Shown here: one piece after another, positions 1 through 64,000 of the stretch
Position numbering within the stretch: position 1 is the stretch's first letter
How the letters are laid out: each line of letters begins with the position of its first letter
Origin: a bacterium
GTDB lineage: Bacteria; SZUA-79; Acidulodesulfobacterales; Acidulodesulfobacteraceae
DNA: 64,000 bases
Assembly (NCBI GenBank): GCA_021812245.1
Contig: JAKAOK010000002.1
Location: forward strand, 1-64,000
Direction of reading: 5' to 3'
Position numbers and translations under genes: made by a program
The notes under the pieces: model-generated
The model's input: only the letters and a program-made list of their open reading frames with translations
Told to the model about the DNA's origin: nothing
The model's database searches: none

Positions 1-1
1 T

Positions 2-676
2 AATTCCACCGCCCAGATAGACCAGTTCCCCATATTCTATAAACTTACCGAAATAGACCCCTACGGAATAACCAGGCTTAACAACCGTTTCGTATTAAGT
101 CCGGGAGGGTTTAATCCGGATAACTCCGCCTCCGCCTTTAAAGATATATACTCAGGCACTTCATCAAGCTACGTTTACGATAACCTGTCTTTATCGAGAA
201 CCCAGCTGCTGCCTTTTAGCTTCAGCCTGCAGTCTGACGCAGACTACCAGATAGCAAACCATAACCTTTTATATTCCGAACAGCTTGCCGCAGGGGGCAT
301 TTATTCCGCCCCGGGCTACTTCGTAGATTCCGCATTAGGCTCCAGAGGGGTAATCCTTAACGAACAGATTAACCTTCCGCCCGTTAACATAGCCCCCGTC
401 TTTCAGGGCACTATAGCCGCTTATAAGAACAACCCCCTTCCGGTTTACCTCTCCGCCTTCTGGGACTATGCCGACCTCTCTTCGGTAAAGAACGAATCCT
501 CCTATACGGAACTGCCCGATACCTCGGTATTGGAGAGCATAGGGGGCAGGCTTAAGGCAAACATAGGAAGCAGCCTGAGTTTAAACTTCGCGCTGGGCTG
601 GAGGCTTAGGCGCGTCCCTTACGGTGTTTACGGCAAGGGGCTCTTCGAGGACATTGCGGTAGAGGCGAGGTTTTAA
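2..676 (+). CDS. TpsB/FhaC-family outer-membrane transporter, C-terminal part
   Basis: This is an open frame entering from the left edge and ending in TAA, about 224 residues. It corresponds to the last beta-strands of a two-partner-secretion (ShlB/FhaC/HecB) barrel, which moves a TpsA exoprotein across the outer membrane. Visible family features are the segment SEQLAAGGIYSAPGY, which resembles the conserved GG-x-YSVRGY region, a following SRGVILNEQ stretch, a DYADL strand, and a final GGRLKANIGSSLSLNF...GW pattern. The protein ends in Phe, as expected for BAM-assembled barrels. The POTRA domains and any TpsA partner lie outside the window. Codons are visibly more GC-rich than in most neighbours. 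The assignment rests on pattern recognition; another BamA-superfamily barrel is possible. Confidence 0.7.
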   Translation, partial: NSTAQIDQFPIFYKLTEIDPYGITRLNNRFVLSPGGFNPDNSASAFKDIYSGTSSSYVYDNLSLSRTQLLPFSFSLQSDADYQIANHNLLYSEQLAAGGIYSAPGYFVDSALGSRGVILNEQINLPPVNIAPVFQGTIAAYKNNPLPVYLSAFWDYADLSSVKNESSYTELPDTSVLESIGGRLKANIGSSLSLNFALGWRLRRVPYGVYGKGLFEDIAVEARF

Positions 677-747
677 AATATTTATAAATTTTACGGCATT
701 ATCTTAAAACCTGTCGGTTGAATTTGTTAAATCGGCTTCAATGTTTT

Positions 748-789
748 AATAATACCGGATTAACGCATAGGCGGTAATCCGGTATTATT
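748..789 (+). terminator. Long perfect hairpin after the TpsB gene
   Basis: A perfect 15-bp inverted repeat (748-762 with 775-789, loop 12 nt) is followed by a T-rich but interrupted tail (TTATTTTAAT). It lies between the barrel gene and RNase P RNA and most likely terminates the upstream transcript. Confidence 0.6.
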
Positions 790-851
790 TATTTTAATCG
801 GCAAGTTTAAGTATTGACGAACAGACGCCAAACTGCTAAAATGTTTTTTGT

Positions 852-1182
852 AGCCGCAAGCAAAAACAGTCGGTCGCGGAAGACTTTTATGTCTTTCGAG
901 GAAAGTCCGGGCTCCAAAGAGCATAACGCCGTTTTATAGCGGTGAAGGCAACTTTAAGGAAAGCGCAACAGAAAATATACCGCCTTATTTAATAGGGTAA
1001 GGGTGAAATAGCGAGGTAAGAGCTCACTTGGACATTATGCAAATAAAGTCTATGGCAAGCCCCGTTAGGAGCAAGAACAAATAGGAAGACTTAAGGCTGC
1101 TCGCCTTGCATAGTCTTCGGGTTGTTCGCACAGAGAAATGACCGACCTTGACAGAACCCGGCTTATGTTTTTGTTTGCGGCT
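852..1182 (+). ncRNA. rnpB: RNase P RNA (bacterial type A)
   Basis: The catalytic RNA that matures tRNA 5' ends. The conserved block GAGGAAAGTCCGGGCTCC is at 898-915. The conserved 3' elements AGAGAAATGACCG and ACAGAACCCGGCTTA are at about 1133-1165. The outer P1 helix is clear: GCCGCAAGCAAAAACA at 853-868 pairs with its near-perfect complement ending at 1181. Only 33 nt separate it from lepA. Confidence 0.95.
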
Positions 1183-1215
1183 GCAACTCGCCTTTAACTA
1201 TTTAATTTAATCTAA

Positions 1216-3021
1216 ATGGAAATCAAAAACATCAGGAATTTTTCTATTATAGCACATATAGATCACGGAAAATCTACGCTTGCGGATAGATTTCTGGATT
1301 TTACCGGAGCAATTACCGCAAGAGAAAAAGTTTCCCAATTTTTAGACAATATGGAGCTTGAGCGGGAAAGAGGAATTACCATTAAGGCGCAGACCGTAAG
1401 ATTAAATTATAATTACGACGGCAAGGATTATATCCTTAATCTTATAGACACTCCCGGACACGTAGATTTTTCTTATGAAGTATCAAAATCGTTAGCCGCA
1501 TGTGAGGGCGCTATTCTTATCGTCGATGCGACTCAGGGCGTCGAAGCCCAGACTCTTGCCAACGTCTATATAGCTTCCGATATGAATTTAGCCGTAGTTC
1601 CGGTTATAAATAAAATAGACCTGCCCAGCGCCGATCCTGAAAAAACTAAAAAAGAAATAGAAGAAGTCGTGGGCATCGAAGCGGATAATGCTATTTTGGC
1701 AAGCGCAAAAGAAGGCATCGGAATAAAGGAAATACTTGAGGCTATTATAAATAAGATTCCTTCTCCGAAAGGAGACCCGCTTTCTCCTCTTAAGGCTTTA
1801 ATTTTCGATTCTTGGTTCGATTCATATCAGGGCGTCGTTGCGCTTATCAGAATATTTGACGGCAAGGTTTCCCCGGGCGATATTATTCTCTTGATGAATT
1901 CCGGAGTTTCCTACGAGGTCCAAAAAGTAGGCGTTTACAATCCGTATATGAAAGAATTAGACGGGTTAACCGCCGGAGAGGTCGGGTTTATTATTGCAAA
2001 TATAAAAGATTCGGGCAGTTTTAAAATAGGGGATACTATTACTTTAAAAGCCAATCCCGCAAAAGAACCTCTGCCGGATTTTAAAGAACCGAAGCCGATG
2101 GTGTTTGCCGGTATTTATCCCATAGATTCCGATGATTACCCCGAGCTTAAAGATTCCATAGAAAAATTAAAACTCAACGATCCTTCGTTTTCTTATGAAC
2201 CGGAAAATTCACTTGCGCTGGGGTTCGGCTTTAGATGCGGATTTCTGGGGCTTCTGCATATGGAAATAATAGTGGAAAGGCTGGAAAGGGAATACGGCTT
2301 AAGCCTTATATCTACTTCCCCTACCGTTCTTTATAATATAACGACGATTAAGGGGGAAATGAAATCAGCGCTTAATCCGATGAAATTTCCTCCTTCCAAA
2401 GAGATACCCATGCAGGAAGTTGACCATATAGAAGAGCCTTTTATCATAGCAAATATCTACGTCCCATCCGAATTTCTGGGGAAAATAATAAACCTGTGCG
2501 TTGAAAAAAGGGGCCAGCAGGTCGAACTTAAATATATAACTAAAACCAGGGTCCAGCTTGTTTATGAATTGCCTTTGTCGGAGATAGTCCTTGATTTTTA
2601 CGACCAGCTTAAATCGCTTTCCAAAGGCTATGCCTCTTTTGATTATGAATTCAGCGGGTATCGGCCGGCAGATATGATAAAACTTGAAATATTGGTCAAT
2701 AAAGACCCAGTCGATGCTCTCTCCGTAATTGTTCACAAGGATAAAGCTTACGTTAGAGGAAGAAATATAGTCGAAAAGCTCAGGACTTTAATACCGAGGC
2801 AAATGTTCGAGGTTGTGCTTCAGGCGCAAATAGGTTCAAAAATTATTGCAAGGGAAGAAATTAAAGCATTGAGAAAAAATGTTCTGGCAAAATGTTACGG
2901 CGGCGATATTACAAGAAAAAGAAAACTTTTAGAGAAGCAGAAAGAAGGAAAGAAAAAAATGAAAAACATAGGCTCGGTCGAGATTCCACAGGAAGCCTTC
3001 TTGTCGATATTGAAGGTTTAA
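1216..3021 (+). CDS. lepA: Elongation factor 4 (LepA)
   Basis: A translational GTPase that acts on the 70S ribosome and promotes back-translocation or initiation under stress. The 601-residue length is standard. The P-loop HIDHGKST is at residues 14-21, followed by the RGITIKAQT switch I region, DTPGH near 78-82 and NKID near 131-134. The LepA-specific C-terminal domain ends in the typical [10 protein letters not shown]. The ATG start immediately precedes the canonical [17 protein letters not shown]. The next same-strand gene is lepB, a common bacterial pairing, but here a repeat-filled gap of 338 bp separates them. Confidence 0.97.
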
Positions 3022-3028
3022 CTAAACA

Positions 3029-3230
3029 GATTGCTTCGCTGTACCGGACTTCGTCCGCTAACGCTCGCAATGACGTAACGGTGTCATTGCGAGCGTTAGC
3101 GAAGCAATCTCGTTTTAGATTGGTTAGCTGCGCCGGAGTTAGCTGTACCGGACTTCGTCCGTCCCATCTTTGCCTGCATAAAACCGTTGGTTTTATAAAC
3201 GCAGTCAAAGATATGCTCGCAATGACGGAA
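3029..3230. repeat. Nested palindromic interspersed repeat after lepA
   Basis: This non-coding stretch begins 8 nt after lepA. A right arm, 3083-3109 (27 nt, GTCATTGCGAGCG...AAGCAATC), is matched by a left arm split into 3029-3040 and 3060-3074. A 19-nt block (3041-3059) interrupts the left arm. A 20-nt copy containing most of that block, GCTGTACCGGACTTCGTCCG, occurs at 3038-3057 and again at 3142-3161. A further imperfect hairpin spans about 3168-3210, and another CTCGCAATGACGG half-site ends at 3227. The half-site resembles the common TTGCGAGC/GAAGCAATC interspersed repeats of many bacteria. Small ORFs through here, on both strands, look fortuitous. Confidence 0.75.
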
Positions 3231-3266
3231 TATTAGAATTTATTAAATATTTTCTAAATCGGGATT
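3231..3266 (+). repeat. 36-bp dispersed repeat, inverted copy of 19281-19316
   Basis: TATTAGAATTTATTAAATAT and the next 16 bases are exactly the reverse complement of 19281-19316, where the sequence forms the left end of a MITE-like element. A shorter copy of the CTAAATCGGGATTTGGG part also forms the right end of that element (19424-19440). Confidence 0.85.
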
Positions 3267-3303
3267 TGGGTTCGGTTATTTATTAGACTTAAGAGAAAAA
3301 AAT

Positions 3304-3312
3304 TGGTATAAT
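3304..3312 (+). promoter_or_regulatory. Candidate extended -10 promoter for lepB
   Basis: TGGTATAAT (TG-n-TATAAT) lies 48 nt before the lepB start. The -35 region is weak, as is common for extended -10 promoters. A separate promoter fits the repeat-filled gap after lepA. Confidence 0.45.
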
Positions 3313-3359
3313 TAAAAAGTTTATAAATAAAAATAGTTTCGATTCATGAAAATTAAAAT

Positions 3360-4010
3360 ATGAGCAAGCATACTTTATGGGATTATTTTAAGGCTGTAGT
3401 TATAGCTATAATTATCGCCTTAATTTTCAGAACGTTTGTCGTTCAGGCATTTAAAATACCTTCCGGTTCTATGGAGCCCACTCTGATTCCGGGCGACCAT
3501 ATACTTGTCAATAAGTTTATATACGGCATCCATATCCCTTTTACCAAGTCCTACATTTCCGTATCTCATCCAAAGACCGGACAGGTCATAGTTTTTAAAT
3601 TTCCTTATGCCGGAAAATATAATCTGCATAGAGGAATAGATTTTATTAAAAGAGTCGTTGGAACGCCGGGCGACAAAATTCAGATTATTAACGACAGGGT
3701 TTATATAAACGGACATATTTATAAATGCAGATATGCCGAGTGGAAATCAAAAACGATTTTACCCGCTTATAATTCTCCGAGGGACAACTACGGTCCCGTA
3801 ATCGTTCCCAGAAAGGAGCTTTTTGTAATGGGAGATAATAGAGACAACAGTTTCGATTCGAGATACTGGGGTTTTGTTCCCTATAAAGACATTGCAGGAG
3901 AGGCATTTATAATTTACTTCTCGTGGAATCCCAAAAATCATTTTGATATTTACTGGAAGCGTTTTTTTAAAACTATCCCCGGCTGTTCTTTTAAGAAAAA
4001 TATAGGGTGA
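3360..4010 (+). CDS. lepB: Signal peptidase I
   Basis: An inner-membrane serine peptidase that removes signal peptides from Sec and Tat substrates on the periplasmic side. It has 216 residues and one N-terminal membrane segment (about 10-28). The family box PSGSMEPTL carries the nucleophile Ser37, and IDFIKRVVGTPGD carries the general base Lys97. The third signature, GDNRDNSFDSRYWG, is at 158-171. The second transmembrane helix of E. coli LepB is absent, giving the short form usual in many bacteria. It lies 9 nt upstream of pyrR and may be co-transcribed with it. Confidence 0.95.
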   Translation: MSKHTLWDYFKAVVIAIIIALIFRTFVVQAFKIPSGSMEPTLIPGDHILVNKFIYGIHIPFTKSYISVSHPKTGQVIVFKFPYAGKYNLHRGIDFIKRVVGTPGDKIQIINDRVYINGHIYKCRYAEWKSKTILPAYNSPRDNYGPVIVPRKELFVMGDNRDNSFDSRYWGFVPYKDIAGEAFIIYFSWNPKNHFDIYWKRFFKTIPGCSFKKNIG

Positions 4011-4019
4011 TCGGTAAAA

Positions 4020-4535
4020 TTGAAGAAAGAAATTATTTTCGACGATAAAGAAACAGGTTTAATTTTAGATAATTTTATAAATGATATCTTAAATTCGAGG
4101 ATTAATTTTAACAATGCCGCTATAATAGGTATAAAAAGCGGCGGAGTTCCGTTAGCCGGTTTACTCCAAAAGGCGGTTTTCAAACGGTTTAATATCGACT
4201 GCAAGACAGGATACGTCGATATGACTCTTTACAGAGACGACCCTTTTTCCGTAAAGAAATCCGGAGATGCTACGGAACTTGTTTTTGATATAAACGATAA
4301 GGAAGTTATACTCGTAGATGATGTTATAAGCAGCGGCAGAACCGTCAGGGCTTCCATAGACGAAATTTTTGATTTTGGGAGACCGGAGAAGATAAGGCTT
4401 GCGGTTTTTATCGATAAAGGCGGAAGGGAATTGCCGATATGTCCCGATTTTACCGGAAAAAAAATAAGAGCCGGTAAAAAAGAAGTAATCAATGTAGATA
4501 TTTTAAGCAAAAAAAAATTTGTAGAAAAAATATGA
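4020..4535 (+). CDS. pyrR: PyrR, pyrimidine attenuation regulator / uracil phosphoribosyltransferase
   Basis: A bifunctional protein that binds pyr mRNA in response to UMP and can convert uracil plus PRPP to UMP. The 171 residues are close to the usual 180. The PRPP-binding motif VILVDDVISSGRT is at 96-108, and the typical RPEKIRLAVFIDKGGRELPI follows. The start is TTG at 4020, preceded by AGGGTGATC; the next in-frame ATG is well inside the fold. It overlaps pyrB by ATGA, so it heads the pyrimidine operon. I did not find a recognisable PyrR-binding attenuator upstream, so its regulatory target here is unclear. Confidence 0.92.
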   Translation: MKKEIIFDDKETGLILDNFINDILNSRINFNNAAIIGIKSGGVPLAGLLQKAVFKRFNIDCKTGYVDMTLYRDDPFSVKKSGDATELVFDINDKEVILVDDVISSGRTVRASIDEIFDFGRPEKIRLAVFIDKGGRELPICPDFTGKKIRAGKKEVINVDILSKKKFVEKI

Positions 4536-5455
4536 GCTTTAATAAAAAAGACCTCATTTCCATTAAAGACCTTTCCGCATCCGACATTAATTATTTTATA
4601 GAAACGGCAAAAGAATTTAAAAAAATATCGCTGAAAGATATAAAAAAAGTTCCGACGCTCAGAGGAAAGACTGTCGTGAATATTTTTTACGAACCATCCA
4701 CAAGAACAAGGTCATCGTTTGAAATTGCCCAGAAAAGAATGAGCGCAGATTCTTTAAGCATTGCCGTTTCGCAGAGTTCCGTGACAAAAGGAGAAAGTCT
4801 TAAAGATACGATACTCAATCTGGAAGCCATGAAACCGGATGCTTTTGTATTAAGGCATTCGGAATCGGGAGCGGCACATTTTGTATCAAAATGGACTAAA
4901 GCCTCCGTAATAAATGCAGGCGACGGCATAAATGAACATCCTACCCAGTGCCTTTTAGACATAATGACCGTCATTGAAGAAAAAAAAGACGTCGGGTCTC
5001 TTAAGGTAGCGATAATAGGGGATATTTATCATTCAAGAGTGGCAAGGTCAGATATTTACGGATTTTCCAAATTGGGGGCAGATGTTTATTTATATGCTCC
5101 GCACTCCCTTTTGCCAAGATTAATCGAGCTTAAAAACGTGAAGATAGCAAGAAATATGGAAGAAGCGGTTAAAGATGCGGACGTTATAATAATGCTCAGA
5201 ATTCAAAAAGAAAGGGCGAGCTATTATTTTATACCGTCGATTGAAGAATACAGAAATTTCTTTCAGCTGACGCCGGAACTGTTGTCAACGGCCTCCAAGA
5301 GGGTTATGGTTCTTCATCCGGGACCCGTCAATAGAGACGTAGAGATAGCAGGAAGCATAATAAACGGCGGCAAGACGTGTATTTTTAAACAGGTTGAAAA
5401 CGGGGTGGCAATAAGAATGGCATGCCTTTATATATTGCTTAGCTATAAAAAATAA
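4532..5455 (+). CDS. pyrB: Aspartate carbamoyltransferase catalytic chain
   Basis: Catalyses the committed step of pyrimidine synthesis, carbamoyl phosphate plus aspartate to carbamoyl aspartate, in the cytoplasm. The length of 307 residues is standard. The carbamoyl-phosphate loop FYEPSTRTRSSFE covers about residues 52-64. HPTQCLLD and HPGPVNRDVEI follow in the usual order. The ATG overlaps the pyrR stop (ATGA), suggesting translational coupling. No pyrI regulatory chain is present. Confidence 0.96.
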   Translation: MSFNKKDLISIKDLSASDINYFIETAKEFKKISLKDIKKVPTLRGKTVVNIFYEPSTRTRSSFEIAQKRMSADSLSIAVSQSSVTKGESLKDTILNLEAMKPDAFVLRHSESGAAHFVSKWTKASVINAGDGINEHPTQCLLDIMTVIEEKKDVGSLKVAIIGDIYHSRVARSDIYGFSKLGADVYLYAPHSLLPRLIELKNVKIARNMEEAVKDADVIIMLRIQKERASYYFIPSIEEYRNFFQLTPELLSTASKRVMVLHPGPVNRDVEIAGSIINGGKTCIFKQVENGVAIRMACLYILLSYKK

Positions 5456-5474
5456 ATAATTAATTAAATTTATA

Positions 5475-6767
5475 ATGTATGAATACGACATGCAAAAGCT
5501 TTTAATAAAGAACGGAATAGTCGTTGACCCCCTGACAAAGACGGAAGTCAAAAGGGATGTTTATATCGAAGACGGCATAATAAAAGATATGCCGCCAAAG
5601 CAAAAAATCGGCGGCGTTAAAACTTTAGACGCCGAAAATTCTATCGTGTTTCCGGGATTAATAGATATGCACGTTCATCTAAGGGAGCCGGGATATGAAT
5701 ACAAAGAGACTATAAAATCAGGGATGGAAGCGGCAGTAGCCGGCGGGTTTACGTCTATTTGCTGTATGCCTAACACTAATCCGGTGAACGATTCCAAGGT
5801 CGTCGGCAGTTTTTTATTAGATAAATCAAAAAGCCTTAATTTAATAAACTTATTTCCTATAGGCGCTATATCTAAAGGATTACAGGGAACTTCTCTTGCA
5901 AATATAGGGGAGCTGAAAGAATCCGGAGCGGTCGCCCTGAGCGACGACGGCAATCCCGTCGAAGACGGCGCGCTTATGGGAAGGGCGCTGCTGTATGCCC
6001 GCACTTTCGATTTACCGGTAATATCGCATAGCGAAGATTCCAAACTGCGCGGCAAAGGAGTTATTAACGAAGGGGCAATATCCGAACGTCTCGGAGTAGT
6101 CGGCATTCCAAGCATTGCCGAAGAAATAGGCGTAGCGAGGGATGTTATGCTTGCCGGTTATTACGGCGCAAATGTTCATATAGCGCATGTTTCTACAAGC
6201 GGTTCGGTCGATATTATAAAAAAGGCAAAGCAGTCCGGCATAAATGTTACATGCGAAACCTGCCCGCACTATTTTTCGCTTACGGAAAATGCTTTATTAA
6301 ATTATAATGCCGATGCAAAAATGAATCCGCCTTTAAGAACGGAAAAAGACGTCGAGGCCATTATAAAAGCCTTGTATGACGGCGCTATCGATGCTATAGC
6401 TTCCGACCATGCCCCGCACAGCAAGGACGAGAAAGACGCTACGCTGGATGCCGCTCCTTTTGGAATTATCGGCTTGCAGACTTCTCTGCCTTTGACGTTA
6501 AGGCTTTTTTACGGCAAAAAAATTTCTTTAATGCAGGTAGCCGAACTTATGTCTTTTAACCCCGCAAAAATTTTAAAATTAGGCAGGAGGGGCTCTTTGC
6601 AAAACGGATATATAGCGGATATCACGTTGGTAGATATTAAAAAAGAATGGAAATTTACCGAAAACAGCATTAAATCTTTAAGCAAAAACTCTCCTTTTAT
6701 CGGAGAAAAGTTTAAGGGTATTGCCACCGCAGTAATCGTGGACGGAAGGCTTATAGAGGCAAATTAA
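5475..6767 (+). CDS. pyrC: Dihydroorotase (class I)
   Basis: A zinc metalloenzyme closing carbamoyl aspartate to dihydroorotate. It has 430 residues. The metal motif DMHVHLREPG is near residues 64-73. Later come the HSED region, the CETCPHYFSLT segment and SDHAPH near 310, all of which belong to the amidohydrolase active site. The start could be ATG 5475 or ATG 5490 (MQKLLIKNG); the second gives a more typical N terminus, but neither has a strong Shine-Dalgarno. It is third in the pyr operon, 19 nt after pyrB. Confidence 0.95.
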   Translation: MYEYDMQKLLIKNGIVVDPLTKTEVKRDVYIEDGIIKDMPPKQKIGGVKTLDAENSIVFPGLIDMHVHLREPGYEYKETIKSGMEAAVAGGFTSICCMPNTNPVNDSKVVGSFLLDKSKSLNLINLFPIGAISKGLQGTSLANIGELKESGAVALSDDGNPVEDGALMGRALLYARTFDLPVISHSEDSKLRGKGVINEGAISERLGVVGIPSIAEEIGVARDVMLAGYYGANVHIAHVSTSGSVDIIKKAKQSGINVTCETCPHYFSLTENALLNYNADAKMNPPLRTEKDVEAIIKALYDGAIDAIASDHAPHSKDEKDATLDAAPFGIIGLQTSLPLTLRLFYGKKISLMQVAELMSFNPAKILKLGRRGSLQNGYIADITLVDIKKEWKFTENSIKSLSKNSPFIGEKFKGIATAVIVDGRLIEAN

Positions 6768-6789
6768 ATTTATAAAATAAATATATAAA

Positions 6790-7908
6790 ATGACCGGTTC
6801 TAAAAAAGAAAAAGCGATATTAATGTTTGAGGGCGGAATTTATTATGAGGGATTTTATGAAGGCAAAATAATAGAATCCGGAGGAGAAGCGATTTTTAAT
6901 ACCGCTATGAACGGCTATCAGGAGCTTATTACCGATCCTTCATATAACGGACAGCTTGTTATTATGACTTATCCCATGATTGGCAATTACGGCATAAACG
7001 ATACGGATTTTGAATCAGAAAAAGTATGGATTTCCGGATTGGTAACAAAAAATTACGTTCAAAATTTTTCCCATTACGCCGCTTCAAAAAGTTTGGCGGA
7101 ATTTATTAATTCTTACGGTTATCCGGTTATATCGGGCATAGATACAAGGCATATAACTATTATATTGAGGGATGGCGGACAGTCTAACGCCTATATCGCT
7201 CCAAAAGAAGCCGGAATCGGACATATTAAGAATAGATTGGATGCATTGCCGAAGATGGAAGGATTAAACCTTGTTTCTAATGTTTCGACTAAAAACGTTT
7301 ACGAAAAGAATGTAGATTTTCCGGATTTTAGAGTAACGGTTATAGATTACGGAGTTAAATTTAATACTCTGAGATGTCTAAACAATATCAAAGCCGATGT
7401 TGCCGTGGTCCCGCATAATTTTTCGAAACAAGAGATATTGGCTACCGAACCCGACGGCATTCTTTTGTCAAACGGCCCCGGAGACCCTAAAACAATGGTT
7501 GAAGAAGTGGAAACATTAAAAAGCCTTCTCGGCGAAAAGCCCGTTTTCGGCATCTGCCTGGGGCATCAATTGCTGTCGTTGGCTCTCGGTTTCGATACAT
7601 ATAAGCTGAAATTCGGACATCACGGAATAAATCAGCCGGTTAAGAATCTTAAAACCGGAAAAGTAGAAATCACTTCTCAAAATCACGGTTTTTGCGTTAA
7701 TTTGCTTAACGATAGCGTAAATTATTCAAACGATACAAGGCTGACCCATATAAATTTGAACGATAATACCGTGGAAGGCATTAAAAATGAGAGGCTGAAG
7801 GCGTTTTCGGTCCAGTATCATCCTGAAAGCTCGCCGGGACCAAGAGATTCAAGGTATCTTTTTTCGGAATTTAAAGAATTATGTTTAAGCGGCAAAAGAG
7901 AATTATAA
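6790..7908 (+). CDS. carA: Carbamoyl-phosphate synthase small (glutaminase) chain
   Basis: Hydrolyses glutamine and channels ammonia to CarB for carbamoyl phosphate synthesis. The 372-residue length is typical. An N-terminal CarA-specific domain (FEGGIYYEGFYEG, FNTAMNGYQE, ITDPSYNGQ) is followed by a class I amidotransferase domain. The nucleophile is in FGICLGHQL near residue 255, and the catalytic His-Glu lies in QYHPESSPGPRDS near the C terminus. Its 3' end overlaps the next gene by 28 nt. Confidence 0.96.
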   Translation: MTGSKKEKAILMFEGGIYYEGFYEGKIIESGGEAIFNTAMNGYQELITDPSYNGQLVIMTYPMIGNYGINDTDFESEKVWISGLVTKNYVQNFSHYAASKSLAEFINSYGYPVISGIDTRHITIILRDGGQSNAYIAPKEAGIGHIKNRLDALPKMEGLNLVSNVSTKNVYEKNVDFPDFRVTVIDYGVKFNTLRCLNNIKADVAVVPHNFSKQEILATEPDGILLSNGPGDPKTMVEEVETLKSLLGEKPVFGICLGHQLLSLALGFDTYKLKFGHHGINQPVKNLKTGKVEITSQNHGFCVNLLNDSVNYSNDTRLTHINLNDNTVEGIKNERLKAFSVQYHPESSPGPRDSRYLFSEFKELCLSGKREL

Positions 7909-8849
7909 ATACCGCTAATTGCGTTTCGTCGTATCTGGCTGTTTCTAACGGCGATTTTATTTCAAAGATAGACGCTCTTTACGGCTTGATGGAAAACTGC
8001 GAATTATGTCCAAGGCATTGCGGGGCAAAAAGGCTTAAGGGTGAAAAAGGCCTGTGCGGAGCGGCCGATAAATTAAAGATAGCAAGTATAAACCTGCATT
8101 TCGGCGAAGAACCGCCTATATCGGGGAAAACGGGTTCCGGAACCGTTTTTTTTAGCGGATGTTCTTTGAAATGCAAATTTTGCCAGAATTATCCGATTAG
8201 CAGGTATTGTGCGGGAAATTTTTACGATACGGCGGAACTTGCGGACGGCATGGTTAAGCTGCAGGAAAAAGGGGCGGTCAATATTAATCTTGTTACGTCT
8301 ATGCATTATATGCCTTTTGTGGCGGAGTCGATATTTCTGGCTAAAAAGATGGGGTTAAAAATTCCCATCGTTTACAATAGCTCCGGATATGAAGACGCAA
8401 AGCTGTTAAATCTGCTTAACGGAATTATAGATATATACCTGCCGGATATAAAATATTCGGACAATAAAAATGCTTTGAATTATTCCGGTATTGCCGACTA
8501 TGTCGAAGTAAACAGGAAAGCGTTAAAGATTATGTACTGTCAGGTAAAAGAGTTGAGAGTCAACAAATACGGAATTGCCGCTTCAGGTCTTTTAATAAGG
8601 CATCTCGTACTGCCTGAAAGTATAAGCGGATATGCGGATTCCTTTAAATTTATTGCGGAAGAACTAGGCGCGGATGTTCCCTTAAGTCTTATGAGCCAGT
8701 ATTTTCCTGTTTACAAGGCGGAATACGACGGCAGATTAAATAGAAAAATTACGGAAAGAGAGTATTTCGCCGCAGTTAAGGAATTAATCGATAAGAATTT
8801 AACTGGATTTTTTCAGAATGATTATGGTAAAAAAATAAAATATGCCTAA
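7881..8849 (+). CDS. Radical SAM protein, PflX/COG1313-like
   Basis: A 322-residue iron-sulfur protein of the uncharacterised pyruvate-formate-lyase-activase-like family. The radical SAM CxxxCxxC motif is [13 protein letters not shown] (Cys94, 98, 101). An upstream CELCPRHCG...CG motif (about residues 40-55) could bind another cluster or zinc. The N terminus [11 protein letters not shown]...[13 protein letters not shown] matches the family pattern, supporting the upstream ATG at 7881 over the ATG at 7989. It overlaps carA by 28 nt and carB by 8 nt, so it is tightly built into the pyrimidine operon. The substrate is unknown. Confidence 0.85.
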
Positions 8850-11800
8850 AAGAACGGACATTAAAAGAATTTTAATAATAGGCTCCGGACCGATAATTAT
8901 CGGACAGGCCGCGGAATTTGATTATTCCGGGACGCAGGGAGCAAAAGCATTATCCGAAGAGGGATACGAGGTTGTTCTCGTAAATTCCAATCCCGCCACT
9001 ATTATGACCGACCCCGATTATGCCTATAAAACATATATTGAACCTCTTACCAAGGATTTTGTCGCCAAAATTATCGAAAAGGAAAGGCCGGACAGCATAC
9101 TGCCGACGCTTGGGGGACAGACTGCCCTTAATATTACCTTAGAACTCTTTGACTCCGGAATTATACAAAAATACGGTTTGAATATTCTTGGGGCAAATAT
9201 AGACGCGATTAAAAAAGCGGAAGACAGGGAATATTTCAAGAAAAGCATGGAAAAGATAGGAGTTCCGGTTTTGCAGGGCGGTTTTGCCAAAAATATGGAA
9301 GAGGCGTACGAGGTGCAAAAAAGCATCGGCTTTCCGGTAATTATAAGACCTTCTTTTACTCTTGGAGGAAGCGGGGGAGGCATAGCCTATAATATATATG
9401 AATTCGGCGATATTGCTTCAAACGGAATAAATTTAAGCCCTATAAGCGAAATATTAATCGAAAAGTCCGCAATCGGATTTAAAGAGGTAGAACTTGAAGT
9501 AATGACCGATAAAGATAAAAATACCATTATAATCTGTTCGATAGAAAATCTCGACCCTATGGGGATTCATACGGGCGATTCTATCACCGTTGCACCCGTC
9601 CAGACTTTAAACGACGTGGATTTACAAAAACTCAGGGACTATTCGATAAAAATAATGGATGAGATAGGCGTAGAAACCGGCGGGTCCAATATTCAGTTTG
9701 CCCTAAATCCCGATTCCGACGATGTTTACGTTATAGAGATGAATCCGAGAGTTTCGAGAAGTTCCAGTCTGGCATCCAAGGCGACCGGTTTTGCCATAGC
9801 AAAAATTGCCGCCAAGCTTGCCGTGGGATATACTTTAGATGAAATTACAAACGATATTACGAAAAAAACGCTCGCATGTTTTGAGCCGTCCATAGATTAC
9901 GTAGTAACCAAAATACCGCGTTTTACGTTTGAGAAATTTCCGCAGACAGACAGCACTCTTACGACGCATATGAAGTCGGTTGGCGAAGTAATGGCTATAG
10001 GCAGGACGTTCTGCGAATCGATTCAAAAAGCCGCCAGATCTTTAGAAAACGGATATTACGGGATAGAATCGCTTTACGGTCTTGATTTATCTTATGGCTC
10101 AGCGGAAAAAAAACAGGATGCCGAAATTATTAAAGAAGAAATAAAATCTTTAATAAAAAACAACGATTTCAGAAGATTGTTCTTAATAACCGATGCGTTA
10201 AGGATAAACTTTACCGTTGAAGAAATAAACGAATTTTCTAAAGTCGATAAGTGGTTTCTCAATCAGATTAAACTGATCGTCGAGCAGGAGAAAAAACTGT
10301 TTCTCGCCGGCAACGCATTACAAGATATAGAACTTATCAGGGAATCTAAAGAAATAGGTTTTTCAAACAGAATAATCGCAAAATTAGTTGCAAAAAAAGG
10401 CGACGGCGGTCATATTTCGCCGGAAGAATATTTTAAAAAAGACGAAGAAGCGATTGCTTTAATAGAAAAAACGGAAAAAATTATAGACGAGGTATGCAGG
10501 ACAAATAATATAACAAGAGTATTTAAAAAAGTCGATACTTGTGCGGCGGAATTTGAGGCAGCCACTCCTTATATGTATTCGTCTTACGATAAATTTAACG
10601 AAATTAAGCCGCTTGAAAACGAAAAAGTTATAATATTGGGAAGCGGTCCCAACAGAATAGGACAGGGCATAGAGTTTGATTATTGCTGCGTTCATTGTTC
10701 CTTTGCTTTAAAAGAAAATAATTACTCGTCTATTATGTTGAACTGCAATCCGGAAACAGTTTCCACCGATTATGATACTTCATCGCGGCTCTATTTCGAA
10801 CCTTTGACTTTCGAGGATACGGCGGCGATCTGCGAGGCGGAGAATAACCCTCCGGTCATACTGCAGTTCGGCGGACAAACCCCTTTGAAGTTAGCCAAAA
10901 AATTTGACTCAAAAGGCATTAAAATACTCGGCACTCCTTTTAAATATATAGATATAGCCGAAGACAGAGAAAAGTTTAAAAATATAATAAATAAATTAAA
11001 TCTCAAACAGCCTGAAAGCGCTATGGCGTTTAACGGCGAAGAAATATACGAAAAGGCAAAAGCCATCGGGTTTCCGGTTTTATTAAGGCCTTCCTACGTT
11101 CTCGGCGGAAGGGCTATGGAAATAATATATAACGAAAGCGGCCTGACGGAATATATTAAAAAGATATTTCAGCAGGATGTTTCATTTCCTATATTGATAG
11201 ATAAATTTCTGGAAGATGCTATAGAGGTTGACGTAGATGCTTTAAGCGATACCGAATCTGTTTATATTGCCGGAATAATGGAGCATATCGAGGAAGCGGG
11301 AGTGCATTCAGGGGACAGCGCCTGCTCTCTGCCTGCATTTTCTTTAGACGCAAATGCCGTGGAAAAGATAAAAGATATTACGGAAATAATATGCAGGGAA
11401 TTTCACGTTAAAGGACTTGTAAATATTCAGTATGCCGTAAAAAATAACGAAATATACATAATAGAGGTTAATCCGAGGGCGTCAAGGACGGTTCCCTTTA
11501 TAGGAAAAGCCACGGGAGTGCCCGTCGCAAAATTAGCGACCAAGATTCTTCTTGGGGAAAAAATTAAAAATTTTGGACTGGGGCGGTCTTTTAATATTAA
11601 CTATTATTGCGTTAAGGAAGCGGTATTTCCGTTTTCTAAATTTTCAAACGTCGATCCTATGCTCGGTCCGGAAATGAGGTCAACGGGGGAAGTTATGGGA
11701 ATAGACGCAAGCTTTGGAATGGCTTATGCTAAATCGCAGATTGCCGCCGGGCAGAACCTGCCGTTATCCGGAAACGTTCTTATAAGCGTTAAAGACGAAG

Positions 11801-12168
11801 ATAAAAAATATTTAAAAGAACTCGGCGAATCATTAGCGAAATCGGGTTTAAATATACTTGCCACTAAAGGAACCTCCGAATATCTGGACGGGGTCGGCAT
11901 TAAAAATCAAAGAATAAATAAAGTGAAAGAAGGCCGACCGCATATAATAGACGCCCTTAAGAACAAAGAAATTTCTATGATTTTCAATACGCCGAGGGGT
12001 AAAAAATCTCTCGAGGATTCATATATAATCAGGAGAAGCGCCATAGAGTTTTCTCTTCCGTATTATACGACTATGAGAGGCGCAACGGCCGCATGTATGG
12101 CAATTAAGGCGCTTAAAGAAAATAATTTGTCCGTAAACGCCTTGCAGGATTATTACAAAGGCATATAA
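8842..12168 (+). CDS. carB: Carbamoyl-phosphate synthase large chain
   Basis: Carries out both ATP-dependent phosphorylations that convert bicarbonate and ammonia to carbamoyl phosphate. The 1108 residues contain duplicated ATP-grasp halves: [23 protein letters not shown] at the N terminus and [22 protein letters not shown] near residue 593. The metal-binding [16 protein letters not shown] and [16 protein letters not shown] segments are both intact. A C-terminal MGS-like allosteric domain (about 970-1108) probably senses UMP or ornithine. It is the last gene of the pyr operon. Confidence 0.97.
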
Positions 12169-12236
12169 TAATTAGTATAATAATAAAATAATATTAAAGG
12201 ATTATTTAATTTAATATTTATTTGGAGGTGGTTGTA

Positions 12237-12722
12237 TTGGCGGCAAACGAAAAAGCTTTTTATATCACGAAAGAAGGGCATGATAATTTGGTTAAAGAAT
12301 TAAAGCGGTTGAAATCCGTAGAAAGACCGGCAAATATTAAAGCCATCGAGGAAGCGATAGCTCACGGAGATTTATCCGAAAATGCGGAATATCATTCTGC
12401 GAAAGAAAAACAGAGTTTCTTAACCGGCAAAATTATAGAGCTTGAAGACAGAATAGCGCGTGCCCAGGTTATAGACGTATCTAAAATTTGCGAAGAAAAG
12501 GTCGTATTTGGCGCAACCGTAAAACTGTTGGATTTAAATTCCGATAAGGAAGTTTCTTATAAAATAGTCGGAGATACGGAATCCGATGTTAAAGAAGGAA
12601 AAATTTCCATAAGCTCTCCTATCGCCAAGGCTCTTATAGGAAAATGCATCGGAGACGAAACAAAAATAAACGTTCCTAACGGCGTTAAAGAGTTCGAGAT
12701 TATTGACATTAAATATGTTTAA
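12237..12722 (+). CDS. greA: Transcript-cleavage factor GreA
   Basis: Rescues backtracked RNA polymerase by stimulating RNA cleavage through the secondary channel. The N-terminal coiled coil (KEGHDNLVKELKRLKS...HGDLSENAEYHSAKEKQ) holds the acidic tip DLSEN. The C-terminal FKBP-like domain includes VVFGATVKLLD and SISSPIAKALIGK. The longer frame from TTG 12222 would translate through the Shine-Dalgarno GGAGGTGG (12224-12231), so the real start is taken as TTG 12237, giving 161 residues against the usual 158. Confidence 0.93.
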   Translation: MAANEKAFYITKEGHDNLVKELKRLKSVERPANIKAIEEAIAHGDLSENAEYHSAKEKQSFLTGKIIELEDRIARAQVIDVSKICEEKVVFGATVKLLDLNSDKEVSYKIVGDTESDVKEGKISISSPIAKALIGKCIGDETKINVPNGVKEFEIIDIKYV

Positions 12723-12791
12723 GTTTATAATATAAATATACCATATATTTATTTATATATACGATTTAATTTATAGAAAACAGGAGGATTT

Positions 12792-13025
12792 ATGGCGCTA
12801 AATAAAGCAGAAGTATCAAAAGTTATCGATGAAATCAGACCTTCATTGCAGTATGACGGCGGAGACGTCGAACTGGTAAATATACACGACGACGGCACGG
12901 TTGACGTCAGGCTTAAAGGAGCGTGTGCCCACTGTATGGGTTCTATAATGACCCTCAAGGGCGGCATAGAACGCCTGCTTAAAGAACGTATTCCGGGAGT
13001 CAAAGAAGTCAACGCGGTTCAATAG
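12792..13025 (+). CDS. NifU C-terminal-type iron-sulfur scaffold (Nfu)
   Basis: A 77-residue protein made only of the NifU C-terminal domain, which carries and delivers 4Fe-4S clusters. The CxxC motif is Cys45-Ala-His-Cys48, within GACAHCMGSIMTLKGGIERLL. A good Shine-Dalgarno (CAGGAGGA) precedes the ATG by 5 nt. It is followed by an intrinsic terminator. The lineage's many Fe-S enzymes (radical SAM, ferredoxins, CoA activase) are plausible clients, but this is inference. Confidence 0.9.
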   Translation: MALNKAEVSKVIDEIRPSLQYDGGDVELVNIHDDGTVDVRLKGACAHCMGSIMTLKGGIERLLKERIPGVKEVNAVQ

Positions 13026-13068
13026 CAGTTTAATTCAATATTCGACGAAAATAAAATTTATTAAAAGG

Positions 13069-13089
13069 CCCGCTAAAAAGCGGGTTTTT
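13069..13089 (+). terminator. Intrinsic terminator after nfu
   Basis: The stem CCCGCT/AGCGGG (13069-13074 with 13079-13084) has an AAAA loop and is followed by TTTTTA. It sits between the convergent nfu and alr genes and may serve both strands. Confidence 0.85.
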
Positions 13090-13093
13090 AATT

Positions 13094-14269
13094 TTAAATA
13101 TAAACTCTTTTATTAGATTTTCCAAAATTCAAGCATATCTCATAAGGAATTGTTTGCGTTATCGAAGCAATTTCTTGAATTGTAATTTCGTTAGAGCCGC
13201 TTTTCCCTGCTATTATTACCTCGTCGCCTGCTTTTACCCCTTCTATTTTCGTTATATCCGCCATAATCAGATTCATAGTGGCTATCCCTTTTATAGCGGC
13301 AAATTTACCGTTTATTAAAACCCTGCCCTTGTTAGACATAAGTCTTGGTATGCCGTTGTCGTAGCCTGCGGAAATAACGGCGATAAGCATATCTTTAGGC
13401 GCTTTAAACGTATTATTGTAGGAAACGAATCCGCCTTTTTTAACTTTCTTAACCTGTAAAACGATGGATTTTAAAGACATAAGCGGTTTAAGTGCGGTAT
13501 TGCCGTTTGCGGTGGTTATGTCCTCATTTGGATTAAATCCGTAAAGTGAAATTCCGGGTCTAACGGCGTTTGAATAATCTTCGCCTATTTTGTCGTTAAA
13601 AAGCGCCGAACTGGCGCTTATGTGAGAATATAAAGGCTTAATGCCGTTTTTATTTAAAAGAGAAACCGTTTTTTTAAAATTGGCTATCTGAAAATTTGTG
13701 TAATCTAAGTCGCTTCCTCCCGAAGATAAATGGCTGAATAAACCTTCTGCGTTAAAATATTTTTTATTTTCGTTAATGATGCCTGCGGCGGATTTTATCT
13801 CTTCTTCATTCAAGCCGAGCCTGCTCATTCCTGAATCTAATTTTATGTGAACATTTAGCGGTTTATTCAGGTTGGCTGATTTTGCTTTATCCAGAAGCAT
13901 TTTTAGATAATCGAGGCTGAAAACCCCGATTCTTAAGTTTAGTTCAGCCACTTCTTTCAAATCGTCAAGATGCACTCCTTTAAGCATAAGCAGTTTAGCC
14001 TTAGGGATTTTTTTAATAATGCCGCTAGCTTCGTCGATATCTATAATTCCGAAAAAATTTATTCCGGCTTTAAAGAGCGTTTCGGCGACCGGAACAAGTC
14101 CGTGTCCGTAAGCATCCGATTTAACAATTGCTATAATCGTTTTGTTTTTTGCGGATTTAAGCAGTTTTATAAAGTTTATGTTATTTTTAAGGTTTTCAAG
14201 ATTTATGTAAAGCGAGGTATCCTTCATATGATTTATTTTAAGAAAAAACGGCATAAAAGTCAATTTCAT
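13094..14269 (-). CDS. alr: Alanine racemase
   Basis: A PLP enzyme making D-alanine for peptidoglycan. The PLP lysine lies in IAIVKSDAYGHG (Lys50 of the long form). Other family landmarks are HIKLDSGMSRLGL, SHISASSALF, RPGISLYGF and the second catalytic tyrosine in VSYNNTFKAP. The 391-residue frame begins with a hydrophobic MKLTFMPFFLKINH extension. A start at MKDTSLYINLENL (14227) would match most family members. Neither start has a clear Shine-Dalgarno. It points away from tldD, with divergent promoters between them. Confidence 0.94.
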   Translation of the reverse strand: MKLTFMPFFLKINHMKDTSLYINLENLKNNINFIKLLKSAKNKTIIAIVKSDAYGHGLVPVAETLFKAGINFFGIIDIDEASGIIKKIPKAKLLMLKGVHLDDLKEVAELNLRIGVFSLDYLKMLLDKAKSANLNKPLNVHIKLDSGMSRLGLNEEEIKSAAGIINENKKYFNAEGLFSHLSSGGSDLDYTNFQIANFKKTVSLLNKNGIKPLYSHISASSALFNDKIGEDYSNAVRPGISLYGFNPNEDITTANGNTALKPLMSLKSIVLQVKKVKKGGFVSYNNTFKAPKDMLIAVISAGYDNGIPRLMSNKGRVLINGKFAAIKGIATMNLIMADITKIEGVKAGDEVIIAGKSGSNEITIQEIASITQTIPYEICLNFGKSNKRVYI

Positions 14270-14310
14270 AAGATTTTATAACATTCAGTCTTGTTTGAAA
14301 GCGCAGTTTT

Positions 14311-14340
14311 TGATATTATATTAACTGATATATAATATCA
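14311..14340 (+). promoter_or_regulatory. Promoter region with 11-bp perfect inverted repeat before tldD
   Basis: TGATATTATAT (14311-14321) and ATATAATATCA (14330-14340) form a perfect inverted repeat with an 8-nt spacer. The right arm contains TATAAT (14331-14336), a likely -10 box, and the Shine-Dalgarno AAAGAGG follows directly. It may be an operator, or simply AT-rich symmetry around a promoter. Confidence 0.4.
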
Positions 14341-14352
14341 AAGAGGTTCAAA

Positions 14353-15768
14353 ATGAAGTTAAACGATATAAATTTCAATAAGATTATTAACGGCGCCCGC
14401 CTTAGCGATGAAGATTTCATAGATATTTTTATAGAATCCAAGATTTCTACTTTATTGTCCAATGAGGGCAAAAGGCTTGAAAAAGCTATTAACGGTATGA
14501 TTCAGGGGGCGGGTTTAAGGCTTATTTCAAATAAAAAAACATATTATGCTTATACCAATAACCTTGAAGAAAATAATTTAATAAATATTGCGAAAGAATT
14601 AAAAGATGCCGCCGCCGGCGATATTAATAAAAAAGATAAAAAAGACGGCGGATTTAAATCTTTAAATTTTAACAAAAAACAGCCAAAAATAGATTTTAAT
14701 ATTATAAAGGATATTGCAGATATTTCTATCGACGACAAATTAAAGACGGTTGAACCTGCCGTTAAATATTCATGGGAATTCGATAAAAGAGTAGTGCAGG
14801 TTAATATTACTTATTCTGATTACAGGCAGGACATTATAATAATAAATTCTGAAGGCGATTTCATAAAAGACTTCAGAGAGAATCTGGCATTTCTTGCTCA
14901 TGTAGTGGTTTCAAACGGAGAAAGAGTCGAGGTAGGCTATGAATCGGCTGGAGGATTTACCGGATTTGAATTTTTCGATAAAAATATGCCGGAAGATATA
15001 GCTAAAAAAGCTTTAAGCAGAGCATTGATCCAGCTTGAAGCCCCGTTTGCCCCTTCGGGGACTATGCCCGTCGTGTTATCCAGCGAAGCAGGCGGTACTA
15101 TGATACATGAGGCAATCGGACACGGATTAGAGGCGGATATTGCAGGAAACGGCTTAAGCGTATATTCGGATAAGATAGGAGAATCTGTGGCATCAAACTT
15201 AATAACGGTTATAGACGATTCTTCTTTAACCGGTAAACGCGGTTTCTATAGGTTTGACGACGAAGGAACTTATTCGGATAGAAATGTTCTGGTCGAGAAC
15301 GGCGTTCTTAAAAAATATATGTCGGACAGGCTGTCGTATATTAAATACGGATATGAACTGACTGGTAACGGCAGGAGACAGTCTTACGAGCATGTTCCGA
15401 TAGTCAGAATGTCAAATACGATGATTGCTCCGGGGGAATCGAACCCTGAAGATATTATAAAAAGCGTGGATAACGGCATATTTGTTAAAAAAATGGGCGG
15501 CGGTCAGGTAAATACCGTTACCGGAGATTTTGTATTCGACGTTATGGAAGGTTATGCTATAAAGAACGGGGTTATAGGCGAGGCTGTCAGCGGCGCTACT
15601 CTTATGGGGAACGGACCGGAGATACTAAAAAATATCGATATGGTGGGAAATGATTTAGGGTTCGGAATCGGTACATGCGGGAAAGACGGGCAGGGAGTTC
15701 CGGTTGCCGATGCTCAGCCTACGCTGAGAATTCCGTCGATAATAGTAGGCGGTAAAAATTCAAAATAA
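14353..15768 (+). CDS. tldD: TldD/PmbA-family metalloprotease
   Basis: The TldD-TldE zinc protease trims unfolded peptides and matures some peptide products. The 471-residue protein contains the metal motif HEAIGHGLEADIA (His252-His257, HExxxH) and the TldD-type C-terminal glycine-rich stretch with FGIGTCGKDGQGVP. The HExxxH marks it as the catalytic TldD subunit. Its usual non-catalytic partner TldE/PmbA is not next to it or elsewhere in the window. The start follows AAAGAGG. Confidence 0.9.
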   Translation: MKLNDINFNKIINGARLSDEDFIDIFIESKISTLLSNEGKRLEKAINGMIQGAGLRLISNKKTYYAYTNNLEENNLINIAKELKDAAAGDINKKDKKDGGFKSLNFNKKQPKIDFNIIKDIADISIDDKLKTVEPAVKYSWEFDKRVVQVNITYSDYRQDIIIINSEGDFIKDFRENLAFLAHVVVSNGERVEVGYESAGGFTGFEFFDKNMPEDIAKKALSRALIQLEAPFAPSGTMPVVLSSEAGGTMIHEAIGHGLEADIAGNGLSVYSDKIGESVASNLITVIDDSSLTGKRGFYRFDDEGTYSDRNVLVENGVLKKYMSDRLSYIKYGYELTGNGRRQSYEHVPIVRMSNTMIAPGESNPEDIIKSVDNGIFVKKMGGGQVNTVTGDFVFDVMEGYAIKNGVIGEAVSGATLMGNGPEILKNIDMVGNDLGFGIGTCGKDGQGVPVADAQPTLRIPSIIVGGKNSK

Positions 15769-15779
15769 CGAAAACAGGA

Positions 15780-17135
15780 ATGGAAAGAATAAAAGACTGG
15801 AAATCATACCAAAAAACACTTAATAAAAGAAAAGGCAAAAAAAATAGATTTGTTAGTTTTATAAAATATACCGCAATACTGATATTTATCGTTTTACTTT
15901 TTTACGGTTCCTCCGCACTTTATTTTTATGGGAAATCTATTTTTCTTGCCGTAAATAAAAAAGTGCAGGGAACGGGAATCAGACCTATAGTATTTATTAA
16001 AGACAGTCTGGCCGGCAAAAAATTTTCTAATTTCGATATTGCTGAAGTTAAATCGGTCAGGTCTTTAAAAAAATACTTCAAATATAACCCCCCTGTATTT
16101 AAAACTATCCTGAACGGTCGTTATGTTCAAAAAATAGGCGGCTATACCATAGTTTACACGGTTGACCCCGCCGTGCAAAAAGAGGTGGAAAAGGTTTTTA
16201 AAGAATATTCCGTTCCGTTCGGCGTTTTAGCCGCCGTGAATCCAGATACCGGAGCAGTACTCGGTTTCGCATCTTATTCTTATAATAAAAGCAAATCCGA
16301 TGAAATTTCCCCTCTTATTGCCTACCCTTCAGGTTCGTTAGTCAAAATAATAACCGCTTCCGCCGCAATAGAATCCAAAGGTTTTTATCCCGGACTTAAT
16401 ATATGCTTTAACGGAACGATGTATGGGACGGATAAGGCATATTGGAAGCAAAATATAGGTACGGGGTCGAATACGATATCCTTTAAACAGGCTTTTGCAA
16501 AATCATGCGACGTGGCTTTCGGCAAAGTTGCAGGATATTATGTAGGCAGAAAATTATTAACGGATTATTTTAATAAATTTTATTTTAATAATAAAATACC
16601 TTTCATTTTAGATATCCGTAAAAGCAAAGCCTATATTCCCAGAAAATTTTACCAATTAGAACTTACGGGGGCGGGTTTCGAAAACGTAAAGATGACGCCT
16701 CTTCATGCCGCCTTAGTTGCAGGTTCGGCGGTTAACGGAGGTAAAATAGTCGAACCGTATATGATAAAGGAAATTATATCTTCATCGGGAAAAGTCGTAT
16801 ATATCCATAAAGGAGCTAAAATTCTAAATACCTCTATAACGACTAAAACGGCACATATTTTAAAACGGATGATGATTGCAACCGTTACTAAAGGTGTAGC
16901 TCATCCGGATTTTTACAGTACGGCAGGCAGGTATATGCTGCCGGGAGTTATTGCCGGAGGCAAGACCGGGACGATATCGGGTAATAATCCTCAAGGACTT
17001 TATCAATGGTTTGCGGGATTCGGAGAGATGAACGGAAAGAAAATTGCGCTATCCTCTCTCGTAATAGAAAATCCGGTTTGGAGAATAGAAGGCGGAGGGG
17101 TAGCCGAAAAAGCATTTTTCGCATATTTTTTCTGA
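15780..17135 (+). CDS. Short class B-like penicillin-binding transpeptidase
   Basis: Its cytoplasmic N terminus is basic, followed by one membrane segment (about 27-48) and a periplasmic transpeptidase domain, so it should cross-link peptidoglycan outside the inner membrane. The active-site motif is Ser186-Leu-Val-Lys189. The second motif reads Ser-Cys-Asp instead of Ser-x-Asn. The third is GGKTGT near residue 393. At 451 residues it lacks the long PBP-dimer domain of FtsI or PBP2. It starts 11 nt after tldD. It could be an SEDS-partner type protein or an FtsI-like accessory; I cannot assign a specific role. Confidence 0.75.
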   Translation: MERIKDWKSYQKTLNKRKGKKNRFVSFIKYTAILIFIVLLFYGSSALYFYGKSIFLAVNKKVQGTGIRPIVFIKDSLAGKKFSNFDIAEVKSVRSLKKYFKYNPPVFKTILNGRYVQKIGGYTIVYTVDPAVQKEVEKVFKEYSVPFGVLAAVNPDTGAVLGFASYSYNKSKSDEISPLIAYPSGSLVKIITASAAIESKGFYPGLNICFNGTMYGTDKAYWKQNIGTGSNTISFKQAFAKSCDVAFGKVAGYYVGRKLLTDYFNKFYFNNKIPFILDIRKSKAYIPRKFYQLELTGAGFENVKMTPLHAALVAGSAVNGGKIVEPYMIKEIISSSGKVVYIHKGAKILNTSITTKTAHILKRMMIATVTKGVAHPDFYSTAGRYMLPGVIAGGKTGTISGNNPQGLYQWFAGFGEMNGKKIALSSLVIENPVWRIEGGGVAEKAFFAYFF

Positions 17136-17172
17136 TATAATATAATATAAAATAATTATATAGGAGTTTAAG

Positions 17173-17580
17173 ATGGCAAAAATTATTCCGTTTGAATATT
17201 TCGAACCGGTTTTGGAACATTCCGTGTCTAATATGAAGAGAATTAAAAAAGAACTTGGGCTTGCCGAAGATATTGTCTCTATCGACTATGTTGGGCTGAC
17301 AATCCTGAATATAACAAAATACAACGACGATTTCGTAAAAACTATCGGCGGAGTATTGAGGGATTCCGATGTTGTATCCGTTAAAAATAATCTTGTTTAT
17401 TTATTTTTACCCGGTACGGATTTTGAAGGCTCGATGGATATAATCGGCGATTTCAAAGAATTTTACGAGGATGCTTTCGATTATATCGTTTCCGCAACGC
17501 TTCTAAAGGATTTAAAAAGCATAAAAGATATATTGTCTGAATTAGACAAACTTGCGTTAGATAAGGGTTGGAAGGCATAG
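17173..17580 (+). CDS. Unknown 135-residue protein, possibly degenerate GGDEF-like
   Basis: A real gene by its Shine-Dalgarno (TAGGAG, 8 nt before ATG), good codon use and no overlap. I do not recognise the family. It has an acidic alpha/beta composition with no membrane segment or signal. The stretch TILNITKYNDDF...GGVLRDSDVV...YLFLPGTDFEGS is faintly reminiscent of the nucleotide-cyclase/GGDEF core, where RDSDVV precedes the signature loop, but the GGDEF motif itself is absent. It lies between the penicillin-binding protein and comM. Confidence 0.6.
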   Translation: MAKIIPFEYFEPVLEHSVSNMKRIKKELGLAEDIVSIDYVGLTILNITKYNDDFVKTIGGVLRDSDVVSVKNNLVYLFLPGTDFEGSMDIIGDFKEFYEDAFDYIVSATLLKDLKSIKDILSELDKLALDKGWKA

Positions 17581-17637
17581 ATTCATATAAATGCAACAAA
17601 AATTTAACATAATTGTAATATATATTTCATAATTCTG

Positions 17638-17698
17638 AAACAATATCCTTTTATAATAGTATGTAAGTAAAAAATATTAGTATAAAAGGATATTGTTT
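17638..17698 (+). promoter_or_regulatory. Hairpin sequestering the comM ribosome-binding site
   Basis: AAACAATATCCTTTTATA (17638-17655) is perfectly complementary to TATAAAAGGATATTGTTT (17681-17698), with a 25-nt loop. The right arm contains the AAAGGAT Shine-Dalgarno and ends 1 nt before the comM ATG. In RNA this 18-bp stem would hide the translation start. As DNA it could also be an operator. Confidence 0.65.
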
Positions 17699-17699
17699 T

Positions 17700-19271
17700 A
17701 TGATTACATCTCTTAACAGCGCTACGTTCATCGGAATCGACGCCGTTTTAGTAAATGTAGAAATTTTTATAGCTAACGGCATACCGGGGATTATGATTGT
17801 GGGTCTTCCCGATATTTCGACTAAAGAGGCTAAGGACAGGGTTAAGGCCGCAATAAAAAACTCCGGTTTTGAATATCCGGTTAAGAAAATTACTATAAAT
17901 CTTGCTCCCGCAGATTTAAGAAAAGAGGGTCCTCTCTTCGACCTGTCTTTTGCGGTAGGAATTCTAATTTCCGCCGGTATGCTTAAATGTGCCTTAAACC
18001 TAAATGATTATATTATTGCGGGGGAACTTTCCTTAAACGGCAAGATAAAAAAAGTTAACGGCGTAATAGCTCTGGGCATACTCGCCAAAAAATTAAATAA
18101 AAAACTTATAATCCCGTATGAAAATATAAATTCCGCAAGGTTTATAGGGGCGGATTTTCTTGCTTTCAGCCATTTAAAAGATATATGCGCTTTTATTTCA
18201 GGGATGCGGAGCTCCGTTTATATTCATAACATTGAAGATGCCCCGCCCTCTTCTTTCGAAAGGATTATGTCCGGAATAAACAATACCGCAAAAGCCGGAG
18301 AAAATTATCCCGATTTTTCGGATATTAAAGGGCAGGAGTTGGCAAAAAGGGCAATCGTGACCGCCGTTTCAGGGCATCATAATATTTTAATGATAGGGCC
18401 TCCCGGCAGCGGAAAAACAATGTTAGCTCAAAGCATTGAGGGGATTCAGCCGGATCTATCGCTTGAGGAATCTATTGAGACGTCGAATATTTATAGTTTT
18501 TCAAATAAAAAGATTAACGACGAAACCGGACTTATCATGAGAAGACCTTTTATTCCCGTGCATCATACTGTATCTATCGCCGGATTAATCGGCGGCGGCG
18601 CTTCAAATCCGCTTCCAGGGGATATAAGCATGGCTCATAACGGAGTTTTGTTTATCGATGAATTTTCTGAATTAAGCAAAAAAACGCTGGACAGTTTAAG
18701 GCAGCCTATGGAAGATAAGGCGATAAACCTGTCGAGAAGCAGATTTTCAACAGTTCTACCGTGTAATTTTATGTTGGCTGCGGCAATGAATCCGTGCCCT
18801 TGCGGTTATTACGGGGATACAAAGCATGAATGCAAATGTTCAAGCGCGGAAATTTATAAATTTTACACGAAATTGTCGGGGCCGATTCTCGATAGGTTCG
18901 ATATATTTATAGAGGTTTATTCAGCGGACATAGACAAGTTAATAGTTAATGAAAATGCAGCAAACTCTTCGGAAATTAAAAATTTAATCGAAAAAACAAG
19001 GCAGATACAGTTGGAAAGATTCCGGGATACCGGAATCAGATTTAACGCGGGGGTAAAAAGTTCCGAGATAGAAAAATATTTTGCCGTTTCCGATTCTGCT
19101 TTAAAACTTGCGCAAAGCGCGGTAAAAAAGTTAAACATATCTTCAAGGGGATATTATAGGATATTGCGGGTTTCCCGCACTATAGCCGACTTAGACCGGA
19201 AGGACGAAGTGGATGACGGCGCCGTTCTTGAGGCTTTGAATTACAGAAATACAAAGTTATTGAGAGTATGA
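17700..19271 (+). CDS. comM: ComM/YifB-family Mg-chelatase-like AAA+ helicase
   Basis: ComM is a hexameric helicase that promotes branch migration during natural transformation. The N-terminal Lon-like domain has GLPDISTKEAKDRVKAAIKNSG. The AAA+ core has Walker A GPPGSGKT near 234-241, the HHTVSIAGLIGGGASNPLPGDIS segment and Walker B GVLFIDEFSE. AAAMNPCPCGYYGD with clustered cysteines and the C-terminal Mg_chelatase_C part follow. The 523-residue length is slightly above the usual ~510. Its start codon is preceded by a strong hairpin. Confidence 0.93.
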   Translation: MITSLNSATFIGIDAVLVNVEIFIANGIPGIMIVGLPDISTKEAKDRVKAAIKNSGFEYPVKKITINLAPADLRKEGPLFDLSFAVGILISAGMLKCALNLNDYIIAGELSLNGKIKKVNGVIALGILAKKLNKKLIIPYENINSARFIGADFLAFSHLKDICAFISGMRSSVYIHNIEDAPPSSFERIMSGINNTAKAGENYPDFSDIKGQELAKRAIVTAVSGHHNILMIGPPGSGKTMLAQSIEGIQPDLSLEESIETSNIYSFSNKKINDETGLIMRRPFIPVHHTVSIAGLIGGGASNPLPGDISMAHNGVLFIDEFSELSKKTLDSLRQPMEDKAINLSRSRFSTVLPCNFMLAAAMNPCPCGYYGDTKHECKCSSAEIYKFYTKLSGPILDRFDIFIEVYSADIDKLIVNENAANSSEIKNLIEKTRQIQLERFRDTGIRFNAGVKSSEIEKYFAVSDSALKLAQSAVKKLNISSRGYYRILRVSRTIADLDRKDEVDDGAVLEALNYRNTKLLRV

Positions 19272-19445
19272 TTAACCACTAATCCCGATTTAGAAAATAT
19301 TTAATAAATTCTAATACTAAATAACACTGGATTCCCGCTTTCGCGGGAATGACACCCGTTGGGTGAAATCTTAAATTCCGGAATTGTCATTCCTGCGTAG
19401 GCAGGAATCCAGAAAATAAATTTCTAAATCGGGATTTGGGGTTAA
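19272..19445. mobile_element. MITE-like element with nested inverted repeats
   Basis: A 174-bp non-coding element. The ends TTAACCACTAATCCCGATTT... (19272 onward) and its inverted counterpart (19417-19445) match over about 25 positions, including a perfect AATCCCGATTTAGAAA core. Both ends carry TTAA. Inside, 19327-19354 and 19385-19412 are inverted copies matching at 24 of 28 positions (CTGGATTCC...GGAATGACA), with a small CACCC/GGGTG hairpin beside them. No transposase is present. The left end is repeated exactly at 3231-3266. Confidence 0.7.
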
Positions 19446-19489
19446 CGGCATAATTTGACTTTTCATATTTCAAATGATAGACTTTTAAG

Positions 19490-19712
19490 AAATAGGTTCT
19501 ATTTAAACTTTATCTCAAAAAGTTAAGGGAAACAGGTTAGATTCCTGTGCTGTTCCCGCAGCCGTAAAAACTTATGGCGGACTTTATTAATATTAAAAGT
19601 ATTAAAGTAAAGCCCGTTGTTAAGGATATTTCGATATGCCACTGGCGTAGTTTGCATTTGTATTTGCCGGGAAGGTGAAATGTCCGCATGTTTAAGCCGG
19701 AATACCTGACTT
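19490..19712 (+). promoter_or_regulatory. Cobalamin (adenosyl-B12) riboswitch
   Basis: The conserved blocks appear in order: ATAGGTTCT start, AAGGGAAACAGGT, the B12-box-like CTGTGCTGTTCCCGCAGCCGT, then GCCACTGG, CCGGGAAGGTG and the closing AGCCGGAATACCTG. It lies 47 nt before the cobalt/nickel transporter, consistent with repression of uptake when B12 is abundant. Confidence 0.95.
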
Positions 19713-19759
19713 TTAAGATATTAAAATTAATTTAATTTTAATTAGCGGGAGGTCTAATT

Positions 19760-20791
19760 ATGTTTTTGCGCCCATCTTCCTTTGGCTTTAAGCAAAGGCT
19801 TGTTCTTCTTTACTCATTTTTATTCGCTTTTTTATTAATCTCCATAATCCTTTTAATCGACAGGTCGAGCGTATTTCCGGTCCTACTAAGTTTAGGCTCC
19901 CTCGCTTTTTTTTTCGGCATAAAACATGCCCTTGATGCCGACCATATTGCCGCTATAGACAATACCACCAGAAAATTAATGAATGACGGTAAAAAACCGG
20001 TAGGCGTCGGCTTTTTTTTCTCGGTTGGACACTCGTTGTCGGTTTTTATTTTGACATTAATAACCGTTATAATCGGGAAATTTGTCGTTAAAGCCTATCC
20101 GGAATTAGGCAGTTTGAGCAATGTCTTGGGAACCGGAATATCGGCTTTATTTTTGTATCTTATAGCTTTTATGAACGTCATTATTTTAATAAGTATCATT
20201 AGGATTACAAAGGACTTTAAAGACTTTAAAAATAAGAAGATAGAAGAAGAGCTTTTAAAAAGAGGTTTTATGTTTCGTTATTTCAACGGAATTATGAAAC
20301 TGATATCGTCAAGTTGGCAGATGTTTTTTGTAGGAGTTTTATTCGGCATCGGGTTCGATACGGCATCCGAGGTTGCCATACTTTCTATGTCCGCCGTATT
20401 TGCTTCGGCAGGAAGACCGTTAGTCGATGTTATGATACTGCCGTTAGTATTTTCATCAGGTATGATTTTACTTGATTCGACCGACGGCGTGGTTATGCAG
20501 TATGCATATAGCTGGGCATTTCTAAACCCCATAAGGAAGATATTTTATAATATTTCCATAACGAGCATTTCCGTTTTTCTGGCATTCGGCGTGGGAACGC
20601 TGGAATGGCTTCAGGTTATAGGGATGGAGTATAATTTGAAAGGCCGCCCATGGGATTTTTTTAATCATGTATCTTTTGCGGTTTTAGGAGGCGGTATAGC
20701 CGTAATATTAACCTCGGCTTGGCTTTTATCGCTGGCGGTTTATAAATTCAGCAGGGTGGAAGAAAGGTATAATATCGACGGCATTGAATAA
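19760..20791 (+). CDS. NiCoT-family cobalt/nickel permease
   Basis: An inner-membrane secondary transporter for Co2+ and/or Ni2+. The family signature HX4DH is at His56-Ala-Leu-Asp-Ala-Asp61-His62. Other NiCoT signatures are the following AAIDNTTRKLM, GFFFSVGHSLSV and LFGIGFDTASEVAIL. It has 343 residues with about eight hydrophobic segments. The B12 riboswitch upstream points to cobalt as the physiological substrate, although NiCoT selectivity cannot be read from sequence alone. The start follows GGGAGG. Confidence 0.92.
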   Translation: MFLRPSSFGFKQRLVLLYSFLFAFLLISIILLIDRSSVFPVLLSLGSLAFFFGIKHALDADHIAAIDNTTRKLMNDGKKPVGVGFFFSVGHSLSVFILTLITVIIGKFVVKAYPELGSLSNVLGTGISALFLYLIAFMNVIILISIIRITKDFKDFKNKKIEEELLKRGFMFRYFNGIMKLISSSWQMFFVGVLFGIGFDTASEVAILSMSAVFASAGRPLVDVMILPLVFSSGMILLDSTDGVVMQYAYSWAFLNPIRKIFYNISITSISVFLAFGVGTLEWLQVIGMEYNLKGRPWDFFNHVSFAVLGGGIAVILTSAWLLSLAVYKFSRVEERYNIDGIE

Positions 20792-20815
20792 AATTTTTTA
20801 TTAAGTACCGTTTTG

Positions 20816-21298
20816 CTATTCAAAAACAAAAAGAGAGCCGGGGTCGTTTTCGTGTCTAATCTCGTCTATTTGCTCCTTTTTCATTTTACCAGCAAATAGT
20901 TTATTTGCGGCGTTGATGACGAGCCCGTTTTTCCCGCCGACGTTTTTATAAGCGTGAACTATTCCCGGCGGGACTATAAGTGTAGAGGGCTTGTTTTCCC
21001 CAAGAAACAATATCTTTTTATTAAGATAAGTAGGAGAGTCCTTTCTGTTGTCCCATAATATGATTTTAAAATCAGAAGGACCTATAAAGCAAAAATAGTC
21101 GGTTTGATATGTATGTTCGTGGGGTCCCCTTCTGATTCCCGGCATAGTTAGGGAGATATAAGACATCCGGGGAAAAATAGATTCCTCTAATTCGTCGCTT
21201 CTATACAGTTCCGCAAGCCATCCCCGTTCGTCAACATATTTTTTGATATCCTTGACGACTACGTCTTTAATATCCGACAATTTGAAAGAAAGCCCCAT
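20816..21298 (-). CDS. RmlC-like cupin, dTDP-sugar 3,5-epimerase family
   Basis: A 160-residue single-domain cupin resembling dTDP-4-dehydrorhamnose 3,5-epimerase. Visible features are DIKKYVDERGWLAELYR, GIRRGPHEHTYQTDYFCFI with the metal/base histidines, and LIVPPGIVHAYKN. The typical RmlC catalytic arrangement is partly kept, but the protein is shorter than the usual ~180. No other rhamnose genes are nearby, so the substrate is uncertain. It converges with the NiCoT gene and diverges from the symporter genes. Confidence 0.7.
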   Translation of the reverse strand: MGLSFKLSDIKDVVVKDIKKYVDERGWLAELYRSDELEESIFPRMSYISLTMPGIRRGPHEHTYQTDYFCFIGPSDFKIILWDNRKDSPTYLNKKILFLGENKPSTLIVPPGIVHAYKNVGGKNGLVINAANKLFAGKMKKEQIDEIRHENDPGSLFVFE

Positions 21299-21392
21299 TT
21301 TATTTTAAACGCTTTATTTTTAAGTTTTTTTAGGATAAAATTTATAATAATATTTCGATTTTGATTATAGTATATATTTTAGGTTAAAATCA

Positions 21393-21626
21393 ATGAAAAA
21401 TTATAAAAGATACCATCCGGTCACGTGGCTGATTTTATTAATTCCTATAGCCGTGCTTTCTTTCGGAATAAAATATTATAACAATAACAGGCTGATATTT
21501 GGAATAAGCGCAATGGTCTGGTTTTTTATATTAATGGACATAATAACGGTAATTCTGACCTATGCCGCATATTTAATAGAGAAAAAAAATATAAAAGAAT
21601 TAAAATCAAAGCATGGTCAAGAGTAA
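21393..21626 (+). CDS. Small membrane protein, DUF3311-like symporter partner
   Basis: A 77-residue protein with two membrane segments (about 11-25 and 34-63) and a short basic tail. Small proteins of this type (DUF3311 and similar) commonly sit directly upstream of sodium:solute symporters. Here the stop overlaps the symporter start by 14 nt, indicating coupled translation. The family name is inference from size, topology and context. Confidence 0.65.
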   Translation: MKNYKRYHPVTWLILLIPIAVLSFGIKYYNNNRLIFGISAMVWFFILMDIITVILTYAAYLIEKKNIKELKSKHGQE

Positions 21627-23064
21627 TATTCCGATTATTATCATCTTTTCATTTTTGTTTTTAGTCGCTTTTGCAGGTTTTTTATCCAAAAAATTTGAAG
21701 CCGCTAAAATAGACAGTTTAGCGGAATGGTCGCTTGCCGGTAAAAGATTCGGCGCATTTATCGTCTGGTTTCTTCTGGGCGGGGATATTTATACCGCGTA
21801 CACTTTATTAGCCGTGCCGGGACTTGCTTACAATTCCGGCGCTTTTGCGTTCTTTGCCGTTTCTTACGTCATAATGGAATATCCGATACTTTTTTTGACT
21901 ATACCGAGATTATGGAACGTCTCAAAAAAATATAATTTTATCACCGCAGGCGATTACGTCGAAAAAGTATTCGACAGTAAATTTCTAGGGGCCGTCGTAG
22001 CCTTAGTCGGGATATTTGCCGAACTCCCGTATATAGGGCTTCAGATATTCGGAATGAGATATATGCTTTCGTTGTCCGGGCTTAAACCGGATATCGCAAT
22101 TGCGGTATCCCTTCTTATCGTAATTTTATTTACCGTTTTTAGCGGCATAAGGGCCGCCGCCGTAACGTCTTTCATAAAAGATTTTTTTATATGGGGCATG
22201 GTATTATTTCTTATAATATTTATACCTATTCATTATTTCGGCGGATTTGGAGAAATGTTTAGCTGGATCAATAAAGCTCATCCGTCAAAGTCTTTAATCG
22301 CTCCGGGCAGCATGATAACTTTCGGAACCCTTGCTTTCGGTTCTGCAGGGGCTTTATTCCTGTATCCGCACTCGATAAACGGGGCTTATACTTCTAAAAG
22401 CGCGGATGCAATAAGGAAAAATGCCGTTTTTATGCCGTTATACAATATAATGCTGATATTTATAACTATTTTAGGATTTGCGGCGTTATACATAGTTCCG
22501 GGAATCAAAAACTCAAATATGGCAGTGCCTATGATGCTTTATAAAACATTTGGACCGTATGTTACGGCGTTTTTCGGAGGAATAATTATACTCGGAAGTA
22601 TGGTGCCGGCTTCTATTATGGCTTTGTCTTCCGCAAATCTGTTTACCAAAAATATATACCAGAATTTAATAAATCCGGATATAAGCGACCGCACGCAGGA
22701 GATTATGAGTAAAATCGCCGTAGGTTTTATTATTGCCCTTGCCCTGTATTTAAGTATTATTATAAACCCCCTGCTTATAATTAAGCTTCAGCTTATAGGC
22801 GGCATGATAATACTTCAGTTGTTTCCATTGATTTTTTTGCCGCTGTTTACCAACAGGGTTTCCAAAATACCGGCCGTGATATCCGTATCGGGCGGGCTTT
22901 TTACGGTGTTCTATCTTCTGCATGTCGTCGATTGGAATATAATATATAAAAAGATATATATAGGCTTATGGGGAATTTTGGCAGAAATAGTCTTATTATT
23001 GATTTTTACATTCTTTTTTAGGCCGGTTGAAAATATATCCCTCGACGATTATCTTGACGCATAG
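21613..23064 (+). CDS. Sodium:solute symporter (SSS family)
   Basis: A 483-residue, about 13-helix inner-membrane permease of the SSS/pantothenate-monocarboxylate type. Features include SLAEWSLAGKRFGAFIVWFLLGGDIYTAYT near residues 35-65, the GLQIFGMRYML segment and the VPASIMALSSANLFTKNIY segment typical of the family (Na+-site helix). The small upstream membrane protein is characteristic of monocarboxylate (MctP-like) members, so acetate, pyruvate or lactate uptake is plausible. The substrate is not deducible from sequence. Confidence 0.85.
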   Translation: MVKSNIPIIIIFSFLFLVAFAGFLSKKFEAAKIDSLAEWSLAGKRFGAFIVWFLLGGDIYTAYTLLAVPGLAYNSGAFAFFAVSYVIMEYPILFLTIPRLWNVSKKYNFITAGDYVEKVFDSKFLGAVVALVGIFAELPYIGLQIFGMRYMLSLSGLKPDIAIAVSLLIVILFTVFSGIRAAAVTSFIKDFFIWGMVLFLIIFIPIHYFGGFGEMFSWINKAHPSKSLIAPGSMITFGTLAFGSAGALFLYPHSINGAYTSKSADAIRKNAVFMPLYNIMLIFITILGFAALYIVPGIKNSNMAVPMMLYKTFGPYVTAFFGGIIILGSMVPASIMALSSANLFTKNIYQNLINPDISDRTQEIMSKIAVGFIIALALYLSIIINPLLIIKLQLIGGMIILQLFPLIFLPLFTNRVSKIPAVISVSGGLFTVFYLLHVVDWNIIYKKIYIGLWGILAEIVLLLIFTFFFRPVENISLDDYLDA

Positions 23065-23182
23065 CTCTGCAAACTGCGTGGAAGATACAAGAACATTAAC
23101 GATATTGCTATTGCCGATGTATTCGTAACGCATTGAAATTTCGCAAATATAAAAAATATTTATAATAACTACAGAGGTAAAA

Positions 23183-23779
23183 ATGGACATAATAGAAGTC
23201 GTTAAAACAAGAAAAAGCATTAGAAAATTTGAACGGGAAGACGTAGATTTAAATCAGATTAAAAAAATTATCGAAATTTCTATTAACTCTCCAAGCGGAG
23301 GCAATGCGCAAAACTGGTTTACTTACATAATTAAAAATAAAGATATTCTTAGCAGAATGAGAAACGAGGTAGAAACGGTTTATAAAAAGGTAACCGGCAA
23401 AGATGCTCCCGGCGTGTATGCATTTTTTAACGAGGCCCCTGTCGTGCTGGCGGTTGTTCAAAAACCTTATATCGGCAGTCTTGATTATGTACTCGAAAAG
23501 GCGGATAAAAATAGAAACTACGACAGAAAGTTCATAATTAACCCCGGACTCCAAGGAGTTTCAAGTTTTATAACGCATATACTGCTTGTCGCTCACAACG
23601 AAGGATTGGGGGCATGTTGGATGACCGGTCCGTTAATCGCTAAACCTGAAATAGAAAATATATTAGAGATAAAAAGCCCCAATAATCTTGTCGCATTAAT
23701 TCCCATAGGAAAACCCCTAGGAAGACGGTCTAAATCGTCTAGAATGGACGTTGCGGAAGTGATCAGAATCATCAGATAG
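23183..23779 (+). CDS. Nitroreductase-family FMN oxidoreductase
   Basis: A 198-residue flavoprotein fold. The N-terminal FMN-binding KTRKSIRKFEREDV is at residues 8-21. SPSGGNAQNW binds FMN phosphate, and GLGACWMTGPLI and LVALIPIGKPLG are the usual C-terminal features. Such enzymes reduce nitro compounds, quinones or enones with NAD(P)H; the actual substrate is unknown. The start follows CAGAGGT. It stands alone downstream of the symporter. Confidence 0.88.
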   Translation: MDIIEVVKTRKSIRKFEREDVDLNQIKKIIEISINSPSGGNAQNWFTYIIKNKDILSRMRNEVETVYKKVTGKDAPGVYAFFNEAPVVLAVVQKPYIGSLDYVLEKADKNRNYDRKFIINPGLQGVSSFITHILLVAHNEGLGACWMTGPLIAKPEIENILEIKSPNNLVALIPIGKPLGRRSKSSRMDVAEVIRIIR

Positions 23780-23822
23780 AAAACGTCTTTTTTAATGGCT
23801 TTTTTGCCGGAAAGACGATAAC

Positions 23823-24644
23823 CTAAAATGTTACATGCACACCCACTTGCAAACCATACTGGTGGGTCATAGAGCTTGGCTCGTAAAACGCAAATGCCTG
23901 ATTAGAAGTCTTAAGAAATAAAGCTGAGTAATAGACGTTTCCTACGAGCGAGAGATTATTAGTCAGCCTATACCTTGCGCCCTCAGACACTCCATAGCCG
24001 TTCTCGCCTGACAGGTCGTTCTGGATATTCGGTATTTGATAGCCGCTTACGAAATACTCATAACCCTTTATTGTGGCGGTGCCGTTAAGCCCGTAAAGAT
24101 AATCGAGCTTAAAAACGTTGCTCCAGCGCGGAGTAAAGGCATAAACGTTCTTGTAGGTTAACCCCAAGTAATCCACGGTGTAGTATTCGTCATAGCCGAC
24201 CACGTTATTCGTAAACGGTGCGTTTCCAGATATAAAACTGTTGGTGAACTGTCCCAGAGAGACGTAAAGTTGGTTTTGCATACGTCCGTCCATAAGCATG
24301 CCGCAGCCGCCCGCCCCTAACGAAAAATCATTGAGCAGGTAGTGGATGTCGCCGGTTACCGCCCCGTCGTTGTAAGTAGCGGGAACATAGCCGCCCATAA
24401 CGCGGGCAGTCCCCATTAGCAGTCCATCGTGGTAATTGAGCCTGTCGGTAACGGTATAGGCCGTGCCAGAATCGGCGTCCCTTAATGTCTCGCCATAGGC
24501 GAAATGCCCGGCACCTACTTTAAACGTGTTCGTCCAGTAAGCATTGCTTCCGGCGTTAGCGTTAGGAATAAATCCAGCCACATTAAGCCCTGCTGCAAAC
24601 GTTAAAGCGGCGATAAATATAAATAGTTTAAGTTTTTTTTTCAT
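23823..24644 (-). CDS. Small outer-membrane beta-barrel protein
   Basis: A 273-residue protein with a clear signal peptide (basic MKKKLKLF, hydrophobic core, cleavage after NANA near residue 31). The body is rich in Tyr, Asn, Gly and alternating strands, and it ends in VGVHVTF with terminal Phe, which fits a barrel of about 10-12 strands. I do not recognise a specific family. Codons are clearly more GC-rich than in the surrounding AT-rich genes, as in the TpsB fragment. This could reflect high expression or acquisition. It has a purine-rich AAGAAGAGA leader before ATG. Confidence 0.7.
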   Translation of the reverse strand: MKKKLKLFIFIAALTFAAGLNVAGFIPNANAGSNAYWTNTFKVGAGHFAYGETLRDADSGTAYTVTDRLNYHDGLLMGTARVMGGYVPATYNDGAVTGDIHYLLNDFSLGAGGCGMLMDGRMQNQLYVSLGQFTNSFISGNAPFTNNVVGYDEYYTVDYLGLTYKNVYAFTPRWSNVFKLDYLYGLNGTATIKGYEYFVSGYQIPNIQNDLSGENGYGVSEGARYRLTNNLSLVGNVYYSALFLKTSNQAFAFYEPSSMTHQYGLQVGVHVTF

Positions 24645-24849
24645 TGTTTTTTCTCTTCTTTATAGGTTAGTTAAAATTCTTCACTGGTCTTTTTGTCGTA
24701 TTCCTAATTTTTGCAGGTAATTATAAATATAAAAACTTATGTTTTAGTTTTTGACAGAATAACAAGATGATTTAACCGGCCGATTTGTGTCAACAGTGTT
24801 GAGAATTTTACATTTTAATTCATATCGGTGTCAATAGGAAAATCTCTAG

Positions 24850-24870
24850 AACCGCTTATTAACTGCGGTT
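24850..24870 (-). terminator. Hairpin just past tRNA-Arg(UCU)
   Basis: AACCGC (24850-24855) pairs with GCGGTT (24865-24870), immediately downstream of the reverse-strand tRNA. No real T-tract follows on that strand, so it may be a weak terminator or a processing signal. Confidence 0.4.
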
Positions 24871-24875
24871 TTGTA

Positions 24876-24952
24876 TGGTGCGTCCAGCAGGATTCGAACC
24901 TGCGACCCACAGCTTAGAAGGCTGTTGCTCTATCCAACTGAGCTATGAACGC
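24876..24952 (-). tRNA. tRNA-Arg (anticodon UCU)
   Basis: A 77-nt cloverleaf on the reverse strand. The acceptor GCGTTCA pairs with TGGACGC, the D-arm is AGCTCAGTTGGATAGAGC and the T-arm is GCAGGTTCGAATCCTGC. The anticodon loop is CTTCTAA, giving UCU for AGA codons. The 3' CCA is encoded. AGA is a preferred arginine codon in this AT-rich DNA. Confidence 0.97.
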
Positions 24953-25286
24953 ATAAAGGAAATTATATTCCTTTAAATAATATCATTTATCCTAATTTCT
25001 GTCAAATCGACGGCCTTATTTATGCCTTATTTACCCTTCCTTGTCTTTTTCTGCCGCCGCTTTTTATCCGGCTTCAGCAGATTATTTAATTCTTTAATAT
25101 ATCAGACTCTATTTTTTAATATAAAAATCCGTAAATCCTCCAGACGTAAACCTTTAAATATATTTTGTAACATTAATTTAACAAAAATTTAATATAAACG
25201 AAACAAAAGCTTCATAATATTTAAACATTAAAAAAATATAATTGAATTATATTAAAAATTAATTTAATTATAAAAACAAAAAAATT
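24953..25286. other. AT-rich intergenic region, no gene seen
   Basis: This 334-bp stretch lies between tRNA-Arg and the pilus-like cluster. It is very AT-rich toward the right, with runs such as AATTTAATATAAACG. I see no ORF with a ribosome-binding site, no RNA family and no clear palindrome. It probably holds the promoter of the secretin operon, but I cannot place boxes with confidence. Confidence 0.5.
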
Positions 25287-26951
25287 ATGAAAAATAAATA
25301 TCTATTAGTATTGTTTTTTATTATACGGTGCTTGTTCTTAAATGCAGATATAGCTTTCGGTAATTCGATATATAACGCTAAAAACAATAATTTAAATATT
25401 TTGCTTAAAAAATACCATATCAGCCTCGTTAAGCCGGAAATTATACCTGTAAAAACTAATAAAAAGCAGGTTAAAAAGGGAATGGGGCGCCAGAATCGTA
25501 TATTTAACTATAGATATAATTATAAAAGAGTCGAAGAGCATCCTTTACCCGGCTTTCTTATGCAAAAAGTTTCCCTTGTAGGCAGAGGAAGCGTTAAATT
25601 TGCATTAATGCTCTTATCGCGCGAAACAGGCGTCCCCGTTATTTTTCACGGGGGTTTCCCTGCCGGATTAAAAAACGACGCATATTATAAGGCCGTTCCT
25701 TTATACAAGGTATTAAAAGGGTTGGTAATTTCCAACGGCTTTAAATACAGATATAAAAACGGAATGTTATATGTTTACGCGGTAGAGGAAAAAACATTTC
25801 ATATTCCGGTTTCCGATTTACTTTCGTCTTTTTCGTCCACGGTCGGAATAAGCGGTATGAACGGGCATAACAATAATATAAGTAATTCTAATTCTGCCGG
25901 TATGCCGGACGGTCAGAATACGGGAAGCGCTCAGCCGGTCAGGACGGCTTCGGCAAATTCCATAAATCCTGCGGGCAATACTGGCGAAAGCAACGCAATT
26001 TCTTCTAATCCTTCCGGCTCTATTTCTTTAACCCTTTCGGAGTCCGACAGTCTCTACGGCATTATTTTAAGGAATATTAAAGAAATGCTCACGAAAAAAG
26101 GAAAATATTTCATTAATCCCAAAGACGGGTTAATATGGGTTAAAGACAGGGTTTCCAATGTCAACGAAGTTTCCGCCTATATAAAAAGAATCGATAAATT
26201 TCTTTCAAAACAGGTTTTTTTAAAAGTCGAGGTAATAGACGTAAGTTTAAATAAAGGATTTCAAACCGGTATAAACTGGAATCTGTTATTTAATCAGGCA
26301 TTTAAATCGAATGCTTTCGGTGCGGAGTCGATATCGGTTGCGGCTCAGCTTGCTTCAGGGAATAATATATCAAATGTGCCGTATATCGGCTTTACCGGTT
26401 CAGGAAACAGCAGCGCAATTTTAAATGCGCTTAAGACTCAGGGAACGGTCAATGTAATATCCCAGCCGAGATTGGTTTTAATGGACGGGCAGACGAGGCT
26501 GATTTCATCGGGAACGATAACCCCTTATATTTCGAGCATACAGACCGTGGCTTTAAGTTTGTCCCAGACCGAAACTTACCCCGTTATATCTCAGGTGCAG
26601 ACCGGTCTTTCTATATCCTTTACTCCCCATATAAATTTTAAAAACAATTCCGTTTCCGTTACTTTAAGCTTAATAGACAATTCTATCACCGGTTATCAAT
26701 CTTTTTCCGTTAGCGGCGATAGTTTTAGCAATCCCGTAATAGAATCAAAAAGTTTCTCGGACACGGTCAACGTAAAATCGGGTTCTACGATACTTGTCGG
26801 AGGTATATTGACCGCCGATAAAACAAAAAATACCTATGGAATTCCGATATTGTCTAAAATTCCGTTGATAGGGAACTTATTTAATTCTATAAACGATTCG
26901 AGCCAAAAGGAAGATCTTCTGATTATGCTGACCCCTAAAATAACTTTATAA
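25287..26951 (+). CDS. Type IVb pilus/MshL-like secretin
   Basis: The outer-membrane channel of a pilus or type II-like machine. The 554-residue protein has a signal peptide (cleavage near IAFG, residue 25), a basic N-terminal stretch and an STN/N0-like segment (about 95-170, FALMLLSRETGVPVIFHGGF). A Ser/Asn/Gly-rich linker (about 185-260) precedes the secretin domain, about 290-554. Secretin landmarks are NVISQPRLVLMDGQTRLISSG, VNVKSGSTILVGGILT and the end IPLIGNLFNS...KEDLLIMLTPKI. HIPVSDLLSSFSSTVG after the N0 region resembles MshL/PilN secretins of type IVb pili. It heads a nine-gene cluster. Confidence 0.88.
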   Translation: MKNKYLLVLFFIIRCLFLNADIAFGNSIYNAKNNNLNILLKKYHISLVKPEIIPVKTNKKQVKKGMGRQNRIFNYRYNYKRVEEHPLPGFLMQKVSLVGRGSVKFALMLLSRETGVPVIFHGGFPAGLKNDAYYKAVPLYKVLKGLVISNGFKYRYKNGMLYVYAVEEKTFHIPVSDLLSSFSSTVGISGMNGHNNNISNSNSAGMPDGQNTGSAQPVRTASANSINPAGNTGESNAISSNPSGSISLTLSESDSLYGIILRNIKEMLTKKGKYFINPKDGLIWVKDRVSNVNEVSAYIKRIDKFLSKQVFLKVEVIDVSLNKGFQTGINWNLLFNQAFKSNAFGAESISVAAQLASGNNISNVPYIGFTGSGNSSAILNALKTQGTVNVISQPRLVLMDGQTRLISSGTITPYISSIQTVALSLSQTETYPVISQVQTGLSISFTPHINFKNNSVSVTLSLIDNSITGYQSFSVSGDSFSNPVIESKSFSDTVNVKSGSTILVGGILTADKTKNTYGIPILSKIPLIGNLFNSINDSSQKEDLLIMLTPKITL

Positions 26952-26962
26952 TATAAGATTTT

Positions 26963-28663
26963 ATGAAGATAGGCGAATATTTAATATCAAAAGGAAAATT
27001 GACGAAAACCCAGATTAAAGACGCTCTTTTCGTGCAAACTATAAGCGAAAAAAGATTAGGCGAGATTTTAATAGAAAGCGGCTGTATTACAGATTCAGAT
27101 GTATCCGCTTATCTTGCTTACGATTCGGGCAGGGAATTTTTTAAGGAATTGAATGCCCTGTCTTTATATATCGATAAACAAGAAAACGAAGAGCTCAGTT
27201 TTAGTTTTCTTTACGAAATTCCGGCGATAGTTGTAAGAAAAGAGGACATTCCCTATATAATTTGCAGTGAAATTACCGCAGGCCTTTCCGAAAAAATGGC
27301 TTTCGACGAAAATTTAAAAAAATTTAAAATAGGGTTTTCGACGAAAAGAAAAATTTATGAAGCGCTTAATCAAATATTTATAAACAAGGCCGTATTTTCC
27401 GAAAAAGAAATTTTAGATGAAGCAATTGAAATTGCCTTATTAAAAGGTTCTCCAAACTTAAGAATCAAGCGGTCCGAAAATTTTTATATGATTATAATGG
27501 ATACGGAAATAAGTCAGGAAAACATAAGGGTTTTAAGTTTAGAAGCAGGCCGGAGAATAATCAATATAATAGCAGGGAATTGTCAAATAACATTGAAGAA
27601 GGGGCAAGGATTGGATGCAAAATTTATTTTTATTTCTAATTTTTATAAAGGCGTCCGAGTCAATATAAGAGTCGCATTTTTACCTATTTCTTCAAAATTG
27701 GATAAAGAATCGGCGCTTTTTGAAGCGGTTTTGAGAATTCACGGACTGAATAAGGTTATTGATTTTAAATATATAGGATTTACGGATAATAAAGTTGAAT
27801 TATTAGAGAAGTCTTATATTTATCCGCAAGGCTTGATTATTTCGACCGGACCTACCGGTTCGGGTAAAACTACGACGTTTTACGCTATGCTAAAACTTTT
27901 GTCGCAGAAGAAAAGTTCTATTATAACTATAGAGGATCCGGTAGAAATAGAGCTTAGAGAATCAAACATCACTCAGATGAATATATCGGAAGATTTCGGC
28001 TATTCCGAGGCCGTCCGCATTATGTTAAGAAGCGAGCCGGATATTATGATGATAGGCGAAATTAGGGACGAAATAACGGCAAAACATGCATTAATCGCGG
28101 CAGAAACCGGACACCTCGTTCTTACTACCCTTCATACCAATTCTTCCCTTTCGATATTCGGCAGATTTAAATCTCTTAATATAGATTCAGGCCAATTATT
28201 TTCGGTTTTAAAATTCGTAACTGCACAAAGGCTTTATAATCCGCTTTGTCCCGAATGTAAAAAAAGAATCGGTTCGGAGAAATTACCGTCCATATATAGA
28301 TATGCTTTAGAGGAAAATTTAAAATTTACCGCCTCCATATTGTCTAAGACTAATATGTGCAACAGATTCTTAGATTTTAAAGAAGTTTCATGTTTTGATT
28401 CCGTATATGTAAGGGGTGAAAAAAGTTGCGATAACTGTGGAGGGACGGGATACGTTAAAAGAAAACCGTTAATTGAAATTGCAGAATTCAATGATGCCGT
28501 AAAAGAAGAAATATACGGTAATATGGCTGCGCTTTTTAATCTTTCGTCGCTGGAAGAAATTTTAATGAATTTGTCTAATTTTGAATCTTTAAAAGTTCAA
28601 TCTTTTAATAAATTAATTAACGGAGAAATAGACCCCGTAACGTATTTTAATCTGTCGAAATAA
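26963..28663 (+). CDS. GspE/PilB-type assembly ATPase
   Basis: The cytoplasmic hexameric ATPase that powers pseudopilus or pilus extension. The 566 residues start with an MshEN-like N domain (MKIGEYLISKGKLTKTQIKDAL), a module that can bind c-di-GMP in some homologues. The motor follows: Walker A GPTGSGKTT (Lys302), Asp box ITIEDPVEIE, Walker B RSEPDIMMIGEIRD and His box HLVLTTLHTNSS. Two CxxC pairs (CPEC...CDNC) near the C terminus suggest a zinc knuckle. No PilT-type retraction ATPase is nearby. Confidence 0.93.
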   Translation: MKIGEYLISKGKLTKTQIKDALFVQTISEKRLGEILIESGCITDSDVSAYLAYDSGREFFKELNALSLYIDKQENEELSFSFLYEIPAIVVRKEDIPYIICSEITAGLSEKMAFDENLKKFKIGFSTKRKIYEALNQIFINKAVFSEKEILDEAIEIALLKGSPNLRIKRSENFYMIIMDTEISQENIRVLSLEAGRRIINIIAGNCQITLKKGQGLDAKFIFISNFYKGVRVNIRVAFLPISSKLDKESALFEAVLRIHGLNKVIDFKYIGFTDNKVELLEKSYIYPQGLIISTGPTGSGKTTTFYAMLKLLSQKKSSIITIEDPVEIELRESNITQMNISEDFGYSEAVRIMLRSEPDIMMIGEIRDEITAKHALIAAETGHLVLTTLHTNSSLSIFGRFKSLNIDSGQLFSVLKFVTAQRLYNPLCPECKKRIGSEKLPSIYRYALEENLKFTASILSKTNMCNRFLDFKEVSCFDSVYVRGEKSCDNCGGTGYVKRKPLIEIAEFNDAVKEEIYGNMAALFNLSSLEEILMNLSNFESLKVQSFNKLINGEIDPVTYFNLSK

Positions 28664-28676
28664 TCCGATTATTAAA

Positions 28677-29954
28677 ATGATAAAAAATTATTTAATAAAA
28701 TTTTATACGCCGGAAGGCAACAGCCTGATAAAAAATATCAAAGCGGAGAGCTTGTCCGAGGCAAAATCGGCAATAATACTGGAAGGTTATATGCCTGCCG
28801 TTGTGCTCCCCAACATATTTTTAGATATATTGCGTCCGGTTCGCAACGCAGGCATGAAAGATAAGGAGCTTTCCGTATTTTTTACGGAATTTTATCAGCT
28901 TGCAAAATCTTCCGGCTCTGTAGGCAAGGCATTGAGTTATATGAATAAAGGGGATAAAAAGCCGGCCGCAAGCGGAAAATATAAATTGTTATACCCTGTA
29001 AGATGGCTTTATTACAATCACAAACTATCAAAATCAAGGAAACGGCTTAAACTTATTAAAAATTGCGTTTCTTTGTTAGATAAAGGCGAAACGCTTAAAG
29101 AAATCTTTATTTCAAACAACTTTGAAGAAATTGTTCTTTCGCTGTTAGATTTAGCCGATTCAACCGGCGATTATCCGCAGACTTTTTTAAAAATATCGGA
29201 ATATTTCGATACAAAAAATTCTTATAAAAAAAGTATAGCTGGAGCGTTAGCCTATCCGTCTTTTCTATTTTTCTTACTATTCGTCGCATTTTCGGTATTT
29301 TTATATTATATAATTCCGACTTTTGCTTTATTTTTCAGCCAATTTCCGCATATACCGCAGTCAACTAAAAATATTTTGAGTTTATTTAATTATTTAAAAA
29401 ATATCTTTATATACTGCATAATTTTAGCCGCATCCGGTTTAGCCGCGCTCGGTTTTGACTTGTTTCGAATTAAAACTAAAACGGTATCTTTTATGCTTGA
29501 TATTCCTCAAATCAGAAACATTTTAAATTACGGCTATCTGAACTGGATTTTTTATCAATTTTCTCTAATGATTTCATCTGGCGTTACGGTTAACGCCGCA
29601 TTTAATTATTTCAGGAAAAATACTTCCAAGATATATTTTAAAAATAAATTTGAATTAATTTACGCGGATTTGATTAGCGGAATTACCCTACATGATTCAA
29701 TTGTTAATGCAAATTTTTTATCGGACGATGCCGTAGAATCTATCGGTTATGCGGAAATAGGAGGTTTTTTGTCCGAAACGCTCTTAAGATTATCGCTGGA
29801 ATTTAAGGAAAAATCAAACCGGTATATGAAGTTATTTGCAAAAGGATTATTTTTTTTAGCTGTTGCTTCCGTCGTATTTTTTTTATTTTTAATGTTTTTT
29901 TCTTTATTTTTGCCTCTTATCCAAGGAATGGTCGGATTGCCGGCAAACTATTAA
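28677..29954 (+). CDS. GspF/PilC-type inner-membrane platform protein
   Basis: The polytopic protein that couples the ATPase to pilin assembly. It has 425 residues with duplicated T2SSF domains. The first (about 130-250) ends in membrane segment PSFLFFLLFVAFSVFLYYIIPTF. A second membrane segment (about 240-262) and the second domain follow, then the C-terminal membrane helix FFLAVASVVFFLFLMFFSLFLPLIQGM. The GF(I/L)SETLLRLS region is typical. Its position directly after the ATPase gene (13 nt) is the standard order in type II and IV systems. Confidence 0.88.
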   Translation: MIKNYLIKFYTPEGNSLIKNIKAESLSEAKSAIILEGYMPAVVLPNIFLDILRPVRNAGMKDKELSVFFTEFYQLAKSSGSVGKALSYMNKGDKKPAASGKYKLLYPVRWLYYNHKLSKSRKRLKLIKNCVSLLDKGETLKEIFISNNFEEIVLSLLDLADSTGDYPQTFLKISEYFDTKNSYKKSIAGALAYPSFLFFLLFVAFSVFLYYIIPTFALFFSQFPHIPQSTKNILSLFNYLKNIFIYCIILAASGLAALGFDLFRIKTKTVSFMLDIPQIRNILNYGYLNWIFYQFSLMISSGVTVNAAFNYFRKNTSKIYFKNKFELIYADLISGITLHDSIVNANFLSDDAVESIGYAEIGGFLSETLLRLSLEFKEKSNRYMKLFAKGLFFLAVASVVFFLFLMFFSLFLPLIQGMVGLPANY

Positions 29955-30016
29955 TCGATTAATCAGAATTAAATCAATCAAATCATAACAAATAAAATTT
30001 AAGGAGGCGGTAAAAT

Positions 30017-30598
30017 ATGATTAAAAAAAAATTTAAAAAAAGCAACGACGGTTTTACTTTAATGGAAATTATAGTTGCAATGATAGTGGTGGGAATACTA
30101 TCTGCAGGAGGTTTGATGGTTTATAACGGGCTCATAGGTTCGTCAAACGTTACCGCCACGGTTCAATCTATCACTAAAATTGAGTCTGCCGTAAATTCTT
30201 ATATGCAGGTAAACGGAGGAAGCATTATGCCGCCTTCGGGAGTATCTCTTCCTTATGCGATGCAGGAAGATAATCTTCTTCCTGCATCATGGACGGTCAA
30301 CGGAAATAACGTCGCTCCTCCTAATCCGGGTTTTATACAGAGCTATTTTATCTCGACAAATTCCAATCCCGGACAATATCGGTACATAATAGGCATAAAT
30401 GCCCCTCAGATGACCAATGCGCAGGCTTTAAATATATGTAATTCATTAGAAAATTCTATATCCGGAGTCGATGCAAGCGAAAACGCCGTTTTTAATATAG
30501 GTAACGGACAGACTTGTTTGAGCGATTTATTTAACGGCAATGCCTCATCGGCCGATAGTTCTAATTTTCAGGGGAATTTAACCTTTACGTTTAATTAA
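30017..30598 (+). CDS. Major prepilin-like protein (type IV pilin)
   Basis: A 193-residue prepilin with a basic 12-residue leader ending in Gly, then FTLMEIIVAMIVVGIL; the mature protein has Phe1 and the canonical Glu5. The hydrophobic alpha-1 helix is followed by a globular domain with two cysteines near the C terminus (LNICNSLE and GQTCLSDL), a likely disulfide loop as in type IVb pilins. A very strong Shine-Dalgarno (GGAGGCGG) suggests the highest translation in the cluster. It needs a prepilin peptidase that is not encoded here. Confidence 0.88.
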   Translation: MIKKKFKKSNDGFTLMEIIVAMIVVGILSAGGLMVYNGLIGSSNVTATVQSITKIESAVNSYMQVNGGSIMPPSGVSLPYAMQEDNLLPASWTVNGNNVAPPNPGFIQSYFISTNSNPGQYRYIIGINAPQMTNAQALNICNSLENSISGVDASENAVFNIGNGQTCLSDLFNGNASSADSSNFQGNLTFTFN

Positions 30599-30645
30599 AT
30601 TACAAAGAAGCCAAAGAAGTTAAAAGTTTATACGAATGAATAATT

Positions 30646-31284
30646 ATGAAACATTGCATTATATTAGCCGGAGTAGTCGGAATTACCCTGTTTTATACGT
30701 TAATATTCTCAAAATTATGTTTCGGTTTGAGTAAAGGGCAGATTTACAACTTAGAGGCACAGAATGTAGTAAATACTGCAGACCTAGTAATAAAGGCGGA
30801 GCATGCATATTTTTCGAACTACGGAAGGTTTGCGGGCATAGCAGGCCTTGAACAAAGCAGTCCGGCATATTTAAGCCCTATTCCGGTTTACAGTTTCAAT
30901 AATGAAGGGTGCGTGAAGAAAATATTATTTAAAATAAATATTTATATCTGCGTAAACTTGCAGGGCGGAACGCTGAATGTTCTTATGCCGGATGATTTTA
31001 CTTATTCGGATATAGCGGTACGTGAGATAAGCAAGGGCATTACCGGAAAAACAGAGCAAATTTCGTCCGACTACGGTTTAGCCGATATTTCTTTTAATCT
31101 TAAACTAAACCCGCCATCTTTCGCATCCAATCCGGATAGTGCTTCTCCGGTTAGTTCGACGCTTACAAGTCCGGATGCGAACGGCGGAACGAATTATACG
31201 AATACCGAAAATCAAGGCGGTTCTATAAATAGAGCGATAGAGGCGGTCGTCAGTTTTTTTACGGCAGTTCTGAGCCTTTTTTGA
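30646..31284 (+). CDS. Pilin-like cluster protein with Sec-type leader
   Basis: This 212-residue protein has an N-terminal hydrophobic segment (about 5-27) followed by FGLSKGQ, so it looks like a Sec signal or anchor, not a class III prepilin leader. The next region, TADLVIKAEHAYFSNYGRFAGIAGLEQSSPAYL, resembles the post-helix part of the minor pilin two genes on (LINAESTY...FSTIGSLQTAGYL). Two cysteines flank a short loop (CVKK...YICVN). A Ser/Thr/Asn-rich linker (about 165-190) leads to a C-terminal hydrophobic helix ending VLSLF. The exact family is unknown. Confidence 0.65.
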   Translation: MKHCIILAGVVGITLFYTLIFSKLCFGLSKGQIYNLEAQNVVNTADLVIKAEHAYFSNYGRFAGIAGLEQSSPAYLSPIPVYSFNNEGCVKKILFKINIYICVNLQGGTLNVLMPDDFTYSDIAVREISKGITGKTEQISSDYGLADISFNLKLNPPSFASNPDSASPVSSTLTSPDANGGTNYTNTENQGGSINRAIEAVVSFFTAVLSLF

Positions 31285-31311
31285 CTACATATAGAAAGAG
31301 AAGGAGAATTT

Positions 31312-32295
31312 ATGCAAATTTCAAAAAATAATATCGCAGGGAATAATAAAGGATTTTCACTTATAGGCGTGATTATCTCTATGGTCGTCGTCTCGATTAT
31401 GGCGGCTTTGTCTTTGCCCGCACTCAAAGGGATGGTGTTTGAAAACAGCGCTGATAATGTATCGTTGCTTGCAAATACTCTTATAAATGCTGAGAGTACT
31501 TACGTAAATAATAATAATAGTTTTAGTACCATAGGCTCTCTCCAAACCGCCGGATACCTTGCTCACGGTCTGGGAATTAACTTTGTCGGCGGCAGTCCTT
31601 CTTCTGATTGCATATATGGTAGTATAACCGCAAAGAACGATACGAAAATATGCTTGAGCGTTAATAATTCCGTTCAAAACGGGACGCCGCGGGAAATAAG
31701 CTACGCTCTCGAGATAACGGCGGCGCAAGGCCAAGAATCCAATAATTATTACGATTTTTATAACGATATAAAGCATAATATACCCGGAAGCGCTATGATT
31801 AACGGGAATGAAATAATTTATATAGACCCGATAGCCGTAGATAATAATCAGGCAGGCGCCTACAGCCAATATATAGGAATGAGTTTTTATATAACCGGAG
31901 CAATATGTTATATTACCGAAACCGCATATATAAATTCTGGCAGGGGGCATACATATACGAGAATATGGTATGGCGGAATGCTGTCGCTATATTTTATAGT
32001 AGAGGCTGTAAACGGAAACACGGCGTTATTAAGTTATGCCAATAACCCGAATTCCGAATGCAATTACAGTTCGTCAGAAAACAACAATGCGGGAGATTCC
32101 TATTCTTACAGTTCATGGGTTGGAGGAGCATTCCAAAATCCATATCTTCCCCAGGTTTGGGGAACGGTGCGCTATTCCTACCGGGAGGGGGAAATGAGTT
32201 ATGTTCCGGTAGAATCTCCCGGGTATGAAATAGAAATACCGGCAAGCTATCTCCCCGATTTAATAAATTTAAACCAACCGAATACGTTAAATTAA
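31312..32295 (+). CDS. Large minor prepilin lacking Glu5
   Basis: A 327-residue prepilin-like protein. A 14-residue leader ends in Lys-Gly, then FSLIGVIISMVVVSIMAAL. Mature position 5 is Gly instead of Glu, a feature of GspK-like tip pseudopilins, which begin the fibre. The globular part is large (about 290 residues) and Tyr/Ser/Asn-rich, with two cysteine pairs. A Shine-Dalgarno AAGGAG precedes ATG. A tip subunit or adhesin role is inference from position and the missing Glu5. Confidence 0.75.
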   Translation: MQISKNNIAGNNKGFSLIGVIISMVVVSIMAALSLPALKGMVFENSADNVSLLANTLINAESTYVNNNNSFSTIGSLQTAGYLAHGLGINFVGGSPSSDCIYGSITAKNDTKICLSVNNSVQNGTPREISYALEITAAQGQESNNYYDFYNDIKHNIPGSAMINGNEIIYIDPIAVDNNQAGAYSQYIGMSFYITGAICYITETAYINSGRGHTYTRIWYGGMLSLYFIVEAVNGNTALLSYANNPNSECNYSSSENNNAGDSYSYSSWVGGAFQNPYLPQVWGTVRYSYREGEMSYVPVESPGYEIEIPASYLPDLINLNQPNTLN

Positions 32296-32300
32296 AAATC

Positions 32301-33482
32301 ATGTATAAAAATTTAATTTATATAGAAGAATATGATATTTACCAGTATTTTGACGGAGAAAAATCAATCTTTTCCCATGATTATCCCGGAAGCACGGCGG
32401 ATTTTGAAATTCCGGCGGCGCTTGCGGTAATATCTAAAAATATTAATTTTTCCGTTATTCCAAAAAACGGCGTTAAATCGGTTAAAAAATCTTGGTTAAA
32501 CAAATATCTCGCTAAATATTACAAGGACGAGTCTTATTTTTATATCGGCAACGCCCATAATGAATACGGAGTCTATCATACCCTGCCTTTAAATATAAAA
32601 AAATATTATTCGTTATTAAAGGGAATTGATTTTATTATTCCGTACGATTATTTAGCGATATTATTTTTGAATGAAAAAACCATAATTTCCGAAGAAAAAG
32701 AATCCTTTATATTTATAGAAAAAGCTGAAGATATCTATAAAATAATGGTAGTCTTGAACGGGTTTAATCTTTTTCCCGTAGCAAGTTTTAAGGAAGACAT
32801 GCTAAACGATAATTTAAATATTTTAAAAACAAAATTAAATTCAAAAAATATTAAGATAAATAAAATTATTACAAACTATGCCGGCGCAGATTTTAATATT
32901 TTCTTTGGAGACGCCGGTATTATTAATTTTGCGGCAAAGGATTTTGCCGCATTTTTCGACAATATAAAAAGAACGGTTCCTCATTTTGAAAACTTGGAGA
33001 TAAAATTTAAAAATATAGAACTCAGGAAAAATAAATTAATTAATCTGTATATAACCGCTTTAATCATAGCCATATTTTTTATGCAGTCAACCGCTTTATT
33101 TTTTAATAATAAATCGTATGCCGAAAATCAAAAAATAAAATTGTTAAATAAAAGTACCGCCGTTTTATTGGAACAAAATCAAAAAAAAGAGAACATTATT
33201 TTATTCAACAAATATTTTATGTCGGCGAATGTAGCCGGTTACCTTAAAAGATTTATGAGAATTTTTCCTAAAGGAGTAAGGGTTAAGAATGTAGATATCA
33301 GAAGATTTAAAAATAACTATTTTATCGACGGAACCGTTCTTGTTTATGGAGGATACAGAAAATTTATAGAAAATTATAATTTAATTTTGAAAAAATCCAG
33401 CCCGCTTGGACCCTTTAGAATTTCTTATAACGTAGATAATTTCGGAAAACCTTTTATTAAATTTTACGGAAGGTTAAAATGA
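32301..33482 (+). CDS. GspL/PilM-PilN-like assembly protein
   Basis: A 393-residue bitopic protein. A cytoplasmic N-terminal domain of about 245 residues has the composition and pattern of a divergent actin-like PilM/GspL domain. One membrane segment (about 249-270, LYITALIIAIFFMQSTALFF) and a periplasmic part with a heptad-rich stretch and a ferredoxin-like fold, as in PilN/GspL, follow. Identification depends mainly on topology and on order before GspM- and GspC-like genes. It is very Lys/Asn/Ile-rich. Confidence 0.7.
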   Translation: MYKNLIYIEEYDIYQYFDGEKSIFSHDYPGSTADFEIPAALAVISKNINFSVIPKNGVKSVKKSWLNKYLAKYYKDESYFYIGNAHNEYGVYHTLPLNIKKYYSLLKGIDFIIPYDYLAILFLNEKTIISEEKESFIFIEKAEDIYKIMVVLNGFNLFPVASFKEDMLNDNLNILKTKLNSKNIKINKIITNYAGADFNIFFGDAGIINFAAKDFAAFFDNIKRTVPHFENLEIKFKNIELRKNKLINLYITALIIAIFFMQSTALFFNNKSYAENQKIKLLNKSTAVLLEQNQKKENIILFNKYFMSANVAGYLKRFMRIFPKGVRVKNVDIRRFKNNYFIDGTVLVYGGYRKFIENYNLILKKSSPLGPFRISYNVDNFGKPFIKFYGRLK

Positions 33483-33967
33483 AGCGGTTTAAAAATAAAA
33501 ATTTATTAATATTTTTTTTATTGCTTTTAATATCCGGTTATATTCTTTGTTTTAAATTATTCCCTTCATTTAATAATTATTATAAGCTAAGGCGGATTTA
33601 CGTTAAAAAGTTGAATATGAAAAAGTTACTCAAAATCAAACTATTTAATGAAAAAAGAATAAAACCCATAAACTTTAAAGCGGGAAATCATAGATTTTCT
33701 ACCAATCTTCTTACCGTGTTATCTTATATAAATTATTTACGAAAAAGCGGATACGATATTAAAGTAAAAGTCTTAAATAAAAAATCTTTATTAAAATCCA
33801 AAGATATAATAATTATTCTTAATAAAATTTCCAATATAGGCGTTGCATTTTCATTATTAAGAACATTTAGGGCTTTTCCGTCGGAACTTAAGAAAATATC
33901 CATAAAATCAGGAAAAGATATAGGCATCCGTATCATTATTAACGAGAGGTTAATCGGCTTAACTTAA
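33479..33967 (+). CDS. GspM/PilO-like inner-membrane protein
   Basis: A 162-residue protein with a basic N terminus, one membrane segment (about 10-27, LLIFFLLLLISGYILCF) and a periplasmic domain ending ...DIGIRIIINERLIGLT. It overlaps the GspL-like gene by 4 nt (ATGA). Size, topology and gene order fit GspM/PilO, the partner that dimerises with GspL/PilN, but sequence motifs are weak. It is one of the most AT-rich genes in the window. Confidence 0.65.
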   Translation: MKRFKNKNLLIFFLLLLISGYILCFKLFPSFNNYYKLRRIYVKKLNMKKLLKIKLFNEKRIKPINFKAGNHRFSTNLLTVLSYINYLRKSGYDIKVKVLNKKSLLKSKDIIIILNKISNIGVAFSLLRTFRAFPSELKKISIKSGKDIGIRIIINERLIGLT

Positions 33968-33983
33968 AGAGGGTGAAATAAAT

Positions 33984-34538
33984 ATGCAGGGCAAAAATTT
34001 TATAAATATTTTTAAAAAAACATCAGAATGGATTGCATTTTTTCTTTTTGGCGGTTTTTTATTTATTCTTGCATTAAATCGTTTAGGCATTGGATTCAGA
34101 AATAAAACTATTTCGGATTACGGAGTAAAAAATAAAAAAACTTTTGACCTCGTTTTGAAACCCGAAAAAAAATCTTCAAAAAATAATCTAAAAGATATTT
34201 TTAATATTCCCGACAAAAAATATAAAAAATTTAACCGGCTGTTTATTTCTAAAGGATTCGCGCGCGGCGGAGCGGAGGGTTATCTTGGCAGCGGTCAGCC
34301 CGGCGGCGAAAATTTACCAAATTTTATTAAAAGGCTAAAGTTCAAAGGGTTTTCGAAAAAGAACTCCGCTCCTCCGTCTTTAATATTTATAAGCGGTAAA
34401 ACTGCCCTTTTAAAAGCAGGCGGGAGAAGTTATTATGTCCGTGCCGGAGAAAGCATTAAAGGAATGTTTATATTGAAAATCGGTTTAACGGGGGTTAGAT
34501 ATTCGGATAAGGGAAGAATAAAATATTTAAATTTTTAG
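33984..34538 (+). CDS. GspC/PilP-like protein
   Basis: A 184-residue protein with one N-terminal membrane segment (about 14-31), then a long basic linker with a Gly-rich patch (ARGGAEGYLGSGQPGGENL). A C-terminal domain follows (ISGKTALLKAGGRSYYVRAGESIKGMFILKIGLTGVRY) that looks like the HR/PilP beta-domain, which connects the inner-membrane platform with the secretin. A good ribosome-binding site (AGAGGGTG) is present. It ends the cluster 18 nt from the convergent exporter gene. Confidence 0.65.
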   Translation: MQGKNFINIFKKTSEWIAFFLFGGFLFILALNRLGIGFRNKTISDYGVKNKKTFDLVLKPEKKSSKNNLKDIFNIPDKKYKKFNRLFISKGFARGGAEGYLGSGQPGGENLPNFIKRLKFKGFSKKNSAPPSLIFISGKTALLKAGGRSYYVRAGESIKGMFILKIGLTGVRYSDKGRIKYLNF

Positions 34539-34556
34539 AGTTTAAATATTAATAAA

Positions 34557-36089
34557 TCAACGGTGTATCTTATTTTTCAGCATAATTGCAGGAATTATGC
34601 CTATAAGACATATTGCGCCGGCGACTACAAATACGTCATCGTAGGATTGAACCGTAGCGAACATTTTAGTAATACTGTCTATAATTCCTAAACCGGGATT
34701 AATCCTCGCTGAGTTGGCTATAACCCCCGTATTTGCTTTGAACAACCCGCTGTTATTAAAAAAAGACTTTGTTTTAAGGAAAGCAAAATTTCTATCGTTA
34801 ATTTTATCTCCGTATCTTGTAAGATAGTAAACTTTTTTGGTTGCAAGATAATTTGCGAAGTAAGCGATTCCGAAGCCGGAAGCAAGTCTCATCGTAACAG
34901 GCAAAAGACCTGAAGCCTCGGGTATTTGCTCCCTCTTGACCGAATTAAGCCCCGTGCTCATAATCGGCGAATATAACATTCCAAGCCCTATTCCCCTGAT
35001 AATCGACGGATATATTATATCGTACAGGCTTGATTGCACGGATAAATTCCAGTATAAAAATAGGGATACGGCAGTTAAGGCCATGCCGAATACTATAAAA
35101 TACTTCGGTCCCCATCTGTCCGCTCCTCTGCCGAAAATAGGCGCCGATAAAGCAACGGCGACCGCCGAAGGCATCATAATAAGACCGGTTGCATATGGAG
35201 TGTAGTTCATAATATTTTCAAGATAAACCGGCATTATGAACAGAGAGCCGAAAAGAGCTATTGCCCTGACGGCATTAATCGAGGTGATAAGAGTAAAATT
35301 GTAATTTTCAAATATTTTAAAATCTATCAGCGGATGGGAAATGAAGGGTTCAAATAAAAAAAACATAATAAAACCGGCGGCGCTTAAAAGTTCGCAAATA
35401 TGAATATAGCTTGAATCCCAGCCTTTATTCTGGCCTTCGTTAAATGCGACAAGGATAAAAGAAATAGCCATTGCAAAAAACATAAATCCCAAGAAGTCGA
35501 AATTTGCCTTAAAATATTGCGATTTGTGGTCGTCTTCCATAATTATTATTATTCCTATAAGCGTTATAACGGCTATCGGAGCGTTCACGAAAAAAACCCA
35601 TCTCCATGTTAAATGGTCGGTAATCCAACCGCCGAGCGTGGGGCCTATCGCAGGCGCCGCCATTGCGCCTATCCCCCAAATTCCCATAGCCTTACCTCTT
35701 TCGCCCGGCTCAAAGACCTTGCCGAGGAGGGCGAGTCCCAATGGGGCTATGCCTCCGCCGGATAATCCCTGAATAATCCGAAAAAATATAAGCATATTTA
35801 TAGAAGTAGCAAAACCGCAGGCGATAGACGATACCGTAAAAAATATAATACTAAGTATTATCGGGATTTTAAGTCCTATTTTTCTAATAATAAACGTTAT
35901 AGGCATTATTATTATCGCGGTTGCGACGTTATAAGCAATCATAATCCAGTCGACTTCTTCAAGATCGACCCCGAGGCTTGACATAATTTTAGGTATAGCA
36001 ATGGTTACTATGCTCATATCGAGCATTACCATAAAGAAGAAGGCTACCAGCAGAATTAATATAAGGTTCTTATATTTCTTGGAATACAT
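34557..36089 (-). CDS. DHA2-family (EmrB-like) drug:H+ antiporter
   Basis: A 510-residue, 14-helix major-facilitator exporter. MLDMSIVTIAIPKIMSSLG at the first helix is the DHA2 D1 motif. IQGLSGGGIAPLGLALLGK and AMGIWGIGAMAAPAIGPTLGGWITDHLTWRWVFFVN carry motif C (G...GP..GG) of antiporters. No EmrA-type membrane fusion partner or outer-membrane factor is adjacent. The substrate is unknown. Confidence 0.88.
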   Translation of the reverse strand: MYSKKYKNLILILLVAFFFMVMLDMSIVTIAIPKIMSSLGVDLEEVDWIMIAYNVATAIIIMPITFIIRKIGLKIPIILSIIFFTVSSIACGFATSINMLIFFRIIQGLSGGGIAPLGLALLGKVFEPGERGKAMGIWGIGAMAAPAIGPTLGGWITDHLTWRWVFFVNAPIAVITLIGIIIIMEDDHKSQYFKANFDFLGFMFFAMAISFILVAFNEGQNKGWDSSYIHICELLSAAGFIMFFLFEPFISHPLIDFKIFENYNFTLITSINAVRAIALFGSLFIMPVYLENIMNYTPYATGLIMMPSAVAVALSAPIFGRGADRWGPKYFIVFGMALTAVSLFLYWNLSVQSSLYDIIYPSIIRGIGLGMLYSPIMSTGLNSVKREQIPEASGLLPVTMRLASGFGIAYFANYLATKKVYYLTRYGDKINDRNFAFLKTKSFFNNSGLFKANTGVIANSARINPGLGIIDSITKMFATVQSYDDVFVVAGAICLIGIIPAIMLKNKIHR

Positions 36090-36189
36090 ATAGATAATTT
36101 TTAGGAAATTTATTTATGAAAAGATAAATTTTATCATAAAATGACCGAAAAGTCATTTAAATACGCAATAAATACGCAATAAATAAATT

Positions 36190-36891
36190 CTAAATAAACG
36201 TAAATTCGACGCTGTTTATGGAAATTAACTCTAAAAGCGAGATTATGTTGGAATAATAAATAACCTGATTTCCGGAATCTTTGATACCGGTTTTATTTTC
36301 ATGAGTTATATTTAGAAAAAATTCATTCATTATTTTATTGCCTAAAGATACAATTTTGGATAACTCCGCCGCCGTTTTGTTCTTTATTTTTTCGTCTACG
36401 CCTGATTGCATAAAAAATATATCGATATTTTCCTTAAAAAAAGAGCTTAAGGCAAGGCAAAATTCCGGAATATACGCCTGTTTTTTAAATGCCGGATATT
36501 TATAAAGTTCATCGATATTATTTTTTATTAGTTCGATGCTGTTGTGAATATCTTGTAAATGGCCGGTGAATTTTATTATACGCGTGACCCTTTCGACGAA
36601 ATTTTTGTAATCCGAATTTTCTTTTTTGCATAATAATTTAAGGGATGATAAATTTATGTTTTTTGAAGGGGATAACGTTTGTCGGACGAGCTCGTTAATT
36701 TCTTTGTATAATAAGCCATTCCCGGTTTTATTTTTAGTTATACCGTCGAGGCTGTTATTATACTGTTTATAATTATTAGCTATAAGTTCATTAAGAATCT
36801 CTTCAAGATTCTGTTCTACGATATTTGAAAATTCTATCGCCTTAGAATTTAATAAATTTAGTTCGACGGTTTTTTTATATTTTTTTCTCAT
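36190..36891 (-). CDS. Unknown 233-residue helical protein
   Basis: I do not recognise this protein. It is soluble and predicted all-helical by composition, very rich in Asn, Lys, Ile and Glu. A central part, FVERVTRIIKFTGHLQDIHNSIELIKNNIDELY, vaguely recalls PhoU-type helix bundles, but there are no metal-binding E/DxxxD signatures to confirm this. It lies alone between the exporter and tRNA-Arg(CCG). Its base composition is more AT-rich than its neighbours. Confidence 0.55.
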   Translation of the reverse strand: MRKKYKKTVELNLLNSKAIEFSNIVEQNLEEILNELIANNYKQYNNSLDGITKNKTGNGLLYKEINELVRQTLSPSKNINLSSLKLLCKKENSDYKNFVERVTRIIKFTGHLQDIHNSIELIKNNIDELYKYPAFKKQAYIPEFCLALSSFFKENIDIFFMQSGVDEKIKNKTAAELSKIVSLGNKIMNEFFLNITHENKTGIKDSGNQVIYYSNIISLLELISINSVEFTFI

Positions 36892-36981
36892 ATATATATT
36901 ATATAATATATAATATATATTTATGCATTTGTCATAATTGATTTAATGCAATAGTTTAATCCTATTATTTATATTATTTGC

Positions 36982-37058
36982 GTGTCCGTAGCTCATCCGG
37001 ATAGAGCGCAGGACTCCGACTCCTGAGGCGGCGGGTTCGAATCCCGCCGGACACACCA
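36982..37058 (+). tRNA. tRNA-Arg (anticodon CCG)
   Basis: A 77-nt cloverleaf with acceptor GTGTCCG/CGGACAC, D-arm GCTCATCCGGATAGAGC, anticodon stem CAGGA/TCCTG around loop CTCCGAC (anticodon CCG, reads CGG) and T-arm GCGGGTTCGAATCCCGC. The 3' CCA is encoded. Confidence 0.96.
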
Positions 37059-37172
37059 GTAAAATATAAATTGCAAATATTTCTTGCATTTCGGTTCGAT
37101 ATTATTTAAAATTTTTATAGCAATATTTTAATTTTATCGAATATTTTTATATAAATTTATCGCTAAAAATAA

Positions 37173-38636
37173 ATGATTTCGGCACCACAGCCCATATCGA
37201 TTAACTTCGGCACCGACGGATTCAGAGGCATCATCGGGGATGGTTTTACGTTTAACGCCGTCAGCCGCATCAGTTCTTCATTGGCCGAATATTTAAAAGA
37301 TAACCCTTCAAAAATCGTTGCTATAGGTTACGATACAAGGTTCTTATCTAAAGAATTTGCCGCTGCCGCCGCGGAAGTACTTGTTTCGGCGGGAATAAAT
37401 GCCATATTGAGCGATAATTTCTGCCCATCTCCGGTTTTATCCTATTTTGTTAAAAATAAAAAGTGCGCCGCAGGTATAATGATAACCGCAAGCCATAACC
37501 CCTATATGTTCAACGGATTAAAATTTAAGAGCCGTTTCGGCTCTTCTATGCTTGAATCAGATGTAAAAAAAATAGAAAAAATCGTCAACAAAAAAAGTTA
37601 TTATGTAAACCCTGCTGAATCCCATTATCACGGCAATAGTAATTTTCAACGCGCAGATTTTAAAAGAGATTATATAAGGCATATAATTGATTTAACCGGG
37701 CTGGATAAAACCGTATCAAATTCGGACAAAGGTTTATTAAAGTCCATGGACGTTATTATAGACCCTATGTTTGGAGCCGGCATAGGATACCTTTCCTCCA
37801 TACTAAAAAGATTTCCTATCAAATACAGCGCGGTTAACAATTATGTTAATCCAGTCTTTCCGGGAATAAATCCGGAGCCTATAGACTGCAATCTTTTCAA
37901 ATTAAAATCTTACTTGAAAAAAAGGGGCGCCGATAATAAATTTGCCGTCGGTTTCGCCACGGACGGGGATGCCGATAGAATAGGCGCGGTGGATTCGGAA
38001 GGCAATTTCATAGATTCGCATAAAATTTTTTCTATAATATTGGATTATCTTATTAAAGAAGGCTATTCCGGAAGCGTGGTTAAAACCGTTTCCGTCTCCA
38101 AATCTATAGACGATATCTGTAAAGAGCATAATATCAAACTATACGAAGTGCCGATAGGGTTTAAAAATATTGCTTTTCTTATGACGAAAGACGGAAACGA
38201 CGTATTTATGGGCGGCGAAGAATCCGGCGGAATAGGCATAGCTTCTCATTTACCGGAGAGGGACGGTATCTTTAACGCCCTCCTGCTCCTTAAAATTATA
38301 ATTAAAACCGGGAAAAACTTAAACGAGCTTTTAAACGGCATATTTAACGAACCGTATCCTTATTCGTATGTAAGGGAAGATTTGCATTTAGAGGAAGCCA
38401 TGAAACGGCGGTTAATAGAAAAATTAAAAACCGGCAATTTTATTATACCGCTTAAAAAGGATTTAATTTCTTCTAATTTTATAGACGGATTTAAGTTTGA
38501 GTATAAAGACGGTTCGTGGCTTTTGATACGCCCTTCCGGGACGGAGCCTGTTTTAAGAATTTATGCCGAAAGCAGGGTTAAGAAGAAAACGGATGAGCTT
38601 ATAAATAAAGTAAGGCGGGAAATAGGCAACTTATAA
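37173..38636 (+). CDS. Phosphohexomutase (phosphoglucomutase/phosphomannomutase family)
   Basis: An alpha-D-phosphohexomutase moving a phosphate between C1 and C6 of a hexose, used for glycogen, nucleotide-sugar or cell-wall precursors. Landmarks are the N-terminal FGTDGFRG, phosphoserine loop TASHNP (Ser107), metal loop DGDADR near 263-268, sugar loop GGEESGGIG and phosphate loop RPSGTEPVLRIYAES. It has 487 residues. Sequence alone does not separate glucose, mannose or glucosamine specificity. The bacterial GlmM active-site signature looks less likely than the PGM/PMM type. Confidence 0.88.
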   Translation: MISAPQPISINFGTDGFRGIIGDGFTFNAVSRISSSLAEYLKDNPSKIVAIGYDTRFLSKEFAAAAAEVLVSAGINAILSDNFCPSPVLSYFVKNKKCAAGIMITASHNPYMFNGLKFKSRFGSSMLESDVKKIEKIVNKKSYYVNPAESHYHGNSNFQRADFKRDYIRHIIDLTGLDKTVSNSDKGLLKSMDVIIDPMFGAGIGYLSSILKRFPIKYSAVNNYVNPVFPGINPEPIDCNLFKLKSYLKKRGADNKFAVGFATDGDADRIGAVDSEGNFIDSHKIFSIILDYLIKEGYSGSVVKTVSVSKSIDDICKEHNIKLYEVPIGFKNIAFLMTKDGNDVFMGGEESGGIGIASHLPERDGIFNALLLLKIIIKTGKNLNELLNGIFNEPYPYSYVREDLHLEEAMKRRLIEKLKTGNFIIPLKKDLISSNFIDGFKFEYKDGSWLLIRPSGTEPVLRIYAESRVKKKTDELINKVRREIGNL

Positions 38637-38665
38637 AAAATCTATTTTTAGAAACGGAAAAAAAA

Positions 38666-38674
38666 TGTTATAAT
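38666..38674 (+). promoter_or_regulatory. Extended -10 promoter for eno
   Basis: TGTTATAAT (TG-n-TATAAT) lies 60 nt upstream of the enolase start. The -35 region is poor. The 60-nt leader carries AGGGGA before ATG. Confidence 0.5.
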
Positions 38675-38734
38675 GCTTAAATTATTTCTTAAAATTTTAA
38701 TCTAATATTTTTATTTTTCAGGGGAAAATCTAAA

Positions 38735-40036
38735 ATGAGTGAAATTGTCGATGTAAAGGGCAGGCAGATTTTAGACTCGAGGGGAAATCCGACGATTAGC
38801 GTTAAGGTTTCTTTAGAGAGCGGTATGAGCGGCTTTGCCTGCGTTCCTTCGGGGGCGTCTACCGGAGAATACGAAGCCTATGAAAAGAGAGATAACGACA
38901 GCGCAATTTACGGCGGAAAATCGGTCCATTCAGCGATAGAAGGAATTAACGATATTATCGCAAAATCTTTAAACGGAATAGACAGTTATTCGCAAAGGCT
39001 CATAGACGATATAATGATGAATCTAGACGGTACCCAAAATAAGTCTAATTTAGGAGCGAATGCAATTTTAGCCGTTTCGCTGGCGGCGGCAGTCGCTTCG
39101 GCAAACGAATTGGAAATACCCCTTTACCGTTATTTAGGAGGTTTAAATACCCATGTTCTGCCCGTTCCTATGATGAATATTTTGAACGGCGGGAAGCATG
39201 CAAACAATATGCTTGATTTTCAAGAATTTATGATAGTTCCGGCAGGGGCAAAATCCTTTGAAGAAGCTCTTAGAATGGGAGCGGAAGTTTATCAGAGGCT
39301 TAAAAAAGTTCTAGACGACAAAAATATGCCTACGGCCGTGGGCGATGAAGGCGGATTTGCGCCGCAGCTTCAAAACAATATGGAAGCAATAATATTGATA
39401 ATGGAAGCCATAGAAAAAGCAAGATACCAGCCCGGAAAAGATATTTTTATCGCTCTCGACCCTGCGGCAAGCGAGTTTTATGCCGGCGGCAAATATACCC
39501 TTAAAGAGGCGGGCAAAAAAACCGTGCTTGAAGCCGACGAGATGGTTGCAATGTATGCGGGTTATGTCGAAAAGTTTCCTATTATATCGATAGAAGACGG
39601 TATGGCGCAGGACGATTTTAACGGATTTTCCCTTTTGCTTAAAGAGCTTGGAGATAAGGTTCAAATAGTAGGAGACGACCTGACCGTTACAAATCCTAAC
39701 CGTATATTAAGGGCAATTGATTCTCATTCGATAAACTCGGTTTTGATAAAATTAAATCAAATAGGTTCTCTGTCCCAAACATTGGATGCTATAGAGCTAA
39801 CCCAAAAAAATAGTATGAGCGCGGTTATTTCCCACAGGTCGGGAGAAACGGAGGATACTTTTATTTCAGATTTATCGGTTGCCGTAAATTCAGGATTAAT
39901 TAAAACCGGCGCGCCTGCCCGTTCCGAAAGGGTAGCGAAATATAACAGGCTTTTGCAGATAGAAGAAGAATTAGGTTCCAATTCAGTTTATAAAGGACTT
40001 AAAGCTTTTAAAGGCGTGGGAAGCCGTTTAAGTTAA
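38735..40036 (+). CDS. eno: Enolase
   Basis: The glycolytic enzyme interconverting 2-phosphoglycerate and phosphoenolpyruvate. The 433 residues show the standard order: [12 protein letters not shown] at the N terminus, ASTGEYEA loop, [16 protein letters not shown], catalytic [10 protein letters not shown], metal residues in ALDPAAS and [15 protein letters not shown] and [18 protein letters not shown] with the catalytic Lys-region preceding. The Shine-Dalgarno is AGGGGA. A ferredoxin follows at 62 nt. Confidence 0.98.
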
Positions 40037-40083
40037 ATTTGCAATTTTGGCAGAATAACAATAAAAAATAACAATAAAACTAA

Positions 40084-40362
<279 letters not shown>

Positions 40363-40392
40363 TAATTTTTACGCTTTATTAAATTGACAGAT

Positions 40393-40425
40393 AGAGGAAG
40401 AATTGTTTATTATTGTTCTTCCTCT
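40393..40425 (+). terminator. Hairpin terminator after ferredoxin
   Basis: AGAGGAAGAA (40393-40402) and TTCTTCCTCT (40416-40425) form a perfect 10-bp stem with a 13-nt loop, followed by ACTTTCCTTCT. Its position inside the longer possible N terminus of the next frame argues that the LOG gene starts downstream. Confidence 0.55.
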
Positions 40426-40458
40426 ACTTTCCTTCTGCTGAAAATTTTAGAATACAAT

Positions 40459-41142
40459 ATGTCCATTAAAAGAGAAAATATAAAAGGATATGAATTAAAC
40501 TCTTTAGATAAATCCGAGCCGTGGAGGCTCTTTAGGATTATCGGGGAATTTGTGGACGGATTCGATATTCTGCCGTCGATATGCCCCGCCGTAACTATAT
40601 ATGGAAGCGCAAGAGTAAAAGAAGACGGCGTTGTATATCAAAACACTAAAGATATTGCCTATAAACTTGCGTTAAAAGGATTTTCTATAATTTCCGGGGG
40701 AGGTCCGGGGGTTATGGAAGCCGCAAACAGGGGTTGCAGGGAAGCTAAGGAGCAGCACAATTTAAACGTGAGTTCTGTCGGATTAAATATTAAACTTCCG
40801 CATGAGCAGAACCTTAATAGGTTTGCAGACGTCACCCTCGAGTTCAGATATTTTTTCGTAAGAAAAGTTATGCTTGTCAGGTATGCTTCCGCATATATAA
40901 TGATGCCCGGGGGTTTTGGAACTTTAGACGAACTTTTCGAAACCGTAGAGCTGATCCAAACTAATAAGACAAAGCCGTTCCCTGTAATCTTATACGGTTC
41001 AAGCTACTGGAACGGTTTAATAGATTGGATTAAAAGCAATACTTTGCATAATTCTTACATTTCGGAAAAAGATTTCAATATAATTAAGATAATGGACGAC
41101 CCCGACGAAATAATTAATTATATATTAAATTTTAATTTATAA
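40459..41142 (+). CDS. LOG-family nucleotide phosphoribohydrolase
   Basis: A Rossmann-like protein of the LOG family (formerly 'lysine decarboxylase-like'), whose members cleave nucleoside 5'-monophosphates to base and ribose 5-phosphate. The signature PGGFGTLDELFE and the preceding GGGPGVMEAANRGCREA are intact, as is TLEFRYFFVRKVMLVRYA. The start is set at ATG 40459 (227 residues); a TTG at 40384 would place a hairpin inside the gene. There is no obvious Shine-Dalgarno. It lies 11 nt before dcd, so the two may act together in nucleotide turnover. Confidence 0.88.
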   Translation: MSIKRENIKGYELNSLDKSEPWRLFRIIGEFVDGFDILPSICPAVTIYGSARVKEDGVVYQNTKDIAYKLALKGFSIISGGGPGVMEAANRGCREAKEQHNLNVSSVGLNIKLPHEQNLNRFADVTLEFRYFFVRKVMLVRYASAYIMMPGGFGTLDELFETVELIQTNKTKPFPVILYGSSYWNGLIDWIKSNTLHNSYISEKDFNIIKIMDDPDEIINYILNFNL

Positions 41143-41153
41143 CTGCATAAAAT

Positions 41154-41699
41154 ATGATTAAAAACGATAAATGGATAGAAAAAATGGCCGAAGGCGGCAT
41201 GATAAGACCTTTTGAAAATTCTCAAGTCAGGGACGGCGTTATATCTTACGGCGTATCTTCCTTCGGGTACGATTTAAGAATATCGAACGAGTTTAAAATA
41301 TTCACCAATATAAACAATACCGTCGTGGATCCTAAAAATTTCGACCCGAAATCGTTTGTAGATTTAGTGTCCGATATCTGCATCGTTCCTCCAAATTCTT
41401 TTGCTCTGGGCAGGTCCGTGGAATATTTTAAAATCCCGAGAAACGTCGTAACTATCTGTCTGGGAAAATCTACATATGCAAGATGCGGGATAGTGGTCAA
41501 CGTTACGCCTTTTGAACCTGAATGGGAAGGATACGTTACATTGGAAATTTCAAACACTACTCCTCTTCCCGCTAAAATTTATGCCAATGAGGGCATCGCG
41601 CAGGTTCTTTTTTTCGAAGGAGAAGAGCCGAGAGTATCATATAAAGATAAAAAGGGAAAATACCAGTCCCAGGTCGGTATAACCCTACCCCGCCTTTAA
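41154..41699 (+). CDS. dcd: dCTP deaminase
   Basis: Converts dCTP to dUTP on the path to dTTP. The length of 181 residues is typical. Family motifs are [27 protein letters not shown] at the N terminus, [28 protein letters not shown] with the catalytic Glu, and [13 protein letters not shown]. Its end is 7 nt from the convergent ABC permease gene. Confidence 0.95.
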
Positions 41700-41706
41700 G
41701 AATAAA

Positions 41707-42504
41707 TTATTTTATTACCCGCTTTCTTATAAAAAAAACCGAAGCGTAAAAAAATATAAGGGCGAATAATATTATAACCAATAAATAGGACGATAATATC
41801 AAAGGATGGATCCTGCCTTCGTCAAGCATTCTCATTATGCTGACGGTGTAATACAAAGGCATAATATAAACGAAATACTTTACTAAATAAGGAAGGGAAG
41901 AAACAGGATAAAATACTCCCGAAAAAAGAAACATCGTAGATACGGCAATCGTAAAATAATAGGAAAAGAAATCATAGGAAGGCGAAAACGACGTTATCAA
42001 AAGAGATAGCGAAGAAAATAAAATGCCGTTTAGGACGATAATGACCGGAATAAAAAATGCGAAAGGAGATATAGTCCACCCGAAAGCAGTTCCTATTATT
42101 AAAACAGCCGCTCCGCTCATAAATGCCTTTGCCGTTCCCCAGAGGATTTCCCCTAAAACTATGTCTTCTATCCCGACCGGGGTAAGAAGAATAGCCTCGT
42201 ATATTCCGTTGGTAACCATTCTCGTATATGCGCCGAACGTCGATTCGAATGCCGCCGCATACATAGACGACGATGCGATTATCCCCGGGACAATATATTT
42301 AACGTAAGACATCCCGTCTATACGGTGTATAAACTTGCCTATGCCGAATCCCAGTGCTGCCAGATATAAAAGAGGTTCCAGAATATCGCCTATTACGCCC
42401 GGTTTATAATATTTAAGCCAGACCATATAGTTTCTGTAAAAAACGGTAAACGACCTTGAACTTAAATTTGAATTTATATTTTTTAATTTTCTTATTATTT
42501 TCAC
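41707..42504 (-). CDS. ABC-2 type exporter permease (NodJ-like)
   Basis: A 265-residue inner-membrane protein with about six helices and an N-terminal cytoplasmic stretch. VPGIIASSSMYAAAFESTFGAYTRM and NGIYEAILLTPVGIEDIVLGEILWG are typical of the NodJ/DrrB group of ABC-2 permeases. Its GTG start abuts the stop of the upstream ATPase (TAA GTG), so the two form one transporter unit. The substrate (a drug, lipid or polysaccharide) is unknown. Confidence 0.88.
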   Translation of the reverse strand: MKIIRKLKNINSNLSSRSFTVFYRNYMVWLKYYKPGVIGDILEPLLYLAALGFGIGKFIHRIDGMSYVKYIVPGIIASSSMYAAAFESTFGAYTRMVTNGIYEAILLTPVGIEDIVLGEILWGTAKAFMSGAAVLIIGTAFGWTISPFAFFIPVIIVLNGILFSSLSLLITSFSPSYDFFSYYFTIAVSTMFLFSGVFYPVSSLPYLVKYFVYIMPLYYTVSIMRMLDEGRIHPLILSSYLLVIILFALIFFYASVFFIRKRVIK

Positions 42505-43236
42505 TTAATTTTTAGCAATATCGAGAAAGATTTCTTCTAAAGATTTTTTATTTAAGGTGATGTCCTTAATTGCTCCGTTCAGGACGATATTTCCATGATT
42601 TAATATTATCATATTTTTAAAAAGCCTTTCGGCTTCTTCCATATAATGCGTGGACATAAGAATAGTAACGCCGTTTTCGTTCAATGCTTTTAACCTGCCC
42701 CAGATATTCTGCCTGTATTCCGGGTCTAATCCGCTTGTAGGTTCATCTAATATGATTAAGGACGGATTGTTTATTAAAGCCCTTGCAATCATAAGCCTCC
42801 TTCTCAATCCTCCGGATAAAGCCGCAACTTTAGAATATTTTTTATCGTCTAAATTGAAAAAAATTAAAAGTTCCGCGGATTTTTTAATAGATTCTTTTTT
42901 GGATATTCCGAAATACATCGAATATATCAAAAGGTTTTCGTAAACGCTCAAGTCTTCGTCTAAATTATCGTCCTGAGGAACAATACCGAGGTTGTACTTA
43001 ATCTTTTTATAATCGTATTCAAGATTCAGACCTTCTATGCCGATAGAACCGGAATCGGGGATGACGATGCCGTAAAGTATTTTTAAAAGAGTAGATTTCC
43101 CCGCACCGTTCGGTCCTATAAGTCCAAAAAAATCTCCATATTTTATATTAAAGGTAATTTTGTTTAAGGCATGGACGCTGCCAAAATTTTTCGTTAAACC
43201 TTTTACGGTCAGAATATAATTTTTCATTTTTACCAT
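42505..43236 (-). CDS. ABC exporter ATPase (NodI/DrrA-like)
   Basis: A 243-residue nucleotide-binding domain. Walker A is GPNGAGKST, Q-loop VPQDDNLDEDLSVYENL, signature LSGGLRRRLMIARAL, Walker B SLIILDEPTSGLDP and H-loop STHYMEEAE. The Q-loop and signature spellings fit the multidrug/NodI subfamily. It is co-translated with the permease downstream. The 5' side faces groESL across a long AT-rich spacer. Confidence 0.92.
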   Translation of the reverse strand: MVKMKNYILTVKGLTKNFGSVHALNKITFNIKYGDFFGLIGPNGAGKSTLLKILYGIVIPDSGSIGIEGLNLEYDYKKIKYNLGIVPQDDNLDEDLSVYENLLIYSMYFGISKKESIKKSAELLIFFNLDDKKYSKVAALSGGLRRRLMIARALINNPSLIILDEPTSGLDPEYRQNIWGRLKALNENGVTILMSTHYMEEAERLFKNMIILNHGNIVLNGAIKDITLNKKSLEEIFLDIAKN

Positions 43237-43420
43237 ATTATAACATTTTTATTTTTTTTCTTTAAAATATAATCGTAAAAACGACGAAGATAAAAATATA
43301 AAATAAAGTAAAAAGCATTAAATATATAATAAACTCCAAAAAATAAAGAAAATTTAATTTAATTTGATTTATTTTAAAAAATACTTTATAATTCTAATAA
43401 TCATTGAAAGATTTACGATA

Positions 43421-43449
43421 TTGTTTTTTTAAAAACATAAGTGTATATT
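43421..43449 (+). promoter_or_regulatory. Candidate sigma-70 promoter of groESL
   Basis: TTGTTT (43421-43426), 17-nt spacer and TATATT (43444-43449). The CIRCE operator starts 8 nt downstream, the usual arrangement for HrcA control. Confidence 0.5.
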
Positions 43450-43456
43450 AAAAGAG

Positions 43457-43483
43457 TTAGCACTCAAACAATATTAGTGCTAA
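43457..43483 (+). promoter_or_regulatory. CIRCE operator (HrcA site)
   Basis: TTAGCACTC, 9 nt, then TAGTGCTAA. This is the CIRCE inverted repeat with one mismatch from the consensus right arm GAGTGCTAA. It lies 44 nt upstream of groES, predicting heat-shock derepression by HrcA, whose gene is not in the window. Confidence 0.92.
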
Positions 43484-43527
43484 TTATTATAAAAAATAAA
43501 TTAATAATTAATAAGGAGAAGAAGTTT

Positions 43528-43818
43528 ATGAAAGTTAAACCTTTACAGGACAGAATCTTAGTAGAAAGGCTTCAGGAAGAAGAAAAAACCAAAGGCGGAT
43601 TGTTTATCCCCGATTCCGCTAAAGAAAAACCTATGCAGGGTAAAGTCGTAGCCGCAGGAAACGGCAGAATTACGGAAGACGGAAAGAAAATCCCTATGGA
43701 CGTAAAAGTAGGGGATATCGTTTTATTTGCAAAATATTCGGGCAACGACGTTAAAATCGACGACAAAGAATATCTCATTATGAAAGAAGACGATATTTTG
43801 GCGATAGTAGAGAAATAA
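43528..43818 (+). CDS. groES: Co-chaperonin GroES
   Basis: The heptameric lid of the GroEL chamber. It has 96 residues from ATG 43528, which follows AAGGAGAAG. An upstream in-frame ATG (43441) would read through the CIRCE operator and is rejected. Motifs are [14 protein letters not shown], the mobile loop [19 protein letters not shown] and [32 protein letters not shown]. Confidence 0.97.
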
Positions 43819-43864
43819 AAACTTTTGTTATTTATTTAAAATTTTAAAAACTAAATAATTTTAA

Positions 43865-45535
<1,671 letters not shown>

Positions 45536-45561
45536 AAATTGACCGCTATAGCATAATAACC

Positions 45562-45585
45562 AGATTGCTTCGCTTCGCTCGCAAT
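45562..45585. repeat. Half-copy of the TTGCGAGC/GAAGCAATC repeat
   Basis: GATTGCTTCGCTTCGCTCGC lies just after groEL. It resembles one arm of the palindromic repeat after lepA (GATTGCTTCGCT...CGCTCGCAATGAC). No partner arm is nearby. Confidence 0.55.
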
Positions 45586-45597
45586 TACAAATTAACG

Positions 45598-45641
45598 ATG
45601 CCGAAAATGTTGGGATTTCCAACATTTTCGGCATTTTGCTT
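45598..45641 (+). terminator. groESL terminator
   Basis: ATGCCGAAAATGTTGG (45598-45613) pairs perfectly with 45619-45634 across a 5-nt loop and is followed by TTTGCTTT. It forms a 16-bp stem. Confidence 0.85.
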
Positions 45642-45688
45642 TATAAAATATTCCTTAAAATTACCCGCTTTAGCCGAGCCTTAAAACA

Positions 45689-45717
45689 TTGACTTTTTTA
45701 CCGTAATAGTTTAAAAT
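45689..45717 (+). promoter_or_regulatory. Strong sigma-70 promoter of moaB
   Basis: TTGACT (45689-45694), 17-nt spacer, TAAAAT (45712-45717). The moaB ATG begins only 10 nt after the -10 box and has no Shine-Dalgarno, so the transcript would be leaderless or nearly so. Confidence 0.6.
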
Positions 45718-45726
45718 TCAATTATT

Positions 45727-46254
45727 ATGGGGCATTTGGAACACAAAAAAGATATAAAAGCCGGTAAACTTTTAAATGTTTATATTATAACATTAAGCGA
45801 CACAAGAAAAGAAAAGGAAGATGAAAGCGGAAGCTATATAAAAGAAAGACTTTTATCGGCTTGCCATAAAGTGTCGGGTTACAGTATTATAAAAGACGAT
45901 AAAGACTTGCTTGAAAATCTTATCGTAAAAGTCTGCTTTCCGGATTTGAAACAGAAAACCGACGCTTTAATTATAAACGGCGGAACAGGGGTTTCTTTTA
46001 AAGATATAACTTACGAAACGTTAAAAGATTTATATGATAAAGAAATATACGGTTTCGGAGAGTTATTTAGAAGTTTAAGCTACAATGAAATCGGACCTTC
46101 CGCTATTATGTCCCGTGCTTCCGCAGGAATATATAACGGAAAGATAATTTTTTCCGTTCCAGGCTCTTTAAATGCCGTAAAATTAGCTATGGATAAGATA
46201 ATTCTAAATGAAATAGGACATCTTTATTATGAAATTTCTAAACATCTCTCTTGA
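45727..46254 (+). CDS. moaB: MoaB/Mog-family molybdopterin adenylyltransferase
   Basis: Activates molybdopterin by adenylylation before molybdate insertion. It has 175 residues. Family motifs are the NVYIITLSDTR start of the fold, INGGTGVSFKDITYETL, GFGELFRSLSYNEIGPSAIMSRASAG and IFSVPGSLNAVKLAMDKIILNEIGHL. MoaB and MogA cannot be told apart with certainty by eye. The MoaD-MoaE fusion follows at 58 nt, supporting a molybdenum or tungsten cofactor role. Confidence 0.9.
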   Translation: MGHLEHKKDIKAGKLLNVYIITLSDTRKEKEDESGSYIKERLLSACHKVSGYSIIKDDKDLLENLIVKVCFPDLKQKTDALIINGGTGVSFKDITYETLKDLYDKEIYGFGELFRSLSYNEIGPSAIMSRASAGIYNGKIIFSVPGSLNAVKLAMDKIILNEIGHLYYEISKHLS

Positions 46255-46312
46255 AAAGGGGCGTAATATTTGAAAACGGGCTGTTTAAAATTTTCGCGGT
46301 ATAAAGTTCAAT

Positions 46313-46996
46313 ATGATAAGTATAAAAGTTCGGCTTTTTGCCGCCTTTAAAGAAATAATCGGAAAAAATCAATTAGATTTGCAGTTTAACGACGGTTCTT
46401 CGTTAAAAGACGTCGTTGTATTTATAGGCGAAACTTATCCTGCCGTAAAAAAAATAATCGAAATTTCTAAATATGCCGTTAATATGGAGTATATAGATAT
46501 AAACGACGGAAAAAAGTTGAACGACGGAGATGAAATAACTATTATTATGCCTGTCAGCGGCGGCGTTTATTCCGCATCGGAAACGAATATGCATATAGAG
46601 ATAACCGGCGAAAAAATAGATGATGCCAAAGTTCTTGATTTTGTTTCAGATATTTCGGCGGGGTCGGTTCTTTTGTTTAACGGAACGGTCAGGGACAACG
46701 ATGACGGTAAGCCGGTAGAATATTTATATTACGAGGCGTATGAAGAAATGGCGGTTAAAGAAATTAAGAAATTAATCTCCGCCGCATTTAATAAGTATAA
46801 TATTCTAAAAGTATGCGTAATACATAGAACGGGAAAAATGGATGCGGGTGAAATTTCTATTTCTATAGGGGTTTCAAGTCCCCACAGGGAAGATTCATAC
46901 ATAGCGTCAAAATTTTTAATAGACAATATAAAAGAAACGGTGCCGGTCTGGAAAAAAGAGATGTTTGAAGAAGGCGGCAGATGGAAAAGATTATGA
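46313..46996 (+). CDS. MoaD-MoaE fusion, molybdopterin synthase (MoaX-like)
   Basis: A 227-residue protein joining both subunits of molybdopterin synthase, which adds the dithiolene sulfurs to precursor Z. Residues 1-84 are a ubiquitin-like MoaD ending in MPVSGG, whose Gly83-Gly84 must be freed and thiocarboxylated to work. Residues about 90-227 are MoaE: GSVLLFNGTVRDNDDGK, YYEAYEEMAVKEIK, VIHRTGKMDAGEISISIGVSSPHR and the catalytic VPVWKKEMFEEGGRWK. Mycobacterial MoaX has the same layout and is cleaved after the Gly-Gly. Whether this one is cleaved is inference. Confidence 0.93.
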   Translation: MISIKVRLFAAFKEIIGKNQLDLQFNDGSSLKDVVVFIGETYPAVKKIIEISKYAVNMEYIDINDGKKLNDGDEITIIMPVSGGVYSASETNMHIEITGEKIDDAKVLDFVSDISAGSVLLFNGTVRDNDDGKPVEYLYYEAYEEMAVKEIKKLISAAFNKYNILKVCVIHRTGKMDAGEISISIGVSSPHREDSYIASKFLIDNIKETVPVWKKEMFEEGGRWKRL

Positions 46997-47022
46997 AAAG
47001 AATAATATGAGGTTTGCACATA

Positions 47023-50004
47023 ATGAAAGAATCAAATAAAGAACTCTATTTAGGCTTAGATATAGGTTCAACCACCGTTAAATTTGCGATTTTAGACAAA
47101 AGTCTGAAAGTCCTAAAAAAAGATTATATAAGGTCAAACGGGGAATCTATTAAAGCGGCTTATAATGTTTTAAAAGATATTTTCGATGAATTTTCTGAAA
47201 GTTCTTTTGCCGGAATAGGAGCGACCGGTTCGGGCTCGCGTACGGTAGGAGAGGTTTTAGGCATTCCCAATATAAATGAACTTGTCGCACAGACTGAAGC
47301 CGTGAAATATTTTTATCCCGACGTTAGAACGGTCATAGAAATGGGCGGACAGGATTCTAAATTTCTTATGCTTAAGAAAAGTAAGGAAACGGGGCAGATT
47401 TTTCTCGAAGATTTCGGATTAAACGATTTATGCGCCGCCGGGACGGGTTCTTTTCTTGACCAGCAGGCGGAAAGATTGAATATAAATATAGAAAATGAAT
47501 TTGGAAGACTTGCCTTAGAATCGAAAAATCCGGCAAAAATAGCAGGAAGATGCACCGTATTTGCTAAATCGGATATGATTCATCTTCAGCAGGTTTCAAC
47601 GCCTATCTCCGATATTGTCGCCGGATTATGTTATGCCGTCGCAAGAACGTTTGTAGGAACGATTGCTAAGGGCAAAAAATTCGAAAAACCGGTTATTTTT
47701 CAAGGCGGGGTTGCATTTAATCATGGCATGGCGAGGGCGTTCAAAGATATCCTGAAGCTGAAAGACGATGAACTTATTATACCGGAGCATCATACGGTTA
47801 TGTCTGCAATAGGAATTGCCATAATCTCGCAAAATGAAAAAAATTTTAAGTTTAAGGGATTGAAATACCTCAAAGAATTTATAGAGAAAAATAAATTAAC
47901 GGGCAGGTACAGAGGCAGGCTCAAGGATTATTCCATAGAAGACAAAAAAGAAAATAATGCGGGCATAGACAGTTTGAGCGCGCTTAAATGCCGTTCCGGT
48001 TTGACGGTTCCCGTTTATATAGGAGTGGATACCGGTTCGGTTTCAACAAACGTAGTTTTATTAGATGAAAATAAACAGCTTTTGGTTAAAAAATATAAAA
48101 AAACAAACGGTAAACCAATAGAGGTCGTCAGGGATACCCTTTACGAAATATATTGGGAATTGAAAAATTTTAACGTGGATGTTTCGGTTAGAGGAGTCTG
48201 CACAACCGGTTCCGGAAGATACTTGATTGCCGACTATATCGGGGCGGACATAGTAAAAAACGAAATAACGGCGCAGGCGGCGGCATCTATTTTTATCGAT
48301 AAAGACGTGGACACCGTTTTTGAAATCGGCGGACAGGATTCAAAATATATAAGGATTAAGAACGGCGTAGTAATAGATTTTGAAATGAATAAAGCATGCG
48401 CCGCCGGTACAGGCTCGTTTCTGGAAGAGCAGGCACAGAAACTTAATATAGATATTATCAAAGAATTTGCCGATAAAGCTTTTAATGCCTCAAGTTCCTG
48501 TAATCTGGGCGACAGATGCACCGTATTTATGGAGTCCGACCTCGTATCGCATCAGCAGAAAGGCGCCGATAAAGACCAGCTTATTGCCGGTCTTGCATAT
48601 TCGATAGTAGAGAACTATTTAAATAAAGTAGTTTTAGGAAAACCCGTGGGGGACCGCATACTTTTTCAGGGCGGCGTTGCATTGAACAAAGCGGTAGTGA
48701 GCGCATTCGAAACTCTTCTAGATAAAAAAATGGTCGTTCCGGAACACAATGAAGTAACAGGGGCAATAGGCAGCGCTCTTATCGCCTTCCAAAATACGGG
48801 ACAGTCAAAATTCGCCGGTTTTGACCTGATGAACAGAAAATATTTTCGGGAATCTTTCGAATGCCAGAAATGCTCCAATTTATGCGACGTTAATAAAGTT
48901 ACCGTTGAACGGGAATCCCCTCATTATTATGGGGCAAGATGCGATATATTCGAAATAGATAAAACTAAAATAAAGAAAGGAGAAAACTTTTTAAAATTCA
49001 GAAAAGAACTTTTATTTGACGGATATTTCATAGAAAACGAAGCCGATTATTCAAAACCCCGCATGGGCATTCCTTTGTGCTTGGAAACATACGATCTTTT
49101 TCCGTTTTATAATGAATTTTTTACAAAACTTGGATTTAACGTTATTTTATCGGATGAAACTAACAGGCGGATTATAAATACATCCAATATGCTTTCCGTA
49201 ACGGATACCTGTTTCCCCGTAAAAGTGTTGTCAGGCCACGTAAAAAACTTGATAGACAAGAAAGTTGACGCAGTTTTTCTGCCTGCGCTGGTCAATAGAG
49301 AAAAAAATCACGAATTTCAGGAAAATACATATCAGTGTCCTTATATACAAGGTGTTCCAAGCATAGTAAAATCGCTTTTAGAATTTGATAAAATAAAGAT
49401 TATTTCACCGGAAATCAGAATGTTTGAAGGCAGTTACGATTATAGTTTGACGATAGATAACATTGTCAAAAATCTTAAAGGTTTGGGTATATCAAAAAAT
49501 AAAATTATAAATGCTTTCGGCACAGCCGTTCAGAAACAAAAAAGTTTTTTTGAAGCATTAAAAATTAAGGGAAAAGAAGTTATGGAAGAATACGACGATA
49601 TTACGGTATTAGTCGGCAGGCCTTATAATACTCAAGACGACGGTATTAACTTAGCCATTTCCAATAAAATATCGTCTATAGGCATAACCGTTATACCCAT
49701 GGATTTTCTTGATATCGGCGAAGTTTCTATTTATGGAGAGCATGATAATATGTTCTGGCATTCGGGGCATAAAATTTTATCCGCGGCAAAGATAATAATG
49801 GACAATCCTAAGCTTAACGCCGTTTATGTTACTAATTACGCCTGCGGACCTGATTCGTTTATTAAAACTTTTTTTGCTGATTATATGAAATATAAGCCTT
49901 ACCTTGAAATAGAAATAGACGAACATAACGCCGATGCAGGCTATATAACAAGACTTGAAGCCTTTTTCGACAGCGTAAAAGACTTTAAGCCGGAAAATAT
50001 TTGA
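47023..50004 (+). CDS. Double-domain acyl-CoA dehydratase activase (BcrAD/HgdC-like) with DUF2229
   Basis: An ATP-dependent one-electron activator of the 2-hydroxyacyl-CoA dehydratase/benzoyl-CoA reductase type. It has two tandem ASKHA domains. The first, LGLDIGSTTVKFAILD near residue 10, includes DLCAAGTGSFLDQQAERL and GRCTVFAKSD. The second, IGVDTGSVSTNVVLLDE near 330, includes KACAAGTGSFLEEQAQKL and GDRCTVFMESD. A cysteine-rich linker (FECQKCSNLC) and a DUF2229 domain (PLCLETYDLFPFYNEFFTKLGF) follow. At 993 residues it lacks the further C-terminal part of the longest relatives. ATG 47023 is chosen over TTG 47014 because GAGG lies at proper spacing. No dehydratase subunits are adjacent. Confidence 0.9.
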   Translation: MKESNKELYLGLDIGSTTVKFAILDKSLKVLKKDYIRSNGESIKAAYNVLKDIFDEFSESSFAGIGATGSGSRTVGEVLGIPNINELVAQTEAVKYFYPDVRTVIEMGGQDSKFLMLKKSKETGQIFLEDFGLNDLCAAGTGSFLDQQAERLNINIENEFGRLALESKNPAKIAGRCTVFAKSDMIHLQQVSTPISDIVAGLCYAVARTFVGTIAKGKKFEKPVIFQGGVAFNHGMARAFKDILKLKDDELIIPEHHTVMSAIGIAIISQNEKNFKFKGLKYLKEFIEKNKLTGRYRGRLKDYSIEDKKENNAGIDSLSALKCRSGLTVPVYIGVDTGSVSTNVVLLDENKQLLVKKYKKTNGKPIEVVRDTLYEIYWELKNFNVDVSVRGVCTTGSGRYLIADYIGADIVKNEITAQAAASIFIDKDVDTVFEIGGQDSKYIRIKNGVVIDFEMNKACAAGTGSFLEEQAQKLNIDIIKEFADKAFNASSSCNLGDRCTVFMESDLVSHQQKGADKDQLIAGLAYSIVENYLNKVVLGKPVGDRILFQGGVALNKAVVSAFETLLDKKMVVPEHNEVTGAIGSALIAFQNTGQSKFAGFDLMNRKYFRESFECQKCSNLCDVNKVTVERESPHYYGARCDIFEIDKTKIKKGENFLKFRKELLFDGYFIENEADYSKPRMGIPLCLETYDLFPFYNEFFTKLGFNVILSDETNRRIINTSNMLSVTDTCFPVKVLSGHVKNLIDKKVDAVFLPALVNREKNHEFQENTYQCPYIQGVPSIVKSLLEFDKIKIISPEIRMFEGSYDYSLTIDNIVKNLKGLGISKNKIINAFGTAVQKQKSFFEALKIKGKEVMEEYDDITVLVGRPYNTQDDGINLAISNKISSIGITVIPMDFLDIGEVSIYGEHDNMFWHSGHKILSAAKIIMDNPKLNAVYVTNYACGPDSFIKTFFADYMKYKPYLEIEIDEHNADAGYITRLEAFFDSVKDFKPENI

Positions 50005-50032
50005 CATTTTTTTATTATTATATAATAATAAA
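50001..50032 (+). promoter_or_regulatory. Fur-family gene promoter with 22-bp palindrome
   Basis: TTGACA (50001-50006) overlaps the preceding stop codon. TTTATTATTATATAATAATA and the next two bases (50011-50032) form a perfect 22-bp palindrome that covers the -10 position, where TATAAT lies at 50021. The AT-rich dyad resembles Fur/PerR boxes and suggests autoregulation. Confidence 0.55.
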
Positions 50033-50062
50033 TATTATATAAAAGGAGAGTTATTATTCTTT

Positions 50063-50560
50063 ATGGATTCGAATCCGAGATTAAATGCAATCGTATTAAA
50101 AATTAAAAAAATGGGCTACAGCCTTACCCCCCAAAGACTTGAAATTATTAAGATTGTTTCGGAATCAAAAAATCATCCGTCTGCGGCAGACGTATATAAT
50201 AAACTTAAAGAATTGTATCCTATGGTTTCCTTGAATACAGTTTATAAGAATCTTTCCATGCTTGCATCTCTGCACGAAGTGAAAGAAATTAAAACTATGC
50301 AGGATTCAGTCCATTACGACGGGGATATTTCTTTGCACGGGCATGCTATATGCGAAAAATGCGGGAAGATAATAGACGTAGAGATAAACGAGTTTGATCT
50401 TAAGGGATTTTTTGAAACTAAAATAAAGAAAAATTTAGCCGAGAATTACCATATAAGAAATTACGGGGTTGAATTTTACGGATTATGCGCATATTGTCAC
50501 AAAGAAGAATCCCCTGTGCAGCCTAAACTTCGGAAACATAGTCGTATCCTTTTAAAATAG
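50063..50560 (+). CDS. Fur/PerR-family metalloregulator
   Basis: A 165-residue DNA-binding repressor. The winged helix covers about 15-80 (LTPQRLEIIKIVSESKNHPSAADVYNKLKELYPMVSLNTVYKNLSML). The dimerisation domain has HGHAICEKCGKI and two CxxC pairs (Cys97/100 and Cys142/145) for structural zinc. The HPSA and DISLHGHA pattern is closer to PerR-type than to classical Fur, but the sensing residue cannot be fixed by eye. The start follows AAAGGAGAG. Its 3' end overlaps the convergent IorB-like gene by 38 nt. Confidence 0.9.
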   Translation: MDSNPRLNAIVLKIKKMGYSLTPQRLEIIKIVSESKNHPSAADVYNKLKELYPMVSLNTVYKNLSMLASLHEVKEIKTMQDSVHYDGDISLHGHAICEKCGKIIDVEINEFDLKGFFETKIKKNLAENYHIRNYGVEFYGLCAYCHKEESPVQPKLRKHSRILLK

Positions 50561-51116
50561 CCTGAATCGCATTTTTCTTTTCCGCATCGTTTTTAGAAAA
50601 CAAAGCCGTTTGCCTGCATACGGAATCAAGGTCTAAGAGATTGCTTTTCGCAATAAAAGCGCCGACTAGAGCATTATATGCGCTTACCTTATTTTTCCCC
50701 ATAGCGTCCATATCTATTATATTTTTAATGGGTATTTTATATATGCTTGCCGTTTTTTCATTCAACTTAGCCGAAACAACATCGTTGTCGGTAAGCCAGA
50801 AATCGCAAACGTTAAATGCGGAATAATCAGACAAAACCAGCGTATTCTTGTTTATAAAAGGAAGGTAGTTTAATGTCGATTGATAATCCAAGCTTATAAC
50901 AGCGTCTATGTTTTGAAGACAGCTTATAGACTCAAATTTTCCAACTTTTATGACCGCGTATGTGAGTGTGTAATTTGATATATTGGATGCCGGTTTTATT
51001 AAAAGCGAAACATTAAAATTTTCGCTTTTTAAAGAAAAGTAAATAAATTTGCTTAAGTATTTAATTTCCTTGAAATCGGCGCCGTTTAATATAAGATTGT
51101 AGTTTATATTTTCCAT
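50523..51116 (-). CDS. IorB/2-oxoacid:ferredoxin oxidoreductase gamma-like protein
   Basis: A 197-residue divergent gamma (PFOR-III/IorB-type) subunit. The N-terminal NLILNGADFKEIKYLSKFI stands where the usual GxGGQG motif would be, which is not recognisable. The C-terminal IDMDAMGKNKVSAYNALVGAFIAKSNLLDLDSV matches the conserved NMxxLGA helix region of these subunits. It lies 6 nt after the IorA-like gene on the same strand. Given the degenerate partner, its activity is doubtful. Confidence 0.6.
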   Translation of the reverse strand: MENINYNLILNGADFKEIKYLSKFIYFSLKSENFNVSLLIKPASNISNYTLTYAVIKVGKFESISCLQNIDAVISLDYQSTLNYLPFINKNTLVLSDYSAFNVCDFWLTDNDVVSAKLNEKTASIYKIPIKNIIDMDAMGKNKVSAYNALVGAFIAKSNLLDLDSVCRQTALFSKNDAEKKNAIQAILKGYDYVSEV

Positions 51117-51122
51117 ATTCAG

Positions 51123-52877
51123 CTAAAGGTTAATTTTACTTTCCAAAGATTTCTTTAATTTAATCTTTTTTCTTTTTTTTGATTTTATTGCGCTATTAGG
51201 GCATACGTCTATGCATAGTTTGCAAAAATTACATACTTCCGCGTCTATGAATATATTTTTATTTTCCGTGATTTTAATTGCGGGACATCTTGTTTTTTGA
51301 TAGCACAATCTGCACTCGAATTTATCGCAGGTGGAATTGTTAATATATAAATATGCGGTATAATTTAAATTTCGTCCCGATTTAGCACAGCTATTACAGT
51401 CGTTATCTATAAATATCAGTGCCGAATCAAGTTTTATATCTAAATCTCTCAAGCGAGTTCCTTTTTTAACGGCTATTTTTTTAAAAGGTTTTAATAACGG
51501 ATGCGAAATTAAGTTTTCGATATTATAATCAAAATCAAAAATTGATTTGTAAACGACGAATGTAATTTTACCCTTAAAATTTAATTCGCCGGTTATTTTA
51601 ATAAACTTGTCTATCTGTTCCGAAAATTTGGAGGCAGAAACAAAAATATAAAAAGTTTTGTTTAAATCCTTGGAATATAAATTGAATGATAAAAAAAGAG
51701 GATTTTCCGTAACCATTATATTTTGAAACGAAAATTTTAATGCGCTTGAGTTTAAAAGGGAGAAGCACCCCTCTCCGCCTATTAATATAGAATCTTCCGG
51801 AACGCCTATTTTTTTTTCGAGGGCTTGAAAAAATGTAAATAAAGTGCAGCCGGTGCAAAAAGATTTTGGAGATTTTATTTCCGTTATCTTAAAATCATCC
51901 GTACAGAATCCCAGTTCGATGCCGTTGTTATTCCCGGCTTCGATAAGTTTCAAATTTTCGAAGCTCAATATTGATTTATTATTTTCTAAGATATCCGCAA
52001 GCTGTTGACGTAATAAACCTTTATCGTCGAATATGTATATATTTTTATAATAATTGCCGCAATCGGATTTAATTAATTCAATAAATTCCGAAGAATCTAC
52101 CGGGTTAAGAAGGTTAAATAAAATAATATCAGAATTTTCAGAAAAATTCTGATTTTCTATAATGCGATGAAAGTATTCGGCATCGGTCAAGACAAGATTA
52201 TCCGCGGTTTTCCCCTTGAATAGTTTAATATGTTCGCCAGTATTTTTGAAAAATTGAATATTCTTTTTCAGCTCATAAGTAATAGTTTGTTCGCCGTTGT
52301 TTTCAAAGGGAAGATGCGGTTTTGCCGCAGTTCTTTCTGTATATTCTTTTTTCTCGTCGAGGTTGTATTCGTTCATAACCGAGTCGTTAAGATAAATAAG
52401 GACAGGTAATTTTAATTTTTCGGAAAGCTCGAAATAATAAGGCAGATAATCTATAAATTCCGATATTTTGTAATAATTATAGACCGGAAAAATGCTTTCG
52501 AAAGAAAAGGAAAACTTTTTAATGCCGTGTTTCTTAAAAAGAAATAAAACAATTCCGCCGGTTAAATTTTTATTGCCTATAAAATATTTTTCTAAATTGA
52601 TAAAATTCAAAAAAGACTGGTCGCAGGCAAAAGCCATAGCTCTGCGGTTAGTTATGGCGAGAGAGTAGGCTTCTGTCCATAAAATGTCAATATCCGACTG
52701 AATTCTTAAAGAAGATGTTTTGTTGATTTCAGGGAGGTTCTCCGTAAGTTTGCCGTCAAGGAATATATTATTAATCCCGTTGTTTAACGCTCTCTTTAAA
52801 ATAAATTCGATGCCGCAGGCAATTTCGTAACCCTTATCTTCAGGTAAATTATTTCTATTTCTATTAAAAATTCCCAT
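51123..52877 (-). CDS. Degenerate IorA-like protein (indolepyruvate ferredoxin oxidoreductase alpha)
   Basis: The 584-residue length and layout match IorA: pyrimidine-type N domain, TPP-type middle domain and a C-terminal 2[4Fe-4S] ferredoxin (FECRLCYQKTRCPAI and VCNFCKLCIDVCPNSAI, with cluster cysteines intact). FCTGCTLFTFFQALEKK and GGEGCFSLLN stand where family members have CxGCPHR and GDIGCYTLG. The metal-binding GDS/GDG...N motif of the TPP fold is absent (FVSASKF region). The N-terminal PGTPSSE motif is also missing. It is encoded downstream of a DHA2 exporter (16-nt gap) and upstream of the IorB-like gene. It may be a non-catalytic electron-transfer or regulatory relative. Confidence 0.72.
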   Translation of the reverse strand: MGIFNRNRNNLPEDKGYEIACGIEFILKRALNNGINNIFLDGKLTENLPEINKTSSLRIQSDIDILWTEAYSLAITNRRAMAFACDQSFLNFINLEKYFIGNKNLTGGIVLFLFKKHGIKKFSFSFESIFPVYNYYKISEFIDYLPYYFELSEKLKLPVLIYLNDSVMNEYNLDEKKEYTERTAAKPHLPFENNGEQTITYELKKNIQFFKNTGEHIKLFKGKTADNLVLTDAEYFHRIIENQNFSENSDIILFNLLNPVDSSEFIELIKSDCGNYYKNIYIFDDKGLLRQQLADILENNKSILSFENLKLIEAGNNNGIELGFCTDDFKITEIKSPKSFCTGCTLFTFFQALEKKIGVPEDSILIGGEGCFSLLNSSALKFSFQNIMVTENPLFLSFNLYSKDLNKTFYIFVSASKFSEQIDKFIKITGELNFKGKITFVVYKSIFDFDYNIENLISHPLLKPFKKIAVKKGTRLRDLDIKLDSALIFIDNDCNSCAKSGRNLNYTAYLYINNSTCDKFECRLCYQKTRCPAIKITENKNIFIDAEVCNFCKLCIDVCPNSAIKSKKRKKIKLKKSLESKINL

Positions 52878-52893
52878 AATTTTTATAATTTAA

Positions 52894-54411
52894 CTACATT
52901 AAATCTATAGGTTCCGCACCTTCTATTTTTGTAAGTTTTACATCCTTTTTGGCGGCAGAAATAATAGTTGCGAATATGTTTATAGCTACAAGCGAAATCA
53001 TGACGACGGCAAACCCGTGCATGAATGCTGAAATGTAATCGGATTCCGGCATGCGGGAATGCACCGTGGTACCGGTATGAGATAACTCGTATCCTTGTTT
53101 TAGGTATGTAAAAATGAGTCCGGATATAGCAACGCCGAAAATAAGCCCCAGCGCCCTCATCATATTTAGTATTCCTCCGGCAACCCCCAGCCTTTCCGGC
53201 GGTGCCGAAAGCATTATAGCGCTGTTGTTCGGGGGCGTAAAAATACCCATACCGATGCCAAGTATAATGAATTCGAAAATTAAAAGATACAGGTTTACGG
53301 ACGGAGTTAAAAATGTTAGAAGCAGCGTAGAAACTGCACAGATAAACATTCCGGTTGTAGTCATGATGCGGGAGCCTAATTTGTCGGAGATTGCTCCCGC
53401 GAAAGGAGCGATTATGGCCATAGAAAGCGGTATTGGGGTTAAAATAGACCCGGTTACCGCAGCATTATAATGTAATACTTCTTCTAAGTAAAAAGGCATG
53501 AGAAATAAAACCGCAAACAGAACATAATAAGATAAAAGACCGGTAGTGTTGCCTGCTGAAAACCCCCATTTTTTAAACATTTTAAGGTCAATCATGGGAT
53601 GTTTGACCTTAAACTCCGTATATACAAAGAGCGGCAGTAATGTGAAGGCAATAAGGAAATAAATAAGTATTACCGGAGAATTCCATCCGAGTTTTTCGCC
53701 CTGATTAACGGCTAAAACTAACGAAGCCAGTCCCGCCGCAAAAAAAGATATGCCTAAATAATCTATTTTCTCCTTTTTTTCGCCAAGTTTGGCTTTGCTT
53801 GGCGGAAGTATAAACAGAGCCATAAATGTGCCTATTATTCCTATCGGAACATTGACGTAAAATATTAACCGCCAGTTCACCGCGGCAATAAGCACGCCTC
53901 CCACAAACGGGCCTACGGACATTGCTATCGCCTGTATCGAGCCCTGAAGTCCTATGGCTTTCCCTAATTCGTTTGAAGGAAAAGCCTGCGTTATTATAGC
54001 AACGGAATTTGCCTGAAGCAAACCTGCGCCGACTGCTTGAAGCATGCGGGAAAATATTAGGAAATCTGCGTTAGGAGCAAGTCCGCACAGTGCGGAACCG
54101 ACCGTAAACACGACGAAGCCGATATTATACATCTTTGTCCTTCCGAACATATCGGCAAGCCTGCCGAAAAGAGGCAAAAAAACCGTCAGTGTCAGCATAT
54201 AGGCCATTGCAACCCACTCTATCGTGGACATCGGAACGGCAAAGCCGTGCTGCATCGTCGGCATTGCGACGTTAACTATGCTGACGTCCAAAGCGGACAT
54301 AGTTGCGCCGACAAGAACCGTGGTAAGTATAAACCACTTCCAGTTAGGATGAGATTCAAAATATGTATGAGGAAACGTAGATTTTTTTCCCAATTTATAA
54401 TACCTCCTCAT
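52894..54411 (-). CDS. DHA2-family multidrug exporter
   Basis: A 505-residue, 14-helix MFS antiporter. The first helix carries MSALDVSIVNVAMPTMQ (motif D1). Motif A is GRLADMFGRTKMYNIGF between helices 2 and 3, and GLQGSIQAIAMSVGPFVGGVL is motif C. It begins 1 nt from the aspS stop and is followed by the IorA-like gene at 16 nt, suggesting an aspS-exporter-iorAB transcript. It is a distant paralogue of the exporter at 34557-36089. Confidence 0.9.
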   Translation of the reverse strand: MRRYYKLGKKSTFPHTYFESHPNWKWFILTTVLVGATMSALDVSIVNVAMPTMQHGFAVPMSTIEWVAMAYMLTLTVFLPLFGRLADMFGRTKMYNIGFVVFTVGSALCGLAPNADFLIFSRMLQAVGAGLLQANSVAIITQAFPSNELGKAIGLQGSIQAIAMSVGPFVGGVLIAAVNWRLIFYVNVPIGIIGTFMALFILPPSKAKLGEKKEKIDYLGISFFAAGLASLVLAVNQGEKLGWNSPVILIYFLIAFTLLPLFVYTEFKVKHPMIDLKMFKKWGFSAGNTTGLLSYYVLFAVLFLMPFYLEEVLHYNAAVTGSILTPIPLSMAIIAPFAGAISDKLGSRIMTTTGMFICAVSTLLLTFLTPSVNLYLLIFEFIILGIGMGIFTPPNNSAIMLSAPPERLGVAGGILNMMRALGLIFGVAISGLIFTYLKQGYELSHTGTTVHSRMPESDYISAFMHGFAVVMISLVAINIFATIISAAKKDVKLTKIEGAEPIDLM

Positions 54412-54412
54412 T

Positions 54413-56221
54413 TTATTCGGATTTTATATTTTTACCGGCGGCTTCCAGCAACCTTATTCCAAGTTCTTTAAGTTGAACGTCTTTTACGGCGGAGGGAGCA
54501 TCCGATAGCGGACAATAGGCTTTCTGTGTTTTAGGAAAAGCTATTACATCCCTGATAGAACTTTCATTTCTTAGAATCATTAATATTCTATCCACGCCGA
54601 AGGCTATGCCTCCGTGGGGAGGAGCTCCGAAACTTAGCGCATCCAAAAGAAATCCGAATTTAAGTTTTGCGTCTTCCGGCGATATAGAAAGAATTTCAAA
54701 AATTTTACCCTGCAGTTCAGGATTATGGATTCTGATACTGCCGCCGCCTATTTCCTCTCCGTTAAGGACAAGGTCATAGCTGTCCGATTTAACGGAAAGG
54801 GGGTCTTTCTCGAGCCTGTCCAAATCTTTTTCGGCTGGAGAAGTAAAAGGATGATGAACGGAAACAACCCTTTTTTCTTCTTCGGAGTATTCAAATAAAG
54901 GAAAATTGACGACCCATAAAAGGTCGGATCTGCCTTCAGGGACAAGGCCGTATTTTTTTGCAAGGTGAAGCCTTAATCTTCCGAGGACGTTTTCAGCAGT
55001 TTTTTTTGAATCGGACTGATAAAAAATGATATCGCCGTTTTTTGCTTCCAGTCTTGCAACAGCCTTATTTCTTTCATCGTCCGATATGAACTTTGAAATT
55101 CCGCCTTCAAAGAGGCCGTTTTCTCCTACTTTAGTCCATGCAAGACCTTTTGCCCCAAAATCTTTTACTACGTTTAAAAGTTCGTCGATATCTTTTCTCG
55201 AAAGGAGATTAGAACCGTCGGGCAGACAGATGGCTTTAACGACCCCGCCTTTTTGAATATTATCTTTGAATAGGTTTAACTGGGAATCGGCAAAAACATC
55301 GGTTAAATTATTAATAATCAGTCCGAATCTCGTATCCGGTTTATCGCTGCCGTATTTATCCATTGCTTCGCCGTAATCCAATACTTTAAAAGGTCTTTCT
55401 AATTCTATGCCTAAGAGTTTATTAAATATCAAAGCAAACAATTCTTCCGCAACGGAAATAACGTCTCCGGTTTTTACAAAAGACATTTCCATATCGAGCT
55501 GGGTAAATTCAGGCTGTCTATCCGCTCTCAAATCCTCGTCCCTGAAGCACCTGACTATCTGATAATATCTTTCGAATCCGCTGACCATAAGGATTTGCTT
55601 GAAGAGTTGAGGAGATTGCGGAAGGGCAAAGAAATGACCGTGATTTAGTCTGGAAGGCACTAAAAAGTCCCTTGAGCCTTCAGGCGTGCTTTTCGTTAAA
55701 AAAGGCGTTTCTATATCGAAAAAACCTTTATTATTTAAAAACTCTCTAATCAGGTGGGTGAATTTAGACCTGAATATAAGGTTATCCTTTAATCTCTTGC
55801 TTCTTAAATCTAAATACCTGTACTTCAGTCTCGTAAATTCGTTAACCTCGCTTTCTTCGTCTATTTGAAAAGGTAAAACTTCACACGTGTTAAGAACTTC
55901 AACGGATTTTGCGAGAAGTTCTATCCCGCCGGTTTTTAACCCGGCGTTTTCCGTCCCCCCGGGTCTTTTTCTTACTGTTCCGGTAATAGAAACGACATAT
56001 TCGTTCTTTATTTTTTTTGCATTCCTAAAAGATTTATTATCTATATTTTCGTCGAAAACTATCTGGAGTATGCCGGAATAATCCCTTAAATCGATAAAGA
56101 TTAATCCCCCATGGTCGCGGTAATGCATAACCCATCCCTTAAAGGTAAATTCTATGCCGATATCGGATTCGTCGACATCTTCGCATAACGTTCTCAAGCT
56201 ATTATTTAAGGTATCGGACAT
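54413..56221 (-). CDS. aspS: Aspartyl-tRNA synthetase (bacterial type)
   Basis: Charges tRNA-Asp. It has 602 residues with an N-terminal OB-fold anticodon domain (VMHYRDHGGLIFIDLRDYSGILQIVF). Class II motifs follow: ETPFLTKSTPEGSRDFLVPSR, motif 2 FRDEDLRADRQPEFTQLDMEMSF, a GAD insertion domain (about 290-410) and motif 3 GGIAFGVDRILMILRNESSIRDVIAFPK. Length and GAD domain mark the bacterial form. It is first in its reverse-strand transcript. Confidence 0.97.
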   Translation of the reverse strand: MSDTLNNSLRTLCEDVDESDIGIEFTFKGWVMHYRDHGGLIFIDLRDYSGILQIVFDENIDNKSFRNAKKIKNEYVVSITGTVRKRPGGTENAGLKTGGIELLAKSVEVLNTCEVLPFQIDEESEVNEFTRLKYRYLDLRSKRLKDNLIFRSKFTHLIREFLNNKGFFDIETPFLTKSTPEGSRDFLVPSRLNHGHFFALPQSPQLFKQILMVSGFERYYQIVRCFRDEDLRADRQPEFTQLDMEMSFVKTGDVISVAEELFALIFNKLLGIELERPFKVLDYGEAMDKYGSDKPDTRFGLIINNLTDVFADSQLNLFKDNIQKGGVVKAICLPDGSNLLSRKDIDELLNVVKDFGAKGLAWTKVGENGLFEGGISKFISDDERNKAVARLEAKNGDIIFYQSDSKKTAENVLGRLRLHLAKKYGLVPEGRSDLLWVVNFPLFEYSEEEKRVVSVHHPFTSPAEKDLDRLEKDPLSVKSDSYDLVLNGEEIGGGSIRIHNPELQGKIFEILSISPEDAKLKFGFLLDALSFGAPPHGGIAFGVDRILMILRNESSIRDVIAFPKTQKAYCPLSDAPSAVKDVQLKELGIRLLEAAGKNIKSE

Positions 56222-56299
56222 TTTTATATGGTTTCTCCAAATTTTAAAAATACGATTGGATTTTTAGTTCAATTTTAAAGTTTATAATTTTAGCATTGC

Positions 56300-57136
56300 T
56301 TATGTCAATAAAAATTTATCTACCTCTCTTTCCATAAGATAATTTTCATATAAAAAATCGATATGATTTTTAGCAGGAACTTCCCGCATGTGAGAGCCGG
56401 CTAATTTTTTATGTAATTCTATCATACATTCATCATGTATAATTAAATCTTTTTTAGAATATACGAGATTAAAAAAAATTTTGCAGCGGTTAATAACGTT
56501 TATATCGCCCCCGTAACTTTCGCTGTAATATTGAGAATACCTAAAATCGTTTATTACGGCTTGCCGCGGGGTTCTTTTTATATCCATTAATGCATTATTT
56601 AAAATATTTTTGTTTTTTGACGCAAGCGCATCTTTCAAGAAAAGCATAATCGTCCTGTCAAAAGAATTTTCCAAGCTTTTTATAAAACTATCGCTTATAT
56701 AAGTATTATGGCATCCGGCAATAAGCATAACCTTTTTTACGTTGCAGGGGAATAGAGAAGCGTATTTGATACACACCTGCGCCCCCATCGAATGCCCTAT
56801 TAAAATATAATTATTATTTTCTCCAAAAAGTTTAGACAATAGAGCGTTTACGGTTTCGGCATAATAAGTTATGCCGTCGGCGCCCTTCACGGAGGAATCC
56901 CGATTTAAGATGTTTTCCGGAGCAGATGTCGATGACCTGAAATGGAAGGGAAGGTCAAAAACCAATATATTGAAAATTTCGCCGTATTCTTTCTTTATAT
57001 AATTGAAAATTGAAAGCATAGAAAGATGATTTCCGCCGGCGCCGTGAATCAGTATTACGGATTCGGTTTTCCCCGCTGCCGAAGGTTTATGGAGTATGTA
57101 AAAAATTTCGGTATCGTTTGGTTTAATATAAGACAT
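56300..57136 (-). CDS. Alpha/beta-hydrolase
   Basis: A 278-residue hydrolase-fold protein. The oxyanion stretch is LIHGAGGNHLSM (residues 29-40) and the nucleophile elbow is IGHSMGAQ with Ser116. The VFDLPFHFRSS loop and a C-terminal candidate catalytic His in AKNHIDFLY complete the pattern. The substrate is unknown, and no neighbouring pathway narrows it down. It is divergent from uppS, with a 125-bp shared promoter region. Confidence 0.85.
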   Translation of the reverse strand: MSYIKPNDTEIFYILHKPSAAGKTESVILIHGAGGNHLSMLSIFNYIKKEYGEIFNILVFDLPFHFRSSTSAPENILNRDSSVKGADGITYYAETVNALLSKLFGENNNYILIGHSMGAQVCIKYASLFPCNVKKVMLIAGCHNTYISDSFIKSLENSFDRTIMLFLKDALASKNKNILNNALMDIKRTPRQAVINDFRYSQYYSESYGGDINVINRCKIFFNLVYSKKDLIIHDECMIELHKKLAGSHMREVPAKNHIDFLYENYLMEREVDKFLLT

Positions 57137-57261
57137 AGGTAATTAAGGTTTTTAACGGCGCAGGTTCAAAAATTTAGCAAAATATGATATATTAAAAATA
57201 AAAAAACATTCAAATTTAAATATTGCGCAATTGTTATAGTTTGATTATAACACAGGAAATA

Positions 57262-58155
57262 ATGACATTCTTAAAAAAAATAATATATTATTATTATAGA
57301 AACAGGCTTAAAAAAGAAGTATCGAGAAATAAAATTCCCGGACATATAGGGATAATACTCGACGGGAACAGAAGATACGCAAAAAAATGCGGATTTGAAG
57401 ACACGTTTAAGGGGCATAAGAAAGGGGCGGATAAGCTCTATAAAGTTTTATCTTGGTGCATAGAATTAAATATTAAGATTGTTACCGTCTGGGCTTTTTC
57501 GACCGATAATTTTAAAAGGAACAAGTCCGAAGTGGACGGCTTATTCGAAATCATAAAATCCCAGCTTGAATTTTATATAAATTCAAAATTTATAAACGAA
57601 AATAAAATTAGGGTGCAGGTTATAGGCAAAAGAGAACTTCTTCCCGACGATTTATTAGCTGTTATAGACAAGCTCGAAAGTAAAACGAAGGATTATACTA
57701 ACTTAAGGCTTTATATCGCGTTAGGATACGGCGGAAGACAGGAGATATGCGATGCCATAATAAATTTCATCTCGGATAATACTTATATTAAATCAAGACT
57801 GAGTCCAGTCTATGACGGCGTTAAGGGCTATGGAGAAGAAAGCGGTTCCGTCGTTTTATCTCCCCCCGAAAATCATAAACATCTTTGCCCTTCCGATTTT
57901 GCCGACGATTACGATTATCTGTCCAATATTATTACCGTCGACAATATATCGAAATATCTTTATGCAAAAAGTTCCCCCGACCCAGACTTAATCATAAGGA
58001 CAAGCGGTGAAATAAGGCTGTCGGGTTTTCTTTTATGGCAGAGTGCCTATTCCGAGTTTTATTTTTGCGATGTTTACTGGCCGGAGTTCAGAGAAATAGA
58101 CTTCTTAAGGGCTATAAGGAGTTATCAATCTAGGCAAATAAGGGCGGGAAAGTGA
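57262..58155 (+). CDS. uppS: Isoprenyl transferase (undecaprenyl diphosphate synthase family) with insertion
   Basis: Elongates farnesyl diphosphate to the C55 lipid carrier for cell-wall synthesis. Motifs are GHIGIILDGNRRYAKK with catalytic Asp34, VTVWAFSTDNFKR, YIALGYGGRQEI and DLIIRTSGEIRLSGFLLWQSAYSEFYFCDVYWPEF. ATG 57262 follows CAGGAAAT and is preferred to the upstream TTG at 57223. Between YGGR and the IRTSGE motif there are about 39 extra residues compared with the usual enzyme (about 250 residues); this one has 297. It probably starts an operon with the following MFS and two-component genes. Confidence 0.9.
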   Translation: MTFLKKIIYYYYRNRLKKEVSRNKIPGHIGIILDGNRRYAKKCGFEDTFKGHKKGADKLYKVLSWCIELNIKIVTVWAFSTDNFKRNKSEVDGLFEIIKSQLEFYINSKFINENKIRVQVIGKRELLPDDLLAVIDKLESKTKDYTNLRLYIALGYGGRQEICDAIINFISDNTYIKSRLSPVYDGVKGYGEESGSVVLSPPENHKHLCPSDFADDYDYLSNIITVDNISKYLYAKSSPDPDLIIRTSGEIRLSGFLLWQSAYSEFYFCDVYWPEFREIDFLRAIRSYQSRQIRAGK

Positions 58156-58176
58156 GCAAAGAAACGGGGTCAACTT

Positions 58177-59334
58177 ATGGCTTTTAATAAAACGCAAAAA
58201 AAGACCATTGCGGCAATGAGTTCGGTGGTAGGCTTAAGAATGTTAGCAGTATTTCTTGTTCTGCCCATTTTCGTCCTTTTTGCCAAAAAATTTTCGTCGA
58301 ATTTTATTTTGATAGGGATTGCATTTGGGATTTACGGATTGTCGAGGGCGATTTTTCAGATTCCTTTCGGCTATCTTTCCGATAAAATAGGAAGAAAAAA
58401 CATCTTATTTTTTGGTATGCTGTTATTCGGCATATTAACTTTTATAATAGGATTTTCTTCTAATATTTACGAACTTATCTCTTTACGGTTTCTGCAGGGG
58501 GTTGCCGCCGAAAGCTCCGTTGCGTTTGCGTTAGTATCCGATACAGTTTCCGAAAATGACAGAGCTAAAGCTCTTGCATTTCTAGGAATTCCTATAGGAC
58601 TCAGTTTTGTCGTAGGGATAGTCATGGGGCCGCTTCTTTCATATTATTTCGGTTATCCGTTCTTATTTTACGTTTCGGGTATTCTGGGGATAATTTCGGC
58701 AGTCTTAATTTTAGTCTGGGTGGAAGAACCCAGAAGCAAGAAAATGTTAAAAGAAATCGAGGTTTCATTAAAAGATGCCATAAAGGTTCTTAAAAACAAA
58801 ACGCTGGCAAATCTCTCTATTCAGGGTTTCTTATTATCTTTTTTTATGACGATTTTCTTTTTCGGTTTACCTTTGATAGTTAAAACGGAACTAGGGACGG
58901 GGTATTATTACAAAGTTTTAATCCCCATGGTAATTTTTTCGCTCTTTGCCATGATGAAAGCATCAAAAAAAGCGGATATGGGATACGAAGTACATCTTTT
59001 AAAGCTCAGTTTTATACTAATGGGGATTTCAAGCATTTTTATGTTTTCCCACCCGGGTAATTATGCGCTGCCGATAATAATCATCGGAGGTATTCTTTTT
59101 TTTACCGGTTTTTCTATTACGGAGCCTATAATGCCTTCTTTAGTTTCTGCTTCATCGGATAAATCTTTCGTCGGCACTTCTATGGGCGTTTATAATACTT
59201 TGCAATTTTCGGGAAGTTTCTTCGGCGGAAGCATTGCCGGTTTATTATATGAAAGCTATTACGGTTTTATACCCGTCATTTTAATCTTATCTTCTTTAAT
59301 ATGCTATATTTTAATAACGAGAATAAAAAAATGA
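58177..59334 (+). CDS. MFS transporter, YajR/AraJ-like
   Basis: A 385-residue, 12-helix major-facilitator protein. The loop 2-3 motif GYLSDKIGRKNILFFGMLLFG is canonical, and RFLQGVAAESSVAFALVSD with DRAKALAFLGIPIGLSFVVGIVMGP fits drug:H+ antiporter 1 type exporters. The substrate is unknown. Its stop overlaps the histidine-kinase start (ATGA), so it may be part of the signalling operon. Confidence 0.87.
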   Translation: MAFNKTQKKTIAAMSSVVGLRMLAVFLVLPIFVLFAKKFSSNFILIGIAFGIYGLSRAIFQIPFGYLSDKIGRKNILFFGMLLFGILTFIIGFSSNIYELISLRFLQGVAAESSVAFALVSDTVSENDRAKALAFLGIPIGLSFVVGIVMGPLLSYYFGYPFLFYVSGILGIISAVLILVWVEEPRSKKMLKEIEVSLKDAIKVLKNKTLANLSIQGFLLSFFMTIFFFGLPLIVKTELGTGYYYKVLIPMVIFSLFAMMKASKKADMGYEVHLLKLSFILMGISSIFMFSHPGNYALPIIIIGGILFFTGFSITEPIMPSLVSASSDKSFVGTSMGVYNTLQFSGSFFGGSIAGLLYESYYGFIPVILILSSLICYILITRIKK

Positions 59335-60785
59335 AATTAGGAAGGTTAAAAACTTATTTTGCATATGTCTGGAAAAAATTTATCGATGTTTCGATAAAGA
59401 TTAAGCTAATCGGTCTTGCTATGCTTACCACCCTTTTTTTAGCTTTTATAATTGTATATTTTCTATTATCTTTTTATAATGGAGAAATTTCACACGACGC
59501 CGAATATATGAGTATGGTTATTGGAAGGCGTATCTCCGAAGATTCGGCAAATTTTATTGCCGGTATGAAATATAATAAGCTGAAAATATTATTTAAAAAA
59601 GAGATTAAATATAATAAAAATATTCTATATATATTTTACCGGAATAAAAACGGGGTTGTTATAGCTTACGCTTTTCATAAGGGTTTTTACGGGAATATCG
59701 TTAAGAATATGCTCTTACTGAATAATAAAAGGAACAGAATATCGGTAGTTAAATATAATAACGACTTGTACGGGAAAATTATGGATGTGTCGTTTCCGGC
59801 TTCAAAAGGCGAACTTGGAGTTGTAAGAGTCGGAATATCCTTAAACCGCATGAAGAATTCCTTTTTTAAAAAAGAATCCCCACTTTTTTTAAAAAATATT
59901 ATAATTATTTTAATATTAATCTTTATTTTTATATATTTAATATTTAAAATTATCGCATGGTGGTTCTTAACCCCCGTAGTAAAACTTCAGAAAGCTGTAG
60001 AAAAGATAAAATCGGGCAATTACGATATTAAAATAACAGCTAAAGGAGACGATGAAATAGGAAAACTTACGAATTCTTTCAGCGAAATGGCTTTAATATT
60101 AAAAGAAGCCGAGCATGAAAGGATAAAAAATGAAGACTTGCGGAACGATTTTATAAAAAAAATAATCGATGCGCAGGAGGATGAGAGAAAAAAAATATCG
60201 CGAAACTTGCACGACAGTTTCGGACAATTCCTTTCTTCATTAAAAATAAGGCTCAGAATGCTTGACGATTGCGGCGACGTAGGTGAAATTAAAAGCAAAA
60301 TCCGTCAAATAAGGGACGACTTGACGGAAGGCATTAATCTTATACACGATATGGTAAAAGACTTAAGACCAAGTATGCTTGACGAAGTCGGATTAATTAA
60401 TGCAGTAAAACAATATATAGCAGATATCGTTAAAAATAATCAACCTATGAAAATAGATTTTTATCCCGTAAATTTTGACGACAGCGCGTTAGATAAAAAT
60501 TTGGAAGTTAATATATATAGAATAATTCAGGAATCGATATTAAACGTTATCAGTCATGCCTACGCCAATTCTATTACTATAATCTTAGAGAGATTCGAAG
60601 GGAAAATTAGAGGCATTATCGAAGATAACGGAAAAGGTTTCGGGTGTTGCGGAGAAGACTACGAACATTTGGGAATAGACGGTATGAAGGAGAGGGCAAA
60701 ACTGTTCGGCGGAGAACTGACCGTAGAATCCGAAAAAAATTTAGGAACGATAGTTAAGTTTTATATTCCAGACATTAATAATTAA
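59331..60785 (+). CDS. NarX-type membrane sensor histidine kinase
   Basis: It has two membrane segments (about 23-45 and 191-214) flanking a periplasmic sensor region of about 145 residues. A HAMP linker follows (LTPVVKLQKAVEKIKSGNYDI). A HisKA_3 domain with phosphoacceptor His294 in RKKISRNLHDSFGQFLSSL comes next. The HATPase domain has N-box IIQESILNVISHA and G-box EDNGKGFG. HisKA_3 kinases pair with NarL-type regulators, and one follows at 16 nt. ATG 59331, overlapping the MFS stop, is preferred to ATG 59301. Confidence 0.9.
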   Translation: MKLGRLKTYFAYVWKKFIDVSIKIKLIGLAMLTTLFLAFIIVYFLLSFYNGEISHDAEYMSMVIGRRISEDSANFIAGMKYNKLKILFKKEIKYNKNILYIFYRNKNGVVIAYAFHKGFYGNIVKNMLLLNNKRNRISVVKYNNDLYGKIMDVSFPASKGELGVVRVGISLNRMKNSFFKKESPLFLKNIIIILILIFIFIYLIFKIIAWWFLTPVVKLQKAVEKIKSGNYDIKITAKGDDEIGKLTNSFSEMALILKEAEHERIKNEDLRNDFIKKIIDAQEDERKKISRNLHDSFGQFLSSLKIRLRMLDDCGDVGEIKSKIRQIRDDLTEGINLIHDMVKDLRPSMLDEVGLINAVKQYIADIVKNNQPMKIDFYPVNFDDSALDKNLEVNIYRIIQESILNVISHAYANSITIILERFEGKIRGIIEDNGKGFGCCGEDYEHLGIDGMKERAKLFGGELTVESEKNLGTIVKFYIPDINN

Positions 60786-60801
60786 AGAAGGAACATAATA
60801 A

Positions 60802-61458
60802 ATGATAACGGTAGTGTTAATCGACGACCATTCCATATTGCTTTCAACCTTAAAAATATTTTTAAATATGCAGGAAGGAATTACCGTTGAAGGAACGACT
60901 AACGATGCTTCTTATGCCGTCGAACTTATAAAATCGAAAACCCCCGACATCGTTTTGCTTGACATATCTATGCCTAAAATAAACGGAATCGATTTAATCC
61001 CGAAAATAAAAAAAAATTCGCCGAACTCAAAAATACTGATATTAACTATGTTCGAGGATAAGCAGTATATGCAAAAAGTTCTTGAAGCCGGTGCATCCGG
61101 GTTTTTATTAAAAAAAGCAATGGATTACGATTTAGTTTATGCAATAAAAACGGTTGCAAGGGGAGAAACGTATATACACCCTTCCATGCTCGAAGACTTT
61201 ATTGCTAATAAGAACAATGCCTCTAACGAGGTTTTTAGCAGGGAAGAGATGCTATGGGACGCTTTAAGCAAGCGCGAAAAAGAGGTTATGACGGGGGTTG
61301 CCCAAGGTTTTACAAATAAAGAAATTGCCGAAAAGCATTTTCTGAGCGAAAAAACGGTTGCGACGTATAGGTCAAGAGGAATGGAAAAATTAGGATTTTC
61401 AAGCAAGTCCCAATTAATAGATTTAATTTATTTTAATCTAAAAATTTTGAAGAAATAA
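60802..61458 (+). CDS. NarL/FixJ-family response regulator
   Basis: A 218-residue regulator. The receiver domain has acidic pocket Asp8/Asp9, phosphorylation site Asp54 in VLLDISMPKINGID and Lys in LLKKAMDYD. The LuxR-type helix-turn-helix is LSKREKEVMTGVAQGFTNKEIAEKHFLSEKTVATYRSRGMEKLG. It is the partner of the upstream HisKA_3 kinase. Its position directly before the cytochrome genes makes these the obvious targets (inference). Confidence 0.93.
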   Translation: MITVVLIDDHSILLSTLKIFLNMQEGITVEGTTNDASYAVELIKSKTPDIVLLDISMPKINGIDLIPKIKKNSPNSKILILTMFEDKQYMQKVLEAGASGFLLKKAMDYDLVYAIKTVARGETYIHPSMLEDFIANKNNASNEVFSREEMLWDALSKREKEVMTGVAQGFTNKEIAEKHFLSEKTVATYRSRGMEKLGFSSKSQLIDLIYFNLKILKK

Positions 61459-61484
61459 TAATATAATCTTTCCTCGTAAGTTTC

Positions 61485-61544
61485 TTTCCTACGATATATT
61501 TCTACATTTATACTACAAAAATCAGTATTTATCCTATTTTAAAA
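61485..61544 (+). repeat. 60-bp upstream element, copy 1 (before cytochrome c)
   Basis: It begins TTTCCTAC and ends TACAAAAATCAGTATTTATC-CTATTTTAAAA. It aligns without gaps over the first 41 positions to 62517-62557 and matches almost perfectly in the last 30 (61514-61544 with 62546-62575). It probably contains a promoter and regulator site for the gene 84 nt downstream. Confidence 0.6.
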
Positions 61545-61628
61545 CTCCTTTGCATATATTAAATTTAATTTTAATAGAAATAAACTTGTCGCTTAAACTT
61601 AATAACTTAAAATAAAGGTGGATGATTT

Positions 61629-61982
61629 ATGAAAAAGCTATTGTTAATAGTAATTTTTATAATTGCGGCCGTAGCGGTAAACCCTACTAACGGGAACGCA
61701 ATCACTGGTAAGCAATTATTTAAGAAGGAAGAATGCGGCTTATGCCATGCTATTAATAAAAAAGGTGGGGCGATGATGGGTCCGAATCTTTCCGTTATCG
61801 GCAAAATCAGATCTTATTCTTGGATTAGAAGGCAGATAAGAAATCCCAAATTAAATTTTTTTACCCCTAATTCTTTTGTTATTTTTGACGGAAAGGTATA
61901 CGAATCTAATATGCCGGCAAATAAAAAAATAAGCGCAAATAATCTCAATAAACTTTCGCAATATTTAAAATCCTTAAAATAA
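61629..61982 (+). CDS. Small periplasmic cytochrome c (monoheme)
   Basis: A 117-residue class I-like cytochrome. The signal peptide (basic MKKLLL, cleavage near GNA, residue 24) directs it to the periplasm. The heme motif is Cys36-Gly-Leu-Cys39-His40, and the probable distal Met is in ESNMPANKK. GPNLSVIG and the C-terminal LNKLSQYLKSLK helix are typical. It is a paralogue of the next gene. The Shine-Dalgarno is AAAGGTGG. It may donate electrons to the cytochrome cd1-type protein downstream. Confidence 0.92.
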   Translation: MKKLLLIVIFIIAAVAVNPTNGNAITGKQLFKKEECGLCHAINKKGGAMMGPNLSVIGKIRSYSWIRRQIRNPKLNFFTPNSFVIFDGKVYESNMPANKKISANNLNKLSQYLKSLK

Positions 61983-62026
61983 CAAGAAAATAACAATTAA
62001 ATTTAAATTATTACCTATGGGGGTAA

Positions 62027-62389
62027 GTGAAAATAAAAAGAGGCAAAATTATATTGGGGGCATTAATTCTTTTTTTCTTAATTTTATACAGCGGTAAAGC
62101 GGTTTTTGCGATGTCCGGAAGAGCCGTTTTTAAATCGAAAGGGTGCATAAACTGTCATACTATAAACGGTAACGGCGGTAAGGCAGGCCCTAATCTTGGC
62201 AACATAGGAGCCAAAAAAAGTTTTACTTGGTTAAAGGATTTTATTAAAAACCCAGATAAATATTTTAACCCGGGAAGCAGTGCCGTTATAAACGGAAAGA
62301 GCTACATAATTATGATGCCGGCGTTTAAAAATATGCTTATAAGGTCGGAACTCAATTCGGTAACAAATTATTTATCATCGTTAAAATAA
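62027..62389 (+). CDS. Small cytochrome c, paralogue of the preceding one
   Basis: A 120-residue monoheme cytochrome c with a signal or anchor (residues 7-28). The heme motif is Cys40-Ile-Asn-Cys43-His44, followed by GPNLGNIGAKKSFTWLKDFIKNP, and the candidate distal Met is in IMMPAFKNM. It shares with its neighbour the GPNL..IG, W...I.NP and YLxSLK patterns, so the pair arose by tandem duplication. The start is GTG 62027 after GGGGGTAA. Confidence 0.9.
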   Translation: MKIKRGKIILGALILFFLILYSGKAVFAMSGRAVFKSKGCINCHTINGNGGKAGPNLGNIGAKKSFTWLKDFIKNPDKYFNPGSSAVINGKSYIIMMPAFKNMLIRSELNSVTNYLSSLK

Positions 62390-62516
62390 AAAGTAGAATT
62401 CGTAATTTAGTAATTTTGACATTTAAAAAAATAGCAAGTTAAAGGTTTTTGTTTACGATACCCCACATTTTTTTATCTAAAATTAAATCCTCAAATAAAA
62501 ATGCGATATAGGTTTT

Positions 62517-62575
62517 TTTCCTACATTTCATTTCAAAATTTATCTTACAAAAATCAGTTTTTATCCTATTTAAAA
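62517..62575 (+). repeat. 60-bp upstream element, copy 2 (before the cd1-type gene)
   Basis: It is near-identical to 61485-61544: TTTCCTAC start, TTTAT..TACAAAAATCAG core and TTTATCCTATTTAAAA end. It is 140 nt upstream of the cytochrome cd1-type ATG. The rest of the 62390-62714 gap holds a small GTCCCG/CGGGAC hairpin (about 62637-62653) and three TAGATTATG repeats ending at the start codon. Confidence 0.6.
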
Positions 62576-62714
62576 TATATAAACGGCGTATTAGACTTAA
62601 AAACTATAGAATGTAAGTTTAATTTTACCTCCTTATGTCCCGTTCCGGCGGGACAACGAGTATATAAAGAAGTATATAATAAGACTAGATTATGTTAGAT
62701 TATGTAATTAGATT

Positions 62715-64000
62715 ATGAGACTTTTTAAAATTATATCTTCGATTTCAATTACCTTTTTGTTAATATTTTTTTATTTCGTAGTTTCTATAGATGTCCAAAA
62801 TGCACAATCTATGGAGCCAAAAGAAGTTCTTGGACGTAAAATTTACATCCAAAGCGGGTGTTTCGTATGCCATGGAGAACACAGGTTGGGCAAGTCGGCG
62901 TCACCCCTTATTCCTCAATTTATCGGTCGGTTTCGGTACGGCAAACTTAAAAACATTATTGCTAAAGGTCTGTTTCCCATACCTATGCCCGCTTTTAAGC
63001 AGCTGTCGGGTAAAAATTTATCCGCTTTAATAACTTATTTGAGAAAAAGAAAACCTTCGTCTCAACTCGGATGGACCGAAAAAGACATAAAAAATAGTCT
63101 GATTAAATACGTTAACTATAATACAAATTCAATTATCCCCGATTCAAATATCAAACCGGTAAACGTTAAAAACCTCATAGCCGTAGTCGAGGGCGGAACC
63201 GGAAAGGCTTGGATAATGAAAGGAACGAAGATACTTAATAAGTTTAATTTCGGTAATATCCACGGAGGATTAAAGTATTCCCCTTCAGGAAGATATTTAT
63301 ATCTTCCTTCTAATACCGGATACGTCGGCAAATACGACTTTTATAGAGGAAAGATTGTTTATAAAGTAAGAGCCTGCCGTTATTTAAGGAATATCTCCCT
63401 TTCGGAAGGGGGAAAATACGTTTTAGCCGCCTGCCGGCTTCCTAAAGAGATAGTCGTATTAAATTCGAATAACTTAAAGCCCGAAAAAATAATACCTTTA
63501 AAGCACGGTATATCCGTAATTTACGGTTTATTCGGAAATAATAAGGCCGTCTTTTCTTTTATGCATAAGCCTTATATAGGCATACTGAATACCGATACGT
63601 TTAACCTTTCTTATTATAAAATCCCCGTCCCCTTCCAAGACTTCTTCGTAGACCCTTTAGACGAATACGCCGTCGGGGGTTCTTTCAATAAAGGAGAACT
63701 CTATGTTTTCAGTCTTAAAGCCAAAAAAATAATATGGCGTCATAGTTCAAACGGAATAGCCCATCCGGCGGGAGCGGGTTTTTGGTTTCATAAAGGAAGG
63801 TTTTACTTTGCCCTTACGAGTTTAAATGCCCCTTACGTTTCGGTATGGAGGATGTATAACTGGAAGTTTATAAAAAACGTATATACCGGAGGAGCCGGCT
63901 TCTTCGTAAAGACCAACCCATATACCGAATATCTCTGGGTCGATAACAGTTCGGATGCGGACGTGCTTATAAATAAATATAATTTCCGTACTAAAAAGTT
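62715..64000 (+). CDS. Cytochrome cd1-type protein (NirS/NirN-like), N-terminal part
   Basis: An open frame running off the right edge with 428 codons seen. A signal or anchor segment (about 5-26) is followed by a cytochrome c domain with Cys49-Phe-Val-Cys52-His53 and a probable Met ligand in IPMPAFKQLSG. From about residue 150 it becomes a d1-type beta-propeller: SPSGRYLYLPSNTGYVGKYDF, VRACRYLRNISLSEGGKYVLAAC and IVVLNSNNLKPEKIIP match blades of NirS/NirN/NirF. His183 in NIHGGLKYSPSGRY is placed where NirS has its heme d1 ligand. It could be nitrite reductase, NirN-like dehydrogenase or a related protein; the end is needed to decide. Confidence 0.78.
   Translation, partial: MRLFKIISSISITFLLIFFYFVVSIDVQNAQSMEPKEVLGRKIYIQSGCFVCHGEHRLGKSASPLIPQFIGRFRYGKLKNIIAKGLFPIPMPAFKQLSGKNLSALITYLRKRKPSSQLGWTEKDIKNSLIKYVNYNTNSIIPDSNIKPVNVKNLIAVVEGGTGKAWIMKGTKILNKFNFGNIHGGLKYSPSGRYLYLPSNTGYVGKYDFYRGKIVYKVRACRYLRNISLSEGGKYVLAACRLPKEIVVLNSNNLKPEKIIPLKHGISVIYGLFGNNKAVFSFMHKPYIGILNTDTFNLSYYKIPVPFQDFFVDPLDEYAVGGSFNKGELYVFSLKAKKIIWRHSSNGIAHPAGAGFWFHKGRFYFALTSLNAPYVSVWRMYNWKFIKNVYTGGAGFFVKTNPYTEYLWVDNSSDADVLINKYNFRTKK

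Follow-up and report, generated by a model that had tools for sequence, protein, structure and literature searches.

A probable type 4 pilus of no named class encoded by nine genes in the Acidulodesulfobacterales

INTRODUCTION

What does a gene cluster assemble when its secretin, ATPase and pilin point to different members of the type 4 filament superfamily? The cluster at 25287-34538 of a 64,000-nucleotide stretch of DNA (the window) from an uncultivated bacterium of acid-mine type in the Acidulodesulfobacteraceae raises this question. An initial annotation had described it as a self-contained type 4 pilus or type II secretion (T2SS)-like cluster and a mosaic of MshA/type IVb and T2SS features. 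Six classes of bacterial type 4 filament are named in a review (PMC10191384), which leaves room for further subtypes. What the cluster builds is probably a type 4 pilus whose lineage belongs to none of the named classes. A surface-pilus assembly machine, complete except for its prepilin peptidase and belonging to a T4b-like lineage peculiar to this family, is the reading that we consider somewhat better than an even bet. A deep lineage with T4b-like pilins beside MSH- and T2SS-like parts bears on the origin of the filament classes.

RESULTS AND DISCUSSION

The locus and its chromosomal site

The cluster comprises nine open reading frames on one strand, separated by -4 to 62 bases (Table 1). 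The secretin, ATPase, platform and two prepilins score above Pfam cut-offs, which bears out the nine-gene machine first described, and genes 5, 7, 8 and 9 give no match above the cut-off of any curated Pfam or NCBIfam profile. The complete set occurs in the same order in 10 of 13 related loci and dN/dS is 0.07-0.34 across all nine genes (against the ortholog L037), thus chance assembly is ruled out. No substrate gene was found beside the machine, as had been noted. An Rfam scan of nine loci found tRNAs and one borderline small RNA and no c-di-GMP riboswitch, and a promoter scan did no better than chance (41, with 39.0 expected).

Table 1. Features of the cluster and its conserved neighbour, in window positions.
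Feature	Position	Strand	Length (aa)	Evidence
g1, secretin (outer-membrane channel)	25287..26951	+	554	PF00263, MshL profile score, tree
g2, assembly ATPase with N-terminal MshEN-like domain	26963..28663	+	566	PF00437, NF053729, motifs
g3, inner-membrane platform	28677..29954	+	425	PF00482, 84.8 bits
g4, major pilin, type III signal	30017..30598	+	193	PF07963, structure model, alignment
g5, pilin-like accessory protein	30646..31284	+	212	hhalign; no family matched
g6, large minor pilin lacking Glu5 (probably at the tip)	31312..32295	+	327	PF07963, hhalign
g7, PilM-PilN/GspL-like inner-membrane protein (L position)	32301..33482	+	393	Model, Foldseek
g8, small protein, N-terminal hydrophobic stretch, GspM/PilO position	33479..33967	+	162	hhalign
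g9, small protein, N-terminal hydrophobic stretch, GspC/PilP position	33984..34538	+	184	hhalign
tRNA-Arg(tct), conserved neighbour, marks chromosomal site	24876..24952	-		

The tRNA-Arg adjoins the cluster in 11 of the 13 related loci and an eroded remnant persists at this site in genome G002, indicating an old chromosomal locus. The cluster and its orthologs (group 1; its presence in genome G042 is assigned by score alone) keep this one site across genera. A mobile island at the tRNA was considered and rejected: the integrases in L037, L044 and L046 lie across the tRNA from the cluster (on the 3' side), the position is a conserved one and the G002 copy is eroded. Sampling 356 genomes from outside the family did not turn up the lineage, an absence resting on these genomes and one contig pattern scan that reaches only close relatives.

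Secretin, ATPase and platform

An ATPase, a platform and a type III-signal pilin, the combination that defines the type 4 filament superfamily, occur together here. The secretin scores 120 bits with PF00263, the ATPase 211 bits with PF00437 (T2SSE), and the platform also exceeds its cut-off (PF00482, T2SSF). Nevertheless the machine is claimed by no named family model, in keeping with the mixed character noted at the outset. The best NCBIfam secretin match is MshL (TIGR02519, 164.2 of the 250.2 bits required), and the secretin also falls below the PilN/T4bP model TIGR02520 (113.3 of 287.65). The T2SS cut-offs are missed widely (GspD 123 of 351, GspE 185 of 630, GspF 71 of 424 and GspG 25 of 89 bits), and the type IVa models PilB (194.7 of 675.65) and PilQ (112.6 of 284.35), the TadA-type ATPase model TIGR03819 (45.3 of 373.15) and the competence models ComGA (169.9 of 300) and ComGB (113.4 of 240) are not reached either. 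A search of 372 genomes with the ComGA family, meant to supply Com reference rows, had no match above the cut-off; the trees below contain no Com rows. No clear lipoprotein signal could be read in the secretin.

The ATPase carries a Walker A motif, GPTGSGKTTT, and two CxxC pairs, read from its sequence. Its N-terminus is MshEN-like (NF053729, 47.2 bits against a cut-off of 38). A c-di-GMP-binding MshEN domain is recognised by two 24-residue motifs, and in the window protein the motif is partly degenerate, with 3 of 22 relaxed positions deviating, so the N-terminus may or may not bind c-di-GMP and would only perhaps tune the pilus through it.

Pilins and the pilin-like protein

The major pilin (PF07963, N_methyl, 27.5 bits, above cut-off) has a 12-residue leader and the signal GFTLMEI, with Glu5 and a mature protein starting with Phe. 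Phe at +1 with a short leader is a type IVa pilin trait and counts against the T4b-like reading. All 17 aligned pilins have two cysteines, the first of them invariant. The structure model (pLDDT 77) has a type IVb pilin fold. In a VIA comparison the best eight rows were all type IVb pilins (Z 8.0-9.2), followed at lower scores by Clostridioides difficile PilA1 (7.2), Thermus PilA5 (5.7), Pseudomonas aeruginosa PilA (4.4) and MshA (3.5). Foldseek placed T4b pilins in the top 13 positions, with probability up to 0.99 and a weak best E value of 5e-3. As modelled, the major pilin resembles type IVb pilins and not MshA. The proposed mosaic is partly right, but its MshA part, with its poor fold match and the rejected joint clade described below, does not stand.

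Of the nine proteins the major pilin varies least (mean pairwise identity 80.6%, 10 genomes). Such high conservation is unusual for an exposed adhesive pilin; it is more like that of a pseudopilin and counts against the pilus reading. Among the highly transcribed genes of Ca. Acidulodesulfobacterales PMC6776010 lists a 'pilA', which may or may not be this pilin.

The second prepilin, g6, also exceeds the PF07963 cut-off (23.7 bits). It has Gly at +5 in GFSLIGV, confirming the missing Glu5 first noticed here, and Glu5 is absent from every group-1 ortholog seen. The protein matches the minor pilins of groups 2 and 3 (hhalign, 98.5 and 97.7%). A minor pilin that is large and lacks Glu5 is what PMC5207764 proposes as the mark of the first subunit, at the tip, and g6 is the probable tip subunit of this pilus. 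GspK of the T2SS also fits this description, a point against the pilus reading. Gene 5, first described as a Sec-type pilin-like protein, lacks a type III signal; its N-terminal hydrophobic segment is Sec-like. It has a pilin stem region in common with g6 (hhalign probability 88%) and matches group 2 and 3 minor pilins (92-93%). Both genes are absent from the cluster of genome G003, which also speaks against the favoured reading.

The L-, M- and C-position proteins

The last three genes had been called AT-rich and hard to recognise, and so they are: GC content is 27.9, 24.3 and 33.2% against 37.2% for the window, and the M-position gene is the lowest of 51 open reading frames. The L-position model (pLDDT 82) shows an actin-like cytoplasmic domain, a helix and a beta-alpha-beta periplasmic domain, and Foldseek matches it to the cytoplasmic domains of PilM and GspL. 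This gives the L-position protein, as modelled, an actin-like fold of the PilM/GspL type. The M and C identities are assigned by position only. These two proteins match the M- and C-position proteins of group 2 (hhalign, 98.2 and 95.8%) and their counterparts on contigs C15 and C9 of the same genome; hhalign gave no match to GspM, PilO, GspC or PilP, nor any match of the set to Escherichia coli K-12 GspL, GspM and GspC (one sequence each). Between groups 3 and 1, hhalign links the L and M proteins only weakly (3.6 and 19.9%). Thus the GspL/M/C set proposed earlier holds for L by fold, and M and C match neither GspM nor GspC.

A minimal T2SS-like system, whose short pseudopilus would stay in the periplasm and drive an exoprotein out by way of the secretin, would account for the highly conserved major pilin, for a large minor pilin that, like GspK, has no Glu5 (a signature taken from PMC5207764), for the presence of an L/M/C set and for the lack of an own PilT. 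However, the Gsp cut-offs are missed widely, the cluster has two type III-signal pilins only, no substrate adjoins it and the modelled pilin fold is type IVb. With the position of the lineage outside the T2SS/T4a/MSH clade, shown below, we regard such a system as unlikely.

Peptidase and retraction ATPases elsewhere in the genome

Neither a prepilin peptidase nor PilT is encoded within the cluster, as the initial annotation had it. Searching the genome for pilD and pilT gave a single PF01478 peptidase, on contig C10, and two ATPases of the PilT family, on C26 and C25, that score above the NCBIfam cut-off; PilB and PilQ of a type IVa pilus (T4aP) set also pass their cut-offs. The cluster is thus not self-contained, since peptidase and PilT are encoded elsewhere.

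Phylogeny

Trees built on secretin, ATPase and platform set the cluster and its paralogs apart as a lineage (100/100), outside a T4aP/T2SS/MSH clade that is itself supported at 100/100, and the components do not all fall inside a characterised clade. In the secretin tree groups 1-4 lie next to R64-type PilN (91/96). In the concatenates groups 1-3 are separate and R64-type plus group 4 stand apart (100/99 and 94/96), with one TCP-like row on a long branch (L210, labelled by reading neighbours and proteins). Branching within the group 1+2 clade is poorly supported in the two concatenates (48/10 and 56/17), though in the ATPase tree alone, where 35 of the 79 loci from the contig pattern scan served as background rows, group 1 is nested in group 2 (98/87). 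These trees have 25-61 rows, unequal letter composition and long branches, and the concatenate represents T4aP by one row and T2SS by one or two.

A divergent MSH-type pilus would explain why MshL is the best NCBIfam secretin match, why MSH-type loci (L176-L181, L184 and Aeromonas L151 labelled by reading neighbours and proteins) are the best outside matches of the secretin profile, and why the ATPase has an MshEN-like domain; loci without a peptidase are also normal for MSH (PMC6668835). Against this, one clade with MSH is rejected (AU p 4.8e-5), the MshL cut-off is missed at 164 of 250 bits, mshM is absent from the cluster and the MshA fold match reaches Z 3.5 only. MSH-type locus L175, the only one tested, passes the MshL model at 258.3 bits. 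We consider MSH membership very improbable and, by the AU test, largely refuted.

Paralogs in conjugation-like elements

Two further clusters in this genome are paralogs of the nine-gene set; one lies within a type IV secretion (T4SS) operon on C15 that also holds its own GGDEF and HD-type enzymes. The C15 pilus module and the window cluster are homologous across the whole operon (hhalign). Among the nearest relatives of the cluster are thus pili that belong to DNA-transfer-like elements of these same bacteria. The T4SS backbone is common to three such elements and mostly 59-81% identical between them, but identity is 20-43% in their pilus modules, which represent two deep lineages: the pilus is swapped as a module. 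Type IVb pili serving conjugation are known (PMC9045228 and PMC5297154).

The cluster might instead act in trans, providing T4SS elements, the C15 one among them, with a pilus for mating contact. The whole-operon paralogy, the T4SS in the same genome and the exchange of pilus modules speak for this. But the cluster stays at one chromosomal site across genera, none of the 14 group-1 loci examined contains a T4SS gene and the elements have their own pilus, which makes such a role distinctly improbable.

Most likely the cluster encodes a T4b-like, clade-restricted chromosomal adhesion or aggregation pilus related to mating pili, its function being judged from these relationships. More tentatively, and with rather less than an even chance in our view, groups 1-3 may be a separate type 4 pilus subtype found only in SZUA-79/Acidulodesulfobacterales, between T4bP and the T4aP/T2SS/MSH clade, which had its origin, or diversified, in conjugative elements as an exchangeable module for a mating pilus, equipped with a c-di-GMP switch of its own, and then became a chromosomal, vertically kept adhesion pilus (or was captured in the reverse direction). 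Whole modules exchanged on one T4SS backbone make such trade between conjugation elements and chromosomal pili testable.

Proposed mechanism

In the adhesion pilus that we favour, the shared C10 peptidase would trim both prepilins, of which the Glu5-less minor one would sit at the tip and start assembly, perhaps with gene 5 as a periplasmic pilin-like helper of the tip. The ATPase would drive the platform to add major pilins, and the L-, M- and C-position proteins would connect the ATPase to the secretin, through which the fibre would exit. Retraction may be passive or use PilT borrowed from the T4aP set. The fibre would serve adhesion or cell-cell aggregation, perhaps c-di-GMP-tuned via the ATPase N-terminus. 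The cluster would then be a fixed chromosomal relative of pili built into conjugation-like elements of the same family, where they probably hold mating cells together.

Comparison with known systems

The cluster shares with the T2SS a secretin, ATPase, platform, L/M/C positions and a large Glu5-less minor pilin, and differs in its missed GspD/E/F/G cut-offs, its two type III-signal pilins only and the lack of an adjacent substrate. With the MSH pilus it has in common the best secretin profile match, the MshEN-like domain and a locus without peptidase; the L-M-C-D-E-F order is alike in the paralogs and MSH locus L175. The pilin fold is unlike that of MSH and mshM, listed as mandatory with mshA, E, G and L in PMC6668835, is absent. 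The T4SS-linked modules (C15, and contig C2 of genome G016) have homologous operon genes and Glu5-less minor pilins, but the window cluster has no counterpart of their T4SS, GGDEF and HD genes or of their separate STN-like protein.

The TCP cluster has its own prepilin peptidase, as does the R64-type record L149, whereas the window cluster does not. Compared with type IVb pili it also lacks a lytic transglycosylase, PilV and a PilO2-type protein, and it has an MshEN-like ATPase domain, Phe at +1 and no clear secretin lipoprotein signal. It resembles the type IVb pili (R64/IncI thin pilus, TCP, CFA/III) in its single gene cluster, its pilin fold, its few minor pilins of which one is large and, through its paralogs, its link to a T4SS.

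The cluster and its chromosomal site

The nine genes of the window cluster all lie on the plus strand with intergenic gaps of -4 to 62 bases. The secretin, ATPase, platform and two prepilins exceeded their Pfam cut-offs, while four proteins of the cluster matched no curated family. All were far under every cut-off of the NCBIfam equivalog models of T4aP, T4bP, MSH, T2SS, Com and Tad systems, the only NCBIfam model passed by the ATPase being an MshE-related c-di-GMP domain (47.2 against 38 bits). The initial annotation had described the final genes as AT-rich and this was confirmed, the gene in the M position having the lowest GC content (24.3%) of the 51 window ORFs of at least 150 aa. All nine genes are under selection, with dN/dS of 0.07-0.34 against locus L037.

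ATPase orthologs at 71-99% identity were found in 11 loci of uncultivated MAGs. Clusters of the window's type (group 1) were assigned to 17 of 30 family genomes, for G042 from the score only. Of 13 loci compared, ten keep all nine genes in order, genes 5 and 6 are missing from L040, and contig ends truncate the other two. A tRNA-Arg(tct) adjoins the cluster in 11 of the 13; in L037, L044 and L046 integrase-like genes lie at its 3' end, away from the cluster, so that the tRNA looks like an attachment site. Genome G002 has eroded fragments of the ATPase, platform and later genes at this site, flanked by the same tRNA and MFS gene; in G005 and G007 the MFS gene is present with no cluster beside it. 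The cluster thus occupies a long-standing chromosomal site and has been lost on more than one occasion.

It had also been called self-contained. This does not hold, since the search for pilD and pilT recovered both kinds of protein elsewhere in the genome (1.78 Mb, 61 contigs, 87% complete), as one A24 peptidase and two PilT-family ATPases over cut-off. PilB and PilQ over their cut-offs and, by sequence inspection, PilM-N-O-P-like genes on contig C61 are also encoded. According to Denise et al. (PMC6668835) the peptidase is missing from all MSH loci, so its absence from the window cluster is no oddity.

Coordinates of the features discussed
Feature	Locus	Coordinates	Content
Window cluster	window	25287-34538	nine genes
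M-position gene	window	33479-33967
C15 element	L141 + L015	3369-11233; 255-14515	pilus cluster inside T4SS operon, own GGDEF and HD-type genes
Three elements compared	L143+L051, L144+L059, L141+L015		common T4SS backbone, differing pilus modules of two deep lineages
G002 remnant	L208	121-5001	eroded remnant of the window cluster, tRNA-Arg(tct) on one side and MFS gene on the other
Integrase-like genes	L037 (also L044, L046)	982-2040	at 3' end of tRNA-Arg(tct), side opposite cluster
Orphan Glu5-less pilin of G003 (cluster without genes 5 and 6)	L209	1854-2777	GFGLIGI; beside sulfatase-like genes
Second PilM-N-O-like set (window's genome, contig C25)	L021	6387-11240	with secretin and small PilP-like protein; C61 has a PilMNOPQ set
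Arsenophonus plasmid	L185	1-13422	VirB9, VirB10, VirB11 and VirD4-type genes, then directly a type IVb pil operon

Phylogenetic placement

The initial annotation had called for phylogenies of the secretin and ATPase. In the ATPase tree (61 rows) the window lineage with its paralogs (groups 1-3) formed a clade (support 100/99), with R64-type and group 4 together (96/84) and the remaining rows (83/88) falling outside it. In the secretin tree (32 rows) groups 1-4 formed a clade (99/98) adjoining R64-type PilN (91/96). The concatenate of secretin, ATPase and platform (25 rows, 1434 columns) gave groups 1-3 at 100/100, T2SS+T4aP+MSH at 100/100 and T4b with group 4 at 100/99. Joining groups 1-3 with MSH in the concatenate (AU test, p 4.8e-5) or with group 4 (p 0.002) was rejected. 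When three rows were added both 100/100 clades persisted and R64-type stayed with group 4 (94/96); the TCP-like row was on a long branch (2.56), joined with 86/85 support. From these topologies the secretin leans toward T4bP and the concatenate toward a lineage of its own, which may lie inside a broader T4bP.

A secretin profile of groups 1-3 scored at least 478 bits in family genomes only, 266-310 bits with group 4-type secretins and, among 356 outside genomes, at best 195.6 bits, at an MSH-type locus. Plasmid matches to the window secretin reached at most 24% identity among the 40 of 1961 records listed.

Pilus modules on a T4SS backbone

Two paralogous clusters are present in the window's genome, on contigs C15 and C9. 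The C15 run consists of VirB4, TrbI/VirB10, CagX/VirB9, VirB8, MoxR and SLT genes, followed by L-M-C-secretin-pilin-ATPase-platform and then GGDEF and HD genes. Scores were 95.9 bits for VirB4, 59.5 for TrbI/VirB10, 124 for GGDEF and 63 for HD; CagX/VirB9 (28.4) and VirB8 (20.7) were under their cut-offs. The MoxR and SLT assignments come from scoring the G016 counterparts, and a GYP motif was seen by inspection of the HD protein. On C9 the examined stretch contains the pilus genes and a GGDEF gene but no T4SS genes, and none of 14 group-1 loci examined, including the window's, had T4SS genes. Coupling-protein matches (PF02534) lie on contigs C8, C5 and C49. We infer that the elements are conjugative.

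The C15 backbone is also found on contig C2 of G016 and C14 of G008. Pairwise identity among the three is high for VirB4 (67-81%), VirB5 (60-70%), VirB8 (60-76%), TrbI (62-68%), VirB9 (59-66%), MoxR (70-80%) and SLT (70-74%), and lower for VirB6 (36-60%), a lipoprotein (44-51%) and GGDEF (37-52%). The pilus modules are dissimilar (secretin 32-43%, ATPase 29-36%, platform 20-33%), that of G008 being R64 type by inspection (PilO2-, PilS- and PilV-like) and those of C15 and G016 of the window's type. Similar backbones with dissimilar modules indicate that the pilus is exchanged as a module on a common T4SS backbone.

Predicted function

The predicted major pilin model (pLDDT 77) best matched type IVb pilins (S. 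Typhi PilS, CofA, CFA/III, TcpA; Z 8.0-9.2), followed by C. difficile PilA1 and PilW (Z ~7), Thermus PilA5 (Z 5.7), P. aeruginosa PilA (Z 4.4) and MshA (Z 3.5). Type IVb rows within the top 13 Foldseek matches had E of 5e-3 to 0.14 and probability 0.63-0.99. The fold would suit a filament of T4b type. However, the major pilin is very conserved (80.6% mean identity), which would suit a pseudopilus and is the strongest contrary sign to a pilus; a secretion system rather than a surface pilus is therefore retained as an unlikely alternative.

In a surface pilus, the preferred reading, the gene 6 minor pilin, without Glu5 in every ortholog seen, would take the tip role; large Glu5-less minor pilins are proposed as the first, tip subunit (PMC5207764). 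Gene 5, judged by its sequence, is related to pilins and has no type III signal. The gene 7 model has an actin-like domain, a long helix and a small beta-alpha-beta domain, resembling PilM and the GspL cytoplasmic domain. Genes 8 and 9 matched no named family by hhalign and aligned to their paralogous-cluster counterparts (probability 98.2% and 95.8%). By position or fold the L-M-C proteins could act as a link, and the peptidase would be shared with the rest of the genome. Two MshEN-like motifs are present at the N-terminus of the ATPase, the window sequence deviating at three positions, and c-di-GMP binding is plausible. The fibre might serve adhesion or aggregation, and c-di-GMP control and retraction may be envisaged.

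Comparison with known systems

For pili of this bacterial lineage the literature searched yielded only PMC6776010, where pilA is named as one of the abundantly transcribed genes. No description of this pilus lineage or of pilus module swapping was found in the literature searched. Outside the family, the Arsenophonus plasmid carries T4SS genes and a pilus operon in a single run. Type IVb pili serving conjugation are already known (PMC9045228 and PMC5297154), so a link with a T4SS is not in itself new, and the candidates for novelty are the lineage and the module swapping.

Follow-up and report, generated by a model that had tools for sequence, protein, structure and literature searches.

To our knowledge, the nitrite reductase NirS is the sole enzyme that uses the rare cofactor heme d1, and NirN, in the organisms that bear NirS, is a maturation enzyme and not a reductase. 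Heme d1 itself is described in a published account as occurring only in cytochrome cd1 (PMC6054029). Nitrite is held in the NirS of P. aeruginosa by His327 and His369 (PMC7278500), while on the biosynthetic side NirF and NirC jointly make dihydro-heme d1 and NirN completes heme d1 (PMC13168839). The corresponding genes form compact clusters, as in Kuenenia, where they stand unfused in the order nirS-nirC-nirN-nirJ-nirF (PMC6423088). The locus described here has the NirN(C)-NirJ-NirF order in common with Kuenenia and with five further clusters listed below; however, no nirS was found in the family to which it belongs, small cytochromes c taking its place, and TtrBCA-like genes follow on the 3' side. 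The gene at its center very probably encodes a NirN-type fusion protein within a NirS-less heme d1 cassette.

The window, by which we mean the whole 64,000-nucleotide stretch that was analyzed, covers positions 1-64000 of contig C1, which is 118 kb long, such that window and contig coordinates are the same; the source is a metagenome-assembled genome of 1.78 Mb and 87% completeness. Toward its end, on the + strand, lie a sensor histidine kinase with two membrane segments and HAMP, HisKA_3 and HATPase domains (59301..60785), a response regulator, RR1, with a receiver and a LuxR/GerE HTH (60802..61458; both by Pfam), and two small monoheme cytochromes c that are 41% identical to each other, namely a periplasmic one (61629..61982; PF00034, 4.2e-11) and a second with a GTG start (62027..62389; PF00034, 3.7e-12). 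The gene at issue follows on the same strand: it occupies 62715..64000 in the window, by the end of which it is cut, and contig 62715-64469 as a whole, coding for 584 aa. An operator-like motif on this strand lies 5' of the cytochrome genes (TACAAAAATCAGTATTTATCCT, 61514..61535), where it is conserved across the family loci and absent from a reversed-pattern control, and a motif search finds it again 5' of the c-d1-c operon (TACAAAAATCAGTTTTTATCCT, 62546..62567). The sequence-only reading had recognized paired tandem monoheme cytochromes c preceding a reading frame with a heme c and a D1 propeller, which begins at 62715 and is still open where the window ends, as well as a HisKA_3 kinase and a NarL/LuxR-type regulator directly 5', and had quoted the peptides SPSGRYLY, RACRYLR and YLRNISLSEGGKYVL; all of these are present in the sequence and its translation. 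Its remark that no heme d1 synthesis genes occur in the window is literally true but misleading: following the contig past base 64000, as it had proposed, reveals that the next two genes past the cut encode a NirJ-like radical SAM protein (contig 64469-65572) and, overlapping it, a NirF-like protein (contig about 65540-66642; the ORF covers 65467-66642 and the true start is uncertain). Farther beyond the window the contig carries TtrB-like (66680-67861), NrfD/TtrC-like (67895-69151) and TtrA-like (69190-72297) genes, a second regulator, RR2, with 60% identity to RR1 (72408-73079), and a diheme cytochrome c gene (73323-73985).

The complete protein of 584 residues, hereafter the c-d1-c protein, combines an N-terminal heme c, a d1 propeller and a second, C-terminal heme c, with CxxCH motifs at residues 49 and 506. 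Pfam Cytochrom_D1 matches it at 127.8 bits (E 4.9e-37) and hence not by chance; the C-terminal heme c domain, made up of the final 97 residues, was outside the view of the sequence-only reading. The best PDB match is NirN (6rtd) with E 2e-47, as against 2e-9 for NirS, and in a tree of 37 d1-propeller proteins all 10 copies from the family fall within the NirN clade (support 100/98), with NirS forming a separate clade (99/91) and NirF also standing apart. A fold search ranks NirN best as well, using a weak AlphaFold model of a close homologue (shallow alignment, pLDDT 55). With the dihydro-heme d1 dehydrogenase NirN of Pseudomonas aeruginosa (PDB 6RTD/6RTE) the protein shares, besides the clade, the N-terminal heme c, the propeller and three aligned histidines, His183, His350 and His439, which are invariant in the 10 family sequences and putatively correspond to the catalytic d1-site residues. 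It departs from NirN in its additional C-terminal NirC-like heme c, in coming from a genome without NirS and in two family-fixed features. His350 is followed by a proline, giving the HP seen in NirS in place of the HL of typical NirN, and residue 401 is Asn (Asn401), a position occupied by His in every NirN compared and in every NirS compared but one. The likeness to NirS extends to the c plus d1 domain plan, the proximal His and one of the two distal histidines that the earlier reading had singled out for inspection, His350 being the equivalent of His369; but the alignment places no His at the position of the other, His327. The C-terminal domain gave no significant match to NirC itself in the PDB. 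It resembles a stand-alone cytochrome 5' of NirJ in G346 (44% identity over 75 residues) and a domain placed before NirJ-NirF on an Aquificaceae contig, and on account of these resemblances the c-d1-c protein is read as a putative fusion of NirN with NirC, the latter being otherwise a small stand-alone cytochrome c that takes part in making heme d1.

Our comparative sample comprised 386 genomes, 30 of them from the window's family. The cassette, consisting of the fusion, NirJ and NirF genes, is found in 11 of these 30, and at all 11 loci the order is fusion-NirJ-NirF-TtrBCA (one contig ends within TtrA), with cytochromes c at the place of NirS. Outside the family, full-length c-d1-c proteins occur in five genomes from four families of the sample (G232, G362, G239, G292 and G156), and in each of the five the fusion gene is directly 3' of a NirS gene and 5' of NirJ and NirF. 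The NirS beside the nearest of these non-family fusions has 789 residues, with two additional N-terminal heme c and three CxxCH motifs (L086:4374-6743, L087:2323-4692). Across the 30 family genomes, a NirS query retrieved only the fusion gene in the 11 cassette genomes and had no match in the remaining 19; since completeness reaches 96% or more in four of the 11, this absence is not due to the gaps of one assembly. Copper NirK yielded three weak matches in the same 30 genomes, none above the cut-off, and the match in G022 was rejected, the protein on examination being NosZ. The three cassette genes are under purifying selection (dN/dS 0.08-0.22). Searches of the open-licence literature turned up no description of a nir cassette lacking NirS, and the main text of a paper on the acidophile order Ca. 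Acidulodesulfobacterales (PMC6776010), to which the family may belong, mentions neither nir genes nor nitrite.

Taken by gene content, NirJ, NirF and NirN/NirC cover the steps past 12,18-didecarboxysiroheme. The NirJ-like protein has TIGR04051 as its best model, at 349 bits and thus below the curated cut-off of 515, whereas the NirF-like protein finds its best PDB match at 3e-33. Siroheme decarboxylase is represented in the window genome by an AhbA-AhbB fusion encoded on contig 10, such that this genome has all of these components together, NirJ with the score just noted. From this gene-content check, which covered NirJ, NirF, NirN/NirC and the siroheme decarboxylase, we infer that heme d1 is probably made in these bacteria. 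AhbAB was considered as a cassette-specific marker and rejected, as 26 of the 30 family genomes carry it irrespective of the cassette; it probably also feeds heme b, given that AhbC and an AhbD-like protein, both belonging to the alternative heme pathway, are encoded in G007.

Of the three genes downstream of the cassette, the TtrA-like and TtrB-like ones score highest against the named models for TtrA and TtrB, and tetrathionate reductase TtrBCA has the gene order B-C-A and the domain content in common with the three; however, the scores fall far below the curated cut-offs (574 bits against 1750 for the TtrA-like protein). TtrBCA also exists without the cassette, as in G016, where the order is kinase, regulator, two small cytochromes c, TtrB, TtrC and TtrA. 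It would seem that a TtrBCA locus was there before the d1 genes entered it, and that the small cytochromes may have served TtrBCA first and may belong to it; hence, the idea of the sequence-only reading that these cytochromes are dedicated donors is uncertain. Further, paralogous TtrBCA loci that lack the heme d1 genes (L169-L172, in G008, G022, G013 and G016) mostly have a kinase-regulator pair of their own, and several have a TorD-like chaperone gene. The label NarX-like holds for no more than the kinase core, which is nearest NarQ/MctS but far below their cut-offs (NarQ best, at 126 bits against 553), and the regulator likewise reaches 116 bits against 250 for NarL/NarP.

The operator-like motif TACAAAAATCAGNNTTTNNCCT (also written TACAAAAATCAG) lies in most loci about 55-230 bases 5' of three genes, those for the first cytochrome, the fusion protein and the diheme cytochrome. 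The 30 family genomes contain 29 sites, distributed over 11 genomes, as against 0 for the reversed control; on contig C1 there are sites beyond the window at 73124, 99150 and 110324. The motif is nearly confined to genomes that bear the cassette, and only three sites fall outside the cassette locus. One is in G019, at the end of a contig, with a regulator and a diheme cytochrome next to it; the other two are in the window genome, of which one precedes a secreted-cytochrome/porin-cytochrome cluster and the other a small cytochrome beside a bc1 complex. The cluster (C1 99224-110217; L007, L052) codes for secreted multi-domain cytochromes c and a monoheme porin-like protein that, by its architecture, may resemble Cyc2/Cyt572. 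In G010 the cluster is situated inside the d1 locus; the porin-cytochrome was rejected as an obligate partner of the cassette, since nearly all of the family has it.

A further association concerns NO reduction. COX1-family matches of NO reductase size (~760 aa) occur in 7 of the 11 cassette genomes as against 3 of the other 19 (Fisher p 0.012, uncorrected for relatedness of the genomes). The protein of G022 is a quinol NO reductase (qNOR; PDB match 9e-173), the gene of which adjoins NosZ, NosR and NosD, and homologues in G003, G007, G012, G005 and G010 are 84-86% identical to it; four cassette genomes, including the window genome, which is only 87% complete, gave no match. As the nitrite reductase searches, which covered NirS and NirK, found neither, and a protein of NO reductase size is present in 7 of the 11 cassette genomes, the fusion protein is the sole candidate found for an NO-forming nitrite reductase. 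RIC is an NO-damage repair protein, and in several genomes the NO reductase adjoins RIC and an Rrf2 regulator (L050 in G022, L174 in G003, L175 in G007), which suggests NO detoxification and weakens the argument for nitrite reduction.

Bringing these strands together, we advance the following mechanism. The fusion would be a periplasmic protein in which a NirN-type dihydro-heme d1 dehydrogenase carries a C-terminal NirC-type cytochrome; along with NirJ, a cytoplasmic radical SAM enzyme, and NirF, a periplasmic propeller, it would form a compact heme d1 cassette that dispenses with NirS, draws on siroheme and the siroheme decarboxylase AhbAB from elsewhere in the genome and sits inside a TtrBCA-like molybdoenzyme locus with its own two-component system. 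The fusion protein would finish heme d1, retain the cofactor and act as a d1 enzyme itself, most likely reducing nitrite to NO with electrons from the adjoining cytochromes c, and the NO would be cleared by the quinol NO reductase present in many of these genomes. The best explanation, in our judgment, is that these bacteria make heme d1 and that the fusion protein itself is its user, probably reducing nitrite to NO in the periplasm; we offer it tentatively and with a confidence a little short of even. Against the reductase part stand the maturation role of NirN in NirS-bearing organisms, the missing His327, the RIC/Rrf2 neighbors, the four cassette genomes without an NO reductase match and the NirJ score of 349 against 515 bits.

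The placement in the NirN clade and the retained catalytic histidines would equally suit a purely biosynthetic protein, which completes heme d1 and passes it to an apoprotein not recognizable as NirS, and the relatives in other families do work beside a separate NirS. Such a recipient is hard to find, however: the other d1-type propellers of the window genome are only NirF and an unrelated-looking YVTN-type propeller, and the NirS query matches nothing in the family besides the fusion, so that we regard this reading as rather unlikely, if a serious contender. Somewhat more doubtful is a heme d1 enzyme that acts on something other than nitrite, partnered by the TtrBCA-like complex (sulfur oxyanions) or by an iron-oxidation electron chain. 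The TtrBCA-like genes of the same operon at 11 of 11 loci speak for it, as do the motif common to the porin-cytochrome cluster and the cytochrome beside bc1, the position of that cluster in G010, and Asn401 and the HP after His350, which are fixed only in the window's family; but TtrBCA is also found without d1 genes, almost the whole family has the porin-cytochrome, and we know of no d1 chemistry with sulfur or iron substrates. The fullest version, a stand-alone heme d1 enzyme wired to both the molybdoenzyme complex and iron-oxidation-type cytochromes, is a shade more doubtful again; if true, heme d1 would for the first time be seen at work in something other than a nitrite reductase.

Two further readings fare considerably worse. 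A gene order equal to that of known nir clusters minus nirS, and a patchy presence in 11 of 30 genomes, could betray a nir operon that has lost NirS and persists as a functionless relic, but the purifying selection on all three genes disfavors this, as do the invariant catalytic residues, the conserved regulatory motif and the spread over at least three genera, which make it very improbable. Most improbable of all is the proposal of the sequence-only reading that the protein is a divergent but true NirS nitrite reductase: although it has c and d1 domains, retains the equivalents of His182 and His369 and shows HP at the second site as NirS does, its nesting in the NirN clade by tree (100/98), the far better matches to NirN in searches, the missing His327 equivalent and the occurrence of homologues beside a separate NirS all disfavor that affiliation. 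The alternative offered by the same reading, a cd1-like redox enzyme, survives with respect to fold and cofactor machinery, and what it named as evidence against a nitrite reductase role was not encountered: the propeller is closed, the protein retains one of the distal histidines, and genes of d1 synthesis come next on the contig.

In a bacterial family that lacks NirS, a d1 cassette that is conserved, under selection and apparently regulated implies that the d1 enzyme is a different or a re-purposed one, whereby a protein class seen as a maturation factor becomes a candidate respiratory enzyme. In practical terms, surveys that equate D1-domain matches with nirS would wrongly label these bacteria as NirS denitrifiers.

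We also considered the cassette as the maker of the unusual heme of Leptospirillum cytochrome 579 and found no link; that chromophore is covalently held and has a pyridine band at 567 nm, unlike siroheme (557) and d-type hemes (618) (PMC8126622). Finally, in G026 and G005 the small cytochrome and c-d1-c genes are separated by an inserted gene for another radical SAM protein (L043:14117-15223, L045:14802-15860).
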